Position numbers and translations under genes: made by a program. The notes under the pieces were generated by a model. That model made no database searches, was not told the origin of the DNA, and worked only from the letters and a program-made list of their open reading frames with translations. A stretch of DNA of 64,000 bases from assembly GCF_019112545.1 (NCBI RefSeq), contig NW_025064892.1, positions 911,921 through 975,920 of the forward strand, given 5' to 3'. Positions 1 to 64,000 of the stretch are shown one piece after another; positions within the stretch are counted from its first letter, which is position 1, and each line of letters starts with the position of its first letter. The stretch is from Guyanagaster necrorhizus (taxonomy: Eukaryota; Basidiomycota; Agaricomycetes; Agaricales; Physalacriaceae).

Positions 1-2248
1 GCCAAGGAACCTCAGACTCCTCTTTTAGAGAGTCCAGCACTCCAGCAAGAAGTGAAACTGATTCTTAGACAGAGTCAACTGAGGTAGTCACTGCTAGTAA
101 AGCCACCTGATGCATCAATTATTCTTCTCATTCCCAAACTGACAGTATCACCAACACTGATACCATTTCTTCCTATGCTAAATCTATATTTGATGCCTAC
201 AAGCTTTGAGTCCCTAAAAATACTCACATCTCTGACCACAGTCTCTGGCAATTCCTGGGCAGAAGAGTTGCAGCACTCTTCTTTAACCTTTAATACTACA
301 GAAACTTCCATGTCTATTGCTGAGAACTGGAGGAACACTAAGCAATGGTGGCCATTGCAGAGACATTGAGATTGGTGCTAGCTGATCTGTCAACCAGTCT
401 TCTTCTTCAACTATCAACAACAAAGCTGGACTCAGCACATGAATCAGCAATCAGCTTGCCAGTGACTATCAAAGCCTCCACTTTATCTATCTGTGACCAG
501 CCTGAGAACTTCTCTATTGAGGACAGTGAGTGTGAGAAAAGTGATAAGGGCAAGGATGAGAGGGATGATAAGGAAGGCCTCTATAGACTGAAGGAGTTCA
601 TAAAATATGTAAATGATAAGATAGATGAAGAAGCACTGAGAGAAGAAATACAAAGAGCCAGAGAAGAGGAATATCAGAACTTATATCAAGTGGCATTCCT
701 ATGGTGAGATGCTAATTGGCTAGCATTGAGCATGAGACAGAAGTATATTGATGCAGATAACTTAGAGCAGTAGGATATTTTGCAATATTTCACCACTAAA
801 CATGCTATTACTATTTATAACAGAAGGCATCCAGAGGATCAACTTGGTGACTTGCCAAAATACAAGTCCAAGTTTGACATTCAACTGATGTCATGAACTC
901 TGTCCACTGCTCTGAAGTGAGCCATCTACATGACTCTATCAATCCAAACCAACAAGAGCCAATACTTCTACACTATGCTATTAATCTAATCTTCAGCAAC
1001 TCAGCTGTCTAGGTCTCAACTACAGCTGATCACTTGACCTGCTGGATTCTAAAACCCATAAACCAGCAAAGAAAGCTGGCTCCTTGATAGACAACTGCCA
1101 TTAGACAAAGCCAAGAGTAGTAGGAAGGAGCCAGTTAAGGATGACCCTGAGACCATCTGATTGGGATTCATCATATGAGATGGAGTAATTGTGTGAAAAG
1201 AAGCAGCATCTATGGGAAGTCCTATTATATATGATAACTCTCTTTACTCATTCTCTGAGCCACCAACCAAATGATGATATCCATCTTTCAATCAATGGCT
1301 GAACCCAATGAGAGTACTACCTGAAAACACTGCTATCCTATAGTGTTGACCTGATCTATTAAGGAAACCCCACTCTTTTAAGAGTGTTTCTAATAACATC
1401 AACCACTTTCTTATAGACTGTAAGCAGTACTTTAAGGTCTACACAGCTTTTTTGGAAACTAACATAAATAAAGTGGCCTTTGCATCCTTGTACCTCAAGG
1501 ATAAGACAAAAACATGGTGGATCCTAATTTCTCTGAACTTCTATTTAACAATCAGACAGCACTATCTACTGTCATCCTGGCCAGTTTTCAAACAGATGTT
1601 AACTGACAAATTTATTGACCCAGCAGTGCAAGAAGTCCACAAGTTGAAGATCAAAAAGTACAAGATGGGCAACAAGTCAGCCACTGAATACTTCAATGAA
1701 CTAGAACAACTCACCAAACTCACTAGAATATAAGATGATATCAATAATGATGGAAGAATGGTTGAAGTGCTCAAATAGATTGCCCCATCTTTTTATATCA
1801 AGATGATATCAGACATTGAGATGAACATTCTGAAGGGGTATAACATATAAAAAAAACAGGTCATAGAGATGTACAAGAAATAGCAGCACCAGAAGGCAGA
1901 GCAGATGAACTTGCAGGAGTACTGCAAACCAACCCAGCCAACAAATTCAAAGACTGGCAACCAAACCAGCAAAACCCCTATCTCATCAATGACTAGCATT
2001 TCTTTCTATGAAACACAGAAGACCAGAATGGAGACCATATATATTGAGAGTAGAAAGCTGATAGATATTGATCAGCTAAAGAAGAAAGAAAAGTGTTTTA
2101 ACTGTGGCCAAAAGGGCTACATGTCACAGGATTGCCTGAAGAAGAAACACACATGCAAGGATATTTGGGCACAGATTGCCAAACTACAGAAGAAGGCCAA
2201 TGAACTCAGCATGGAAACCAAGATTGAGAAGATAAAAGATGAAACCAA
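1..2248 (+). pseudogene. gag: Family-1 chromovirus gag (copy A), decayed
   Basis: Gag remnant of a Ty3/gypsy element, cut by the window start and by repeat Z1 at its end. A charged N-terminal part is readable at 345-707. The retrotransposon-gag (capsid-like) domain is at about 1400-1733, with the typical stretch around LKDKTKTWW and FIDPAVQEVHK. A CCHC zinc knuckle is at about 2094-2135 and reads CFNCGQKGYMSQDC, with Tyr where the family has His (CAC or CAT to TAC or TAT). The same layout occurs in copies B, C and D further right. Frames change several times and stops are frequent. I saw no CG dinucleotide in this stretch. Gag would package element RNA; this copy is certainly dead. Confidence 0.85.
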
Positions 2249-3649
2249 TGATATGCTTGATAATGGCTAAGTGACTAAGAGAGGTGAATGAGGAGTGAAC
2301 TCTCAAACACCAACATCTAACCACTCAATACACAATCACCAAATACAGTTGAGGTTGGTTGTTTTGAGTATGATAGAAGCACTCTTGCAGTCTTAAGTAA
2401 AATCAAAGAAACAGTCAATAAAGACAGTTATTCAACTCTATCTTGCTTTTAAAGATGCAATACTCATGAGAGTAGTTTATAGCAATATTTAAGTATAATT
2501 AGGACTTAGAATCAATGTAAAATTGCACTTTAAATCAACTTAGAATATTCTGAAACCCAATGAACTCTAAAACTCAAATACTAAGTCTATCAAGCACTTA
2601 GACTTGACTAGCTGCACTCTTGGCTGGTTAATGGTCCTCAAAACTGAAGAACCTGTATTCTGATGTCAAAACTCTTATAGTTTGGAACCCAGATTAATCT
2701 AAAACCCAAAATACAGTTATTATTTCAATCTAATCCTCTCTAAGTGACAAAGCAACTTAAATAAATCACTAAGTCGAAGCAGAACTCAAAATCCATTGTC
2801 CCAGAGACTAGCTACAGTGAGCTAGAAGATCTGAACACAGGGGTGAGTCGCTTGCTTCCTATTTTTCCCCATTTTCTTCTTTTATACATCAACAACAGGT
2901 ATAGAGTCTATAAATAAAGTATTTAAAATAGTATTTCTCTTGTTTAAAGCAGAATCACACTATTATTCCAGAATAGCAGCACTCCTGGACTCCCCTAAGC
3001 TTTCCCAGATCCACCTAGCCATTGCACAGTATTGCTTTAAGCCTATAGTGCCTGTGGATATCTAACTCCTTTCTGTTTACCCAGAGTTTTAATTCTCTGA
3101 GTTATTCTTAGTAGCTCAATTGATCAGACCTGATCAGATCTAGTCAACTAGTTCTATCTACTTTATTCCTCTCAATTCTAAGTCTCTTAGATCACCTGAT
3201 ACCTAAGAAATTCAGACTTAGGCATTTGAGTCAAAACTCAGAGTGCTAGCCACAGATTATTGAATCTCTCTTCTTACTGCTCCTGAATGATGCTGTCTTT
3301 ACTCAATACTCCACAACTGGCTATAGTATTATGTCTCTAACTGTCTTAAAATATACTTGTCTTAGTGGCATATAAAATTGGCCCTATTTGAGATACTATT
3401 TCTAAGTCCAACTTGGATTTAGTATTTTCTAAGGTGTGCAGAACTTTTCTAAGTTCAAACCTGACTTAGGATTTTTATTTTTATGCCATATTATTTTGCA
3501 AAGTCCCTTTTAGACTTAGTATTGGTAACTAGCATGACTATCAGCTTGGAGCCTCAGCTAGTCCTCTATTAGCTAATGATCTTTAGTTACTATCATATTC
3601 TAATGTGTTATGTATAAATTATAGGGCTGAATATATGCTTAGTATATCA
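2249..3649 (+). repeat. Repeat Z1, about 1.4 kb, TG...CA ended (solo-LTR-like)
   Basis: This non-coding block recurs in inverted orientation at 59860-61273. Both copies start with TGATRTGCTTG and end in ATATCA, so the ends form a short inverted repeat and obey the TG...CA rule of LTRs. It contains no long frame. Z1 separates family-1 gag (left) from an unrelated gypsy integrase (right). The five bases on each side (accaa and ccact) do not match, so a clean target-site duplication is not visible. I infer a solo LTR of an unseen element, possibly rearranged after insertion. Confidence 0.65.
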
Positions 3650-5170
3650 CCACTCATATTTGTTCAACACAAACTTATTCACTCTTAATAAAACTATCTG
3701 TTGAGGAATTAGACAAATGGAGAGCTGCATATTATATCAACTTTTATTTCACAATAGTTTTGAAATCTCTTCAAGATTTCAAGTCAGATATTACTTTAAT
3801 ATTTCTTCAATACTTTTATTTGAATGAAGACCTACTATATTTCAAAGACAGTTCAGAAAACAACAGACTATATATGCCAAAGACATTATGACTCTAAGTC
3901 ATAGATCAAATTTATAATTTGTTTATGGAATCAGCATATGATGAGTATCATAAATGCTACAATCACCTTGCTGTCACTCACTACTAGTTTGGCATGTCTA
4001 GAAACCTCAAGAAGTATATTGCTACATGCAACATCTGTTAAAAATCAAAACTAAGATAGTATAGACTTATCAGACTTCTATAATCTATACTAATACTGAT
4101 ATAATCTTTTGAAATTGTCTTAATGGACTTTATTTCAGAGTTACTAAACTCTTCAGAGTATGACAATATATTGGTAATCATAGATAAACTCACAAAGCAT
4201 AGTATCTTTGTACTTTGCATCACAGATATCTCTGATAACATTACTACTCAGTTATTTTTCCAGCTGATTGTTTTGCAATATAGAATCTCAGTCTAAGTTA
4301 TAACAGACTAAGATTCAAGGTGAAGATATAGTGTCTAGAAAGAATTATGCAAACTTATGGGTATAAAGCAAGCTCTTACTACAGCTTATTATCCTCAAGC
4401 TGATGAGCAAATAGAGATTTTTAATCAAGGATTAGAAATTGCTTTACATGTGTATATTGGCTCTGAAAGAGATGATTGATATCAGTATCTGAATGGTCTA
4501 GCTCTGTCATATAATTTTATACTATGCAGCAGTATCAGATATACACCAGCTTAGTTATTATTCAGATTTACATCTATTATAAAATCCACATTGTTGATCA
4601 AACTAAAATACATTCTTTGAGACTTTGACAATATAGTAAGCAGTAGAGAACCAGTTGATAGTATATATATTATTTATAAAAATGATAAAGCAGTAAATAT
4701 AGCAGAACAATTTAAAGTTGAGTAAACTTAGATAAAGGAAGCCTTGAAATTAAGTCAAGCATATTAGCAAAAATATTATAATCAAGAATGACTACTCATG
4801 AAATTTAATGAAACAGACTAAATAGTTTTGAATCTGTATTTCTTAGAACTTCTAAAGAAAATAAAAGAAAGAGAAAAGAAACTATTAATGTGATATGATA
4901 GTCTTTTTAAAATTATACAGAAGATCAGTCCAGTCATACCAGCTCAGACTCTCAGTGTCTTATAGAATTTATTTTATTCTGAATATTGCATATTTGAAAA
5001 GATATTTCATATCTCTTCCAGAATTTGAAATTCAGTCTATTAAAAATATTATGTGTGTAGACTTTAAAGAATTACTGGAAGTCAAAATTGAAAAGATAGT
5101 AGAAGAAAGAATGTTTAAAACTTCAGACAAACACTGATGCATTAAAAAATATTATATCAAATAAGTTAAA
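3650..5170 (+). pseudogene. pol: Third gypsy family: integrase core and C-terminal end
   Basis: Integrase catalytic core at about 4100-4420. The first Asp lies in VLMDFISELLNSSEYDN, followed by LVIIDKLTKH. The second Asp lies in VITD, and the Glu in YYPQADEQIE. Downstream, 4895-5137 encodes the region that follows the core in gypsy integrases (SYRIYFILNIAYLKRYF), ending in an EKIVEERM segment like the lead-in to a chromodomain. Sequence divergence from families 1 and 2 shows a separate family. The region is very AT-rich with many TAA, TAG and TGA stops, so it is one of the oldest layers. The left side is cut by repeat Z1, and no LTR was identified on the right. Confidence 0.75.
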
Positions 5171-6930
5171 TTATCAGAAAATAAAAATAAATAAAAGATA
5201 AAAAAAGAGCTAAAGAGTGTATCACACATTCTAAAAAGGTGAATCAAGTCACAAAACATCATTGGTAATGAGAGGTAATTACTTCATGATGCATTCTCTA
5301 TTATACTGATTCAAATGACTCATGCTCTTAAACTCAGAATATCAATACATCACCTGAAAATCTTCTACTATTGTTATAGGTGAACAAAACAAGTATATGT
5401 GTATATATATATATCAAGTTCTTAATTGTTTTAAACTCTAGCTTTATGCACTATTTTATTTTATTTCATTCTCAACTATAAAGCTTAAATCCACTTTTAT
5501 TCAAACATTAATTTCTTGCCAGAATATCTAGTCATCACTACTTTTAATCCTAAGCATTATTTACACTTTTTACTCCAAGTTATTTATCACTCCACCATTC
5601 TTCTATTCTTTAAGAGTATTATGAAATATTCACAATAAAAATATTATTTTTGATGTCATAGAAAAAAAGTGCATTTTCAGACCTTTCTACTCACTCAGAT
5701 GTACAGGATGAGCAGTCATCTAAATGCTCTCTAATATAGTGCTCACAGCAGTATATAATATTACTTTCTACTCTAAAAAAAGACAATGCTTTATGATCAT
5801 TTCAGAGTCTGCCTTTGAGGAGCTTAGAATTTTCTCTTGATGTAACTTAAATATTGCTCATTTCCATTGTCTCTCAGATTTTCTTCTTAACTTCTATTGT
5901 AATATCTCTAATGAGGTTCATTATACATTTAGAGAATTTCAGCAGTTCCAACACTATTGCATCATTTAGCTGGTGACAAGAATCACCCATAGTATCTTAA
6001 AGAGTTTTAATGCTTAACTTAATTAGAGGATATTTATTGGATTACAATGAGATGAGTTTCTTTATCAAGTTTGTTTTTCTACTATCATTGCTGAAGCATG
6101 CTAATATGGCCTTACTATTAACAAGTTAGCCATACATTACTATGTCAATGATAATAGTATACTGACATACTATATCTCACTTTCAGTAAGGTATTTTTCT
6201 GATATCACAGCATAATTACACTTTCTCTATGATTCTCAATACTCAGGCATGGATTTCTTTAATAGTCTGTCATGCTTGATTATAGATTTTTCACAGAATA
6301 ATGATATTTCATCTACTGTTACATCTGCTTTCTCATCTTTATTAATCTTAATCAACAATAATTTTGACTTCAAATTTATAGACAAGAATATTAAAGATAT
6401 TACTGATCTGATAAGCAATTTATTTCTTACTAATTAGATACTTGAACTTCAACTTATTAACTACAAATTTTTATTCTTTCTAAGCAAGTGTAAACTAGAA
6501 GAGCTTTGTTATAGATATTATTAATCACTATTTTTAATCTTTACTTTCTCTACTTTTTTTTAATTTTCTATACACTTATAGAAATTTTTTAATGTTTCTT
6601 CTCTCAATTTCTTACTAACATTTTCTAAAATAAAGATGTTGCATTTAACTTATAGGAAAATACTCTGAACAGAATCTAAAATCTATCTGACTTAATTCTA
6701 CTATTTTGTGTAAACCTAAGTGATTGAGTTCAACTATACCTAGCATTTATTGAACAAACTACTATTTAATTATATCTAGTGCTTATCAGATTTCTCTAGC
6801 TATGCTTAGTGCTTACTAGACTATATGAGTTTTTTTGTAGATAAAAAACTTATAGATTCTTTTACTACACTATTTAACTAGATCATACTTGAGTCATCTC
6901 AATCTTATATACTGTCTAAACTAAATCAAC
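5170..6930. other. AT-rich sequence without recognisable genes
   Basis: This is about 1.8 kb of low-complexity-leaning, AT-rich DNA, including a TA run near 5399-5413. The open frames here (for example 6249-6437) are short and match nothing I recognise. It may be the remainder of the third gypsy family or another decayed insertion; I cannot tell which. Confidence 0.5.
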
Positions 6931-8361
6931 TCTCAACACACACTCAATCTTCAATATGCTTATCATCTTGTTCATATAGCTGAAGGCAATAAATAGAAAA
7001 TGGCTTTTCAGATCCACTATAGCTCTTTAGAATAGTATATCATGCTATTTGATCTTATCAATGCTTTAATGGCATTTTAATGCTTAATGTATCAGTAGTA
7101 ATCAGTCTATTTCAACAACATCCTCATATATTCTAATACTCTAAAAGACTATCAGAAATATGTTTATGAAGTTCTATATAAGCTTAAAGCTAATAGACTC
7201 TATTGTAAAGGCTTTAAATATAAATTCTATCAGAATTCTATAGAATATCTAGATTACATTCTGTCACTTGACAGACTCTGCATGTCTGAAGAGAAGATTA
7301 AGACCATCATTGACTGGCTGGTATTGCAGAAAGTCAAGGATATTCAGTTCTTCTTTGACTTTGCTAAGTTCTATTATTGATTTATTTATAAGTACAATGA
7401 TATTATTATTCCACTAATATGACTCATATATAAAGAAACTCTATAGAACTTTAATGACTAGTGTATAGCTGCTTTCAATAAATTGAAATAAACTTTTACA
7501 TATACTCTTATCTTTATTTATTGGATTTCTGATCAGCAAATAGCTATAGAGACTGATGTCTCTGAATATGCTATTGCTATTATCCTTTCCATTTATCTAA
7601 AGGATAGTGAAATATATCTCATTGTCTTTTACTCTTAGAGCCTCCATAATGCTGAACTTAACTATGACACTCATAATAAAGAGCTTTTAGCCATTTTTAA
7701 AGCCTTTAAACACTAGCAGCATTCTCTTGAGAGCTCCACAGACTCCATCAACATAGTGATAGACTATAAGAATCTTGAATACTTTGTCACTACTAAAATT
7801 CTTATTTGCTGACAAGTCTATTAGTCTGAATACCTCTCTTAATTCAACTTAATGATCTAGTTTCATTTAGAGAAACTGAATGGGAAACTGGATGCACTCA
7901 CTAAATAATGGAATGTCTACCTAAAGATAGAGATAGCCAATATCTCAAGTCAATCTCCACAATTTCTGATCTATCTTTATTCAAAAATAGCTCTTTACCT
8001 TTTTCAGAGTTATCTACTTTGAAGACCTCACTCTTTAAGCTAGTGCTATTATAGATAGACAGTTTCTACTAGACTAAATCCACTTTTGAATTCTCTCTCT
8101 CCTGGTGGTCTGTAGATGAGTCAGACATTCTTTGCTTTAATAATTATATCTATATATCAGACTTTAAGAACTTTTGTCTTTATATACTACAAAACAACTA
8201 TAACTATATTTTGATAAGATATTTTGGTCAAAACCAGACATTAGAACTAGTCTGATAGACTTATATCTGGCTACAGATGTATAAATATATTCAACACTAT
8301 ATCAAATCCTGCATAGTTTGTAGATGCAATAAGACACTCAGACATTATCTCTATAGCTTGC
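6930..8361 (+). pseudogene. pol: Old family-2 pol fragment (E0): RT to integrase zinc region
   Basis: RT remnants begin near 6950 (the AYHL and AEGNK stretch that precedes the catalytic loop in this family). RT thumb sequence follows at 7140-7370 (DYQKYVYEVLYKLKANRLYCKG-like). RNase H is at about 7540-7800, recognisable by SLHNAELNYDTHNKELLAIFKAF and by ITDHKNLEYF decayed to IDYKNLEYF. The integrase zinc-binding part reaches 8361, where the 5' LTR of E2 interrupts it. The catalytic YLDD is not readable. It is much more decayed than E2. The continuation beyond E2 is not found after 17991, so the locus was rearranged after E2 arrived. Confidence 0.75.
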
Positions 8362-8860
8362 TGTTATGCACATGCCACTGGTCTCTGTGTTACCTCAATC
8401 AACCATAGATTCAATTGCCAAAACTCACCAGATTCTGTCTGCTTCCCATTATCTATTAATTTCATTTTCACTATTATTATTACACATCTGTATTTTACAT
8501 TGTAATATCTAAACTCCAAACTTAATAGCAAATATTGACATCAGAACTCAATGGAACCTAGCTTGGAATTAGCTACTATTAGTATATAAAGCCATGTATA
8601 ACTATTGTAACTACTCAGTTTGAATATCAACTTAGATAGCTATCTACACTTTGCACTCACTTCAACTCCTCTTATCTTGTCTGTCAGATTTCACTCTGAA
8701 AAATACTCTTCTTTGCTTCTCTAATAGAACTCTGCTCCATCTATCCAACTCCTTAGACCCCAACTTAAGAGTGACATTGCTAATAGCTTTATTGATGCCT
8801 ATACACTCTGTTGATCTCTGTGTGTGCACTCAAACCAACTCAATTGGCACATTCCTAATA
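8362..8860 (+). repeat. E2 5' LTR (family 2)
   Basis: 499 bp, TG...TA (the terminal CA decayed to TA; the 3' copy keeps CA). It carries a TATA box at 8583-8590 and a putative transcript start at 8617. It is homologous to LTRs at 17492-17991, 24833-25211 (-), 26648-26873, 51723-51906 and 53592-54091 (-). Confidence 0.88.
8583..8627 (+). promoter_or_regulatory. LTR promoter: TATA box and predicted self-primer start
   Basis: TATATAAA at 8583-8590 is followed exactly 34 bp later by agtttgaatat (8617-8627). That 11-mer is the perfect reverse complement of 8863-8873, just after the LTR. The spacing is that expected between a TATA box and a transcription start, so the 11-mer should be the first bases of the RNA. 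Confidence 0.7.
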
Positions 8861-8862
8861 GT

Positions 8863-8873
8863 ATATTCAAACT
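8863..8873 (+). promoter_or_regulatory. Self-primed primer-binding site (Tf1-like)
   Basis: atattcaaact, two bases after the LTR end, pairs perfectly with the predicted RNA 5' end (8617-8627). No tRNA-type TGG... site is present here. In the yeast element Tf1 the first 11 bases of the mRNA fold back onto the PBS and prime reverse transcription; the length and place here match that arrangement. Confidence 0.68.
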
Positions 8874-8900
8874 CAAACCCTTAAGTTAAAATTTTTTATC

Positions 8901-10211
8901 ATGTCCACCACATTTACTCAATCCACAGAAGCCAATCCTAAACAAACTCTGTCTATCTATCACAGCATGTTTTCCATGGAAGATATCCTGGCCTCCACCT
9001 TAAAGAAACAACCAGGCCTTTTTGGATCAGCCTCCAGTGGAGAACAATCTTCCTATAGAGAAACCTACAATCACTCTAACTTCACTGCCTGCCAATCTAA
9101 TTACAATGATTCCTCTAATCCTTTTGATGCCACTAGCATTCCAACTAATGGAGCCAGACAGGCCAGCCTGATGTATAGTGCCTGAATTGACTCTCTAATA
9201 GACTCTTTATCTCTAGGCAACATGCATGAGAATTCAGACAGCTCAGACTTGGAAGGTAGAGGTGAAGACACTCCCACCCATACTCCTATCTAATGGAAAC
9301 CAGATAGTAATCCACCAAACTCTTTTCTAGAAGAGCCAGAAGAGCCAAGTGGATCAGGAGGACCAGACAGTCCCAACAACCCAGGCAGCTCTGACCCTTG
9401 CAAACTAAAAGCCTTCATCATCTCCCTTCAGTTGAACTTCAATGACAGACCTACCACATTTGCAACAGATGCTAACAAGGTCAACTATGCTATTTCTTTT
9501 TTGGCTGACACTGCACTTAACTGGTTTGAACCAGACATTCTTAACCCCAATTCATGAAATCCACCAGCCTGGCAATTCTCCTATGTGGCTTTCTTAAATG
9601 AGCTTTGTAGCAAATTCAGCCCCTTTGACACTATCAGAGATGCCAAAGATGCATTAGAACATCTTCAGATGCATGATGGAGATCAGATCATGAAGTATAT
9701 AGTCTAATTCAATCAGTATGCCTCACAAATTAGGTATGGAGATAACTCCTTCTGCTACACTTTTTACTGTGGTCTCTACACCTGTATCAAAGATAACATA
9801 GCACACCATGGGAAGCCAAACAACCTTTATGATATGCATCTCCTTGTCCAAGAACTCAATGCTCACTACTGGATCTGAAAGACTGAAATTGCCCATAAAA
9901 ACTGAGACAATAAAATCTCCAACCAAACTGCTAACCTCAAATTCAAAGGGTCCAACTCTTCTTCCTCAGACTCCAGCTCCACACTAAAATCTACCACCTC
10001 TAAGCCTTATACCAACAAGCTAGGTGAAGATGATCATCTTACTTAGGAAAAAAAAGACTGCTAGCACTAGAACAACCTTTGCAAGTTCTGTAGAGCCAAA
10101 CACAAGACTGAAAACTGCAACAAGCAGAAGGCAGCAGCCTCTGCTAAGAGTCATGCAGCTGAAGTCGACACTACTCCCATGAAATCAGCTCCAACAGAGT
10201 TCGAAAACTAA
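8901..10211 (+). pseudogene. gag: E2 gag (family 2)
   Basis: Starts with ATG at 8901 (MSTTFTQSTEANPKQ), 40 bp after the LTR. A Ser/Pro/Gly-rich N-terminal part runs to about 9400. The capsid-like gag domain follows at about 9400-9720 (LQLNFNDRPTTFATDANKV, then ALNWFEPDILNP). A linker rich in Ser and Thr follows, and then a CCHC knuckle at about 10080-10120, CKFCRAKHKTENC (C-x2-C-x3-H-x4-C). Basic residues follow the knuckle. Several stops, for example at about 9184 and 9706, break the frame. Homologues are at 23380-24792 (-) and, as the knuckle only, near 59740 (-). The role in the family is RNA packaging and particle assembly. Confidence 0.82.
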
Positions 10212-11204
10212 GAAGCAGCTCTGTTTTCTCTATAAAAGTTCAGGGTTGCATTGACTCTATTCACACACTGGAGGTCATCACCCTCAGCACAACATTCCTT
10301 TTCAATCACTCCTTCCACATCCCTCTTTCAGTAGAATTACCAACTATCATGGAACCTGATAGCTCTTTAACTTGTACTATTCTGCATTTTCTTGCCCTTT
10401 TTAATTCTGGTTCTAGCCACTGCTTTGTTAATATTAAGTATATAGCTGCCAATGAAATCCCTATTAAAACCATCTCTAGTGTGCAACTTTGATTATTTGA
10501 TGGCTCTATCAGAAGCCATATATCTCAAATTGCAACCATTCCTATCTGTTGTCCATTTGGAGACACCTTCTCCATTGACTTCTATGTCACTCCTCTGGAT
10601 TCATCTTGCAATCTTGTCTTAGGATACAACTGGCTCTCCTGCTATAATCCACTGATTGACTGGGCTGAAAACAGTATCACTTTCTGCTTAAGCTACTAGG
10701 ATCTCACTCCAACTAATTCTGCAGCCTCCACCACATCTCAGGGACTTCCATGCTCACAGGACAACAGTCCATCTCTCTCTGAGCCTTTCAGCTTAATTCT
10801 GAGACTTCCATGCTCACCAGACTCCATCAGTCCAACTTCTAAAGCTTCATCCTATTTTAAATTTACTTTGAGTAGCTGGTAGACTCTATTTCCATATGAA
10901 CTCATTTATTTCTATCCTCTCTCAGAGTCTTTTACTATAAAAGCACACCCAAAGATCTTCATCATATCTGCTGCTGCATTTGTCTGAGCCAGTGCAGAAG
11001 AAGATGCTCAGCAGTTCACACTGCAGCCTTTCTTGTCTAAAATTGGAGCCAAAGCTGCATCTGCAAAACTGGCAGACCTTTCACCAGTGTCAGTAGAGTA
11101 TCATGATTTTGCAGACATCTTCAGCAATACTCTCTCTGAAAAGCTACCCAAACACAGCCTGTATGATCTTAAAATCAATCTCAAGAAAGAAACACCTCCA
11201 CTGC
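10212..11204 (+). pseudogene. pol: E2 protease and start of RT
   Basis: The retropepsin-like active-site motif is at about 10398-10420 and reads [10 protein letters not shown]5 still has [10 protein letters not shown], so the catalytic Asp became Asn (GAT to AAT). The rest of the domain is readable in pieces to about 10690 ([34 protein letters not shown]). The linker and RT N-terminus follow, with VEYHDFADIFSNTLSEKLP at 11096-11152. RT stops at 11204, where X1 begins, and the palm with YLDD is absent. The block 10521-11045 is nearly identical to the inverted copy in E3 (see findings). Confidence 0.8.
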
Positions 11205-12116
11205 TAAAGAGGATCTGAGTGTGCACAAGGTGAAAATGAATACAGCAGAGTGTTATCCACTGACCACACTCACACCAACACACACACAAAACTCTTAGTT
11301 CATGGGGGGATTATAATATGATAAAAATAGCAATCAACAAATATAATTGTCCTCTTCAATGAGATTATAGCATATGAACAGTAATAGCATGCTTACAATA
11401 GTCCAAAGTCTCTCTAAGTCTCAAAGCTTTTCATTTTATCAGAACAAGAGGTGGCAACAGGTGTTGCCAGGCCTCAAAGCAAAGGGTACTGCAGCTCAAT
11501 ACAATATGTTGAAACACTCTCACAAAGCTCTCCAAAAAAAGTCCTAAGCACAGCTCAGATCTCCTCAAAATCTCTAACATATATAATACACAACTTAAAG
11601 CTTCATGCTCTAAGCTAAAACCAATCACAAACATGTTCACAAGTGCCAAAGAGCACAGACCTCTATTCATAAGTTTCTAAACTGATCATAGACCCATAGG
11701 ATTCAAACCTATGCAATCCAGAGACACAAAACACAATAAAACCTCATCCAACAGACCAAAGGGTAGTATTTCTCTATCTATTCCTTTATTGCCATTATGT
11801 CATTTCTCTGTTCAGCATCCAGTTATTCAGATACCTTTCTTTGGGTCTCAGTTCCCTGTTCTAAAGCATGTTCTATAATAGTATTGGTGCATTTAGGGCC
11901 AAGTGCTGAGACCTCACATGCAGTCTAACCCCTCTGGTATTAGTCTGCTACTAGGCCATGCACTCTACTCCTTATTACTTCAGTTTAGCCTTATGATAGC
12001 TAGGTTTCTGTGTGCTCTTACTCTATTCTCAGTTACATACTTACTAGACTGAAGTGCAGTCCATGTATTCTCAATTTTTGCAATTTTACATGCCTGAACA
12101 TGGAGAGGGCATGTCA
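11205..12116 (-). repeat. Repeat X1 (LTR-like, internally deleted)
   Basis: A 912 bp copy of the X repeat, in the same orientation as X2. It lacks the part that corresponds to 15090-15910 of X2. Read on the minus strand it begins TGACATGCCCTC and ends CTCTTTA, a decayed TG...CA. Four-base flanks are ctgc (11201-11204) and ctac (12117-12120), which could be a target-site duplication with one transition. Confidence 0.68.
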
Positions 12117-13970
12117 CTACTCCCAGAGCCTCCACAATGCTGAACTCAACTATAACACTCATGACAAGAAGCTTCTGGTCATTTTTAAAGCTTTTAAACA
12201 TTGGTGGCACTATCTTGAAGGCTCTGTGGACTCTATTGATGTTATAACAGATCACAAGAACCTTGAATACTTTGCTATCACCAAAATTCTAACCTGCCAA
12301 CAGATCCACTAGTTCAAATACCTATCCCAGTTCAACCCAGTAATCTGGTTCTGACCTGGAAAACTTGGTGGGAAACCAGATGCACTTATTAGACAATGAG
12401 ATGTCTACCCTAAAAAGAGAGATAGCCAATATGCTCAAGTCAATCCTCACAATTTCCAACTGGTGTTCACCTAAGAACAATTTTTCATATCACTCTATGC
12501 AACCTACCTTGAAGGCCCTATCCTTTGAGCCAGTGCCATCATGGACATTGATAAGCTTCACATTGATATCAAATAAGCACAATCTTCTGACTCTATATTC
12601 TCTGATAGCCTCCACCAGGCTAAGGCCACTTTAGAATCCTCCTCCTCTTAGTGGTCCATTGATGAATCAGACATCCTCTGCTTTGAAGGCTGCATCTATG
12701 TTCCAGAGTCCACAGACCTCTGTCTCTGTATATTATAAAATAACCATAATCATATCTTGGCAGACCATTGTGGTCAAAACTGGACATTAGAGCTTGTCTG
12801 GTGGAATTACACCTGGCCAAAGATGCATGAATATGTTTGACACTATGTTAAGTCCTGTACAGTTTGTGGATGCAACAAGGCACCTAAACACTGCCCCTAT
12901 GAGTTACTCAAATCTCTACCAGTCTCTAAATGGCCATGGGATTCTATTTTCATGGATTTCATTGAACAACTACTGGACTCCAATAGATTTACCACCATCT
13001 TAGTAGTCATAGATCAAGCTAGCAAGCAAGCCATCTTTATCCCCACTCATAACATCATTAACTTTATGGAGCTCATCCAACTTTTCCTTATTTATGTGTT
13101 CTCCAAACATGGGGTATCCAGTCATATCACCTTAGATCATGGCTCTGAATTTGTTTTCCAATTTACTCATGCTTTAGCTATAGCTCTTGACATGGAACTC
13201 CACTTTACTTCTGGTTACCATCCAGAGGCCAATGGACAAACTGAACAGGCAAACCAAACTCTGGAACAGTACATCCACATCTACTGCTCCTACCAACAGG
13301 ATAACTGAGACACCCTCCTACTCATTGCTGAGTTCACATACAACAATGCCCTTAATGCATCCACTGGAATTTCTCCATTTTTTGCCAATAAGAGCTACCA
13401 TCTTAACATCACCATTCACCCTGAAAAGGATATTGCCTCCACTCAGGCCTAAGACTTTGCAGTCGATTTTGATAAACTCCATCAAATATTAAAAGACAAA
13501 ATCTCCAAGGCTCAGGCTCACTATAAGACCCAAGTGGACAAGCATCAGATTCTGGTGCCTCCATTCACAGTGGGAGACAAGGTTTATCTCAGTTCCAAAC
13601 ATATCAAAACCACCCATCTGACCAAAAAACTCTCAGAGAAATATCTTGGCTCTTTTGAAATCATAGTCCAACCAGGTTCTCACTTCTTCATGCTGAGGCT
13701 TCTGCCAGATCTCTGGTCCATTCATCCAGTCTTCCATATGTCACAATTAGAACCTGTAGAAGAAAACACCATCTCTAACCAAATCTGACCACTGCTGCCT
13801 CCAGTTGAAGTCAATGGAGAAGAATATTTTGAAACAGCCTAAATTCTCAACTCTAAACTGAACTGCTGATTCCACTGCCCACTGCTGTACAAGATCCAGT
13901 GGCTAGACTATAAAGGTACCAACAAAGAATTTGCTTGATTATCAGCCTCTGAGTTCTCCACCAATAAATT
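12117..13970 (+). pseudogene. pol: E2 RNase H, integrase and chromodomain
   Basis: RNase H end at about 12120-12300 (SLHNAELNYNTHDKKLL, then VITDHKNLEYF). Integrase zinc-binding part at about 12830-12900 (tail CGCNKAPKHCPYELLK). Catalytic core at 12940-13290, with the first Asp in MDFIEQLLDSNRFTTILVV, the second in ITLDHGSEFVFQF and the Glu in YHPEANGQTEQANQ, so the D-D-E triad is still present. The C-terminal integrase part at 13534-13788 includes VGDKVYLSSKHIK and IHPVFHMSQLEP. A chromodomain-like segment lies at about 13820-13970 (YKIQWLDYKGTNKEFAW). Frameshifts occur near 13310. Chromodomains in this group steer integration to methylated-histone chromatin. Confidence 0.83.
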
Positions 13971-14535
13971 CATTAAAGACTTCCACTATTAATACTCAGA
14001 CAAACCAGGACCCTTGTTCAAAGTCATTCAAATATTCCATTCCTAATACAATGCTACTCTGGACACCACCAGCATCCCACCTTACTATTTCAATTCTAAT
14101 CACTAATTACCATCATTCAATCACTTCTTCTACACTTTCAAAGTCAAAAAATCTTGCAATTACATTTTTGTCCACTACTAACATCTAATGCTCTTTTCTA
14201 TATATATTTTGTACAAAATATTTTTTACAAAGAAGCAGAACCTGAACTCTCCCTCTGCTCCTTCAACTCCTCTATATCCTTATTCAGCCTCTTCAATATT
14301 GCCTCCCAAAGATCCTCCACCTTCTGATCCCTCTCATCCTTGAAAATCAGTCAGATCTTGTTCCAGATCTCCACCTCAGACTCCAAAAACAGCTCTAAAG
14401 GAGATGACATATTGTCAGAACTATAATCGTCTTGAAGACCTGCTATAGTACTGTGAATATCCACCACCTTATCTGCCAACTCATCTATGTGACACATTAA
14501 CTTGTGTATCAATTTTAAATGTTGGTGGAGACTGG

Positions 14536-16353
14536 TGAAGAGAATCTAAGTGCACATAAGGTGAAACTGAATACAGCAGAGCATTATTCACTGACCACAC
14601 TCACACCAACACACACACAAAACTCTTAGTTCATGGAGGGATTATAATATGATAAAAATAGCAATCAACAAATATAATTGTCCTCTTCAATGAGATCATA
14701 GCATATGAACAGTAATAGCATGCTTACAATAGTCCAAGGTCTCTCTAAGTCTCAAAGCTTTTCATTTTATCAGAACAAGAGGTGGCAACAGGTGTTGCCA
14801 GGCCTCAAAGCAAAGGGTACTGCAGCTCAATACAATATGTTGAAACACTCTCACAAAGCTCTCCAAATCATCTTAAGCACAGCTTATATCACCTCAAAAT
14901 CTCTAACACACATAATACATGGCTCAAAGCTTTGCACTCTAAGCAAAAACCAATCACAAGCATATCCACAAATGCCAAAGAGCTCAGATCTCTGTTCATA
15001 AGTTTCTAAACTAATCATAGACCCACAGGATTCAAATCTATGCAATCCAGAGACACAAAACACAATAAAACTCTATCTGACAGACCAAAGGATTTGAATC
15101 TCTGCCAATCTGCGGAAATAACACAAAAGCACATATTAATCAAGCTAAAGGGTTTGAACCTCTGCCACCTGTAGCACCACATGTCACAAATACCTCAAAA
15201 ACTCAAGATGATGCCCTTCAGACACCACTCTCTTATTCTCAGGTTAGAATGCAATTCAAAATCTCTTATCAAATCAGGCTCAAATCCTTCACAAGCTTTG
15301 ATGCCTTGCTTAGTTCTCACAGCTCTCTCTAAGATGTTCAATAATATAGTTATTCTCTCACCCAAAGTTACAAACACAAACCCAGAGCTAGAGTGCAAGG
15401 CTTTCTATGCCCAATACACTACAACTGTAGGGGTTGAAAACTTGTGCTCTACTCATACAATACCATATTTAAATACTCTACTATGATACTTACTAATACA
15501 ATCCTACTATGGTATCTTCAAAGTGCAGGACTCTATGCTAGATCCTGCAGGTATTATTTGTGCACATATCACAGTCACCACACTTATTCTCTTCTGGGCA
15601 AGGACTGTGTCCACTGTTCCTTTGCTAGCTGACATCAGCTAGCTGGCCTCACCAGGTCTGCTTGCTTTCTTATTTCTCTAGTGACATCTCTGACAGTGGT
15701 AAACTGTTCTAGACCCCTAGAGTTATCTCTCATACCAAGAGTCAGCCACAATGGCTATATTCTGCTTTCCTGTATCCAGCCAATCATTCTATCTGACTCA
15801 TCAAAGGTGCTATTTCTCAGTATGATGCAGAGTCCCTCACTGTGTTATGCATGCTAAGGCACCATAAGTATGTGTGCAAGGCTTGAGGCAGTATACATGC
15901 TATTCATTCCTGAGGTAATATTCCTCTACTTATTACTTTGTTATCATCATTCTATTTCTCTATTCAATACTCATTTACTCAGATACCTTTCTTTGGATCT
16001 CAGTTCTCTGTTCTAAAGCATGTCCCATCAGTGCATCAATAGCTATGTATCTTTGATCAATATGATCAGAATTGTCAATTATATTTTGATCATAGTCTTT
16101 TTATTTTTAGCATGTCTTCTCATAATAGTATTAGCACATTTAGGGCCAAGTGCTGGGACCTCACATGCAGCCTAACCTCTCTGGTATTAGTCTGTTACTA
16201 GGCCATGCACTCTGCTTATTGTTACTTCAGTTTAGCATTATGATAGCTAGGTTTTTATGCACTCTAGTCCTATTTTCTGTTACATGCTTACTGGACTGGA
16301 ATGCAGTCTATGTATTTGCAATTTTCACAATTTTACATGGAGAGAGCATGTCA
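14536..16353 (-). repeat. Repeat X2, about 1.8 kb, LTR-like, with TSD
   Basis: The longest uninterrupted X copy. On the minus strand it begins TGACATGCTCTC and ends GATTCTCTTCA. The flanks read actgg|...|ctgg, a 4 bp (or 5 bp, sharing the terminal a) target-site duplication inside exon 2 of the antisense gene. It has no long coding frame. X3 carries unrelated sequence beyond the same end, beginning tctggagccc, like an LTR followed by a primer-binding site. X2 is therefore best read as a solo LTR of a further retrotransposon. Confidence 0.7.
14973..15163 (-). repeat. Tandem array of four tRNA T-arm-like motifs in X2
   Basis: On the minus strand the motif agaggttcaaaccctttag recurs at 15144-15163, 15084-15103, 15022-15041 and 14973-14993, at about 60, 62 and 49 bp spacing. 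The core resembles GGTTCGAAYCC, the B box and T-loop of tRNA genes, with its CG decayed to CA or TG. The flanks can pair as a 5 bp stem. X3 has the same array at 50711-50899. Confidence 0.55.
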
Positions 16354-16525
16354 CTGGCAGAGACCTCCATACTATTAATCATCTTGCTTGCAGTGACACC
16401 TCAGTTGAATAAACAGGTGGTCTTCTTAATCTTGCAACATAGGCAAGTCTGCTCATGCCTGGTGCCTTCAGTGGCCAGACATGCATAACAACAGGCACTA
16501 TCTTGGCAACAGTGCACACAGCTTT

Positions 16526-16574
16526 CTGAGAACAAAAGCTAAATCAAACCACATAAGAAAACCAAGACACTTAC
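16526..16574 (-). other. Intron in the E2 antisense gene (49 bp, phase 1)
   Basis: On the minus strand it runs GTAAGT...CTCAG. Exon 1 ends with one base of a codon (…GGT AAA A). Joining to AA AGC TGT GTG CAC TGT puts the first cysteine half in frame. The same position, phase and near-identical length occur at 18765-18812 and 55009-55057. Confidence 0.72.
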
Positions 16575-17491
16575 TTTTACCATCTAACAACTCTTTGTCT
16601 TCTGCCAGTCCCACCACTTTCAACTTCACCCACTTCTTGAGACTAGCAACCACCTCTGTTTTACTGCCATCCACTATGCTCCTTGATCTGAACTTGTATT
16701 TATGGCCCTTCTCCATCAGATCTGCTACCTTTCTCTTCCTCTCTCACACTCTCTTTCTCCTCTTCAGAGTTCTTTTGGATTCTTTTGACTCATCATCTCC
16801 CTCAGTTCTCTTATCTTGCTCACCATCAGACTCCAGAGGCATATAGCCAGTCACTTTCTTGAAGTGAAGACTGAGACCAGGACTAAACCATTCTGCTAAC
16901 ACTTGACACAGCCAAAAATCAATAGCCTCTGCAGAGGTCATCTGCAACTCATCCTCCATAACTATCCCTTCCTGCCCTACCTCCAAGACTGAAGCCCTCA
17001 CCACAGCCTCCATGGCCTCCCTCTCCTCTGCCTCTCTCTGAGCTGCCTCTCTCAATACCTTCTCTGCCTTCTTAGCCTGCTTTTCCATGGCCTGCCAGAT
17101 CTCCTCTCTCTTCCTCTCCAATTCCTCCTTCTGCTCTCTTTTCTGCACCTTCTAGACCATATGGTCTGCCTGAACCTTTTCCTTCTGCTCCCACTCCCCT
17201 TGCTAGTCCAAATAGCTCTCTACAGCCTCCACATATTCTTCCTCCATGGTCTGTCATTCCAGATGAAATAATTTTTTGGCCTCTTCAGGGCCATCAAGGG
17301 TGGATTCCCTCACCAAAGGCTCAGGAGTATATGAGTGATAATATGCAGTAGGAGGTGACATAGTTAGAGTGATAGTGGTAGTATCTGACCAAGTTGCAAA
17401 AAATTCCCATAGCCATCAACAATCTTCCATGTGAACCCACCAGCCATCAGGATCTGCACTCTTGAGGACAAGAATGCCAACAGGGGGATAC

Positions 17492-17991
17492 TGTTATGCA
17501 TATGCTGCTGGCCTCTATATCACCTCAACCAACCATAAATGCAATCACAGAAACCCACTGGACTCTGACCACTCTCTATTATCTATTAATTTCATTTTCA
17601 CCATTATCATTTCACATCTATATTTCATATTGTAATATCAAGACCCTGAACTTGGTAGCAAATATTGATATTGGAACCCAATGGAACTCAACTCAGAATT
17701 AGCTACTATTAGTATATAAAGCCATGTATAATCATTGTAACTATTCAGTTTGAATATCAACTTGGATAGCCATCTACACTTTGTACTGACTTCAACTCCT
17801 CTCTACCTCATCCATCAGATTCTGCTCTGAAGGATACTCCTCTTCACTCCTCTGATGGAACTCCATTCCATCCATCCAAATCCTTGGGCTCTAACTCAAG
17901 AGTGAAATTGCCAATAGCTTTATTGATGCTCACACACTCTACTGGTCTCTATGCATACACTCAAACCTACTCAATTGGCACATTCCTAACA
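17492..17991 (+). repeat. E2 3' LTR (family 2)
   Basis: 500 bp, tgttatgc...cctaaca. The TATA box and the agtttgaatat start element are again 34 bp apart. It is preceded by a polypurine tract, so it is a true 3' LTR. It abuts the first codons of the E3 antisense gene at 17992 with no visible target-site duplication relative to the 5' flank. Confidence 0.87.
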
Positions 17992-19312
17992 GTATCATCA
18001 CTCATGAACTTCTGAGTCTTTGGTGAGGGAACTCACCCTCAATGGCTCTGAAGAGGCCAAGAAATTATTTCATCTGGAATGGCAAACTATAGAGGAAGAG
18101 TATGCAAAGGCCATGAAAGTCCACTTGGAGTGGAAAAGGGAGCAGGAGAGAGAGGAGAAGGTCCAAGTGGATCATGTGGCCTGAGAGGTATGAAGAAAGA
18201 AGCAAAAAGAGAAGTTGGAGAAGAAGAGAGAGAAAGTCTAGCAGGCAGCAGAGAGACAGGTGAAGGAGGTAGAGAAGATATTGAGAGAGGCAGCTCCAAG
18301 GGAGGCTGAGGAGAGAGAGGCCATGAAGGCCACAGTGAGAGAGGCAGAAACCAGAAATGTGCCACCAGAGGAGTTGGTAATGGAGAGCAGATTGCAAATG
18401 ACCCCCATAGAGGCTATTGATTTTTATCTGCATCAAGTGCTGGTGGAATGGTTTGATTCTAGCCCCAGTCTTTGCTTCAAGAGGGTGACTGGCTATATGC
18501 CTCTGGAGTCTGATGATAAGTAAGGCAAGGGGACTGAGAGAGATGATGAGTCAGAAGAATCTGAGGGGACTCTGAAGAGAAGAAAGAGAGTGTGAGAGAG
18601 GAAGAGGAGAGTAGCAGCTCCAGCAGAATGGAGCCAAAAATGAAAGTTTAAGTCTCAGAGTGTGATGGATGGCAGTGAGGTGAAGATGGTGGCTAGTCCT
18701 AGGAAGAGGGCAAAGTTGGAAGTTGTAGGATCAGTGGAGGGCAAGAAGAAATTGAGTGGTGAAGGTAAGTGTCTTATTATTTCTGGTTGGCTTGTCTTAG
18801 TTCTGTTTTCAGAGAGTTGCATGTGCTGCTGTTAGAATAGTGCACCCTGTTATGTATGCCTAATAACTGAAGGTGCCAGCTGTAGGCAGACTTGTGCCTA
18901 TTGCAAGATTAAGAAGACCACCTGTTTGTTCAATAAGGGCATTAGTGCAAGTGAGGTGATCAGTAGTATGGAGTTCTCTATCAGTCTCCACCAACTTTTG
19001 AAGTTAATACACAAGTTGATGCATTATGTGAATGAGTTGGCAGATAAGGTGGCTGATGTCCACAGTATCATAGTGGGTCTCCAGAATGATTATGAGTCAG
19101 ATGATATGTTGTCTCTCTTAGAGTTGTTTTTGGAGTCTGAATTGGAGGCCTGGAAAAAGGCTTGTCTGCTTTTCAAGGAGGAGAAGGATCAGGAGGTAGA
19201 AGATCTGCAGAAGGCAATGTTGAAAAGGTTGAATGAGGATATAGAGGAGTTGAAGAGGCAGAGAGAGAGTTTGAGTTCTGATGTGAGCCTATCAGGTTTT
19301 GCTTCCTTGTAG
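17992..19312 (+). pseudogene. Antisense Zn2Cys6-like coiled-coil gene of E3
   Basis: Same gene as in E2 and E5, here on the plus strand because E3 lies on the minus strand. The first few codons are lost at the LTR junction. Readable blocks: HLEWQTIEEEYAKAMKVHLE (about 18080-18130), a Glu/Lys/Arg coiled coil to about 18340, EAIDFYLHQVLVEWF and VTGYMPLESDD (18411-18520), a basic region, the intron 18765-18812, then cysteine halves CMCC......C and CAYC......C (18818-18925). The C-terminal coiled coil runs 18980-19312 (LHQLLKLIHKLMHYVNELAD to VEDLQKAMLKRLNEDIEELK), ending at TAG. The final 128 residues are open. Internal stops (for example TAA at 18521) show it is a pseudogene now. Confidence 0.75.
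18765..18812 (+). other. Intron in the E3 antisense gene (48 bp, phase 1)
   Basis: GTAAGTGTCTT...TTTTCAG. Exon 1 ends GGT GAA G; exon 2 starts AG AGT TGC ATG TGC TGC, so splicing creates GAG AGT TGC and enters the cysteine motif in frame. Without splicing the two parts are in different frames. Confidence 0.75.
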
Positions 19313-19559
19313 GAATTTTGTATGAAATATATATAGAAAAAGGCATCAGATATTAGTAGTGGAGAAAAAAAAATGTAAATATAAGGTTTTGACTTTTGAA
19401 AGTGTAAAAGAGATGATTAGAATGGTAGTAATTAGTGGTTAAAATTGAAATAGTAAGGAGGGGTGCTGGTGGCCTTCAGAGTCATGTTGTATCAAGAATG
19501 GAACAATTGAGTGACTTTAAATAAGGGTCCTGGTTTGCCTGGGTATCAATAGTAGAGTT

Positions 19560-22500
19560 CTTCAATAAATTTATTGGTGGAGAACTCAGAGACTGGTAAC
19601 TAAGCAAACTCTTCATTGGTATCTTTGTAGCCTAGCCACTGGATCTTGTACAGCAGTGGGCAGTAGAACCAGTGATCCAGCCTAAAGTCAAGGATTTGGG
19701 CTATTTCAAAATATTCTTCTCCATTAACTTTGGCTGGAAATAATGGTGGTTGGATTCAGTTAGAAATGGTGTTTTCTTCTATGGGTTCCAATTGTAACAC
19801 ATGGAAGACCAGATGAATAGACCAGAGATCTGGCAGAAGTCTCAGTGTGAAGGAGTGGAAACTCAGTTAGGCTATGATTTTGAAAGGACTAAGGTATTTC
19901 TCTGAGAATTTTCTGGTTAGATGGGTGGTTTTAATATATTTAAAACTGAGATAGACCTTGTTGCCCACTGTAAACAGGGGCATCAAAATCCAATGCTTGT
20001 CTGCTTAGATCTTGTAGTGAGCTTGAGCCTTGGGGATTTCATCTTTTAATACTTGATAGAGTTCATCAAGGTCAACTGCAAAGTCTCAGGCCTGAGTGGA
20101 GGTGATGTCCCTTTCAGGATGAGTGGTGATGTTAGGGTGATAACCCTTGTTGGTGAAGAATGGGGAAATCCCAGTGGATGCATTAGAGGCATTGTTGTAG
20201 GCAAATTCAGCAATAGATAAGAGAGTGTTTCAGTTGTCCTGCTGATAGGAGCAGTAGATTCAGATGTATTGTTTCAGAGTTTGGTTTGCCTGTTCAGTTT
20301 GTCTGTCAGCCTCTGAATGATAACCAGAAGTAAGATGGAGTTTCATGTCAAGAGCTAAGACTAAGGTGCAAGTAAATTGGAAAATGAATTCAGAACTGCA
20401 ATTAGATGTGATGTGACTGAGTACCTCATGTTTGGAGAAGACATGGATAAGTGGATGAGCTCTACAGAGTTAATGGTGTTGTGAGTGGAGATGAAGATGG
20501 CTTGCTTGCTAGCTCAGTTTATGACTACTAAGATAGTGGTAAATCTATTGGAGTCTGATAGTTGTTCAATAAAGTCTATAGAAATGGAATCTCATGGCCA
20601 TTCAGGAACTGGCAGAAGTTTGAGTAACCCATAGAGGCAGTGTCTAGATGCATTATTGCATCCACAAACTGTGTAGAACTTAATATAGTATCAAACATAT
20701 TCATACATCTTTGGCCAGATATAGTTCTGCTAGACTAGTTCCAATGTCTGGTTTTGACCAAAGTGACCTGCCAAGATGTGGTCATGATTGTTCAGTAGTA
20801 TATAGAGATAGAGATCATTAGAGTCTGAGACATAGATGCAGCCTTCAAACTAAAGGATGTTGGATCTATCAATGGACCACTGAGAGAGGGAGGATTCAGA
20901 AGTGGCCTTAGCTTAATGGAGGCCATCAGAGCACATAGGGTCAGACAATTATGCTTGTTTGATATCAGTGTGAAGTTTGTCAATATCTATGATGGCACTA
21001 GCCTATAGGGTGGTGCCTTCAAGATAGATTGCATGAAGTGATGCAGAAAGTTGTTTTTAGATGAACACCAGTTGGAAATTATGAGAGTTGACTTGGACAT
21101 ATTGGGTATTCCTCTCTTTAAGATAGACATTCCATTATCTAGTGAGCACATCTGGTTTTTCATTAAGTTTTCCAGAGCAGAACTGAATTACTAGATTTAA
21201 CTAGGATAGGTATTTAGACCAGTGAATCTGTCAGTGGATTAGAATCTTGGTGGTGGCAAAGTATTCAAGGTTCTTGTGGTCTGTTACAACATTGATGGAG
21301 TCTGTGGAGCCTTCAAGATAGTGCTGCCAATGTTTAAAGGCTTCAAAAATAGCTAAAAGCTTTTTATTATGAATATCATAGTTGAGCTTGGCATTGTGGA
21401 GACTCCAGGAGCAGAAAGCAATGGAGTGAATTTCACCATCTTCCAGATAGATGAAGAGGATAGCTGTGATTGCATAATTGGAGACATCAGTTTCCATCAC
21501 TATCTTTCAATCAGAGACTCAGTGAATAAGGATGGAAGCATGTGTAAAGGCCTGTTTCAACTCATTGAAGGTGGCCAAGTATTTGTCATCAAATTTCTAT
21601 AGAGTTCTCTTGCAGGTAAGTTATGTAAGGAGAAGAATGATATCACTATATTTGTGTATGAAGCAATGGTAGAAGTTGGTGAAGCCAAGAAAAGATTGGA
21701 TGTCCTTGACCTTTCATAGCATTGGCCAGTCAACAATGGCCTTGACCTTTTTTTCAGATCTGTGAAGTCCTTCAGATAATAGGATGTAGTCTAAGTATTC
21801 CATGGAATTCTGATTGAATTCATATTTGGAACCCTTGCAGTAGAGTCTATTAGCTCTAAGCCTGCATAGAATCTCACAAACATGTTTCTGGTGATCTTCT
21901 GGGTTGTTGGAATATATGAGGATGTTATCAAGATAGACTGCTACTGATATATCGAGAATGTCCAAGAATATATCATTCACAAATTATTAGAATGCCACTA
22001 GATCATTTATAAGGCCAAAAGACATGATATGCCATTCAAAGAAATTATAACAGGTCTAGAAGGCTGTTTTCCCTTTATCTCCTTTAGCTATGTGAATATG
22101 ATGGTAGGCATGTTGCAGGTTGAGCTTAGTGTAGATGCATGCAGAGCAGGCAGAGTTGAGGAGGTCAGAAATGAGAAAAAGAGGGTAGTGATCCTTCTTG
22201 GAGATTTTGTTCAAGCTATGGTAGTTAACACAGAGTCAAAGTTCATCAGTCTTTTTCTTGACAAATAAGACTGGAGCTCTGTGCAGAGAGCAGGATAAAG
22301 TAATAAACCCATTGCATAGATTATCATTAATAAATTCTCATAAAACTTTGAGTTCAGATTCTGAGAGAGAATAAATGGGTTCAAGTGGTGGAGATGTTCC
22401 TTCCTCAAGGTTAATTTTGAGGTTATATGGCCTGTATTCAGGTAGCTTTTTAGAGAGAGTATCGCTGAAGACATCTGCAAAATCATGGTACTCTACTGGT

Positions 22501-22600
22501 ACTGATGAAAGACCTGCTGGTTCTACAGATATGGCTTTGGCTCCAATTTTAGGCAAGGAAGGCTGCAGTGTGAACTGCTGAGCACCTTCTTCTGCACTGG
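19560..22600 (-). pseudogene. pol: E3 RT, RNase H, integrase and chromodomain
   Basis: Read right to left: RT N-terminus at 22338-22556 (VEYHDFADVFSDTLSKKLPE). RT palm and thumb at 21714-21980, with AVYLDNILIYS at about 21930, so the second catalytic Asp of YLDD is Asn and the enzyme would be dead. RNase H end at 21231-21500 (ETDVSNYAITAIL, SLHNAKLNYDIHNKKLLAIF). Integrase zinc part near 20640-20700 and core near 20330-20620 (SIDFIEQL, frameshifted). C-terminal part near 19800-20000 and chromodomain near 19590-19725. Stops and shifts occur throughout. Homologous to the E2, E5 and E7 pol regions. Confidence 0.8.
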
Positions 22601-22869
22601 CTCAGACAAATGCAGCAGCAGATATGATAAAGATCTTTGGGTGTGCTTTTATAGTAAAAGACTCTGAGGGAGGATAGAAATAAATGAGTTCATATGGAAA
22701 TAGAGTCTACCAGCTACTCAAAGTGAATTTAAAATAGGATGAAGCTTTAGAAGTTGAACTGATGGAGTCTGATGAGCATGGAAGTCTCAGAATTAAGCTG
22801 AAAGGCTCAGAGAGAGATGGACTGTTGTCCTGTGAGCATGGAAGTCCCTGAGATGTGGTGGAGGCTGCA

Positions 22870-23330
22870 GAATTAGTTGGAGTGAGATCCTAGTAGCTTA
22901 AGCAGAAAGTGATACTGTTTTCAGCCCAGTCAATCAGTGGATTATAGCAGGAGAGCCAGTTGTATCCTAAGACAAGATTGCAAGATGAATCCAGAGGAGT
23001 GACATAGAAGTCAATGGAGAAGGTGTCTCCAAATGGACAACAGATGGGAATGGTTGCAATTTGAGATATACAGCTCCTGATAGAGCTATCAAACAATTGA
23101 AGTTGTATGCTAGGGATGGTTTTAATAGAGATTTCATTGGCAGCTATATACTTAATGTTAACAAAGCAGTGGCTAGAACCAGAATTAAAAAGGGCAAGAA
23201 AACATAGAATGATACAAGTTGGAGAACTATCAGGTTCTGTAGTAGTCAGTAATTCTGCTGAAAGGGGAATGTGGAAGGAGTGATTAGAAAGGAATATTGT
23301 GTTGAGAGTGATGACCTCCAGTGTGCAAAT
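22870..23330 (-). pseudogene. pol: E3 protease region
   Basis: The active-site region reads [17 protein letters not shown] (about 23130-23195), with the same Asp to Asn change as E2. Downstream, 22890-23096 keeps [20 protein letters not shown] and [20 protein letters not shown]. Shared lesions and about 98% identity to E2 in 22550-23069 suggest recent exchange between the two inverted copies. Confidence 0.8.
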
Positions 23331-23379
23331 AGAGTCAATGCAACCCTGAACTCACATAGAGGGAACAGAGTTGCTTTTT

Positions 23380-24792
23380 AGTTTTCTGACTCTGTAGGAG
23401 CAGTGTTGACTTCAGCTGCATGACCTTTGGCAGAGGCTGCTGCCTTCTATTTGTTGCAGTCCTTGGTCTTATGTTTGGCTCTGCAGAATATACAAAGGTT
23501 GTTTTAGCACTGGCAGTCTTTTTCTTTCTGAGTAAGATGGCCATCTTTGCCTAGCTTGTTGGTATAAGGCTTAGAGATGATAGATTTTAGTGTGGAGCTG
23601 GAGTCTGAGAAAGAAGAGTTGGACCCCTTAGGTTTGGGGTGAGAAGATTAGTTGGAAGCCTTATTGTCCCAGTTTTTATGGGCAATTTCAGTCTTCTAGG
23701 TCCAGTAGTGAGCATCAAGTTCTTAGGAAAGGAAGTGCATATCATGAAGGTTGTTTGACTTCCCATGGTGTGCTATGTCATTCTTGATATGGGTGCAGAG
23801 GCCATGGTAAAAGATATAGCAGAGGGAGTTATCTCCATATCCAATTTATGAGGCATACTGGTTGAATTAGACTATATACTTCATGACCTGATCTTTATCA
23901 TGTATCTGAAGGTGTTCTAATGCATCTTCAGCATCTCTGATGGCATCAAAGAGGCTGAAGTTGCTATGAAGCTCATCTAAGAAAGCCATGTAGGAGAATT
24001 GCCAGGCTGGTAGATTCTGCACATTGGGGTTAAGAATGTCTGGTTCAAACCAGTTAAGCATGGTGCTAGCTAGAAAAAAAATAGCATAGTTGACCTTGTT
24101 AGCATCTGTTGCAAATGCAGTAGGTCTGTCATTGAAGTTCAACTGAAGAGAGATGATGAAGACCTTCAGTTTGCAAGGGTCAGAGCTATCAAATAGTTCT
24201 AGTTCCTTGACTTTGGTATGAATAGTGGCTGGTTTAGAGTTATTGAGAGAAGCAGAGACTCCTCATAACAGGTTCATGAATTCTAGAAACATATCCTGCT
24301 GGTTTGGATTGTTGCTTTCTGCAGGGCTATCAGAGCTGCCTGAGTCATTGGGATCATCTGAACCTTCTGGACCTTCTGAAAAAGGGTTTGGTGGATTACC
24401 ACCTGGTTTCTGTCAGATAGGAGTATGAGTAGGGGTGTCTTCACCTCTACCCTCTGAATCTAGACTGTCTGAATTCCTATACATATTGCTCACAGATAAA
24501 AGGTCTATTGGAGGGTCAGTTTAGGCACTATACATCAGGCTCTATTGGTTGGGATGTTGATAGCATCAAAAGGGTTAAGGGAATTGTTATAATTAGGTTA
24601 GTGGGCAGTGAAGCTAGAGTGATTGTAGGTTTTTCTACAGGAAGGTTGTCCTCCACTAGAGGCTGATCTAAAAAGGCCTGGTTGTTTCTTTGAGGCAGAG
24701 GCTGAAATGTCTTCCATGGAAAACATGTTTGGATAGGTAGGCTGAGTTTGTTCAGAATCAGTTTCTGTGGGTTGGGGAAATGTGATGGACAT
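23380..24792 (-). pseudogene. gag: E3 gag (family 2)
   Basis: The start is likely the ATG at about 24792 (MSITFPQPTETDSEQ), matching the E2 start. Capsid-like domain at about 23867-24142 (MNFNDRPTAFATDANKVNY, then LNWFEPDILNPNVQNLPAW). CCHC knuckle near 23480, CIFCRAKHKTKDC. Stops interrupt the region between about 24200 and 24590 and downstream of 23867. It is about 85-90% similar by eye to E2 gag, clearly less than the protease tract. Confidence 0.8.
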
Positions 24793-24819
24793 GATAAAAA
24801 TTTTCAATAAAAGGGTTTG

Positions 24820-24830
24820 AATTTGAATAT
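24820..24830 (-). promoter_or_regulatory. E3 self-primed PBS
   Basis: Minus-strand atattcaaatt, two bases after the 5' LTR. It pairs with the predicted RNA start agttcaaatat (complement of 25066-25076) except at the central position, where an ancestral CG has decayed differently, and at one flanking base. Confidence 0.58.
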
Positions 24831-24832
24831 AC

Positions 24833-25211
24833 TGTTAGGAATATACCAATTGAGTGAGTTTGAGTCCATGTGCAGAGACCAGCAGAGTGTGTGAGCATCA
24901 ATGAAGCTATTAGCAATGTCACTCTTAAGTCAGAGTCTAAGAATTTGAATGAATGGGATAGAGTTCTGTCAGAGAAGTGAAGAGGAGTATCTTTCAGAGT
25001 GGAATCTAACAGATGAAGAAAAAGGAGTTAAAGTGAGTATGAAGTGTAAATGGCTATCCAAGTTGATATTTGAACTGAGTAGTTACAATGATTCTATATG
25101 GCTTATATATTAATGGTAGCTAATTCCAAGTCAGATTCCATTGAGTTCTGATGTTAATATTCACTATCAAGTTCAGGGTCTAGATATTACAATGTGAAAT
25201 ATGGATGTGGA
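24833..25211 (-). repeat. E3 5' LTR, truncated
   Basis: Begins (plus strand) tgttaggaatatacc, the complement of the family-2 LTR end, and aligns to the other copies to about 25211. There it is replaced by the tail of E6. About 120 bp of the LTR 5' end is missing. Confidence 0.78.
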
Positions 25212-26873
25212 AATCCAGACTCTACCTCAATTTAATTACTTTAATCTTGACTTTTAACTCTTCCACTCAATTGTCTAGTCAATATTATATACATGTTTTT
25301 TTTTTTCACTTTATCTAAGGCCTGGCTGTTTACTACATTATATACAAATATATATATGATGGATCAGAAGATGGAAGCAATATCTGATAGACTCATTTCA
25401 CTTTTATTTTCTGCTTTCCTGAAATCTAAATGTCTCTCTCTTTCTTAACTCTTCTATATTCTTATTTAAGTACAACTTTATTATTCTCCTCAATTCTTCC
25501 ACTTTGGACTGCTTCAAGCATCAGAACTTTGCATGAGATATCACCTAAGCCTTCAAATTTGAGAAGATAAGCTCAGTCAGTGATTTGTAGTCATCAAAGA
25601 GGTCCTTTTCATTCACTTGGATGCAAGTCTTGTCTCAACCAGATCTGCCAGTTATTATGCATGGATAGTAGAAGGTGTTATTCTGCTAATACCTCATACA
25701 ATGCTCTGGCTAAAGAAATATTAGCATTGTCACAACCTGCAATAATGACACTGACTTTCATCAAATAATTCTCTCTCATTCTTTATTGGGTTTAAGACCT
25801 CCACCTTCATCTTTTTTTAGGACTTACTCTGACATCTATCTCACTGTAGATGTCTTTTTTTCTCTCTGAAGCACTCTTATACTCTTTTGCTTTATCTTCA
25901 CTCTCAGTTTTTTCATTATCCTCATTTCTTTTAGAAGCCACTTTGCTCTGCTTCACTAGCTATACATCAGATCTGACAGAATTCAAACCTATCTCTGCCA
26001 GCATCCTCTTATATATAGTCTATTATATATGTCAGAGTCTATACATCATTTGTCCTTTGACTTTATCTCTCATTTTTGTTTTCTACAGTCTCTACTCTCT
26101 CTCTCATCTCTCTTGTTATCTGTTTCCTCTCTGTTTTCTCAGCCTCTACCAGCCTCTGTATGTTCTTCTCCATTCTCAGCCTTTTTTGCTTTCACTGAAG
26201 CAGCTTTTTCTAAGGCCAGCCTCTCTTACTCCTTTCTCTTCTTTGCTGCTGTCTTTAATATCTCTATTCTCTTTATACAGGCTATATGCTCAGCCTTCAT
26301 CTTTTTCTCTTACTTCTTCTTTGCTCTCTCCTCTTTTTACACCTCATAATGCTCTATGGCCTCTGTATGTTTCTCTTCAGCTGCAAGCTGCTTCAGATGA
26401 AAGTTCTCTACATCTTTCTCATCAAGGTTCCTTGGAGTTGAGGTAGCCACATACAGCTCAGAGATAATAGAAAGGCAGTATGAGACAGTCATATATATTG
26501 GCTAGTAAAGAAAGATAATCTGAAGAGATGATAATGATTATTGTTGAAGTTGCAAAAATCCCATGCTAGATTCATTTTTTCTATATGCTTCTCCATTGGC
26601 TATTAGGATCTGCACTCTTGAGAGCAAGAATGCTGAGAAAAGGATACTGTTATGCATATGCTGACAGATTCCACTTCACAATCACTTCAATTTCACTCTA
26701 ATAATCTAAAAGCCAGCACTGGTCTCCCTTAGACTCTGTTTTTCTCTACTCTATACTATTCCATTTGAATTATTTGAGCTTTAACTTAAGGGTGATATTG
26801 CTAATAGCCTTATTAACACCCACACACTTTATCAGTCTTTACATATGCATTTAACTTCATCTTATTAGCATGT
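25212..26873 (+). mobile_element. Family-2 element tail E6 (+): antisense gene and damaged 3' LTR
   Basis: Contains the region after the chromodomain, a divergent antisense gene (25390-26492, minus) and an LTR fragment at 26648-26873. The fragment starts tgttatgcatatgctg but is only 226 bp because of internal deletion, and is cut at its end by family-1 LTR G. The polypurine tract gagaaaaggatac precedes the LTR. The order pol end, antisense gene, LTR repeats that of E2 and E5. Confidence 0.7.
25390..26492 (-). pseudogene. Divergent antisense coiled-coil gene of E6
   Basis: Minus strand. A possible ATG at 26492 leads to VATSTPRNLDEKDVENFHL and an Ala/Glu/Lys-rich coiled coil (LALEKAASVKAKKAENGEE). 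This parallels the N-terminal half of the E2 and E5 genes. Near 25400-25500 VEELRRIIKLYLNKNIEELR matches their C-terminal coiled coil. The cysteine region (about 25600-25790) is too damaged to confirm, with only a partial CHYC remaining. The long plus-strand frame over 25850-26446 is the mirror of this purine-rich coding strand and not a gene. Confidence 0.5.
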
Positions 26874-27324
26874 TGTTAGATCTGCTCATCATATAGTCCT
26901 AGCATATGATAAACTAATGCTATATTGATTTTGTGCAGTCACACTAGAGTTCACTATATATGCTTTGGATTGATGAGATCAAGGTGCTTGCAAGTAGGCT
27001 TGAGAGAAGAGTAGTATGTATAAACTTTAGCTCAATGCTGAGTCTACTATAGTGAGAGCTATGCTACTTATATACATTCTTAGAGGTGATAAATATAGTA
27101 CTACTTATTATGTATGTCTATCTGTAGTCTGAAACTAAAGAGTATATGATATGTGCATGAAATAATTAGATACTGTCTGTTGTTAAGGCACTAGTCATGA
27201 GCTGTAGTATAATAATGCAAATCATCTGGTATAATTGTAGTTACTGGTCTAGCTGGATAGATAGAAAGTAAGTGCCTATGATTAGATAAGTGCTTGATAT
27301 GAGATCAGTGAAAAAATTATAACA
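26874..27324 (-). repeat. Family-1 3' LTR of element G
   Basis: 451 bp on the minus strand, starting tgttataatttttt and ending tctaaca, with TATA box and start element recognisable (agcattgagctaaag). The polypurine tract (minus strand aaagaggtaa) lies just to the right, so this is a 3' LTR and the element body extends rightwards. Confidence 0.8.
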
Positions 27325-27833
27325 TTACCTCTTTGTTAAGATTATTGTCCTGATGACTATAAATTAGAATGAGAGATCCAGCTAATGCTTGTGAAAGACA
27401 GCAATAATATCATTGGCAGACATGCTTTTCATTCACTCACTAGTTTGATTCTAATCTATAGCCCTTCTACTTAATAAGATAGTCAATTGTAGTAGAGAGG
27501 CCTTGATCACAACATTCTTAGATTTGATAGAGATATGAATTGAGAATAGTTACAATTTTATAGGACTCTTCTTCATCTATAAGGTCTGATTCAGGAGGAG
27601 GCAGTTGTTTCTGATTAAGGAATGTGAGAGAAGTGTATAAATACAGAAGAGTTTTATTGAAGATCAGATGAATTCTCTAGCTATTGAAAAAAGCAAGTTT
27701 GTATATAGAAAGATCTACTTTCAAGATGATTAAAAATAGGCCAGTTCACTTGTCTGTGAGTTTGTGTTTTAAATGAGGAAGGTGGAGGTAGAGGTTAGTA
27801 GTATCTAGCCATACTTTATCATCAGCTGTTATG
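27325..27833 (-). pseudogene. pol: Element G: C-terminal integrase and chromodomain region
   Basis: Minus-strand remnants of the region between integrase core and LTR. They align to the same part of F (52360-52830), including the stretch that reads VWLDTTNLY in better copies. It is interrupted at 27833 by the 5' LTR of B. The remainder of G is not found elsewhere in the window. Confidence 0.62.
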
Positions 27834-28284
27834 TGTATTACAATTTTTTCTTATCTTATCATCTTTTCATGTTTTATCAGAGCACTTATCTTATTTTAAG
27901 CATCTATCTGCAACCATAGGGAAGATTAGATGATCACAACAGTCAGATAGTACTATTATACTTAGTCACCTCATTCATGAATAACTTCTCATTGTCTATT
28001 TTCTGACAATCAGACAGAATAAGCAGTATAGCATAGAACAGTACAATAGGCAGCAGTTATATTTATCATGACTAAAACATATATAAGTAGGATAGCTCTT
28101 GCTGTAGTAGTCCAACTTTGAGCTATACACTTATTCCACACTATCTTCTCTTGAGCCCAACTTGTTTTTGGCCTTGAGGCATTTGTCTGGTATAATACAT
28201 TAAGTGAACTTTAGCATGACTGTATAAATAAGATACAACACTAGTTTATCATGTGTTCAGATTATGTGTAAGCTAGATCTAACA
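27834..28284 (+). repeat. B 5' LTR with promoter
   Basis: About 451 bp, ending gatctaaca. TATATAAG at 28080-28087 is followed 34 bp later (28114) by aactttgagcta, the decayed start element. The post-LTR sequence tagcttgaagct (28287-28298) is its approximate complement. Confidence 0.7.
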
Positions 28285-28343
28285 GGTAGCTTGAAGCTTC
28301 TTGCTTTTCTTTTCTTATGCACTCTAGTGATAAAGAAAACTGA

Positions 28344-30860
28344 ATGTTATCAACTTATAACATCATCTCTGACTTTGTCAAGCTCTTGAGCACCATTGTT
28401 GACACTCTGCTCAGACTCTTTATTATTATATATCTTTGCTAAAGAAACTAATCTGTCATAGCTTAGATAATCAGATATTACTATAGCCTTCAAACAGTCT
28501 ACTGCTGAATCTAAAATATTGCATCTGTTTTTCCCCTCCATGACCTCTCTCTAAAAGCCTGCCTAAACTATCCATGAGTCTACACAAGGAATCATATCAG
28601 AAGCTATCTCTGGAATCTCAAATTTGAAAGTTCTTTCAATGAAACAAGAAAAAAACAGACACCAATAACAATATCACTGATACATTCTCTATCATGACCT
28701 GCTGAATCTTTCTCTAGTTCCAGATCATGAGGATAAGGAGATCTCTAATGACTTCTTTAATGCAGAACTATCTCCTGTCTCTTCTGAGTATGAAATTGGA
28801 AACTATGCTTAAAACTCTCTTGATGCCACTTGAGTGACTATAGACTTTAACTATGACTCTCTCTATGTGACCTCTGATGGAAGCTCCATAGGTTCCAGCA
28901 TTGATATTGAGAACTACAAATTCTGCATTGACTGAAGATCTCAAGTTGTGAAAATTAGAGCCTCAGACAACCATGATAGTTGGCACAACAAGAAGAATAA
29001 AACATCACAAGAGCATATAGAGCATAGCCAGGCAGAACTTGGTCAGAGTTCAAGGCCTGGCATAGTGCTGAAGAAGCCTATCAGCAGCAACAATATAAAG
29101 AAAAATACAGACAATAAGAACAAGACTGTTATAAGCAGAATAAATACTATAGCTATTCTCTGAGTCTCTTCTGAGAGCTGAGCTAGCACAGACAGCAAGG
29201 AGAAAGATGATCTGGCTATGATGCTGTTTGAAGTGTCCAAGAGATATGATGAAGTCAAAGACAAAAAACTGTTAGAAGTAAAAATACAATAAGAATAGAA
29301 GAAAGAATTCAGAAGAATATATCAGGAGAGAGTTATAGAACTTCTACAAGATATAGGATGGAGCATGACTCCATTAAGAAGAGACTATTTAGTAGCTATT
29401 AATGCTGAAAAAATTAATATTTTATATTATGCCACTATAAAACAGGTTATTTTTCTTTATAACAGAACTCACTCTAAAGACTCTCTAGCTAAACTCTCAG
29501 ATTATCAATTCCAATTTAACATTTGACTAATGTCAAATATGCCATCCATTCCTCTAAAACAAGTCATTTATTCAGCATCAACTATCTGAATCACTGGTAT
29601 GACTTCCACATACCACTGGAAACTACAAATCTTACAAGCTAAGAATCCAACTAGATACCCTTGGAGGCTGAAGGAAAGCAGACTAATGGGAGAATAACCC
29701 CCAGCCAATGAAGCTGAAACCAGTGGACAGCCTAAAGAGGATAATTCTAAAACCATCAAATAGAGGTTCACAATCATTAATGGAAGGATCATCAGAAAAT
29801 CAGAGAAACACATCTCTAGGAGTCCAGTTGCTTATGATGACTCTCTCTATTCTTTCTCTATATTGCATCAAAAGATCTCACCCTTTGGTAACTATCCAAA
29901 TCCAATGAGACCACTTGCTCTTGATTTAGTCCTTATACAATACAAACCAGATCTTATACAAAAGTCTCAGCCTTTTAAAGAGCAGTCCAATAATATTGAT
30001 TGCTTCTTGATTGATTGTGAACAATACTTCAAATTATACTCTGCCTACTTGTCTGCCAACATTTATCAGACTGCTTTTGCTGCATCTGATTTTGAGAATA
30101 AGATCAAGGTTTCATGGACCTTAAAGAGTTGGGATCTTTATTCCACAACTAAGAAGCACCACCATCTTTCATCCTGGCCAGTATTTAAACAGATGGTATA
30201 CAACAAATTCATTGACCCAGCTATTCAGAAAGTTCACAAACAGAAAATGAAGGATCTTTGAATGAGAGACAAGATAGCCACTGAATACTTTGATGAGTTT
30301 GAATGACTTGCCAAACTACTGGGCTCATTGATCACATTGAGGATAATGGATGACTAGTGGAGTATCTGAAGAATGGGGTATCCCAATCTTATATCATAAT
30401 GATCACTGACATTGGCTTTAATATCCTGAAGGGATACAATGAGTAGAAAATATAAATCATTATGATAAACAAAGAGCAGCACCAACAGAAGACAGAAAAT
30501 GCCTACTGACAGAATGACTAAAGATCTGACAATCAAGAAAAGGCTAATATGCCAACTCCTGCCAAGTCCAATATAACTCCTTCAACTTCTACACCCTTCT
30601 ATTCTGCTCAGAAGACTGAGACCAAAACCACTTACACCAGACAAGGAAAGCCTATGAAAATCAACAAATTGAGGAAGAAAAAAAAGTGTTTCAACTGCAG
30701 AAAGAAAGGTTATCTGTCCTAGAACTGCTTAAAGAAACAAATACATAAAGATATTCAGGTGCAGATCACTGAGTTACAGAAGGAAGCAGATAAGCTTAAG
30801 AAACTTAGAAAGAACATGAAGGTTAAGAAGATAAAAGACAGGGCTGATGAGTGAGCAATT
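28344..30860 (+). pseudogene. gag: B gag (family 1)
   Basis: ATG at 28344 parallels the gag starts of C and D. A Ser/Asp/Glu-rich middle follows. The capsid-like domain lies at 29863-30261 (DCFLIDCEQYFKLYSAYL, then SSWPVFKQMVYNKFIDPAIQKVH). A zinc knuckle near 30690-30730 reads CFNCRKKGYLS*NC: Tyr replaces His, and a TAG replaces a codon inside it. The frame is broken by many stops. It ends just before X3. Confidence 0.78.
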
Positions 30861-30888
30861 CCACTTGATCAGCTAAAGGATTTCATAG

Positions 30889-31005
30889 TGACATATTCTC
30901 TTTATGTTCAGATATGTAAAATTGTGAAAATTGAGAATACATAGACTGCATTCCAATCCACTAAGCATATAACTAAAAATAAGACTAAAGCACACAAAAA
31001 CCTAA
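30889..31005 (+). repeat. Repeat X3, left part (split by element C)
   Basis: Starts TGACATATTCTC and matches the ends of X1 and X2. It breaks at cctaa (31001-31005), where C inserted, and resumes at 49977 with cttag. Comparing with X2 (complement near 16250), the uninterrupted sequence is ...aaaaacctagctat..., so cctag was the target and was duplicated. Confidence 0.78.
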
Positions 31006-31462
31006 TGTTACAATTTTTTCCATTTTTTTTCACTTTTAACCCCTATTCATACTTAGTCAGGGTGTCTAACTAGCACTTAAGACTGTGGAACAGGCTTAGT
31101 CAGCATAACAAGCCTAGTTGATCATTGCCTTTTGATGCAATAATAATGCTCAACAATATACAATGAACTTTTTGTAGCTAATAACAATGTCCAAGGACAA
31201 TGGATACAACAATGACTCTATACACAATAGGTAGTAATATTTATAGTCAGACAAACTGTAGTATATAAGACAGCTTGCTCTCACTGATAATCTCCAGCTT
31301 GAGCTAAAGTTTATTCACTTTTATTCTACTCTCAAGCTCTTTCTATAGACTTTGAAGCATTAGATCAATAAAGCATAACAAGTGAACTCTAGTGAAAGAC
31401 TTGAATGCAAAGTCACACTAGTTTATCATGTGTTTATGATAATGTACAGCTTGAGTCTAACA
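31006..31462 (+). repeat. C 5' LTR
   Basis: 457 bp, tgttacaatttttt...gagtctaaca. TATATAAG at 31262-31269; start element agcttgagctaaag at 31296, 34 bp downstream. The 3' partner is 47132-49976 minus the pogo insertion. Confidence 0.85.
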
Positions 31463-31463
31463 A

Positions 31464-31476
31464 TTAGCTTGAAGCT
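31464..31476 (+). promoter_or_regulatory. C self-primed primer-binding site
   Basis: ttagcttgaagct, one base after the LTR. It is the exact reverse complement of agcttcaagctaa in C's own 3' LTR (47419-47431) and of the same element in the D LTR (36583-36595). The C 5' LTR copy has lost one T and changed at the CpG. This pattern fits a Tf1-type self-primer rather than a tRNA primer. Confidence 0.68.
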
Positions 31477-31520
31477 TAAGCTTCTCTTTTCTTATGCATA
31501 ATAAGCATAAAGAAAATCAA

Positions 31521-34330
31521 ATGCCACCTGTAAATACTCTATCAGACACTCTCACTCATGACTTCTTTGAGCTTCTAGCAGCCATCATTGGAATGCTTTT
31601 AGACTTACTTGTGATCATTCAACTTTGTCAAAAAAGACAATCAGTAACTGCTTAGATAGTCAGACACTATCAAGCTTTTTAGCAGATCCAGCAGATTCTT
31701 CAAAATATCATACCTGACCTCCTCTTCTATAACATTCTCACCTCTATCAGAGTCTCCTTTCAGCTCCTGTCAAGAACCATACCCAAAGTCAGACCTAGCA
31801 GCTTGCATCAAAAGGACATTTCAGAGGAGGAAAAATATAGATACCGCTCTTGACTCCAATGACTAGACAGCTGAAACTGAAACAATTGCCTTGCAAGTTT
31901 CAGAAACCTGTAGATTCCATCCTCTATCTCTAACTATGAAGATGAGGATCTCTCCTCAGACTTCTTTAATGACTCACTATCCTCTGATCCTTTTATTACC
32001 CTAAGAGAATCTAAGATTGGAGACCATGCTAGAGACTCTCTTAATGCCTCTCAGATGGCTTTAGAATCTCAAAGTATTCTGTCAGACACAGAATATGACT
32101 CACTATATGCCATCTCTGCCAGAAGTCTCATCTTATCAACTCATACTAATAATAGTAATAATAGAATGGGCAGCCTTAGAATAGATAGTGAAAAATGAGC
32201 AGCCAAGCAATGAGAGGAAACAGCTTGAGATAGAATTATCTAGAGGCTATTTCCAGACTAGAACCTTCAAGTCCCCTTTAATTACAGCACAGCAGTACAG
32301 CAGCAGCAGTGACAGAAAGAGCAGGCTTGGGCAGACCCCAAGCAAGCTCAAGAAGATCTTGCTGAGTAAGCCAGAGCAGCAGCCCAGCAAAAATATGAAG
32401 AAATCTCTGACTGATAGTGGTGATAAGAGCAGTGCTATCAGAAAGCTGCCACTTGGAGATCTGCCTCTCTCACTTGGTATGGTCTCAGAACTCTCAACTC
32501 TTTCTTTAGAGAGCCTAGCATCTCAGCACCCAAATTGATGACCAGCTTGCCAGCAACCATCAGAGCCTCCACCCAGTCTACATACAGCCAACCCAAAAGC
32601 TTCCTTGACAAGAACAGCAAGATTGAGAAGAGCAATAAGAATGAGATCAAGATGAATGATAAGGAAGATCTGAGGACTTCATGAAGTATACCAAAGAGGA
32701 CATAGATAAAGAGATGCTGAGACAGAAAATATAAAGGACCAGAGAGGGAGAATATCAAGATTTGTACAAGGAAGAGGTAACATTCTCATGGTATGATACT
32801 AAATAGTTGGCATCATATATGAGACAATTGTATATTAACACAGAGCCAGCAGAGTGGCAGGATATTCTACAATATTCTATCACCAAACATGCTATTTCTA
32901 CTTATAATAGGAGACACCTGGAGGATCAACTTGGCAATTTGCTGATATACAAGTTCAAGTTTGATATCCAACTAATACTATAGATGTCACTCACAGTGCC
33001 AAAGTGAGTTATATATATGGCATCTTTAATCTAAACAAGCATCAGCTAATACTCATATATCTTCTCTTCAATCCAATTATTGGCAACTTAGCTGTCAAGA
33101 TCTCAACCTCAGCCAACTATCTGGTCCACTGGGTTTCACAACCCTTAGACTGGCAGAGAAAGCTGACTACTCAAAGGACAACCTCCATCTGATAAAGCTG
33201 AAGGCAGCAGAATCAGCAAAGAGCTGATCAAGGATGATCCAAAAGCAGTAAAACTTGGTTCCACTATATGAACCAGGGTCATTGTGTGAAAAGAAGCTGC
33301 ATCTTAAAAAAGTCCTATTACTGACAATAATTCTCTCCACTTCTTCTCTGGCTCACCTACCAACTGATGATACCTGCCTTTTAACCAATAGCCCAATCTT
33401 ATAGGACCTTTATCAGAGAATGCTGCTATTCTTCAATGCAAGCTCAATCTTCTCTGGAAGTCCTGCCTATTCAAAGGAGCATCTGATAATATTGACAGGT
33501 TTCTCATTAATTGCAAACAGTACTTTGAGGTGTATATCACCTATCTCAGCACTGATATGAACAAAGTCATATTTGCTATATCATACCTCAAGAATAGAGC
33601 CAAAACATGGTATATATTGATATTCCTGAACTTTTACTCAACAACCCAACAATATCACTACTTCTCTTCCTGGGCCATCTTCAAACAAATGTTGAATGAC
33701 AAGTTTATTGATTCAGCAGTGCAAGAAGTGCACAAGTCAAAGATCAAGGAGTTTAGAATGAGTGATAAGGCAGCCACTGAATATTTTAACAAGCTGGAAT
33801 AGCTTGCTAAGATTGCTAGATTCTAGGATGATATAGCTAATGATGAATGGATGGTCAAGGCCTTTAAATAAGAGGCATCCACATCATAATCTCAGACATT
33901 GACAAGTTCATTCCAAAAGGGTATAACAAGTGGAAGGAATGAGTTGTTGAGATATACAAGGACAGAAGGCAGAACAGGCCAATCTTCAGGAATACCAGAA
34001 ACAGCCAACAACCTTGAATCAGAAGACTGGCAGTCAATTCAGTACTACCAAGACTGAATCATCAACAACTAGTATGCCCTCTTATGGTGCTCAGAAAACA
34101 GGGATGAGAAAAACATATATTGAGGCTGATAAGCCTATGAACATTGACTGAATGAAGAAAAAAGAAAAATGCTTTAACTGTAGTCAGAAAGGCCATATGG
34201 TGAAGGATTGTCTAAAGAAGAAATAAACATATGAGAATATCTGGGCACAGATAGCTGAACTATAGAAGAAAGCTAAAGAATTAGGCACTGAGATAAAGAT
34301 AGAAGAGGTAAAAGAAAGGGCTGACTAGTA
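31521..34330 (+). pseudogene. gag: C gag (family 1)
   Basis: ATG at 31521 gives MPPVNTLSDTLTHDFFELLA followed by the hydrophobic run IIGMLLDLLVIIQLC, as in D. A long low-complexity middle follows, with a readable stretch 32188-32538 rich in Ser, Gln and Lys. The capsid-like domain is at 33490-33830 (KNRAKTWYILIFLNFYS, FIDSAVQEVHKSKIKEF). The zinc knuckle at 34170-34211 is intact, CFNCSQKGHMVKDC. It ends at about 34330. The length of about 2.8 kb is large for a chromovirus gag, which usually encodes a few hundred residues. Stops and frame changes make it inactive. Confidence 0.8.
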
Positions 34331-34689
34331 AAAGATCCTACTAGATCAGTCAAACAGCAGAATAGTGTGTCAGAAGTAGCTGCTGGACAGACTAATAGTG
34401 CTTCTGTAGGTATAAATATATTTAAATTATCTGTGCATTCAAATATACCCTACTCTTTAACAACTACACACATACTGAAAAGACCATCAGAAAAAACTCA
34501 AATGCCTACAGGCTGAACAAGGAGAGAGACCTCTAATAGGTGGCTCAAGCCATTCAACACTAAATGGATATGATGAGTCATTCAGGATGCAACAACAGAG
34601 GAAGCAGCAAAGGCCATACTCAAAAATTGCATACACAAGATCTGAGCTGAACTTTAAGAACTCTGGAGATATGTTTGACAAACTAAGAC

Positions 34690-36222
34690 CTCAGGATGAG
34701 ATCTCTTCACCAGGCTCAAATTGAAACTCTGACCAACTGGACTGCCCACACAGTCACAGCTTTAATTGACAGTGGTTGTACTGGAAGCTCAATCAACCAT
34801 GCTTTCATCAACAAGCACAACCTCTCAATCTGGGCTATAGCTGCCTCCATACTAGTGTACAATGCTGATGACACCAAAAACCAAGCCAGTTCAATAATCA
34901 AGTTCATTGAACTCTGGCTAACCATCAGAAATCATTCTGAGCAAATTGATCTTGCTGTCACCAACCTAGACATCAAAGAAGTATTCTTAGACCATAACTG
35001 GCTCATCCAGCACAATCTATTGGTTAACTGGAAAATAAGATGAATCACTTTTGCATGATGCAAGCATTGAAAGATCCCCTTTGAGTTACCAGATGAGGAT
35101 CCAGAAGATCAGTGGAATGAAGAGATGAAAGAAGGAGAAACCATTCTTGCAATAGATCTGAAAAAAGCAGCCTATATATGGGCTATACACCATGCCAATG
35201 ACTTGGCCACCAAAGCTAATGAGAGAAAAAAAGTGAAGATGTTTGATAAAATAGTCTTTGAATAGACATGAGACTACTAGAATTTATCCAATAAAGAGAG
35301 TTTCAATGAACTCTCAGAGCTAAAATCCTGGGACATGCCATCAAATTAATTCTCAATGCAAATGCTAACCTTGACTGTAAAAATCTATCCTCTCAGAAAC
35401 CACAAACAGATGAAACTCAATAAGTTTCTGAATGAAAACTGTTATAATTTTATATGATTTTATTCTTTTTCTCTTTTTCTCACTCCTATTGATGCTTAGG
35501 CAGAGTGTCTAAACAAGCACTCAAGACTATAAGACAATCTTGGTCAGCACAATCAGCCATTGTTTTATGACATATAGCAACACCCTAAGAACAGAACAAT
35601 CTTTCTTTTATAGATAACTATGATACTCTAGGATGATGAGCACTATAGCTCAAAGATACACAATTAGTAGGTATATATGTATCTAGGAAGCAAATAGTAT
35701 ATAAGTAGTATAGAAAGCACTATGTATCTCTAGCCTCAAACTATCTTTTATTCTATCACTTTATCTCAAGTCAACTTGTATTGATCTTGAGATATAACAC
35801 TGCTAAACACACTTAGTGAACTCAGGTGTGACTATACAAATATAATACAGCACTTATTTATCATGTGTTTATAGTCACATATCACTTAGGCCTAACAAAA
35901 ACCTGTCCAGCAGATGAATCCAACTATTGAAGTCTCTGATGGTGTCATCATTCTTCTTCATCAAAAAGAAGGATGGAAAGCTCTGACCTGTATAAGATTA
36001 TTGGAAGTTAAATAAGATAATGATCAAAAATCATTATCTTCTTCTTTTAATCTCAGAGTTAATAGATAAACTATGAGGTGCAAAGTATTACACTAAGTTG
36101 GATGTCTGATAGGGATATGATAATATATGTATCAAGGAGGGTGATGAGTGAAAGGCAGCCTTCCAAATAAATCAGGGATTCTTTGAGCTAACCATCATGT
36201 TTTTCAGACTTACTAACTTATC
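34690..36222 (+). pseudogene. pol: C protease and N-terminal RT
   Basis: The protease keeps ALIDSGCTGSSINHAFI (about 34760-34810) and continues to EVFLDHNWLIQHNLLVNW (to 35043). A linker and the RT N-terminus follow. The fingers are readable near 35940-36120. The last codons before D read FFELTIMFFRLTNLS, the segment just before the primer-grip region. The sequence then jumps to 44701 (AIFQWIMNDIFKDL). An extra LTR-like segment at about 35440-35890 (cttaggcagagtgtc to cttaggcctaaca) looks like a third, solo family-1 LTR inserted within RT. Confidence 0.78.
35438..35895 (+). repeat. Solo family-1 LTR within the RT of C
   Basis: Starts tgttataattttatatg and ends ggcctaaca, with tatataagtag-type TATA sequence near 35699 and the family motifs cttaggcagagtgt and atcatgtgtttatagtcaca. 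RT fingers sequence stands on both sides (NENC on the left; KNLSSRxI-like on the right), so it is a solo LTR insertion in C. The ends are approximate; I could not define a target-site duplication with certainty. Confidence 0.68.
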
Positions 36223-36749
36223 TGTTATGATTTTTTCTATTTCCTTTCTATTTTCATTTCTTTTTCCTCAGAAATGACCCCTATCTTTGCTTAGTCAGAG
36301 CACTTAGGCCAGCGCTTAGGACTGTGGGAATGCTTAGCTCAGCAGCCCAGTCAGTCAGTCTCCTATCGTGCTGCTGTGTGCTGTGAAGAGAGAGACAATG
36401 CTCTTTTTGTCCTTAAATTGCAGTGCAATACCACAGCTCCACAGCAAGACAACAGCTTTTGTGGAGAGCCTGGCAATGATAGGGGAAATAGCCCTACGAC
36501 AGACAACAGCTTTTGTGAACAGTTATTTATAGCATGATAACAGAACAGTATTTAAGTAGCATAGCTCTCACTGTAATACCCCAGCTTCAAGCTAAAGTTT
36601 ATTCTCTACTATCCTATCTCGAGCAACTTGCAATGCCTTGACCACACACCTCTGTTAACACATCAGTGAACTCAGTCAGACAAACCTAAAGTGCAAGGTA
36701 CTGAACTGTTTATCACATGTTAATAGTCACATGGAGTTTGGGCTTAACA
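36223..36749 (+). repeat. D 5' LTR
   Basis: 527 bp, tgttatga...ggcttaaca. TATTTAAG at 36549-36556; start element agcttcaagctaa at 36583-36595, 34 bp from the TATA box. The motif gacaacagcttttgtg occurs twice, at 36448 and 36502. Differences from the 3' LTR are mostly C/T and G/A transitions. Confidence 0.9.
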
Positions 36750-36750
36750 A

Positions 36751-36763
36751 TTAGCTCAAAGCT
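36751..36763 (+). promoter_or_regulatory. D self-primed primer-binding site
   Basis: ttagctcaaagct, one base after the LTR. It is complementary to the LTR start element 36583-36595 at 11 of 13 positions. Both mismatches sit at the central dinucleotide, which reads CA on both sides. If each was CG originally, pairing is perfect. Confidence 0.66.
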
Positions 36764-36805
36764 TCTTGCTTCCCTTTCTCAGACCCAACCATGCTGAGAA
36801 ACTGA

Positions 36806-39800
36806 ATGCCCCCTGCTCTAAATCCATCTGATCCGAACTTTACTCATGAGTTCTTCAAACTCTTGGCTTCTATCATTGGAACCTTGATCGGTTTGTTGGT
36901 GATCATACAGCTGTGCCATGAATGCCAATCTATTACCGCCTGAGCCATTCGACACTACCAAGAGTTTCAATGTATTTGCACAATCCTTCGAAATGTCACA
37001 CCAGACCTCTCCCTCCATGACATCTCTGCCTCTGTCTGAAACTCTGTCTGACACCCTGAAGAAACAGAAGATGAGCCTCGGGGCTTGACTGAAAGGCATT
37101 CTAGAGAAGAGGAGCAGCAGCAGCGGCAATACAAATACCCTCCAAGACCCCCATCGGCAATCGTTCAAGACTCTGGAAACCCTTGGGCTACAGGGTTTCA
37201 ACAAACCTGACCCGACACCCCCATCCCCTCCCCCCAGCACAGTGTCACTGCATCAAGAACAACTGTCGCCCAGTCTGGAATTGGGTGCCAGGCTAGAGAC
37301 TCCTTGAATGCCATTCAGATGGCTCCAAGCACCAGAAGTACCGACAGGCACCGACCCCGGCATGCCTCATCAACAAGAAGTAGTGAAAGGGGAACAAGGG
37401 TCAGTAGTCCTGACCCCTTCTTTGATGACACCAACAGGGATGAGGTCTGATACTGGCAAGCAGCATCAAGAACTGCCAGCAGACTGGAACAAGGAGGAGC
37501 CTCATGTCTACCAAGGCATGATCCAGTGGTACCAATTCCAATACGACCAACCCCTCAGTCCCTTGCCAACTACCTCCATTCCTCAGTCAGCACTTCCAAC
37601 TCTCCATTCCAGAAACCAGCCACTCCCCCCGGTGAGCCCAAGCCCTGGACCAGGCCAACTGCCAGAGTCATCTATGCTGATGACTATTACAACAGGGAGC
37701 TGACACTCCTCGATGACGACTGCCCATTATCATACAGGACTGACACCATTGCTGAAACTGACGATATCCCTGTCTGGGGAAATGGGATACCATCAGACCA
37801 GGGAACAATTGGGAGTGATAATGAACATATTGACCCCACCAGAGACCTTAAAAGGGTCTTTGACAGGCCAATTGCTGCCCTCTTCTTTTGCCCCTGGTTC
37901 TATCGAAACTTCCACCGATATCACAGAAGAATGGCGCTGCCAGCAGAAGAAGAAGAGAAGCAGCCCAACCAGGAGCCTGCTCCTCGACCCGGACCTGACG
38001 ATGCTGAGTCGAGTACTCAGCTCCAACCTATGAACCTTCGATCAGCAAGGCAGTTCCCTCCTCGAGGGGACCACTGACAAGAGGGTTGAAGGGGACAATG
38101 AGGCTGAGAAGGAGGACCAAGGAGGCCAAGTGGTGGACTCCATTCTTGAATGGAGGAGTATCATCAGCACAACCACACGCTGAGAACAGGAGAAGAAGCG
38201 ATGAGAACAAGAGGTGTGGGAGGGGGAATTTATTCGGTTGTACCAAGAACAGGTAGCTGAACTATGGAGGGATGATCTCTGGTTGCAATCATCTCTGGGA
38301 CGAAGATATATCACCACCGACCCCATTAAGTGGGAGGAGATTTTGCAGTATGCCATGACTGAGCACACTATTTTTAATTTCAATCAATGCTTCTTACACT
38401 ACCAGATGATGGTGATGCCGCCATATTGGCCAAGGTTCAGCAGGAGAGAGGCACCCAAGCCTTGGATGCTGAGTGTAATGCCACCCAAGTCAATAGGGTG
38501 GACCACACCATCAGTCTGCTCAGCAACCTCAAGATATTCAGATGCCACCTTGGCAATATGAAGCATGGCATCCTGGCTAACTCAATCCTATGGACAGCTG
38601 AGAACCTATCACCCGAATCTCTGAACTGGCAGAGAGAGCCGACTATTGGGAGGACAACTGCCATCAGATGAAGCTGAAGGGAGTGGATTGGTCCTGACCG
38701 ATGTCAAGAAGGGTGACCCCAAAGCAATGGCACAGGGGTGGACTATCAAGAAGGGATGGATTGTCTGAAAGAAAGGACCGCTGATCCCAAGAAGTCCTGT
38801 TGCTGATGATGGGTCTCTGCATTCCTTTCCAGGACCTCTGACAGATTGGGCTGGGCCCTCTGGGGGGGAACCACCAAATCCGATGTTGCCTCTTGATCCA
38901 AAGGTGCATATACTAAACATGAAACCAACACTTGGATGGGAGCCTCTTCCTTTTAAAGGGGCATCAGATGATATTGACCGCTTCCTCATAGACTGCAACC
39001 AATATTTTCAAGTTTTTGCCTTGTACTTCCTCTATGACATATACAAGGTAAACTATGCCACCACCTACTTCGAAGATAAGGTGAAAGTATGGTGGATACT
39101 ACTGGCCCTCAACTTCTGGTCAACTACCTAGCAACACCACCAGTACCCCTCCTGGGCCATTCTAAAGCAGATGATCCATGACAAGTTCACAGATCCTGCT
39201 GTATGAAAAGTCCACAGGTCAAAGATGAAGGAATACAAGATGGGTGATAAAGCAGCACCAGACTACTTCAATAAATTGGAGCTGCTCAGAAAACTTGCCA
39301 GGATCAGAGAGGACATAGCTGACTCAGGATGAATGGTTGAATATATGAAGTGGAGACTACCGCTGCATTATCTGAAGACCATTTCGGACCTTGGCCATAG
39401 TGTGCCAGTTGGCTATGATGATTGGAAGGCATGAATCGTCTTAATGTGGCAGGAGCAACAATGACAGAAGGCAGAGGCAGCAAACCTGTGGGACCAGCAC
39501 AGGTACCAGAGACAGGGCATGAAGCCCTCCACCTCTCACGCAACTATGTCCACCAGGCCCGGTGGCTCAGCCTCAACTTCCAAAAATGATGGGAAGCAAA
39601 CTGATAAGGGTCCAAGTACTAGAACGGGCAAGCAGATTGACATGGATCGCCTCAAGAAGCAGAGGAAGTGCTTGAACTGTGGCCAGCTGGGCCATATGGC
39701 ACAGAACTGCCCAGAGAAGAAGAACAAATGCACACGAGAAGACATCAGAGCACAAATCATGGAATTAACCAAGAAAGCACAGGACCTCAGGAATGATGAA

Positions 39801-39833
39801 CCTGAGGAGGTAAAAGATGGGGCTAAGCAGTAG
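36806..39833 (+). pseudogene. gag: D gag (family 1), about 1000 codons, few stops
   Basis: ATG at 36806 (MPPALNPSDPNFTHEFFKLL). Residues about 18-37 form a hydrophobic run, LLASIIGTLIGLLVIIQLC, a candidate membrane segment also present in C. A Pro/Ser/Gln-rich and acidic middle follows (37300-38080). The next conserved part is around 38214-38671. The capsid-like domain is at 38883-39300 (FEDKVKVWWILLALNFWS), and an intact CCHC knuckle CLNCGQLGHMAQNC lies at 39669-39710. It ends at TAG 39831-39833. Capsid and knuckle share one frame. Stops such as TGA at 36941-36943 inactivate it. The size is much larger than usual for chromovirus Gag. Confidence 0.83.
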
Positions 39834-40239
39834 GTGATTCAACTGCCTTGGCCAAGGAAATAAGTAACAGGTCACAAACTGCTGGACAGACTGACACTCT
39901 ATCTTCAATAGTATTACCACCTATGTCTAAATTATGCATGCATTCAAATATATCTGACCTCATTACTCAGAAACCAGAATCACCTAAGGAACCCACTCCC
40001 ATGACTCAAGCACCAATGAAGGGCTAAAGAAGGGCAGAGAGCCCTAATAAAGGTACATCATCACTGAAAGTTCATTAAGCTAAAAATATGAAACAGACTC
40101 AATTGCCTTCGGGCTGAACAGGGGCAGCAGACCCCACAGCCTGGCTCAAGTCATTCAACACTGAATGGACTTGGTGGGCAATCAAAGATGCAAAGAACAA
40201 AGCAGCAGCAAGAGCTGTACTCAAAAATTAGATACACAA

Positions 40240-43200
40240 GACCCATGTCGAGGAGGTGATCGATGATGTGATCACAGGAATGCAAGAAGCAGAGAGGTGC
40301 TGAGCCCTGGAATGGCTGGATGAGCTACACAGACCATGAAAGTTCATTTGACGGTCTAAGTCTCCTGGACAGGACTTGGTAACCAAAGCACAGATCAAGA
40401 CATTAATGTCTTGATCTACCCATGCAGTCACTACCCTGATCGACAGTGGCTGCATGGGAAGTTCCATCAATCGAGCTTTCATCACCAAGCACTAACTACC
40501 CACATGAGCAACAGCAACACCAATTCCCATTTATAATGCAAACAGAACAAAGAATCAAGCAGGATTGATCACTGAATACGTAGAACTTAGGCTCACTATC
40601 AGTGATCACTCAGAACGAATCGACCTAGCAGTAATCAACCTAGGAACCAGGGAAGTATTCCTCAGTCATGATTGGCTAATCAGACATAATCTGCTAATTA
40701 ATTGGAAAACTGGACACATCATTTTCGCTTGATGTCATTGCTGGAAGATTCCATTTGAATTACTAGACAAAGACCCTGAGGATCATTAGGATGAAGAAAT
40801 GGAAGACAGCAAGATGATACTTGCCATTGACCTATAATGGGCCATTAACATTCAAGCAATGCACTATGCTAATGACCTAGTGGCAAAGGCGAATGCTGAA
40901 AAGGAGGAAAGGACATTCGAACAAATGGTACCCACTTGGGCATGTGACTACTGGGATTTATTTGAAAAAGAGAGTTTCGATGAACTACCTGATATCAAGT
41001 CCTGGGACCATGCCATCGAATTAACTCCTAATGCAAACGCCAACCTAGATTGCAAGTGTTATCCACTTAGCAATAATGAGCAACAAGAACTGGACAAGTT
41101 TTTAGAAGAAAACTTATCCAGTGAAAGGATCTGGCCATCAAAGTCACTGATGGCATCACCCTTCTTTTTTGTCAAAAAAAAGAATGGAAAACTTTGACCA
41201 GTACAGGATTATCGAAAGCTAAACAAAATAATGATCAAGAATCATTACCCACTTCCTTTAATTGTGGAATTAATGGACAAACTTCAAGGCGCCAGGTACT
41301 ACACCAAATTGGATGTGCAGTGGAGATACAACAACATGCGCATCAAAGAAGGCAATAAATGAAAGGCTGCTTTTCGAACTAACCATAGTTTGTTCAAACT
41401 GATAGTTATGTTCTTTGGACTAACCAACTCCTCAGCCACATTCCAGTGGATGATGAATGATATCTTCAAGGATCTCATTGCCACTGGAAAAGTCACAATC
41501 TATTTGGATGACATCCTCATTATGACCAAAACCAAGGAGGAACATCAAACAATAATATGACAAGTGCTATCATGAATGAGGAAGCATCGACTCTTCCTCA
41601 AAGCTGAGAAATATGAATTCAAGGTACTAGAAACAGAGTACCTCGGAGTCATCATCAGTGAAGGAAGCATTTGGATGGACCCTATCAAAATAGCGGAGGT
41701 AACTAAGTGGCTGGAACCAACCAAGAAGAAGGAATTACAATCCTTCTTAGGATTCACAAACTTCTACCACCAGTTCATTCAGGACTATAGCAAAATAGTC
41801 TGACCAGTGATGCAATTAACCAGAAATTCCTCATGGACTGGGAGAATTTCCCAATGGGAAGCGTTTAATGACCTTAAACACCGATTAGCCAAAGATATCA
41901 TCCTGGCAATACCCAGCCAAAATGGGAAGTTCTGAGTAGAAGCTGACTCCAGTGAAGGTGCAATTGGGGCCGTACTCTCCCAGAAACAGGATGGTAAATG
42001 GTGACCAGTTGCCTTTATATCAAAAGTGCTCACAGTAACTGAGCGCAACTATGAGATCTATGATAAGAAACTCCTCGCCATAATGCTCGCCCTCGCTGAA
42101 TGGTGGCATTATCTCATTGGAGCGATTCACACCTTCAAGATCTGGATGGATCACCAGAACCTCTGATACTTCCGACAACCTCAAAAGCTTAACTGCAGAT
42201 AAGCCTGATGAGTCACAGAACTATCCAAGTATGAGTATACACTACACCACAAAGCTGGTGTAGCAAACAAGAAGGCCGATTTCCTCAGCCACAGGGTGGA
42301 TCATAATCAAGGAGGAGACAACAACAAGGAGGTCGTAATACTATGGCCAGAACACTTCCGAGCCATAATCATGCCCACAGAAGAGGAGATGCACAAATGC
42401 ATCAAGAGTGCCACTCAGAATCTGCATAAATGGGATTAAAGAATTGCTCCATCACTCAATCATGAGTGGGAACTGAAGAAAGAAGGAGGATTAATCTGTT
42501 ATGATGAACGAATCTATATTCCAAAAGATCAAAGACTTCATGGTGATATCATTACAACATGTCATGATCATATGATTGCTAGACATCCTGGAATCGTGAA
42601 GACAAAGGAGCTTGTACTACAGAAATATTGGTGGCCCAAAATAGACCATGATATCACCTGATATGTCAAGGCTTGCAAGACTTGCCAATGAGGTAAGGCT
42701 TCAACATAACCCAGAGCAGTATCACTCCACCCAAATGAGGTCCCTTCTTCATCATGGACCCACATTTCGGTGGATATGATAACCAGACTTCCTGAAAGTG
42801 ATGGCTATGATGCAATCATCATCATCATCAAGTGCTTCTCAAAAGTGATCATACCGATTGCTTGCTCAATGGAACTCACATCCAAAGGATGGGCAAAAAT
42901 ACTATGCAATGAGGTATATGCAAAGTATGGCATGCCTCAAGTAGTAATCTCAGACTGAGGACCACAATTCGTGTCCAAATTCTTGGATGACTTATACCAG
43001 CTCCTCAACATCAAACAAAATGCCTCAATGGCATACCACCCACAGATGGATGGCCAAATAGAATGGGCCAACCAGGAAATTGAAAAGTACCTACAACTTT
43101 TCATAAGTTATCGACAAGACGACTGGACAGAATGGCTGGCATTGGCAGCATTCCAACACAATAATAGAATTCACTCAGCAACAGGTAAAACACTGTTCTT

Positions 43201-44185
43201 TGTGAATTATGGATGGAACCCACCAGTTGTGCAAATAGGATGGGTTCACACAACAACACCAGCTTCAACAGACTTTGCAACCACAATGGTAAAAATCCAT
43301 AAGGAAACAAAAACAGCCCTAGAAAAAGCTGTCTCATCTATGAAAAAACAGTATGACAAACACAAACGGGCAGCACATGAATATTCAACCAATGACAAAG
43401 TTTGGTTGGATATGACAAATCTTCACCTTCCCAGACCAAAACAGAAACTCGTAGACAAATAAACAGGTTCATTCAAAGTAATTGCCAAAATCGGCAAATC
43501 TGCATATAAGCTGCAGCTTCCCACAACTTGGAAAATTCATAATGTCTTCAATGAAACACTATTGACACCATATGTGGCACCAGCCTTTCCAAATCAAGAA
43601 TGACCACCTTCACCATCTGCAGAACTCATCGACGATGGAGAACACTATGAAATCGATGAGGTGCTAAACCACAAAACACAAAAGATTAAAGCATGAGGTG
43701 GAGGCATGAAAACAACTGTTGACTACCTCATCAGTTGGAAAGGATACAGGCCAGAATCAAACCAATGGGTCAACGAAAAACACATGAATGTGGAAGAAGC
43801 AATTCAAGACTACGAACACAGAATCAACATAGTGGACATCAAGGGGGGTCATATTCAATATTATGTCTGAAAACATGTGGTGACAACAGGAAGGGAGATA
43901 ATATCTAGTCAGATATACATCAACCAATCTGCTGACAGCAGAAAACATATTACAGAGGATGATGAAGATGACTCTGTCCCATACATGAAGTGACCTGGCG
44001 ACACCAGAAGCCAGAGAGAAGAGGATGATGAAGATGGCGATTGGATGGATGAACCAGAAATGGTGGAGACATACAATGAAGAGCAATGTCTGACACCTGC
44101 AACTCATTTGAAGCCTGCTGATGAAATGACAAGAGATCCAGCAGATCGGCCACCTCCTGCTGGAAGAGACAACTTATCCTAACTT
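40240..44185 (+). pseudogene. pol: D pol: protease, RT, RNase H, integrase, chromodomain, acidic tail
   Basis: Protease TLIDSGCMGSSINRAF at about 40433-40480. RT: RTxNHSLF region near 41380, catalytic TIYLDDILIM at about 41499-41528, then LGFTNFYHQFI at 41750. RNase H with EADSSEGAIGAVLSQ (41938-41983) and DHQNL. Integrase zinc finger His-His-Cys-Cys at 42560-42690 (CHDHMIARHPG, CKTCQ). Catalytic core: first Asp in SVDMITRLP (42763), second in VVISD (42953), Glu in QIEWANQEIE (43060). Chromodomain at 43640-43810 (VDYLISWKGYRPESNQW). An acidic tail follows to 44185 (HITEDDEDDSVPYMK). All catalytic residues are present; inactivation is by stops, mostly TGA. Pol lies in a different frame from gag. 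Confidence 0.9.
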
Positions 44186-44219
44186 AACCATCAGGACGAT
44201 GATCTTAAGGAGGGAGTAA

Positions 44220-44695
44220 TGTTATGATTTTTCCTATTTCTTTTCTATTTTCTTTTCTTTTTCCTCAGAAATAACCCTTATCTTTGCTTAGTCAGAGCAC
44301 TTAGGCCAGCACTTAGGATTATGGGAATGCTTAGCTCAGCAGCCCAGTTGGTCAATCTCCTATCACACTGCTGTGTGCTGTGAAGGGAGAGACAATGCTC
44401 TTTTTGTCCTTAAATTGCAGTGCAATACCACAGCTCCACAGCAAGACAACAGCTTTTGTGGAGAGCCTGGCAATGATAGGGNNNNNNNNNNNNNNNNNNN
44501 NNNNNNNNNNNNNNNNNNNNNNNNNNNNNNNNNNNNNNNNNNNNNNNNNNNNNNNNNNNNNNNNNNGAGCAACTTGCAATGCCTTGACCACACACCTCTG
44601 TTAACACATCAGTGAACTCAGTCAGTCTAACCTGAAGTGCGAGGTTCTGAACTGTTTATCATGTGTTAATAGTCACATGGAGTTTGGGCTTAACA
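44220..44695 (+). repeat. D 3' LTR, interrupted by an assembly gap
   Basis: Starts tgttatga after the polypurine tract aaggagggag and ends gggcttaaca. Bases 44482-44566 are N. The matching part of the 5' LTR is 136 bp (36485-36620), so the gap is probably shorter than the true sequence, or this LTR lacks one copy of the 54 bp internal duplication. Confidence 0.9.
44482..44566. other. Assembly gap (85 N)
   Basis: A run of 85 N inside the D 3' LTR, covering the TATA box and start element. The likely cause is collapse or ambiguity between the two LTRs during assembly. Confidence 0.97.
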
Positions 44696-44700
44696 TTATC

Positions 44701-47131
44701 TGCAATCTTCCAATGGATAATGAATGACATCTTTAAGGATCTCATCACCACTGGAAAGGTTGCAATCTACTTGGATGACATCTTAATCATGTCAAAAGAC
44801 AAGAGAGAACACTGATGACTTGTTCAATAAGTCCTCAAGCTAATGAGGAAGCATAAGCTTTTCCTTAAAGTCAAGAAGTATGAGTTCAAGATGCTCAAAA
44901 CAGAGTACCTTAGAGTCATCATCAGTGAAGAGAGCATTCAAATGGACTCCATCAAAGTTGTCAGAGTAATGAAATAGTCAGAGCCAATGAAAAAGAAGGA
45001 GTTGCAGCCTTTCTTGGGGTTTACAAACTTCTATTGAAGATTTATTTATGACTATAGCAAGATTGTATGACCAATGATGCAACTGACCAGGAATGCCTCT
45101 TGGTCATAGAAGCACTCACAGCAAACTGCATTCAATGACCTCAAAAGGCAGATAGCCAAAGACATAGTCCTAGCAATACCAACACAGAATGGAAAATTCC
45201 AGATAGAAGCTGACTCAAGCAAGAGAGCCATTAGTGTGGTCCTATCCTAAGAGCAAAGTGAGAAATAGTGACTGGTTGCATTTCTTTCTAAAGCTCTAAT
45301 GGTCACCAAATGAAATTATGAGATCTATGATAAGGAGCTGCTCACCATCATGCTCACACTTGAAGAATGGCAGCATTACTTGATTGGCATGACCCAAACC
45401 TTTAAGATCTGGACAGATCATCAAAACCTGCAGTACTTCTGACAACCACAGAAACTCAATTGATGACAAGCTCAGTGGGTAACTGAACTGAGCCAGTACC
45501 TATATATTCTGCACTATAAAGCTGGAGCTGCCAATAAGAAGGCCAATCTCCTTAGCTGATGATTGGATTATAACCAGGGCAGAAACAACAATGAGAGGGT
45601 GATATTATTAAAACCCAAACACTTCTGGATGATGATAATGCTAACAGAGGAGATGATCTATGAATGGATCAAAAGCATTATGAGAGACAATAGCTGATGA
45701 GACTAACAAGTGACTCCATCTCTCAACTATGAGTGAGAAATGATTAGAGAAGACAGATTAATCTATTATAATAGATGGATCTATGTTTCAAAGGATCAGC
45801 AACTTTATAGTAAGATCATCACCACTTGTCACAATCATATGATGGCAGATCATCCAGAAATCATAAAGACTAAATAACTAATCCTATGGGAGTACTAATG
45901 GCCAAAAATAGGCCAGGACATTTAACAATACATAAAGGAGTGTGAAATTTGCCAACATGGCAAAGCCTCAATGTAATCATACACTGCATTCTTATACTCA
46001 GATGAAGTACCACAAGTTTTATGGACTCATATTTCTATTAATATGGTCATGGGACTCCTGAAATGCAATAGATACAATGCAATTTTAGTAATCATTGATC
46101 ACTTCTTGAAGATGATTGTACCAATTGCATGTTCAATCAAATTAATGTCAGAAAAATAGGCAAAGATTTTGTGAGATAAAATCTACACTAAATATGGCAT
46201 GCCTCAAGTAGTTATTTCTGATCAAGGACCACAGTTCATGTTCAAATTCTTTGATGACCTTTACTGTCTTCTCCATATTTGACAAAACACCTCGACTGTA
46301 TATCACTCACAAACTAATGGCTAGACAGAATGAGTCAATCAAAAAGTTAAAAAGTATCTTTGACTTTTTATTAACTATCAATAAAATGACTGAGTGGAAT
46401 GGCTTGCATTTGCAGCATTTTAACACAACAACTGTGTTCATTCAGCTATTGACAAAACCTCTTTCTTCATAAACCACAGCTGATACCCCTTTGTCTTTCA
46501 CATTGAATGTATTCATACAACCACTTCTGCTTTCTCTGATTTCACAATAACTATGACCAAGATCCACAATAAAACTCAAGTCACACTTGAAAAAGCAGCC
46601 ACCACCATAAAAAAATAATATGATAAAAAATACTTTTCTGCCCAAACCTATAATATTAATGATAAAGTGTGACTGGACATCATCAACCTCTACCTTCTTC
46701 ACCCAAAGCAGAAACTGGCTGACAAACATACTGGCTCTTTTTTTATCATTGCCAAGATTAATACCTTGGTCTACCATCTCTGCCTTTCATCTATATGAAA
46801 AATTCATGATGTCTTTAATAAATCATTATTGCAACTCTTTGTTGCTTCTGCATTTTCCAATCAAGAACATCCATCTTCTCCAGCCTCTGATTTGATTGAT
46901 TACAAAGAACAATACAAAATTGACCAAATATTAAATCACAAATTCTGCAAAGTATATGCTTATGAAGGAGGAATGATGGCAACAGTCAATTATTTAGTCA
47001 GTTGGAAGGGCTATAGTCCTGAATCTAACCAATGAGTGAACAAGAAGTGAATAAATACTGCTGATACAATACACAAGTATGAATTATTTCTAAATTAAGC
47101 TATCAGGATAATGATCTTAAGAAGAGGGTAA
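44701..47131 (+). pseudogene. pol: C pol, second part: RT palm to chromodomain
   Basis: Continues the RT of C after D. AIFQWIMNDIFKDL is followed by VAIYLDDILIM (44759-44791, catalytic YLDD intact). LGFTNFY is near 45015 and RNase H EADSSKRAISVVLS near 45208. Integrase zinc part near 45828-45965 (HNHMMADHPE, CEICQHGK). Core at 46020-46340 (SINMVMGLLKCNRYNAILVI, VVISDQGPQFMFKF, NGxTExVNQKVKKYL). Chromodomain at 46900-47040 (TVNYLVSWKGYSPESNQ). The stops are again mostly at Arg and Trp positions. The acidic tail of D is absent: the sequence runs within about 90 bp into the polypurine tract. Confidence 0.85.
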
Positions 47132-47463
47132 TGTTATGATTTTTCCCATTCTTTTTCACTTTTAACTCCTATTCATGCTTAGTCAGAGCACCCAACCAGT
47201 GCTTAAGACTATGGGACAGGCTTAATCAGTATAATAAGCCTAGTTAGTCATTGTCTTTTGATACAATAATAGCACTCAACAATATATAATGAACTTTTTG
47301 TAGCTAGTAATGATGCTCAAGGACAATAGGCACAACAATGACTCTATGCACAATAGGTAGTAATATTTATAGTCAGATAAACTATAGTATATAAGACAGC
47401 TCATCACTGATAATCTTCAGCTTCAAGCTAAAGTTTATTCATTCTCATTCTACTCTCAAGCTA

Positions 47464-49851
47464 CAGTTGACTATCTCACAATGCATAATGTTGAAATGCA
47501 TAATTCTGACTTTGCATATGGATTAGACTGAAACACAGTTGGAGAGCAAAAAAATAGGCTAGAAATATATATCATATAATGCATATGGTTTTAGTTTAGA
47601 AATATGCATTGTCAGATCCAAAATTGTAGTAAGCTGATATGATATTGTGCATATATTAGAACAATAAAGAATATAATTTGTTTGTATGGACTATAATAAA
47701 CACAAAAAAAATTATTGTAAAGTGATGCAGCCTATATCTTTATAAACATGCCTCTTGAACTAACATGAAAACCACATGCTAAACCTGAAAATCCATATAA
47801 GCATACAAAACAGAAGAAGAAAGTTCCAATGTACACATCATCAGCTCAGCCTCCAAAGCAGATCTTTCACCCATATCTCACAACAGGAGACTGGCTCATA
47901 GTATTCAAATATGTTGATAACCATCCTTTCTATCAACATGCTGACATTGTGGCATATTTCATAAACCAAAAGGAAGGTGCACTGCTCTTTATCCAATCAA
48001 CTCTTTCATGAAAATTAGCATCTCATACAAAAATCAAACAGTATGCAAATGAGAACCCTAATGCACTATCATCCAAAAAGTCTCACATTGTCACCTGACC
48101 TGATATAGAGCATGCTGTTGCATTCTGATATTAGAATATGCAGCTCTGAGGTGAGACTGTAACTAGTACAATGCTGATAGAAAAGCAAAATCAAATTGAA
48201 AATCTGATGAATATTTCAGAGGATCAGTATTTGAAAGGAGAGAGATAGTTGAAGTCATTCTGCAAGGCATGAAAGATTCAGGAGGTTCAGTGGCATGGAG
48301 AAGCAGGCTCAGTGGATATAGTGGCAGTGAAAAAAGAATGTGTACATCTTCACAGCATTATGGTGAAATATACAATGCAGGACAGATGAAATATTGATGA
48401 ATCTGGTCTTGTCACCTTTGCTATCTCAGATCATACCTTAGCATCTAGTCCTATGAGTGGATGAAAATAGGACAAGTTCCACATCACTATGTGTTTTGCT
48501 ATGAATGCAGATGGGAGTGAGTGGATGCCAGTTGTTTTTATTAGAAAGTCAAAGCAACTATGGTGTTTCAAAGAAAAGAGTCCAATAGTGATAGAATTCT
48601 ATTATCAGAATAACAAGAAGGCCTGGATGATGAGCAAAATATTTACAAAGTGGGTGAAGATGTTTGATTTAAAGATAAAGAGGAAGATGCAACAGGTTCT
48701 GCTGACCTTGGACAACTTTTAAGGGCATTCCATTGCTTATACACCCCATAACACAAAGCTGGAGTTCTTTGAGCCCAACATGACTCCATATGTCCAGCCA
48801 CTAGATGCTGGTATTATCTGCTGCTTCAAGGCACATTATTGGAATGCCATATGTATCCATGCACTTGATCTTGATGATCTTGGAGAGTCTGAGATCTTCA
48901 AGCTTGATATTCTTGAAGCTATAACTATTGCTCATAATGCTTGAGCAAATATCAGCAGTGAAATAATAGCAAACTGCTGGAAATACACTGGTATAATGCC
49001 TGACAATGCATCTGAGTCACAGTCCACCACACCATCCAATGATTTCCAAGACACCTCACTCCTCAAGTCTGTATAGAATCTTGTTTGTGACTTTGCCTCA
49101 ACAGACAAATACACACTTCCAGGGATCAAACAGGTATTGCAGGATCTGCTTGGAAACCAATATGCTGATGCTGACTGGTGTTCTGCTCTTATGGCTGTTA
49201 TGAATGCAGAGAACAATGTTGGTAAAGCACTGGAGGCAGTCAATCAGTTGGCTCCTTTGTCACAGTCAAAAATGAACACATTTTCCACCCAAATTGCCTC
49301 TATTCAACAGCTCCAGACAGCAGAGATAATGTTAAAGGACCACCTTGTCAAATTGAAACAATGAAATCACATGTTTGATCCCATTCCAACCATTGAAGAG
49401 ATGATTAGCACTATTGCAGAAGAGTATACTGAAGATCTTGAGATGATGCCAACAGATGAGGAGATTATTGCTGCTATCAAGCATGATATTGCAGTAGAAA
49501 ATGGGGAAATAACTGTCATTGATGATAATGAGGAGGAAGAGGAGGGTGAGGAAGAACAGACCTTAATAACTACAAGGGAAGAATTTGAGCTTATTTGAAA
49601 GCTGGAGGTATTTTGTGTTTCACAAGATGATCAGAGTGGATTAGTACCACAGCTGAGTAAGTTGAGAGGAGCACTATTCAAGGAGATGTATGAAAAGCTG
49701 ATCCAAAAGCCACTGACAGCATTTTGAGACAATGATGATATTGTTACATAAGTCACATATTATATTATATGCTATTTTGATTCTGCATAAATCTATAAAT
49801 GCATATAGTTTTGGTGTCTTCTGACCATATGCATTGTGAGATAGTTAACTG
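47464..49851 (+). mobile_element. pogo/Fot1-type DNA transposon with TIRs and TA duplication
   Basis: 2388 bp. Terminal inverted repeats of 24 bp at 47464-47487 and 49828-49851 differ at one base (cagttRactatctcacaat). TA is duplicated on both sides (47462-47463 and 49852-49853), the hallmark of the Tc1/mariner superfamily. It encodes one transposase with a CENP-B-like DNA-binding part and a DDE_1 catalytic domain. It lies in the 3' LTR of C, so it arrived after C. Confidence 0.92.
47829..49735 (+). pseudogene. pogo-family transposase (CENP-B HTH and DDE_1)
   Basis: The N-terminal helix-turn-helix part is readable at 47860-48010 (LTTGDWLIVFKYVDNHP, ADIVAYFINQKEG). The CENP-B-type second HTH follows at about 48150-48270 (GETVTSTMLIEKQNQIENL, SFCKA). 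The catalytic domain has the first Asp in IDESGLVTF (about 48393), the second in LLTLDNF (48712) and the third in YVQPLDAGII (about 48805). Thirty residues separate the second and third Asp, as in pogo (DD30D). The C-terminus is acidic (49520-49560). Stops at several points (for example 48721-48723) and frame breaks show it is inactive. This family gave rise to CENP-B-like proteins in animals and yeasts. Confidence 0.88.
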
Positions 49852-49976
49852 TACTTCTATAGGCCTTGAAGCATTAGATTAATAAAGCACAATAAGTGAA
49901 CTCTAGTGGAAGACTTAAACATGAAGTCACATTAGTTTATCATATGTCTATAATCATATGCAGCTTGAGTCTAACA

Positions 49977-51324
49977 CTTAGCTATTATAATGCTAGACTG
50001 AAGTAACAATGAGCAGAGTGCATAGCCTAATAACAGACTAATACCAGGGAGGTTAAACTGCATGTGAGATTTTAGCACTTGGCTATACATATGCCAATAT
50101 TATTACAAGAAGACATGCTAAAAATAAAAAAAATACAATCAAAATATAATTAGCAATTCTGATCATATTGATCAAGAATGCACAGCCATTGATGCACTGA
50201 TAGGACATGCCTTGGAACAGAGAACTGAGACCTAAAGAAAGATATCTGAATAACTGGATGTTGAACAAAGAAATGAAATGATGATAACAAAGTAATAATT
50301 AAAGAAATACTAAGAGATAAATAGTATATGTACAGTTCAGAGACTTGCATGCATCTGATGTCAGCTAGCAAGAGAACAGTAGATACAGTCCTAGCTTAGA
50401 ACAGAATAAGCATGGCAACTGCTATATGCATATAAATAATACCTGCAGGATTTGAGATAGAGTCTCATGCTTTAAACTTACACTCTAGCTCTCAGTTTGT
50501 GTTTGTAACTTTAGATAAGAGAATAAACTGATTATTGATATCATTGAGAGAGGTTTGAGAACTAAGCAAGATACAAAAGCCTGCAAAAAACTTGAGTTTA
50601 AATTGATAAAAGATTTTGGATTGCACTCTAATCTGAGAATAAGAGAGCAGTGTCTGAAGAGTATCATCTTGAGTTTTTAGGTATTTGTGATATGCAGCAC
50701 TATAGGTGGCAGAGGTTCAAACCATTTAGCTTGATTAGTGTGCACTTTTTGGTTATTTCTGCAGGCTTGCAGAGGTTCAAATCCTTTAGCCAGTCAGATA
50801 GTGTTAATTGTGTTTTGTGTCTCTAGATCACATAGGTTTTAATCCTGTGGATCTATGATCAGTTTGAAAACTCATGCACAGAGGTTTGAACCCTTTAGCA
50901 CTTGTGAATGTGTTTGTGATTAGTTTTTGCCTAGAGTGCTAAGCTTTGAGTCATATATTATGTGTGTTAGGGATTTTCATTTGATTTGAGCTGTGCTTGA
51001 AATCTTTTGAGAGTTTTAAGAGAGTGTTTGGACATATTATATTGAGCTACAGAACCTTTGCCTTGAGGTCCAGCAATATCTGTTGCCATCTGATAAAATA
51101 AAAAGCTTTGAGACTTAGAGAGATCTAGAACTGCTGTACATGTGCTATTGCTATTTGCATGCTGTGGATTCACTGAAGAAGACAATTAGATTTGCTGTGA
51201 CTATTTTTATTGCATTATAATCTCCCCATGAACTAAGAGTATTATATATGTGTTGGTGTGGATATGATCAGTGGATAGCACTCTACTGTTTCTGTTTTCA
51301 CCTTGCACACATAAGATCTCTTAA
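49977..51324 (+). repeat. Repeat X3, right part, with T-arm-like array
   Basis: Continuation of X3 after element C, starting with the duplicated target cttag and ending ctcttaa. It matches X2 in inverted orientation along its whole length. The T-arm-like motifs agaggttcaaaccatttagc recur at 50711, 50771, 50832 and 50880. No coding frame. Confidence 0.75.
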
Positions 51325-51722
51325 TCTGGAGCCCACCATAAGGGGGAAAAGTAGTTTTAAGCAAATACAATTGAATTTGAAAGAGATCCACTCACACAAT
51401 TGTTTTAACTGCATGAATAACTATCTAAGGTTTTCTTCTCTTAGAGCAAATCTGCTAGCACACTTTATTGCAAAGACAGCTAGTGAAAATGTGTTGTGTG
51501 ATTCCTTTAATAGAGCATGCACTTGTTGAGAGTCAGAATAGCTGGAATCAATCAAACTTGAGAGCCAAGGACTAGAATAAAGAAAGTGGCAAGTGAAATA
51601 TATCTATCACTAATTTATCCTCTCACCTTATGATCACAAAGTCAGAATACTTTGGGAATAGAACTTGCTGCACAGAAACTTAGGAGTAAAGCAGGATCAC
51701 AGCTCACTCCAGTTTTTGATCC
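51325..51722 (+). other. Sequence after the X3 LTR-like repeat; possible internal start of its element
   Basis: This does not match other parts of the window. Two bases after the X3 end it reads tggagcccacc, the form of a tRNA-primed binding site (TGG start). A short frame at 51248-51529 reads across the X3 end, and the part after it (MNNYLRFSSLRANLLAHFIAK) is not recognised. If X is an LTR, this is the beginning of its internal region. It is cut by a family-2 LTR at 51723. Confidence 0.4.
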
Positions 51723-51906
51723 TGTTATGCACATGCTGCTAGCTTTCATATCCTCTCAACTAATGATGAATCCAATCACAAGTCTCACTGTATTCTGCTG
51801 CTCTCTATTACCTACTAATTTCATTTTACTATTACTATTTCACATTTGTATTTCACATTCTAGTATCTAGAATCTAAATATGATAGCAAACAGCTGACAT
51901 CAGAAC
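51723..51906 (+). repeat. Family-2 LTR fragment
   Basis: Starts tgttatgcacatgctgct and aligns with the first 184 bp of the family-2 LTR to ctgacatcagaac. There it is cut by the family-1 LTR of F. No polypurine tract precedes it, so it is either a solo LTR or a 5' LTR. Confidence 0.75.
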
Positions 51907-52357
51907 TGTTAAGCTCAAGTGACACATGACTAAAACATATGATAAATAGGTGCTGTATCATATTCATACAGTCACATCTAAGTTCACTGTATGTATTTAT
52001 ATGGCTTTGTGTTCTAAGGCTGTTGCAAGAGACTCAGGATAGAATAGTGAAGCTATAAACTTTAGCTTGAAGCTAGGTATCTACAGCAAGAGCTACACTA
52101 TTTATATACTATTTGTTCATTAAGATAAATATACTACTACTAATTGTATCTGTCCAAGCCATTGTACCCTTTGTCTTTAGGTGTTGTTACTACTTACAAA
52201 AGAGCTGTTATCCATCATCAAGAGACATTGTTGCATTGAAAGATAATGACAGACTTGGCCTTGTTGTGATAACTAAGTCTGTCCCACAGTCTTAAGTGCT
52301 GGTCTAGATGCTCTAATTAAGCATAGATAGGGTTAATCAAAAAGAAAAGTCATAACA
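51907..52357 (-). repeat. Family-1 3' LTR of element F
   Basis: 451 bp. On the minus strand: tgttatgac start, TATATAAA, then after 34 bp agcttcaagctaa (complement of 52062-52074), ending gcttaaca. The polypurine tract (minus strand aaggaggaggtaa) lies directly to the right. Confidence 0.83.
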
Positions 52358-53591
52358 TTACCTCCTCCTTAAGACCATCATTCTAATGGCTTAATTTAGA
52401 GATAATTTATAGTTATATATAATATCTGCAACATTCATACATTTCTTATTAATCTATTAGTTAGATTCTGGACCATAACCCTTTCAACTGACTAAGTAGT
52501 TAATAGTCATCACTATGCTACTGTCTTATGCTCAGATTTTACAAAGGCAATAATTTAATACCTGATTGATTTTGTAATATTCTTTATCATCAATCAGATC
52601 TAGTTCTGGTGATAAAGATTATTGTTGGTTGGAAAATGCTGGGGATACATAGAATGTGAGTAAGAATTCATTAAATACATCATGAATTTTCCAGGCCTCA
52701 GGAAGTTGAAGTTTGTGTGTGGAGAGCCCAACTTCAGTGAGGACTGAGAAGGGCTCAGTTTATTTATCAGCAAGTTTTTTCTTTGGGCAAGAAAGGTAAA
52801 GATTGGTGGTATCAAGCCAGACTTTATTGTTGACAGAGTACTAGTGCATGGGGGTTCAGTGTTTGTCATACTGTTTTTTTATAGCTAATGCCACCTTTTT
52901 AAGGGCAGTCTGAGTTTCATTGTGGATCTTGGACATTGTTTATATGAAATCAGATGAGACAGGTGTAGAGGTGGAGATGCATTCAGTATGTGAGACATTC
53001 AGATGGTGACTATAGTTGATGAAAAATAGAGTTTTTCTGATAGCAGAGTGAATACAGTTGTTGTGCTGGAAAGTGGCTAATGCAAGCCACTTGATCCAGT
53101 CATCCTGATGATAATTGATAAACAATCAGAGGTATTTTTTGACCTTCTGATTAGCATACTCTGTTTGCCCATCAGTTTAAAGATGGTATGCTGTAGAGAT
53201 ATTGCAGCAGATGTTTAATAGATAATATAAGTCATTAAGGAATTTGAAGACAAATTGTGGTCCTTAATCAGAAATAATGACCTGTGGTATGTCATACTTA
53301 GCATAAACCTCATCATATAAGATTTTAGCCCAACCCTCTGATGTTAATTCCATTGAACATATGACTGGAATGATTGTCTTTGAGAAGCAATCAATAATGA
53401 CCAGTATCATATTATAACCATTGCAATCAGGCAGTCTTATTACCATATCAACTGAAATATGAGTCCATGATGTTTGGGAAACCTCATTTGGATGTAGTGA
53501 TGCCACACATGGTTAAGTTGATGTTTTTTCTCATTGACAAGTTTTGCATCCTTTGATGTAGCATTTTATGTCTTAGCCTAGTTTGGGCCAC
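52358..53591 (-). pseudogene. pol: Element F: integrase and chromodomain (family 1)
   Basis: Read right to left: the end of the integrase zinc part with CKTCQ near 53540-53560, and the catalytic core 53264-53506 (SVDMVIRLPDCNGYNMILVII, then VIISD). The Glu region is near 53150 (TDGQTEYANQKVKKYL), and 52940-53125 reads FINYHQDDWIKWLALATFQHNN. The C-terminal part (VWLDTTNLYL) is near 52800, and the chromodomain (INYLVS*KGYGPESN) near 52430-52600. It is cut at 53591 by the LTR of E5. Close to the D sequence but lacking the D acidic tail. Confidence 0.8.
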
Positions 53592-54091
53592 TGTTAGAAA
53601 CATGTTAATCAAGTGGGTTTGAGTGCATGCACAGAGACTGATGGAGTGTATAAGCATTAATGAAGCTATTGGCAATGTCACCCTTAAATTGGAGCCCAAG
53701 GATCTGAATAGACAGAACAGAGTTCTGTTGGAAAAATGAACTGAAGTATCCTTTAGAGCAAAATCCAACAGATGAGGTAGGGAGAAGTTAAAGTGAGTGC
53801 AAAGTGTAGATGGCTTATCCAAGTTGATATTCAAACTGAGTAGTTACAATAGTTATACATAGCTTTATATACTAATGGTAGCTAATTCCAAGTTAGGTTC
53901 CATTGGGTTTCAATGTCAATATTTGCTACTGAGTTTGAGGTCTAGATATTACAATATGAAATATGGGTGTGAAATGATAATGGTGAAAATAAAATTAATA
54001 GGTAATAGAAGTGGCCAGAGTCTGATGGGTTTCTGTGATTGAATCTGTGGTTGGTTGAAGTGACATGGAGACTGGCAGCATGTGCATAACA
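53592..54091 (-). repeat. E5 3' LTR
   Basis: 500 bp. Minus strand tgttatgcacatgctgc...tttctaaca, with TATATAAAG and agtttgaatat in the standard 34 bp spacing. The polypurine tract (minus strand aacagagagatac) lies to its right. Confidence 0.85.
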
Positions 54092-54221
54092 GTATCTCTC
54101 TGTTAGTGTTCTTGTCCTCAAGAGCACAGATCCTGATGGCTGGTGGGGCCACATGGAAGATTGTTGGTGGCTGTGAGAATTTTTTGCAACTTGATCAGAT
54201 ACTACCACCACCACCTTAACT

Positions 54222-55570
54222 ATGTCATCTTCCACTATGTATTGTCACTCATATACTCCTGAGCCTTTGGTGAAGGGATCTATCCCCAATGGCCCTCAAG
54301 AGGCTAAGGAATTATTTTGTCTGGAATAGCAGACCATAGAGAAAGAGTATGTAGAGGCTGTAAAAGTCCACTTAGAGTGGAAAAGAGAGCAGAAAAGAGA
54401 GGAGAAGGTCTGGGCAGACCATGTGGTCTGAAAGGCATAGAGAAAGAAGCAGCAAGAGAGATTGGAGAAGAAAAGGAAAAAGATCTGACAGGCAGTAAAG
54501 AGGTAGGTGAAAGAGACAGAAGAGGCATTGAGAGAGGTAGCTTGAAGGGAGACTGAGGAGAGGGAAGTGGAAGAGGCTGTGGTGAGGGCTTCAGCCTCAG
54601 AGGTAGGGCAGGAGGAGATAGTTATGGAGGATGGATTACAAATGACTCCTGTGGAGGCTATTGATTTTTGTCTGCATCAAGTGCTAGCAGAACAGTTTGA
54701 TTCTGGCTGTGGTCTTCATTTCAAGAGAGTGACTGGTTATACACCTCCAGAGTCTAATAATGAGCAGAGCAAGGGAATTGAGAGAAATGATGAGTCAGAA
54801 GAATCTGAGAGGACCCTGGAGAGGAGAAAGAAGGTGCAAGAGAGAAAGAGAAGGATGGCAGATCTGATAGAGAAGAGCTATAAATGCAAGTTCAGATCAA
54901 GGAGTATAGTGGATGACAGTAGGACAGAGGTGGTTGCTAGTTCTAAAAAGTGAGCAAAGTTGGAAGTTGCAGGGCTGGTAGAGAGTGAAGAGTTGTTGGA
55001 TGGTGAAAGTAAGTGTCTTGGTTTTCTTGCATGGTTTAACTTAGCTTTTATTTTCAGGGAGTTGTGTGTGCTGTCATCAAGATGGCACATGGTGTTATGC
55101 ATGACCAGTAACTGAAGGCACTGGTTGAGGGCAGACTTGCTCTCACTGCAAGATCAAGAAAACTGCTTGTTCATTCAACAAAAGCATCACTGCAAGTGAG
55201 GTGATCAGCAGTGTGAAGGTTTCTGCCAGTCTCCACCAGCTTTTGAAGTGAATACACAAGTTGATGCATTATGTGAATGAGTTGGCAAACAAGATGGCAG
55301 ATGTCTACAGTACTGTAGTGGGTCTTCAGGATGATTACAGGTCAGATGATATGTCATCTTTCTCAGAGTTGTTCTCAGTCTAAGTTGAAGGTCTGGAAGA
55401 AGGCTCATCTGCTTTTTAAGGATGAGAAGGTGGAAGATCTGCAGAAAGCAATGTTGAAGGGGCTGGATAAGGATATAGAGGAGTTAAAGAGACAGAGGGA
55501 GAGTTCTAGTTCTGATGCAGGCCTATTGGATTCTGCTTCCTTGTACAGATTTTGTATGAAATATATATAG
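54222..55570 (+). pseudogene. Antisense Zn2Cys6-like coiled-coil gene of E5 (best copy)
   Basis: Start ATG at 54222, MSSSTMYCHSYTPEPLVKGS, shared with E2. A Glu/Lys/Arg-rich coiled coil follows (54317-54560). The frame is then open from 54567 to the TGA at 54951 and contains EAIDFCLHQVLAEQF, FKRVTGYTPPESNNEQ and the basic LERRKKVQERKRR. Intron 55009-55057 (phase 1). Exon 2 begins RSCVCCHQDGTWC, then CSHCKIKKTACSFNK: two C-x2-C-x6-C halves about 17 residues apart, as in Gal4-type zinc clusters but with a longer linker. The C-terminal coiled coil includes LHQLLK, IHKLMHYVNELANK and LDKDIEELKRQRE. Several stops at CGA or TGG sites make it a pseudogene. Confidence 0.77.
55009..55057 (+). other. 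Intron in the E5 antisense gene (49 bp, phase 1)
   Basis: GTAAGT...TTTTCAG with a plausible branch site tttaac at about 55036. Exon 1 ends GGT GAA A and exon 2 begins GG AGT TGT GTG TGC TGT, which joins to AGG AGT TGT in frame with the cysteine motif. Confidence 0.78.
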
Positions 55571-55639
55571 AAAAGGTGTTAGATGTTGGTAGTGAAGAGA
55601 AAAAAAAATATAAATATAAGATTTTGACTTTTTGAAAGT

Positions 55640-58600
55640 GTAGAAAGGGTGATTGAAACAGTATTCAGTAGTTAGAATTGAAATAGTAAGGTGGGGCTCT
55701 GGTGGCATCTGGAGTAGTGTTGTATCAAGAATAGAATGATTGAGTGACTTTAGACAAGAGTTTTGGTTTGTCTGAGTATCAATGGTGGAATTCTTCAATA
55801 AATTTGTTAGTAAAGAACTTAAAGGCCAGTAACCAAGCAAACTCTTTATTGGTACTTTCATAGCCTAGCCACTGAATCTTGTACAGCAGTGGGCAGTGGA
55901 ACCAGCATCTAGCTTAGAGTCAAGAATTTGGGCTATTTCAAAATGTTCTTCTCTGTCAACTTTAACTGGAGGTGAAAGTGGTTGGATTCAGTTAAAAATG
56001 GTGTTTTCTTTTATGGGTTCCAATTGTAACACATGAAAGACTGAATAAATGGACCAGAGATCCAGTGGAAGCCTCAGAGTAAAGGAGTGGGAACCCAGTT
56101 GAGCTATAATTTTGAAAGGGCAAAGATATTTCTCTGAGAATTTTCTGGTCAGACAGATGGTTTTTATATATTTGGAACTGAGATAGACTTTGTTGCCCAC
56201 TATGAACAGGGGCACCAGAATCTGATGCTTGTCTGCTTGGATCTTATAGTGAGCCTGAACCTTAGAGATTTCATCTTTTAATACTTGATGGAGTTCATTG
56301 AGGTCAACCACAAAGTCTCAGGCCTGAGTGGAGGCAATGTCTCTTTTGAGATGAATGGTGATGTTAGAGTAGTAACTCTTATTGGTGAAGAATGAGGAAA
56401 TTCTGGTGGACACATTAGAGGCATTGTTGTAGGCAAACTCAGCAATGGATAAGAGGGTGTCTCAGTTGTTCTGCAGATAGGAGCAGTAGATGCAGATGTA
56501 TTGTTTCAGAGTTTGGTTTGCCTGTTTGGTTTATTCATTGGCCTCCAGATAATAACCCAAAGTAAGGTGGAGTTCTATATTAAGAATGGTGGCTAGAGCA
56601 TGAGTAAACTGGGAGATAAATTCAGAACTGCAATCAGATATGATGTGACTGAGTACCTTATGTTTGGAGAAAACATGGATAAGAAAAAGTTAGGCAAGTT
56701 CTGTGGAGTTAATGGTGTCATGAGTGGAGATGAAGATGGCTTGCTTGCTAGCTCAGTCTATGACTACTAAGATGGCAGTAAATCTGTTGGAGTCTGGTAG
56801 TTGTTTAATGAAGTCTATAGAAATAGAATCTCATGGCTGTTTGAGAACTGGCAGAGGTTTGAGTAACCCATAGAAGCAGTGTCTAGATGCCTTATTGCAC
56901 TCACAAACTGTGCAGGACTTAATATAGTGTCAAACATATTCACACATCTTTGGCCAGGTATAGTTCTGCCAGACTAGTTTCAATGTCCAGCTTTGACCAA
57001 AGTGATCTGCCAAAATATAGTCATGATTGTTCTGTAGTATATGGAGACAGAGATCATTGGAGTCTGAGATATAGATGCAGCCTTTAAATTAAAGAATGTT
57101 GGATTTGTCAATGGACCACTGAGAGAGAGAGGATTCAGAAGTGGCTTTGGTCTGGTGGAGGCTATTGGAGAATGTAGAGTTAGAGAATTGTGCTTATTTG
57201 ATATTAGTATGAAGTTTGTCAATATTCATAATAGCACTAGCCTATAGGGTAGGGCCCTCAAGATAGGTTGCACAGAGTGATGTGGAGAGTTGTTCTTGGG
57301 TGAATATAGATCAGAAATTGTGGAGGTTGACTTAGGCATATTGGCTATCTCCTTTTTTAAAGTAGATGTCCCATTGTCTAGTGAGCACATCCAATGTTCC
57401 ATCAAGTTTTCCAGGGTGGAACCAAATTACTAGGTTGAACTGAGATAGATATTTGGACCAGCAAACCTGTCAGCAGATTAAAATCTTAATGGTGACAAAG
57501 TATTCAAGGTTCTTATGATCTGTTATGATATTGATGGAGTCCATAGAGTCTTCAAGATAGTGCCACCAATGTTTAAAGGCTTCAAAAATGGCTAGAAGCT
57601 CTTTGTCATAGGTGTTATAGTTGAGTTCAGCATTGTGGAGGCTCTAGGAGTGAAAAGTGATGGGGTGAATTTTACTATCTTCAAGATAGATAGACAGGAT
57701 AGCTGCAATTGCATAATTGAAGGTGTCAGTTTCCACTACTATCTTTCAATCAGAGATCCAGTGGGTAAAAATAGAGGCATATGCAGAGGCCTGTTTCAAT
57801 TTGTTGAAGGTGGCCAGGCATTTGTCATTAAATTTCTATGGAGTTCTCTTGCAGATGAATCATATAAAAGAAAGAACAATATTGCTATATTTGTATATAA
57901 AGCAATAGTAAAAGTTGATGAAGCCAAGAAAAGATTAGATGTCCTTGATCTTTTGTAGCATTGGCCAGCCAACAATAGCCTTGACTTTTTCTTCAGACAT
58001 GCAAAGTCCTTCAGATGATAGGATGTAGTCTAGATATTCCATGGAATCCTGGTTGAATTTGCATTTGAAACCTTTGCAGTAGAAGCCATTAGCTCTGAGC
58101 CTGCATAGGATCTCATGAACATGTTTCTGGTGATCTCTCAGATTGTCAGAATATATGAGGATGTCATTAAGATAGACTACTACTGATATGTCAAGCATGT
58201 CTAAGAATATATCATTCACAAATTGTTGAAATGCCACTGGAGCATTTGTGAGGCCAAAGGGCATAATGTGTCATTTGAAAGAACCATAATAGGTTTGGAA
58301 GGCTGTTTTTCATTTATCTCCTTTAGCTATGCAAATAAGATGGTAGGCATGTTATAGATTGAGCTTGGTGTAGATGTGCATAGAGCAGATAGAGTTGAGG
58401 AGATCAGAAAGGAGAGAAAGAGGATAGCAATCCTTCTTAGAGATTTTGTTTAGACTATGATAGTTGACACAAAGTCAGAGTTTACTGGTTTTCTTCTTGA
58501 CAAATAGAACCAGAGCCCTATATGGAGAGCAGGACAGAGTGATGAACCTATTGCATAGGTTATCATTAATAAACTCTCATAGGGCCTTGAGTTCAGATTC

Positions 58601-58795
58601 TGAAAGGGAATAAATTAGTCCAAGCAGTAGAGATGTTCCTTCCTCAAGGTTGATTTTGAGATTGTACAGCCTGTGTTTGGGTAGTCTTTCAGAGAGAGTA
58701 TCATTGAAGATATCTGCAAAATCATGGTACTCTACTAGCACTGGTGAAAGATCTGCCAGTTCTGCAGATGCAGCTTTGGCTTCAATTTTAGGCAA
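55640..58795 (-). pseudogene. pol: E5 RT, RNase H, integrase and chromodomain
   Basis: Read right to left: RT N-terminus 58577-58795 (VEYHDFADIFNDTLSERLPK). RT palm 57935-58264 (MPFGLTNAPVAFQQFVNDIF, then VVYLNDILIYSDN: YLDD became YLND). RNase H at about 57480-57740. Integrase zinc part near 56880-56940 and core near 56570-56860 (shifted). C-terminal integrase 55988-56311 (LFIVGNKVYLSSKYIK, SIYSVFHVLQLEP), and chromodomain near 55830-55960. Frames are interrupted but long stretches are readable. Confidence 0.82.
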
Positions 58796-59099
58796 GGAAA
58801 ACTGTAGTGTAAACTGCTGAGCATCTTCTTCTGCACTGGCTCAGACAAATGCAGCAGCAGATATGATGGAGATCTTTGGATGTACTTTCATAGTAAAAGA
58901 CTCTGAGAGAGGATAGGAATAGATGGATTTATATAGGAATAGAGTCCATCAGCTATCTGAAGTGAATTTGAAATGGGGTGAAGCCCCTGAAGTTGGACTG
59001 ATGGAGTCTGGTGGGCATGAAAGTCCCAGAATTAAGCTGAAAGGCTTAGAGAGAGATGCACTATTGTCCTGTGGGCATAAAAGTCTCTGGAATGCAGTG

Positions 59100-59859
59100 G
59101 AGGCTGCAGAATTGGTTGGAGTGAGATTCTAGTAGCTTGAGCAGAATGTGATACTGTTTTCTGCCCAGTCAATCAGTGAATTATAGCAGGAGAGCCAGTT
59201 GTATCCTAGGATAAGATTGCAAGATGAATCCAGAGTGACATAGAAGTCAATGAGAAAGGTGTCTCCAGATGAAAAACAGATAGGGATAGTTGTGATTTGA
59301 GATATATGGCTTCCACTAGAGCCATCAAATAATTGAAGTTGCACACTAGAGATGGTTTTAATGGGGATTTTATTGGCAGCTACATACTTAGTGTCAACAA
59401 AGCAGTGGCTAGAACCAGAATCAATAAGAGTAAGAAAATGCAGAATGATACAAGTTGGGAAACCATCAGGTTTCATAGTAGCCAGTAATTCTGCTGAAAG
59501 AGGAATATGGACAGAGTGATTGAAAAGGGATGTTGCATTGAGGGTGATGACCTCTGATGTGCAAATAGAGTCAATGCAACCCTGAACTTGCACAGAGAGG
59601 ACAGAGTTGCTCCCTAGTTTTCTGACTCTATTAGAGCCAGCTCCACAGGAGCAGTGTTGACTTCAGCTGCATGACTCTTGGCAGAGGCTGCTGCTTTCCA
59701 CTTATTGCAGTTCTCAGTCTTGTGTTTGGCTCCACAGAACATGCAAAAGTTGTTCTGGCACTAGCAGTCTTTTTCTTCCTGAGTAAGATGTCCATCTTTG
59801 TCTAGCTTGTCAGTATAAGGCTTAGGGGTGGTATATTTCAGTGTGGAGCTGGAGTCCAA
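59100..59859 (-). pseudogene. pol: E5 protease and gag zinc knuckle
   Basis: Protease 59129-59593 is open, with [20 protein letters not shown] (catalytic Asp intact) and [20 protein letters not shown]. It is the only family-2 protease in this window with its active-site Asp. Upstream, the gag knuckle near 59740 reads CMFCGAKHKTENC. The rest of gag is removed by Z2. Confidence 0.84.
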
Positions 59860-61273
59860 TGATATGCAGAGTATATGTCCAGCTCTATAATTTGCAAATT
59901 CTGCATAACATACTAGAATATGCTAGTAACTGAGGATCATTAGCCAGTAGAGGACTATGGCTGAGGTTCTGAGCTGATAGTCATGTTAGTCACCAATACT
60001 AAGTCCAAAAGGAACTTTGTAAAATAACATGGCTTAAGGATAAAAATCCTAAGTCAGATTTAAACTTAAAAAAGTTCTGCACCACACCTTGAAAAATACT
60101 AAGTCTAAGTTAGACTTAGAAATGGTACCTCAAATAGAGCAAATTCTACATGCCACTAAGATAAGTATATTTTAAGACAGCTAGAGGCATAATACCATAG
60201 CTAGTTGTAGAGTATTGAGTAAATATAGCATCATTCAGAAGCAGTAAGAAGAGAGACCCAATGATCTGTAGCTAGCACTCTGAGTTTTGACTCAAATGCT
60301 TAAGTCCAAATTTTCTAAGTATCAGGTGATCTAAGAGACTTAGAATTGAGAGGAATAGAGTGGATAGGACCAGTTGACTGGGCCTGACCAGATCTGATCA
60401 ATCAAGCTACTAAGAATAACTCAGAGAATTAAAACTCTGAGTAGACAGAAAGGAGTTAGGTATCCACAGGCACCGTAGGCTTAAAATAATACTGTGCAGT
60501 GGCCAGGCAGGTCTGGGAAAGCCTAGGGGAGTCCAGGAGTACCATCATTCTAGAATAATAGCATGATTCTGCTTTAAACAGGAGAAATATTATTTTGAAT
60601 ACTTTATTTATAGATTCTATATCTGTTGTTGGTGTATAAAAAAAGAGAATAGGGGGAAAATAGCAAGCAAGTGACCCACCCCCATGTTCAGGCCTTCTAG
60701 CCCACTGTAGCTAGTCTCTGGGACAATGGATTTTGAGTTCTGCTTTGACTTAGTGATTTATTTAAGTTGCTTTGTCACTTAGAGAGAATTGGATTGGAAT
60801 AATAACTGTATTTTGGGTTTCAGATTAATTTGGGTTCTAAACTATAAGGGTTTCAGCATCAGAATATAAGTTCTTTGGTTTTGAGGACTGCTAGCCAGCC
60901 AAGAGTGCAGCTAATCAAGCCTAAGTGCTTGATAGACTTAGTATTTGGATTTTGGAGTTCATTGGGTTTTAGAATATTCTAAGTTGATTTGGAGTGCAAT
61001 TTTGCATTGATTCTAAGTTCTAATTATACTTAAATATTGCTATAAACTACTTTCATGAGTATTGCATCTTTAAAAGCAAGATAGAGTTGAATAACTGTCT
61101 TTATTGACTGTTTCTTTGATTTTACTTAAGACTGCAAGAGTGCTTCTATTGTACTTAAAACAACCAATGTCAACTGTATTTGGTGATTGTGTATTGAGTG
61201 GTTAGATATTAGTGTTTGAGAGTTCATTCCTCATTCATCTCTCTTAGTCACTTAGCTATTACCAAGCACATCA
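59860..61273 (-). repeat. Repeat Z2, inverted copy of Z1
   Basis: 1414 bp, minus strand TGATGTGCTTGG...TGCATATCA. It aligns with Z1 over its full length (for example 61140-61260 with the complement of 2266-2395). E5 gag stands on the left and E7 RT on the right, with no matching target-site duplication (tccaa and atgca). It holds no coding frame. Confidence 0.66.
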
Positions 61274-63460
61274 ATGCAGAAAAATTGTAACATGCAGCTC
61301 CTTCAAATGATGTGTCATGTCTTTTGGCCTCACAAATGCTCTGGCAGCATTCCAACATTTTGTAAACAATATATTTTCTGATATGCTTGATATATCAGTA
61401 GTAGTCTATCTTGATGACATTTTTATATTTTCTGACAATTCAAAAGATCACCAGAAAAACATTTATGAAGTCTTATATAGGCTTAGAGCTAATAGACTCT
61501 ATTATAAAGGCTCCAAATGTAAATTTAATCAGGACTCCATAGAATATCTAGACTACATCCTATTATCTGAAGGACTTTGCATATCTGAAGAAAAGGTCAA
61601 GGACATCTAATCTTTTCTTAGCTTTGCTAACTTCTACTCCCACTTTATACATGAATATAGCAATATTGTTATTCTCCTTATATGACTCACCTGCAAAGGA
61701 ACTCCATGAAAATTTGATGACAAATGCTTAACTGCATTCAACAAGTTGAAACAGGTCTTTACACATGCTCCTATCCTTATCCACTGGATCCTCCAGAAGC
61801 TTCTACAATACCAAATTTAACTATAACACCTATGATAAAGAGCTTCTGGCTATTTTTGAAGCTTTTAAACATTGGTGCCACTATCTTGAAGGCTCTGCAG
61901 ACTTCATTAATGTCATAACAGACCACAAGAACCTTGAATACTTTGCAACTACTAAGATTCTGATCTATTGGTTTAAATATCTATCTCAGTTCAATCTAAC
62001 AATCTGATTCCACTCTGGAAAACTTGGTGGGAAACCAGATGCATCATTAGATGATGGGATATCTACTCTAAAGAGAAAGATAGCTAATATGCTTAAGTTA
62101 ATCCTCATAATTTCTGACCTGTTTTCATCCAAGAACAACTTTCTGTGTTACTCTATGCAACCTATCTTGAAAGTCCTACCTTTTAAGCTAGTGCCATCAT
62201 GGATATTGACAAGCTCCATATCAATATCAAAAGAGTACAATCTTCTGACCCTGTATCCTCTAATGGCCTCCACCAGGCCAAAGCTGCTTCTGAAACCTCT
62301 CCCTCTCAGTGGTCTATTAATGAATCTGACATCTTTTGCTTTGAAGGCTGCATTTATATCTCAAGACTCTGACTATCTCTATCTCTGTATACTACAAAAC
62401 AATCATAATCACATCTTGACAGATCACTTTGGTCAAAATCAGACATTAGAGCTAGTTCAGTAGAATTACATCTAGTCAAAGTTGCATGAATATGTTTAAC
62501 ACTATATAACAAGACACTTAGATACCATCTTTATGGATTGCTCAAACCTTTACTGGTTTTCAAATAACCATGAGATTCTATTTCTATAGACTTCATTGAA
62601 CAACTATTGGACTCCAATGGATTCACCATTATTTTAGTAGTCATTGACTGAGCTAGCAAGCAAGCCATCTTCATTCCCACTCATAACACCATCGACTCTG
62701 CAGAACTTGTCCAACTGTTTGTTATCCATGTCTTCTCTAAGCATGAGATACCAAGCCATATTACCTCTGACCATGGCTTTAAGTTTGTTTCCCAGTTTAC
62801 TTGTGCTCTAACTATAGCCTTTGACATAAAACTCTACTTTACTTCTAGTTACCATCTGAAGGCTGATGGACAAACTGAACATGCAAATCAAACTCTGAAA
62901 TAATACATCTGCATCTACTGTTTCTACTAACAGAACAACTGTAACACCCTCTTATAAGCATCAGATTCCAGTTCTCCTGTTCACAGTAGGTGACAAGATT
63001 TATCTCAGTTCCAAACATATCAAAACCACTCATTTGACCAGAAAATTTTCCAAAAAATATCTTAATTCTTTCAAAATCATAGTCTAACCTGGTTTCTACT
63101 CTTTCACTCTGAGGCTTCTGCTAGATCTCCAGTCTATTTATCTAGTTTTCCATGTGTCATAATTAGAATTTATAAAAGAAAATACTATTCCTAATCAAAT
63201 CTAACTCCCACTGCCTCCAGTCAAAGTCAACAGGGAAAAACACTTTGAAATAGCCCAAATTCTTGACTCTAAGCTGGACCACTGGTTCCACTGTCCACTA
63301 CTGTATAAGATCCAATGGCTAGACTACAAAGATACCAACAAAGAATTTGCTTAGTTATCAGCCTCTGAGTTCTCTGCTGACAAGTTTATTGAAGAATTTC
63401 ACTATCAATATTCAGGCAAATCAGGACTCTTATCTAAAGTCACTCAAACATTTTCTTCTT
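61274..63460 (+). pseudogene. pol: Family-2 element E7: RT to chromodomain
   Basis: RT begins inside the palm at about 61300 (MSFGLTNALAAFQHFVNNIF) with VVYLDDIFIFSDN, so YLDD is intact. RNase H part at 61800-62010 (KFNYNTYDKELLAIFEAF, VITDHKNLEYF). The integrase zinc part is shortened near 62505-62550. Core at 62585-62910 (SIDFIEQLLDSNGFTIILVVI, TSDHGFKFVSQF, YHLKADGQTEHANQ). About 230 bp corresponding to 13310-13540 of E2 is deleted near 62955. C-terminal integrase 62960-63200 and chromodomain to about 63400 (YKIQWLDYKDTNKEFA). Truncated on the left by Z2. Confidence 0.82.
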
Positions 63461-63599
63461 AATACAGCACTACTCCAGACACCACTAGTGCCCACTCTTA
63501 CTATTTCAATTCTAACCACTGATTACTATTTCAATCACTCCTTTTACAATTTTCAAAGTCAAATCTTGTATTTATATTTTGTCTACTCTGACACTTTTA

Positions 63600-64000
63600 T
63601 ATATATTTTATATAAGTTTTTTTTTTCTTTCTACAATTATAAGAGTCTAGCATCTGATAGATTCACATCAAAATCTGAGCCTTTCTCTTACTTCCTCAAC
63701 TTCTCTATATTCTCATCCAGTCTTTTTAATATTGCTGCCTACAAGTTCTCCACCTTCTGATTCTTCTCATTTTTGAAGATCAGATAAGTTTCTCTCTATA
63801 CCTCTAATTCAGACTCTAAAAACAACTTCAAAGGAGATAATATATCATCTGACTTATAATCATTCTAGAGTCCTGCTACAATATCATGGACATTTGTCAC
63901 CTTATCTGCCAACTTGTTCATGCAACATCTCAACTTGCATATTAATTTTGAAAGTCTGTGAAGGCCAGTGGAGACTTCTATGCTACTAATCACCTCACTT
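63600..64000 (-). pseudogene. Antisense coiled-coil gene of E7, C-terminal part
   Basis: The complement of 63660-63960 matches the C-terminal coiled coil of the E2, E3 and E5 antisense genes (the strand reading VEDLQKAMLKRL-like and IHKLMHYVNELAD-like sequence). It runs off the window before the cysteine motif and intron. This is a fifth copy in the same antisense position after the chromodomain. Confidence 0.6.

What the first reader, a model, noticed from the sequence alone, without database searches (positions are those of the whole stretch)
54222..55570. Family-2 chromoviruses carry an antisense gene with a Zn2Cys6-like motif between pol and the 3' LTR
Seen: five family-2 copies (E2 14215-17361, E3 17992-19312, E5 54222-55570, E6 25390-26492, E7 63600-64000) have the same gene, always opposite to gag-pol and always between chromodomain and 3' LTR. 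In E2, E3 and E5 all six cysteines of two C-x2-C-x6-C halves survive, flanked by coiled coils and a basic stretch. Known: Zn(II)2Cys6 clusters followed by coiled coils are fungal transcription-factor architecture, and some plant LTR elements carry antisense genes. Inference: a retrotransposon-borne regulator, perhaps a captured host gene, that could act on the LTR or on host silencing.
Basis: partly seen in the sequence, partly recalled or inferred. Interest (0 to 1): 0.88.

Follow-up and report, generated by a model that had tools for sequence, protein, structure and literature searches.

The report
Antisense zinc-cluster gene in fungal retrotransposons
Many copies of a fungal jumping gene carry a second, backward-running, spliced gene whose conserved protein looks like a fungal gene-regulating factor, so the element may bring its own regulator.

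Summary
A chromovirus family in this 53 Mb fungal genome carries a two-exon gene, antisense to gag-pol, between chromodomain and 3' LTR. Of 60 copies compared, all 60 keep the intron's GT...AG, 44 keep all six cysteines (23 of 24 GC-rich copies), and 8 are open from ATG through the splice as they stand. Transversions shared by copies are depleted in amino-acid changes against private ones in this frame only (57 copies: 34:29 against 78:13, p=2e-5; five other frames p≥0.41). A second family encodes a roughly one-third identical protein with the same intron position and cysteine pattern. A database search found 22 homologues, 12 named Armillaria. The module, C-x2-C-x6-C-x(8-14)-C-x2-C-x6-C, has an NLS-like stretch before it and a coiled coil after it. 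It aligns in register with Zn2Cys6 domains (hhalign 75%), but none of 11 proteins scanned matched Pfam Zn_clus and AlphaFold left it unresolved. Best reading: a nuclear DNA-binding regulator working like HTLV-1 HBZ or maize Grande gene23. Transcription, zinc and DNA binding are untested. Antisense genes are known in plant elements and in fungal Boty, so this is a new variant of a known kind.

The parts
53592..54091 (+). E5 LTR (the 3' LTR of the minus-strand element), TGTTAG...TAACA in antisense-gene orientation
   Evidence: blastn with the 498-bp LTR of another copy, 80% identity
54092..54221 (+). Spacer between LTR and ATG of the antisense gene; the element's polypurine tract lies at its LTR end on the minus strand (by eye)
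   Evidence: sequence; spacer 123 bp and 92% pairwise identity in GC-rich copies
54222..55008 (+). Exon 1 of the antisense gene: N-terminal TPEP motif, long charged helix, acidic stretch, NLS-like basic stretch
   Evidence: tblastn with another copy's exon 1: 63% identity over 262 aa; decayed here
55009..55057 (+). Intron, GTAAGT...TTTTCAG
   Evidence: splice sites kept in 60 of 60 copies; lengths vary, also by steps that are not multiples of three
55058..55546 (+). Exon 2: six-Cys module, coiled coil, acidic tail; stop codon lost in E5
   Evidence: tblastn, sequence
55063..55170 (+). Cys module C-x2-C-x6-C-x14-C-x2-C-x6-C (two stop codons inside it in E5)
   Evidence: sequence; conservation
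55764..55987 (-). E5 chromodomain, end of gag-pol
   Evidence: tblastn E 2e-25
16353..17361 (-). E2 antisense gene, exon 1 to start of exon 2
   Evidence: blastn 76%
14236..14535 (-). E2 antisense gene, rest of exon 2, separated by about 1.8 kb
   Evidence: blastn 75%
13783..14013 (+). E2 chromodomain
   Evidence: tblastn E 3e-32
17502..17991 (-). E2 3' LTR, abutting E3
   Evidence: blastn 83%
17992..19312 (+). E3 antisense gene, truncated at its 5' end
   Evidence: blastn 76%; exon 2 at 18812-19312
19525..19755 (-). E3 chromodomain
   Evidence: tblastn E 6e-33
25390..26492 (-). E6: old, divergent copy of the gene from another family
   Evidence: DNA match to a family-B gene, E 1e-7; weak protein match to family A
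63640..64000 (-). E7 antisense gene, exon 2 part, cut by the window end
   Evidence: tblastn 52% over 120 aa
63208..63426 (+). E7 chromodomain
   Evidence: tblastn E 7e-33

Best explanation
The element carries an accessory gene of two exons, read from the strand opposite to gag-pol and starting about 125 bp from the inner edge of the 3' LTR. SHOWN by sequence: it is a spliced-looking, selected protein gene that is co-inherited with the element and is old enough to be shared by more than one element family and by Armillaria. INFERRED: it is transcribed from an antisense promoter in or next to the 3' LTR; the ~430-aa protein enters the nucleus through its KKRVKLE-like stretch, dimerises by the coiled coil after the Cys module, and binds DNA with the zinc-bound six-Cys module. 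It then tunes transcription or persistence of the element itself, through its LTRs, in the manner of HTLV-1 HBZ and maize Grande gene23.
For: Open frame, conserved intron and six Cys across copies. Selection specific to this frame. Protein conserved in a second family, with codon-position identity 0.55/0.56/0.39 in exon 1 and 0.54/0.66/0.39 in exon 2. Gene and pol distances correlate (Mantel r 0.80, 0 of 2000 permutations as high, 54 of 60 copies). 22 homologues, with six Cys in 11 of 11 that hold both halves. Six Cys in register with Zn2Cys6 domains: hhalign 75%; AlcR the top PDB hit though weak (E 0.24). A coiled coil follows the module. A basic KR[VAL]K-E-type stretch in 17 of 22 homologues (in two of them the scan's first match lay elsewhere, the stretch itself is seen).
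Against: No Pfam Zn_clus match in any of 11 proteins scanned at E up to 1 or 10. AlphaFold leaves the module unresolved: pLDDT 35-41 for the long-loop form, and a weak hairpin at 55-71 for the short-loop form. The basic half is the second, whereas in classical clusters it is the first (recalled). 13 of 60 copies lack ATG at the aligned start (9 of them ATA), and some copies carry a length change by the start that puts the ATG out of frame. No RNA data. The selection test is not significant in the 24 GC-rich copies alone, and the pol control is not significant once six copies with unrelated or missing pol-side sequence are left out (p=0.21, few events).
Confidence: 0.6

Rival explanations
1. 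The protein is a nuclear accessory of the replication or integration complex (nuclear import, cDNA or chromatin tethering) rather than a transcription regulator.
For: Same anatomy (NLS-like stretch, long helices, Cys module); the plant aORF review discusses such a role for these proteins (passages of PMC7264820).
Against: Such parts are normally made from the sense genomic RNA (recalled); an antisense gene with its own intron suggests separate control. No direct evidence either way.
Confidence: 0.2
2. The module is a zinc ribbon (two C-x2-C knuckles) with extra cysteines, binding RNA or DNA or a protein partner, not a binuclear Zn2Cys6 cluster.
For: AlphaFold shows a weak strand pair in the short-loop homologue P0013; sub-threshold Pfam zinc-ribbon matches for P0013 and P0016 (E 0.54 and 0.32); ribosomal eL43, a zinc ribbon (recalled), at E 0.15 in the PDB scan.
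Confidence: 0.2
3. A host gene was captured by, or a copy was domesticated from, the element; the Armillaria proteins are host genes.
For: Several homologues are annotated as ordinary genes on megabase contigs; few places in this genome match the short-loop P0013 group well (a capped list).
Against: At least five paralogues in A. ostoyae alone; gene and pol distances correlate in this genome. The Armillaria context could not be read, and no LTR match was found in the 901 bases held of the one short-loop locus.
Confidence: 0.15
4. Only the antisense RNA matters (dsRNA or silencing); the open frame is a by-product of a purine-rich strand.
For: With composition correction off, a reverse frame scored up to 117 bits against 119 for the gene frame.
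Against: With composition correction the antisense frame stands out (exon 1 65 bits against at most 30, exon 2 97 against at most 39); frame-specific selection; introns of differing length between frames that stay open.
Confidence: 0.04

Closest known systems
[quoted passage not shown] PMC11963269: passages)
   Same: [quoted passage not shown] Grande's product is nuclear and has its own promoter; Retand's TRP28 is predicted to bind DNA.
   Different: Plants; Retand is not a chromovirus; TRP28 (PF04195) was not among the Pfam matches here; here a spliced gene with a six-Cys module.
Botrytis Boty antisense gene brtn (Zhao et al. 2011: title and citations only; the paper is not held)
   Same: Fungal chromodomain element with an antisense extra gene (gag-RT-IN-CHROMO plus brtn: PMC4227169 passages).
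   Different: Ascomycete; the brtn protein could not be compared, so homology is open.
HTLV-1 HBZ and HTLV-2/3/4 APH proteins (PMC10186651 passages)
   Same: Antisense, from the 3' LTR, spliced, nuclear or partly so; HBZ has a bZIP domain.
   Different: No sequence relation claimed; bZIP rather than a cysteine module; animal retroviruses.
Fungal Zn2Cys6 factors (Gal4, AlcR)
   Same: C-x2-C-x6-C twice; loop of 8-14 within the known range (recalled); coiled coil downstream; AlcR ends its module in C-T-F-N against C-S-F-N here.
   Different: Basic residues sit in the second half; no Pfam Zn_clus match; no other fungal transcription-factor domain in the Pfam scans.

Membership tests
Zn2Cys6 (Zn_clus, PF00172) | Six Cys as C-x2-C-x6-C-x(5-16)-C-x2-C-x6-8-C (pattern recalled) | tested here: met
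   11 of 22 homologues match, that is 11 of 11 with both halves, loop 8 or 14; 44 of 60 element copies keep all six Cys
Zn2Cys6 (Zn_clus, PF00172) | Pfam profile match | tested here: not met
   No PF00172 match for 11 distinct proteins; UniRef names 4 of 22 homologues 'Zn(2)-C6 fungal-type'
Zn2Cys6 (Zn_clus, PF00172) | Profile similarity to solved Zn2Cys6 domains | tested here: inconclusive
   hhalign 74.6%, E 2.7e-5 for a single comparison; PDB profile scan AlcR E 0.24
Zn2Cys6 (Zn_clus, PF00172) | Binuclear zinc cluster fold and DNA binding | not testable with these tools
   AlphaFold pLDDT too low
LTR-element antisense accessory gene (aORF-3R) | Antisense to gag-pol, between pol and 3' LTR | tested here: met
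   for the window copies, E2 and E5 on both sides
LTR-element antisense accessory gene (aORF-3R) | Present in most copies and co-inherited with pol | tested here: inconclusive
   Co-inherited: Mantel r 0.80 on 54 of 60 copies. Many copies: 265-270 first-look candidates per query, the 40 scored all matching. The share of all elements that carry it was not counted
Retand-type (TRP28, PF04195) | TRP28 domain | tested here: not met
   No PF04195 in Pfam scans of 11 proteins
Boty brtn | Sequence homology to BRTN | not tested
   sequence and paper not held
HBZ-like antisense regulator | Antisense transcript from 3' LTR and nuclear action on 5' LTR | not testable with these tools
   no RNA or cell data

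The most novel reading that the evidence does not exclude
Mushroom-forming-fungus chromoviruses carry their own zinc-cluster transcription factor on the antisense strand: a fungal counterpart of HBZ that binds the LTRs (or host promoters) and sets the balance between silencing and expression of a family of a hundred or more copies, with Armillaria genes as possible domesticated descendants.
Probability: 0.3. Interest if true: 0.82.

Novelty: new variant of a known kind. Interest (0 to 1): 0.62.

Why it matters
If true, a retrotransposon brings a DNA-binding regulator built on a very common fungal transcription-factor plan, expressed from the opposite strand. That gives a concrete molecular handle on what antisense accessory genes do, a question the plant aORF review leaves open (PMC7264820 passages). 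It would also explain some 'Zn(2)-C6 fungal-type' proteins in Armillaria annotations as transposon genes.

Tried and rejected
Chance ORF on a purine-rich strand: rejected. With composition correction off, a reverse frame scored as well as exon 1 (117 against 119 bits), so that first test was discarded in favour.

C-to-T changes as a selection test: unusable. Decay is strongest at CpG (43% and 38% lost against 9-19% elsewhere), and shared C/T changes lean towards nonsynonymous (private 36:37, shared 357:183, p=0.006), as recurrent decay would give.

Pol as a positive control: 240:43 against 12:10, p=0.0014 with all 60 copies, but the private count was inflated by six copies with unrelated or missing pol-side sequence; without them 64:20 against 9:6, p=0.21. 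So the control is inconclusive.

First homologue search with exon 2 as region: none at E<=10. Armillaria-like homologue P0022 seemed to share upstream element sequence with family B: not significant (123 and 32 of 1000 shuffles as high), dropped. LTR-like sequence beside the short-loop locus L074, thought seen by eye: no blastn match, dropped.

NCBIfam scan of three homologues gave nothing of use.

Papers: in the listings (at most 20 titles each, of up to 696 papers) I saw no title or abstract start on this gene in mushrooms; only open-licence PMC papers were searched. Zhao 2011 is not held.

Full report
WHAT WAS CHECKED. The window is G000:C13:911921-975920 of a 53.3 Mb, 109-contig genome. 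A DNA search with the E5 interval found 41 matches at 76-100% identity, from 266 first-look candidates of which 40 were scored. Two further queries scored 40 of 265 and 40 of 270, all matching. A 24-base pattern over the second Cys half has 97 places with up to 3 mismatches, against 0 for the reversed control. So the gene sits in a family of about 100 copies at least, and perhaps some 270.

COPIES USED. I compared 60 copies: 58 fetched plus E3 and E5. 24 of the 60 are GC-rich (>0.49 over the aligned stretch); the rest have lost CpG heavily (obs/exp 0.15 against 0.62).

ANATOMY. Reading against gag-pol from the 3' LTR (498 bp in one copy): spacer of 123 bp (130 in E5), ATG, exon 1 (787 bp in the reference copy), intron of about 49 bp, exon 2 (500 bp), then a spacer and the chromodomain on the other strand. 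A polypurine tract lies at the LTR end of the spacer (by eye). All 60 introns begin GTAAGT and end AG (the script flagged none). In one subgroup their length changes by steps that are not multiples of three, yet copies of that subgroup are open on both sides. Eight of 60 copies are open from ATG through the splice as they stand, one of them with a withheld end. Protein: N-terminal TPEP motif, a charged helix of over 100 residues (modelled in two homologues), an acidic stretch, a KKRVKLE-like basic stretch, the six-Cys module, a coiled coil (PDB profile hits to GCN4-type coiled coils) and an acidic tail.

SELECTION. Private transversions stand for decay after insertion; shared ones (3 or more copies) for change in the replicating lineage. 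All 60 copies: private 116 nonsynonymous-or-stop to 27 synonymous, shared 35:29, p=1.6e-4; five control frames p≥0.28. Without three copies with many private changes (57 left): 78:13 against 34:29, ratio 0.20, p=1.9e-5; five control frames p≥0.41. Against this: in the 24 GC-rich copies alone the test is not significant (13:10 against 10:6, p=0.75). Taken together their transversions (23:16) differ from the private yardstick of all 60 (p=0.006), but the two sets overlap. C/T changes point the other way, which I read as recurrent decay. The pol end as a positive control gives p=0.0014 with all 60, but p=0.21 (64:20 against 9:6) once six copies with unrelated or missing pol-side sequence are left out; it is inconclusive. 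Stops per 100 codons in the GC-rich copies: 0.23 in frame, 1.23-5.25 in the other five.

DEEPER CONSERVATION. A second family (14 places from one query; five read: L069-L073) encodes a homologue at 28-44% identity per aligned piece, in the same frame. At the same exon junction 2 of 5 keep GTAAGT and 3 of 5 have a changed donor. Of the Cys module, L072 keeps six, L070 and L071 have one Cys changed to Tyr each, L073's alignment starts after the first, and in L069 only the first half is readable. With composition correction the antisense frame scores 65 bits (exon 1) and 97 bits (exon 2); the best control frames reach 30 and 39. Codon-position identity is 0.55/0.56/0.39 and 0.54/0.66/0.39. E6 is a further, old relative. 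A third form with an 8-residue loop is seen at L074. Gene and pol distances correlate (r 0.80, 54 of 60 copies).

OTHER GENOMES. The protein database gave no hit for exon 2 as region, one for an alignment of five copies (P0001, E 4e-40) and 22 for the next round. Eleven of 22 hold both Cys halves and match C-x2-C-x6-C-x(8 or 14)-C-x2-C-x6-C; the others are short gene models or lack part of the module. In eight module sequences the six Cys, K-K and F-N-K are invariant. Several homologues have a C-terminal extension that family A lacks. Whether the Armillaria genes lie in elements could not be read.

IS IT ZN2CYS6? For: spacing, coiled coil behind it, hhalign 75% with six Cys in register, AlcR as first PDB hit (E 0.24), UniRef's naming of 4 of 22. 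Against: no Pfam Zn_clus match in 11 proteins, basic residues in the second half, no usable model, and weak zinc-ribbon hints. I call it Zn2Cys6-like and do not file it as a member.

HOW IT PROBABLY WORKS. Shown by sequence: a selected antisense protein gene with a conserved intron, co-inherited with the element. Inferred: antisense promoter near the 3' LTR, nuclear entry, dimerisation, zinc-dependent DNA binding, regulation of the element. The closest workings are HTLV-1 HBZ (PMC10186651 passages) and Grande gene23 (nuclear, own promoter; PMC7264820 passages). A role in the integration complex, or a zinc ribbon, remains possible.

WHAT IS KNOWN. [quoted passage not shown] PMC11963269: passages) and, in fungi, for Boty (brtn), a chromodomain element (PMC4227169 passages; PMC8365987 passages; Zhao 2011 itself not held). 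In the listings of nine open-licence searches I saw no account of this gene in mushrooms; that is the top of each listing in one library only.

Noticed in passing
window 17991/17992: E2's 3' LTR abuts the truncated 5' end of E3's antisense gene; no LTR of E3's own was found there.
   Followed up: partly
window 14535-16353: About 1.8 kb separates the two pieces of E2's antisense gene inside exon 2.
   Followed up: no
genome-wide, 60 copies: Old copies decay mainly at CpG (43% of C and 38% of G lost, 9-19% in other contexts), suggesting methylation-linked or RIP-like C-to-T decay.
   Followed up: partly
L040, L044, L037, start of exon 1: A length change by the first ATG puts it out of frame in some copies while the rest of exon 1 stays open; start site or function in that subgroup is unclear. 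13 of 60 copies lack ATG at the aligned start.
   Followed up: partly
P0002-P0006, P0008, P0009, P0012; diverged in P0013, P0016, P0017: Several homologues carry a further conserved C-terminal region (FWYG...EWQFWKDYL...VEDSD) not seen in family A.
   Followed up: no
G000:C46:29931-30600 (L074): Piece of a relative with the short Cys loop, close to the Armillaria P0013 group (55-59% identity); its element context is unread and no LTR match was found in the 901 bases held.
   Followed up: partly
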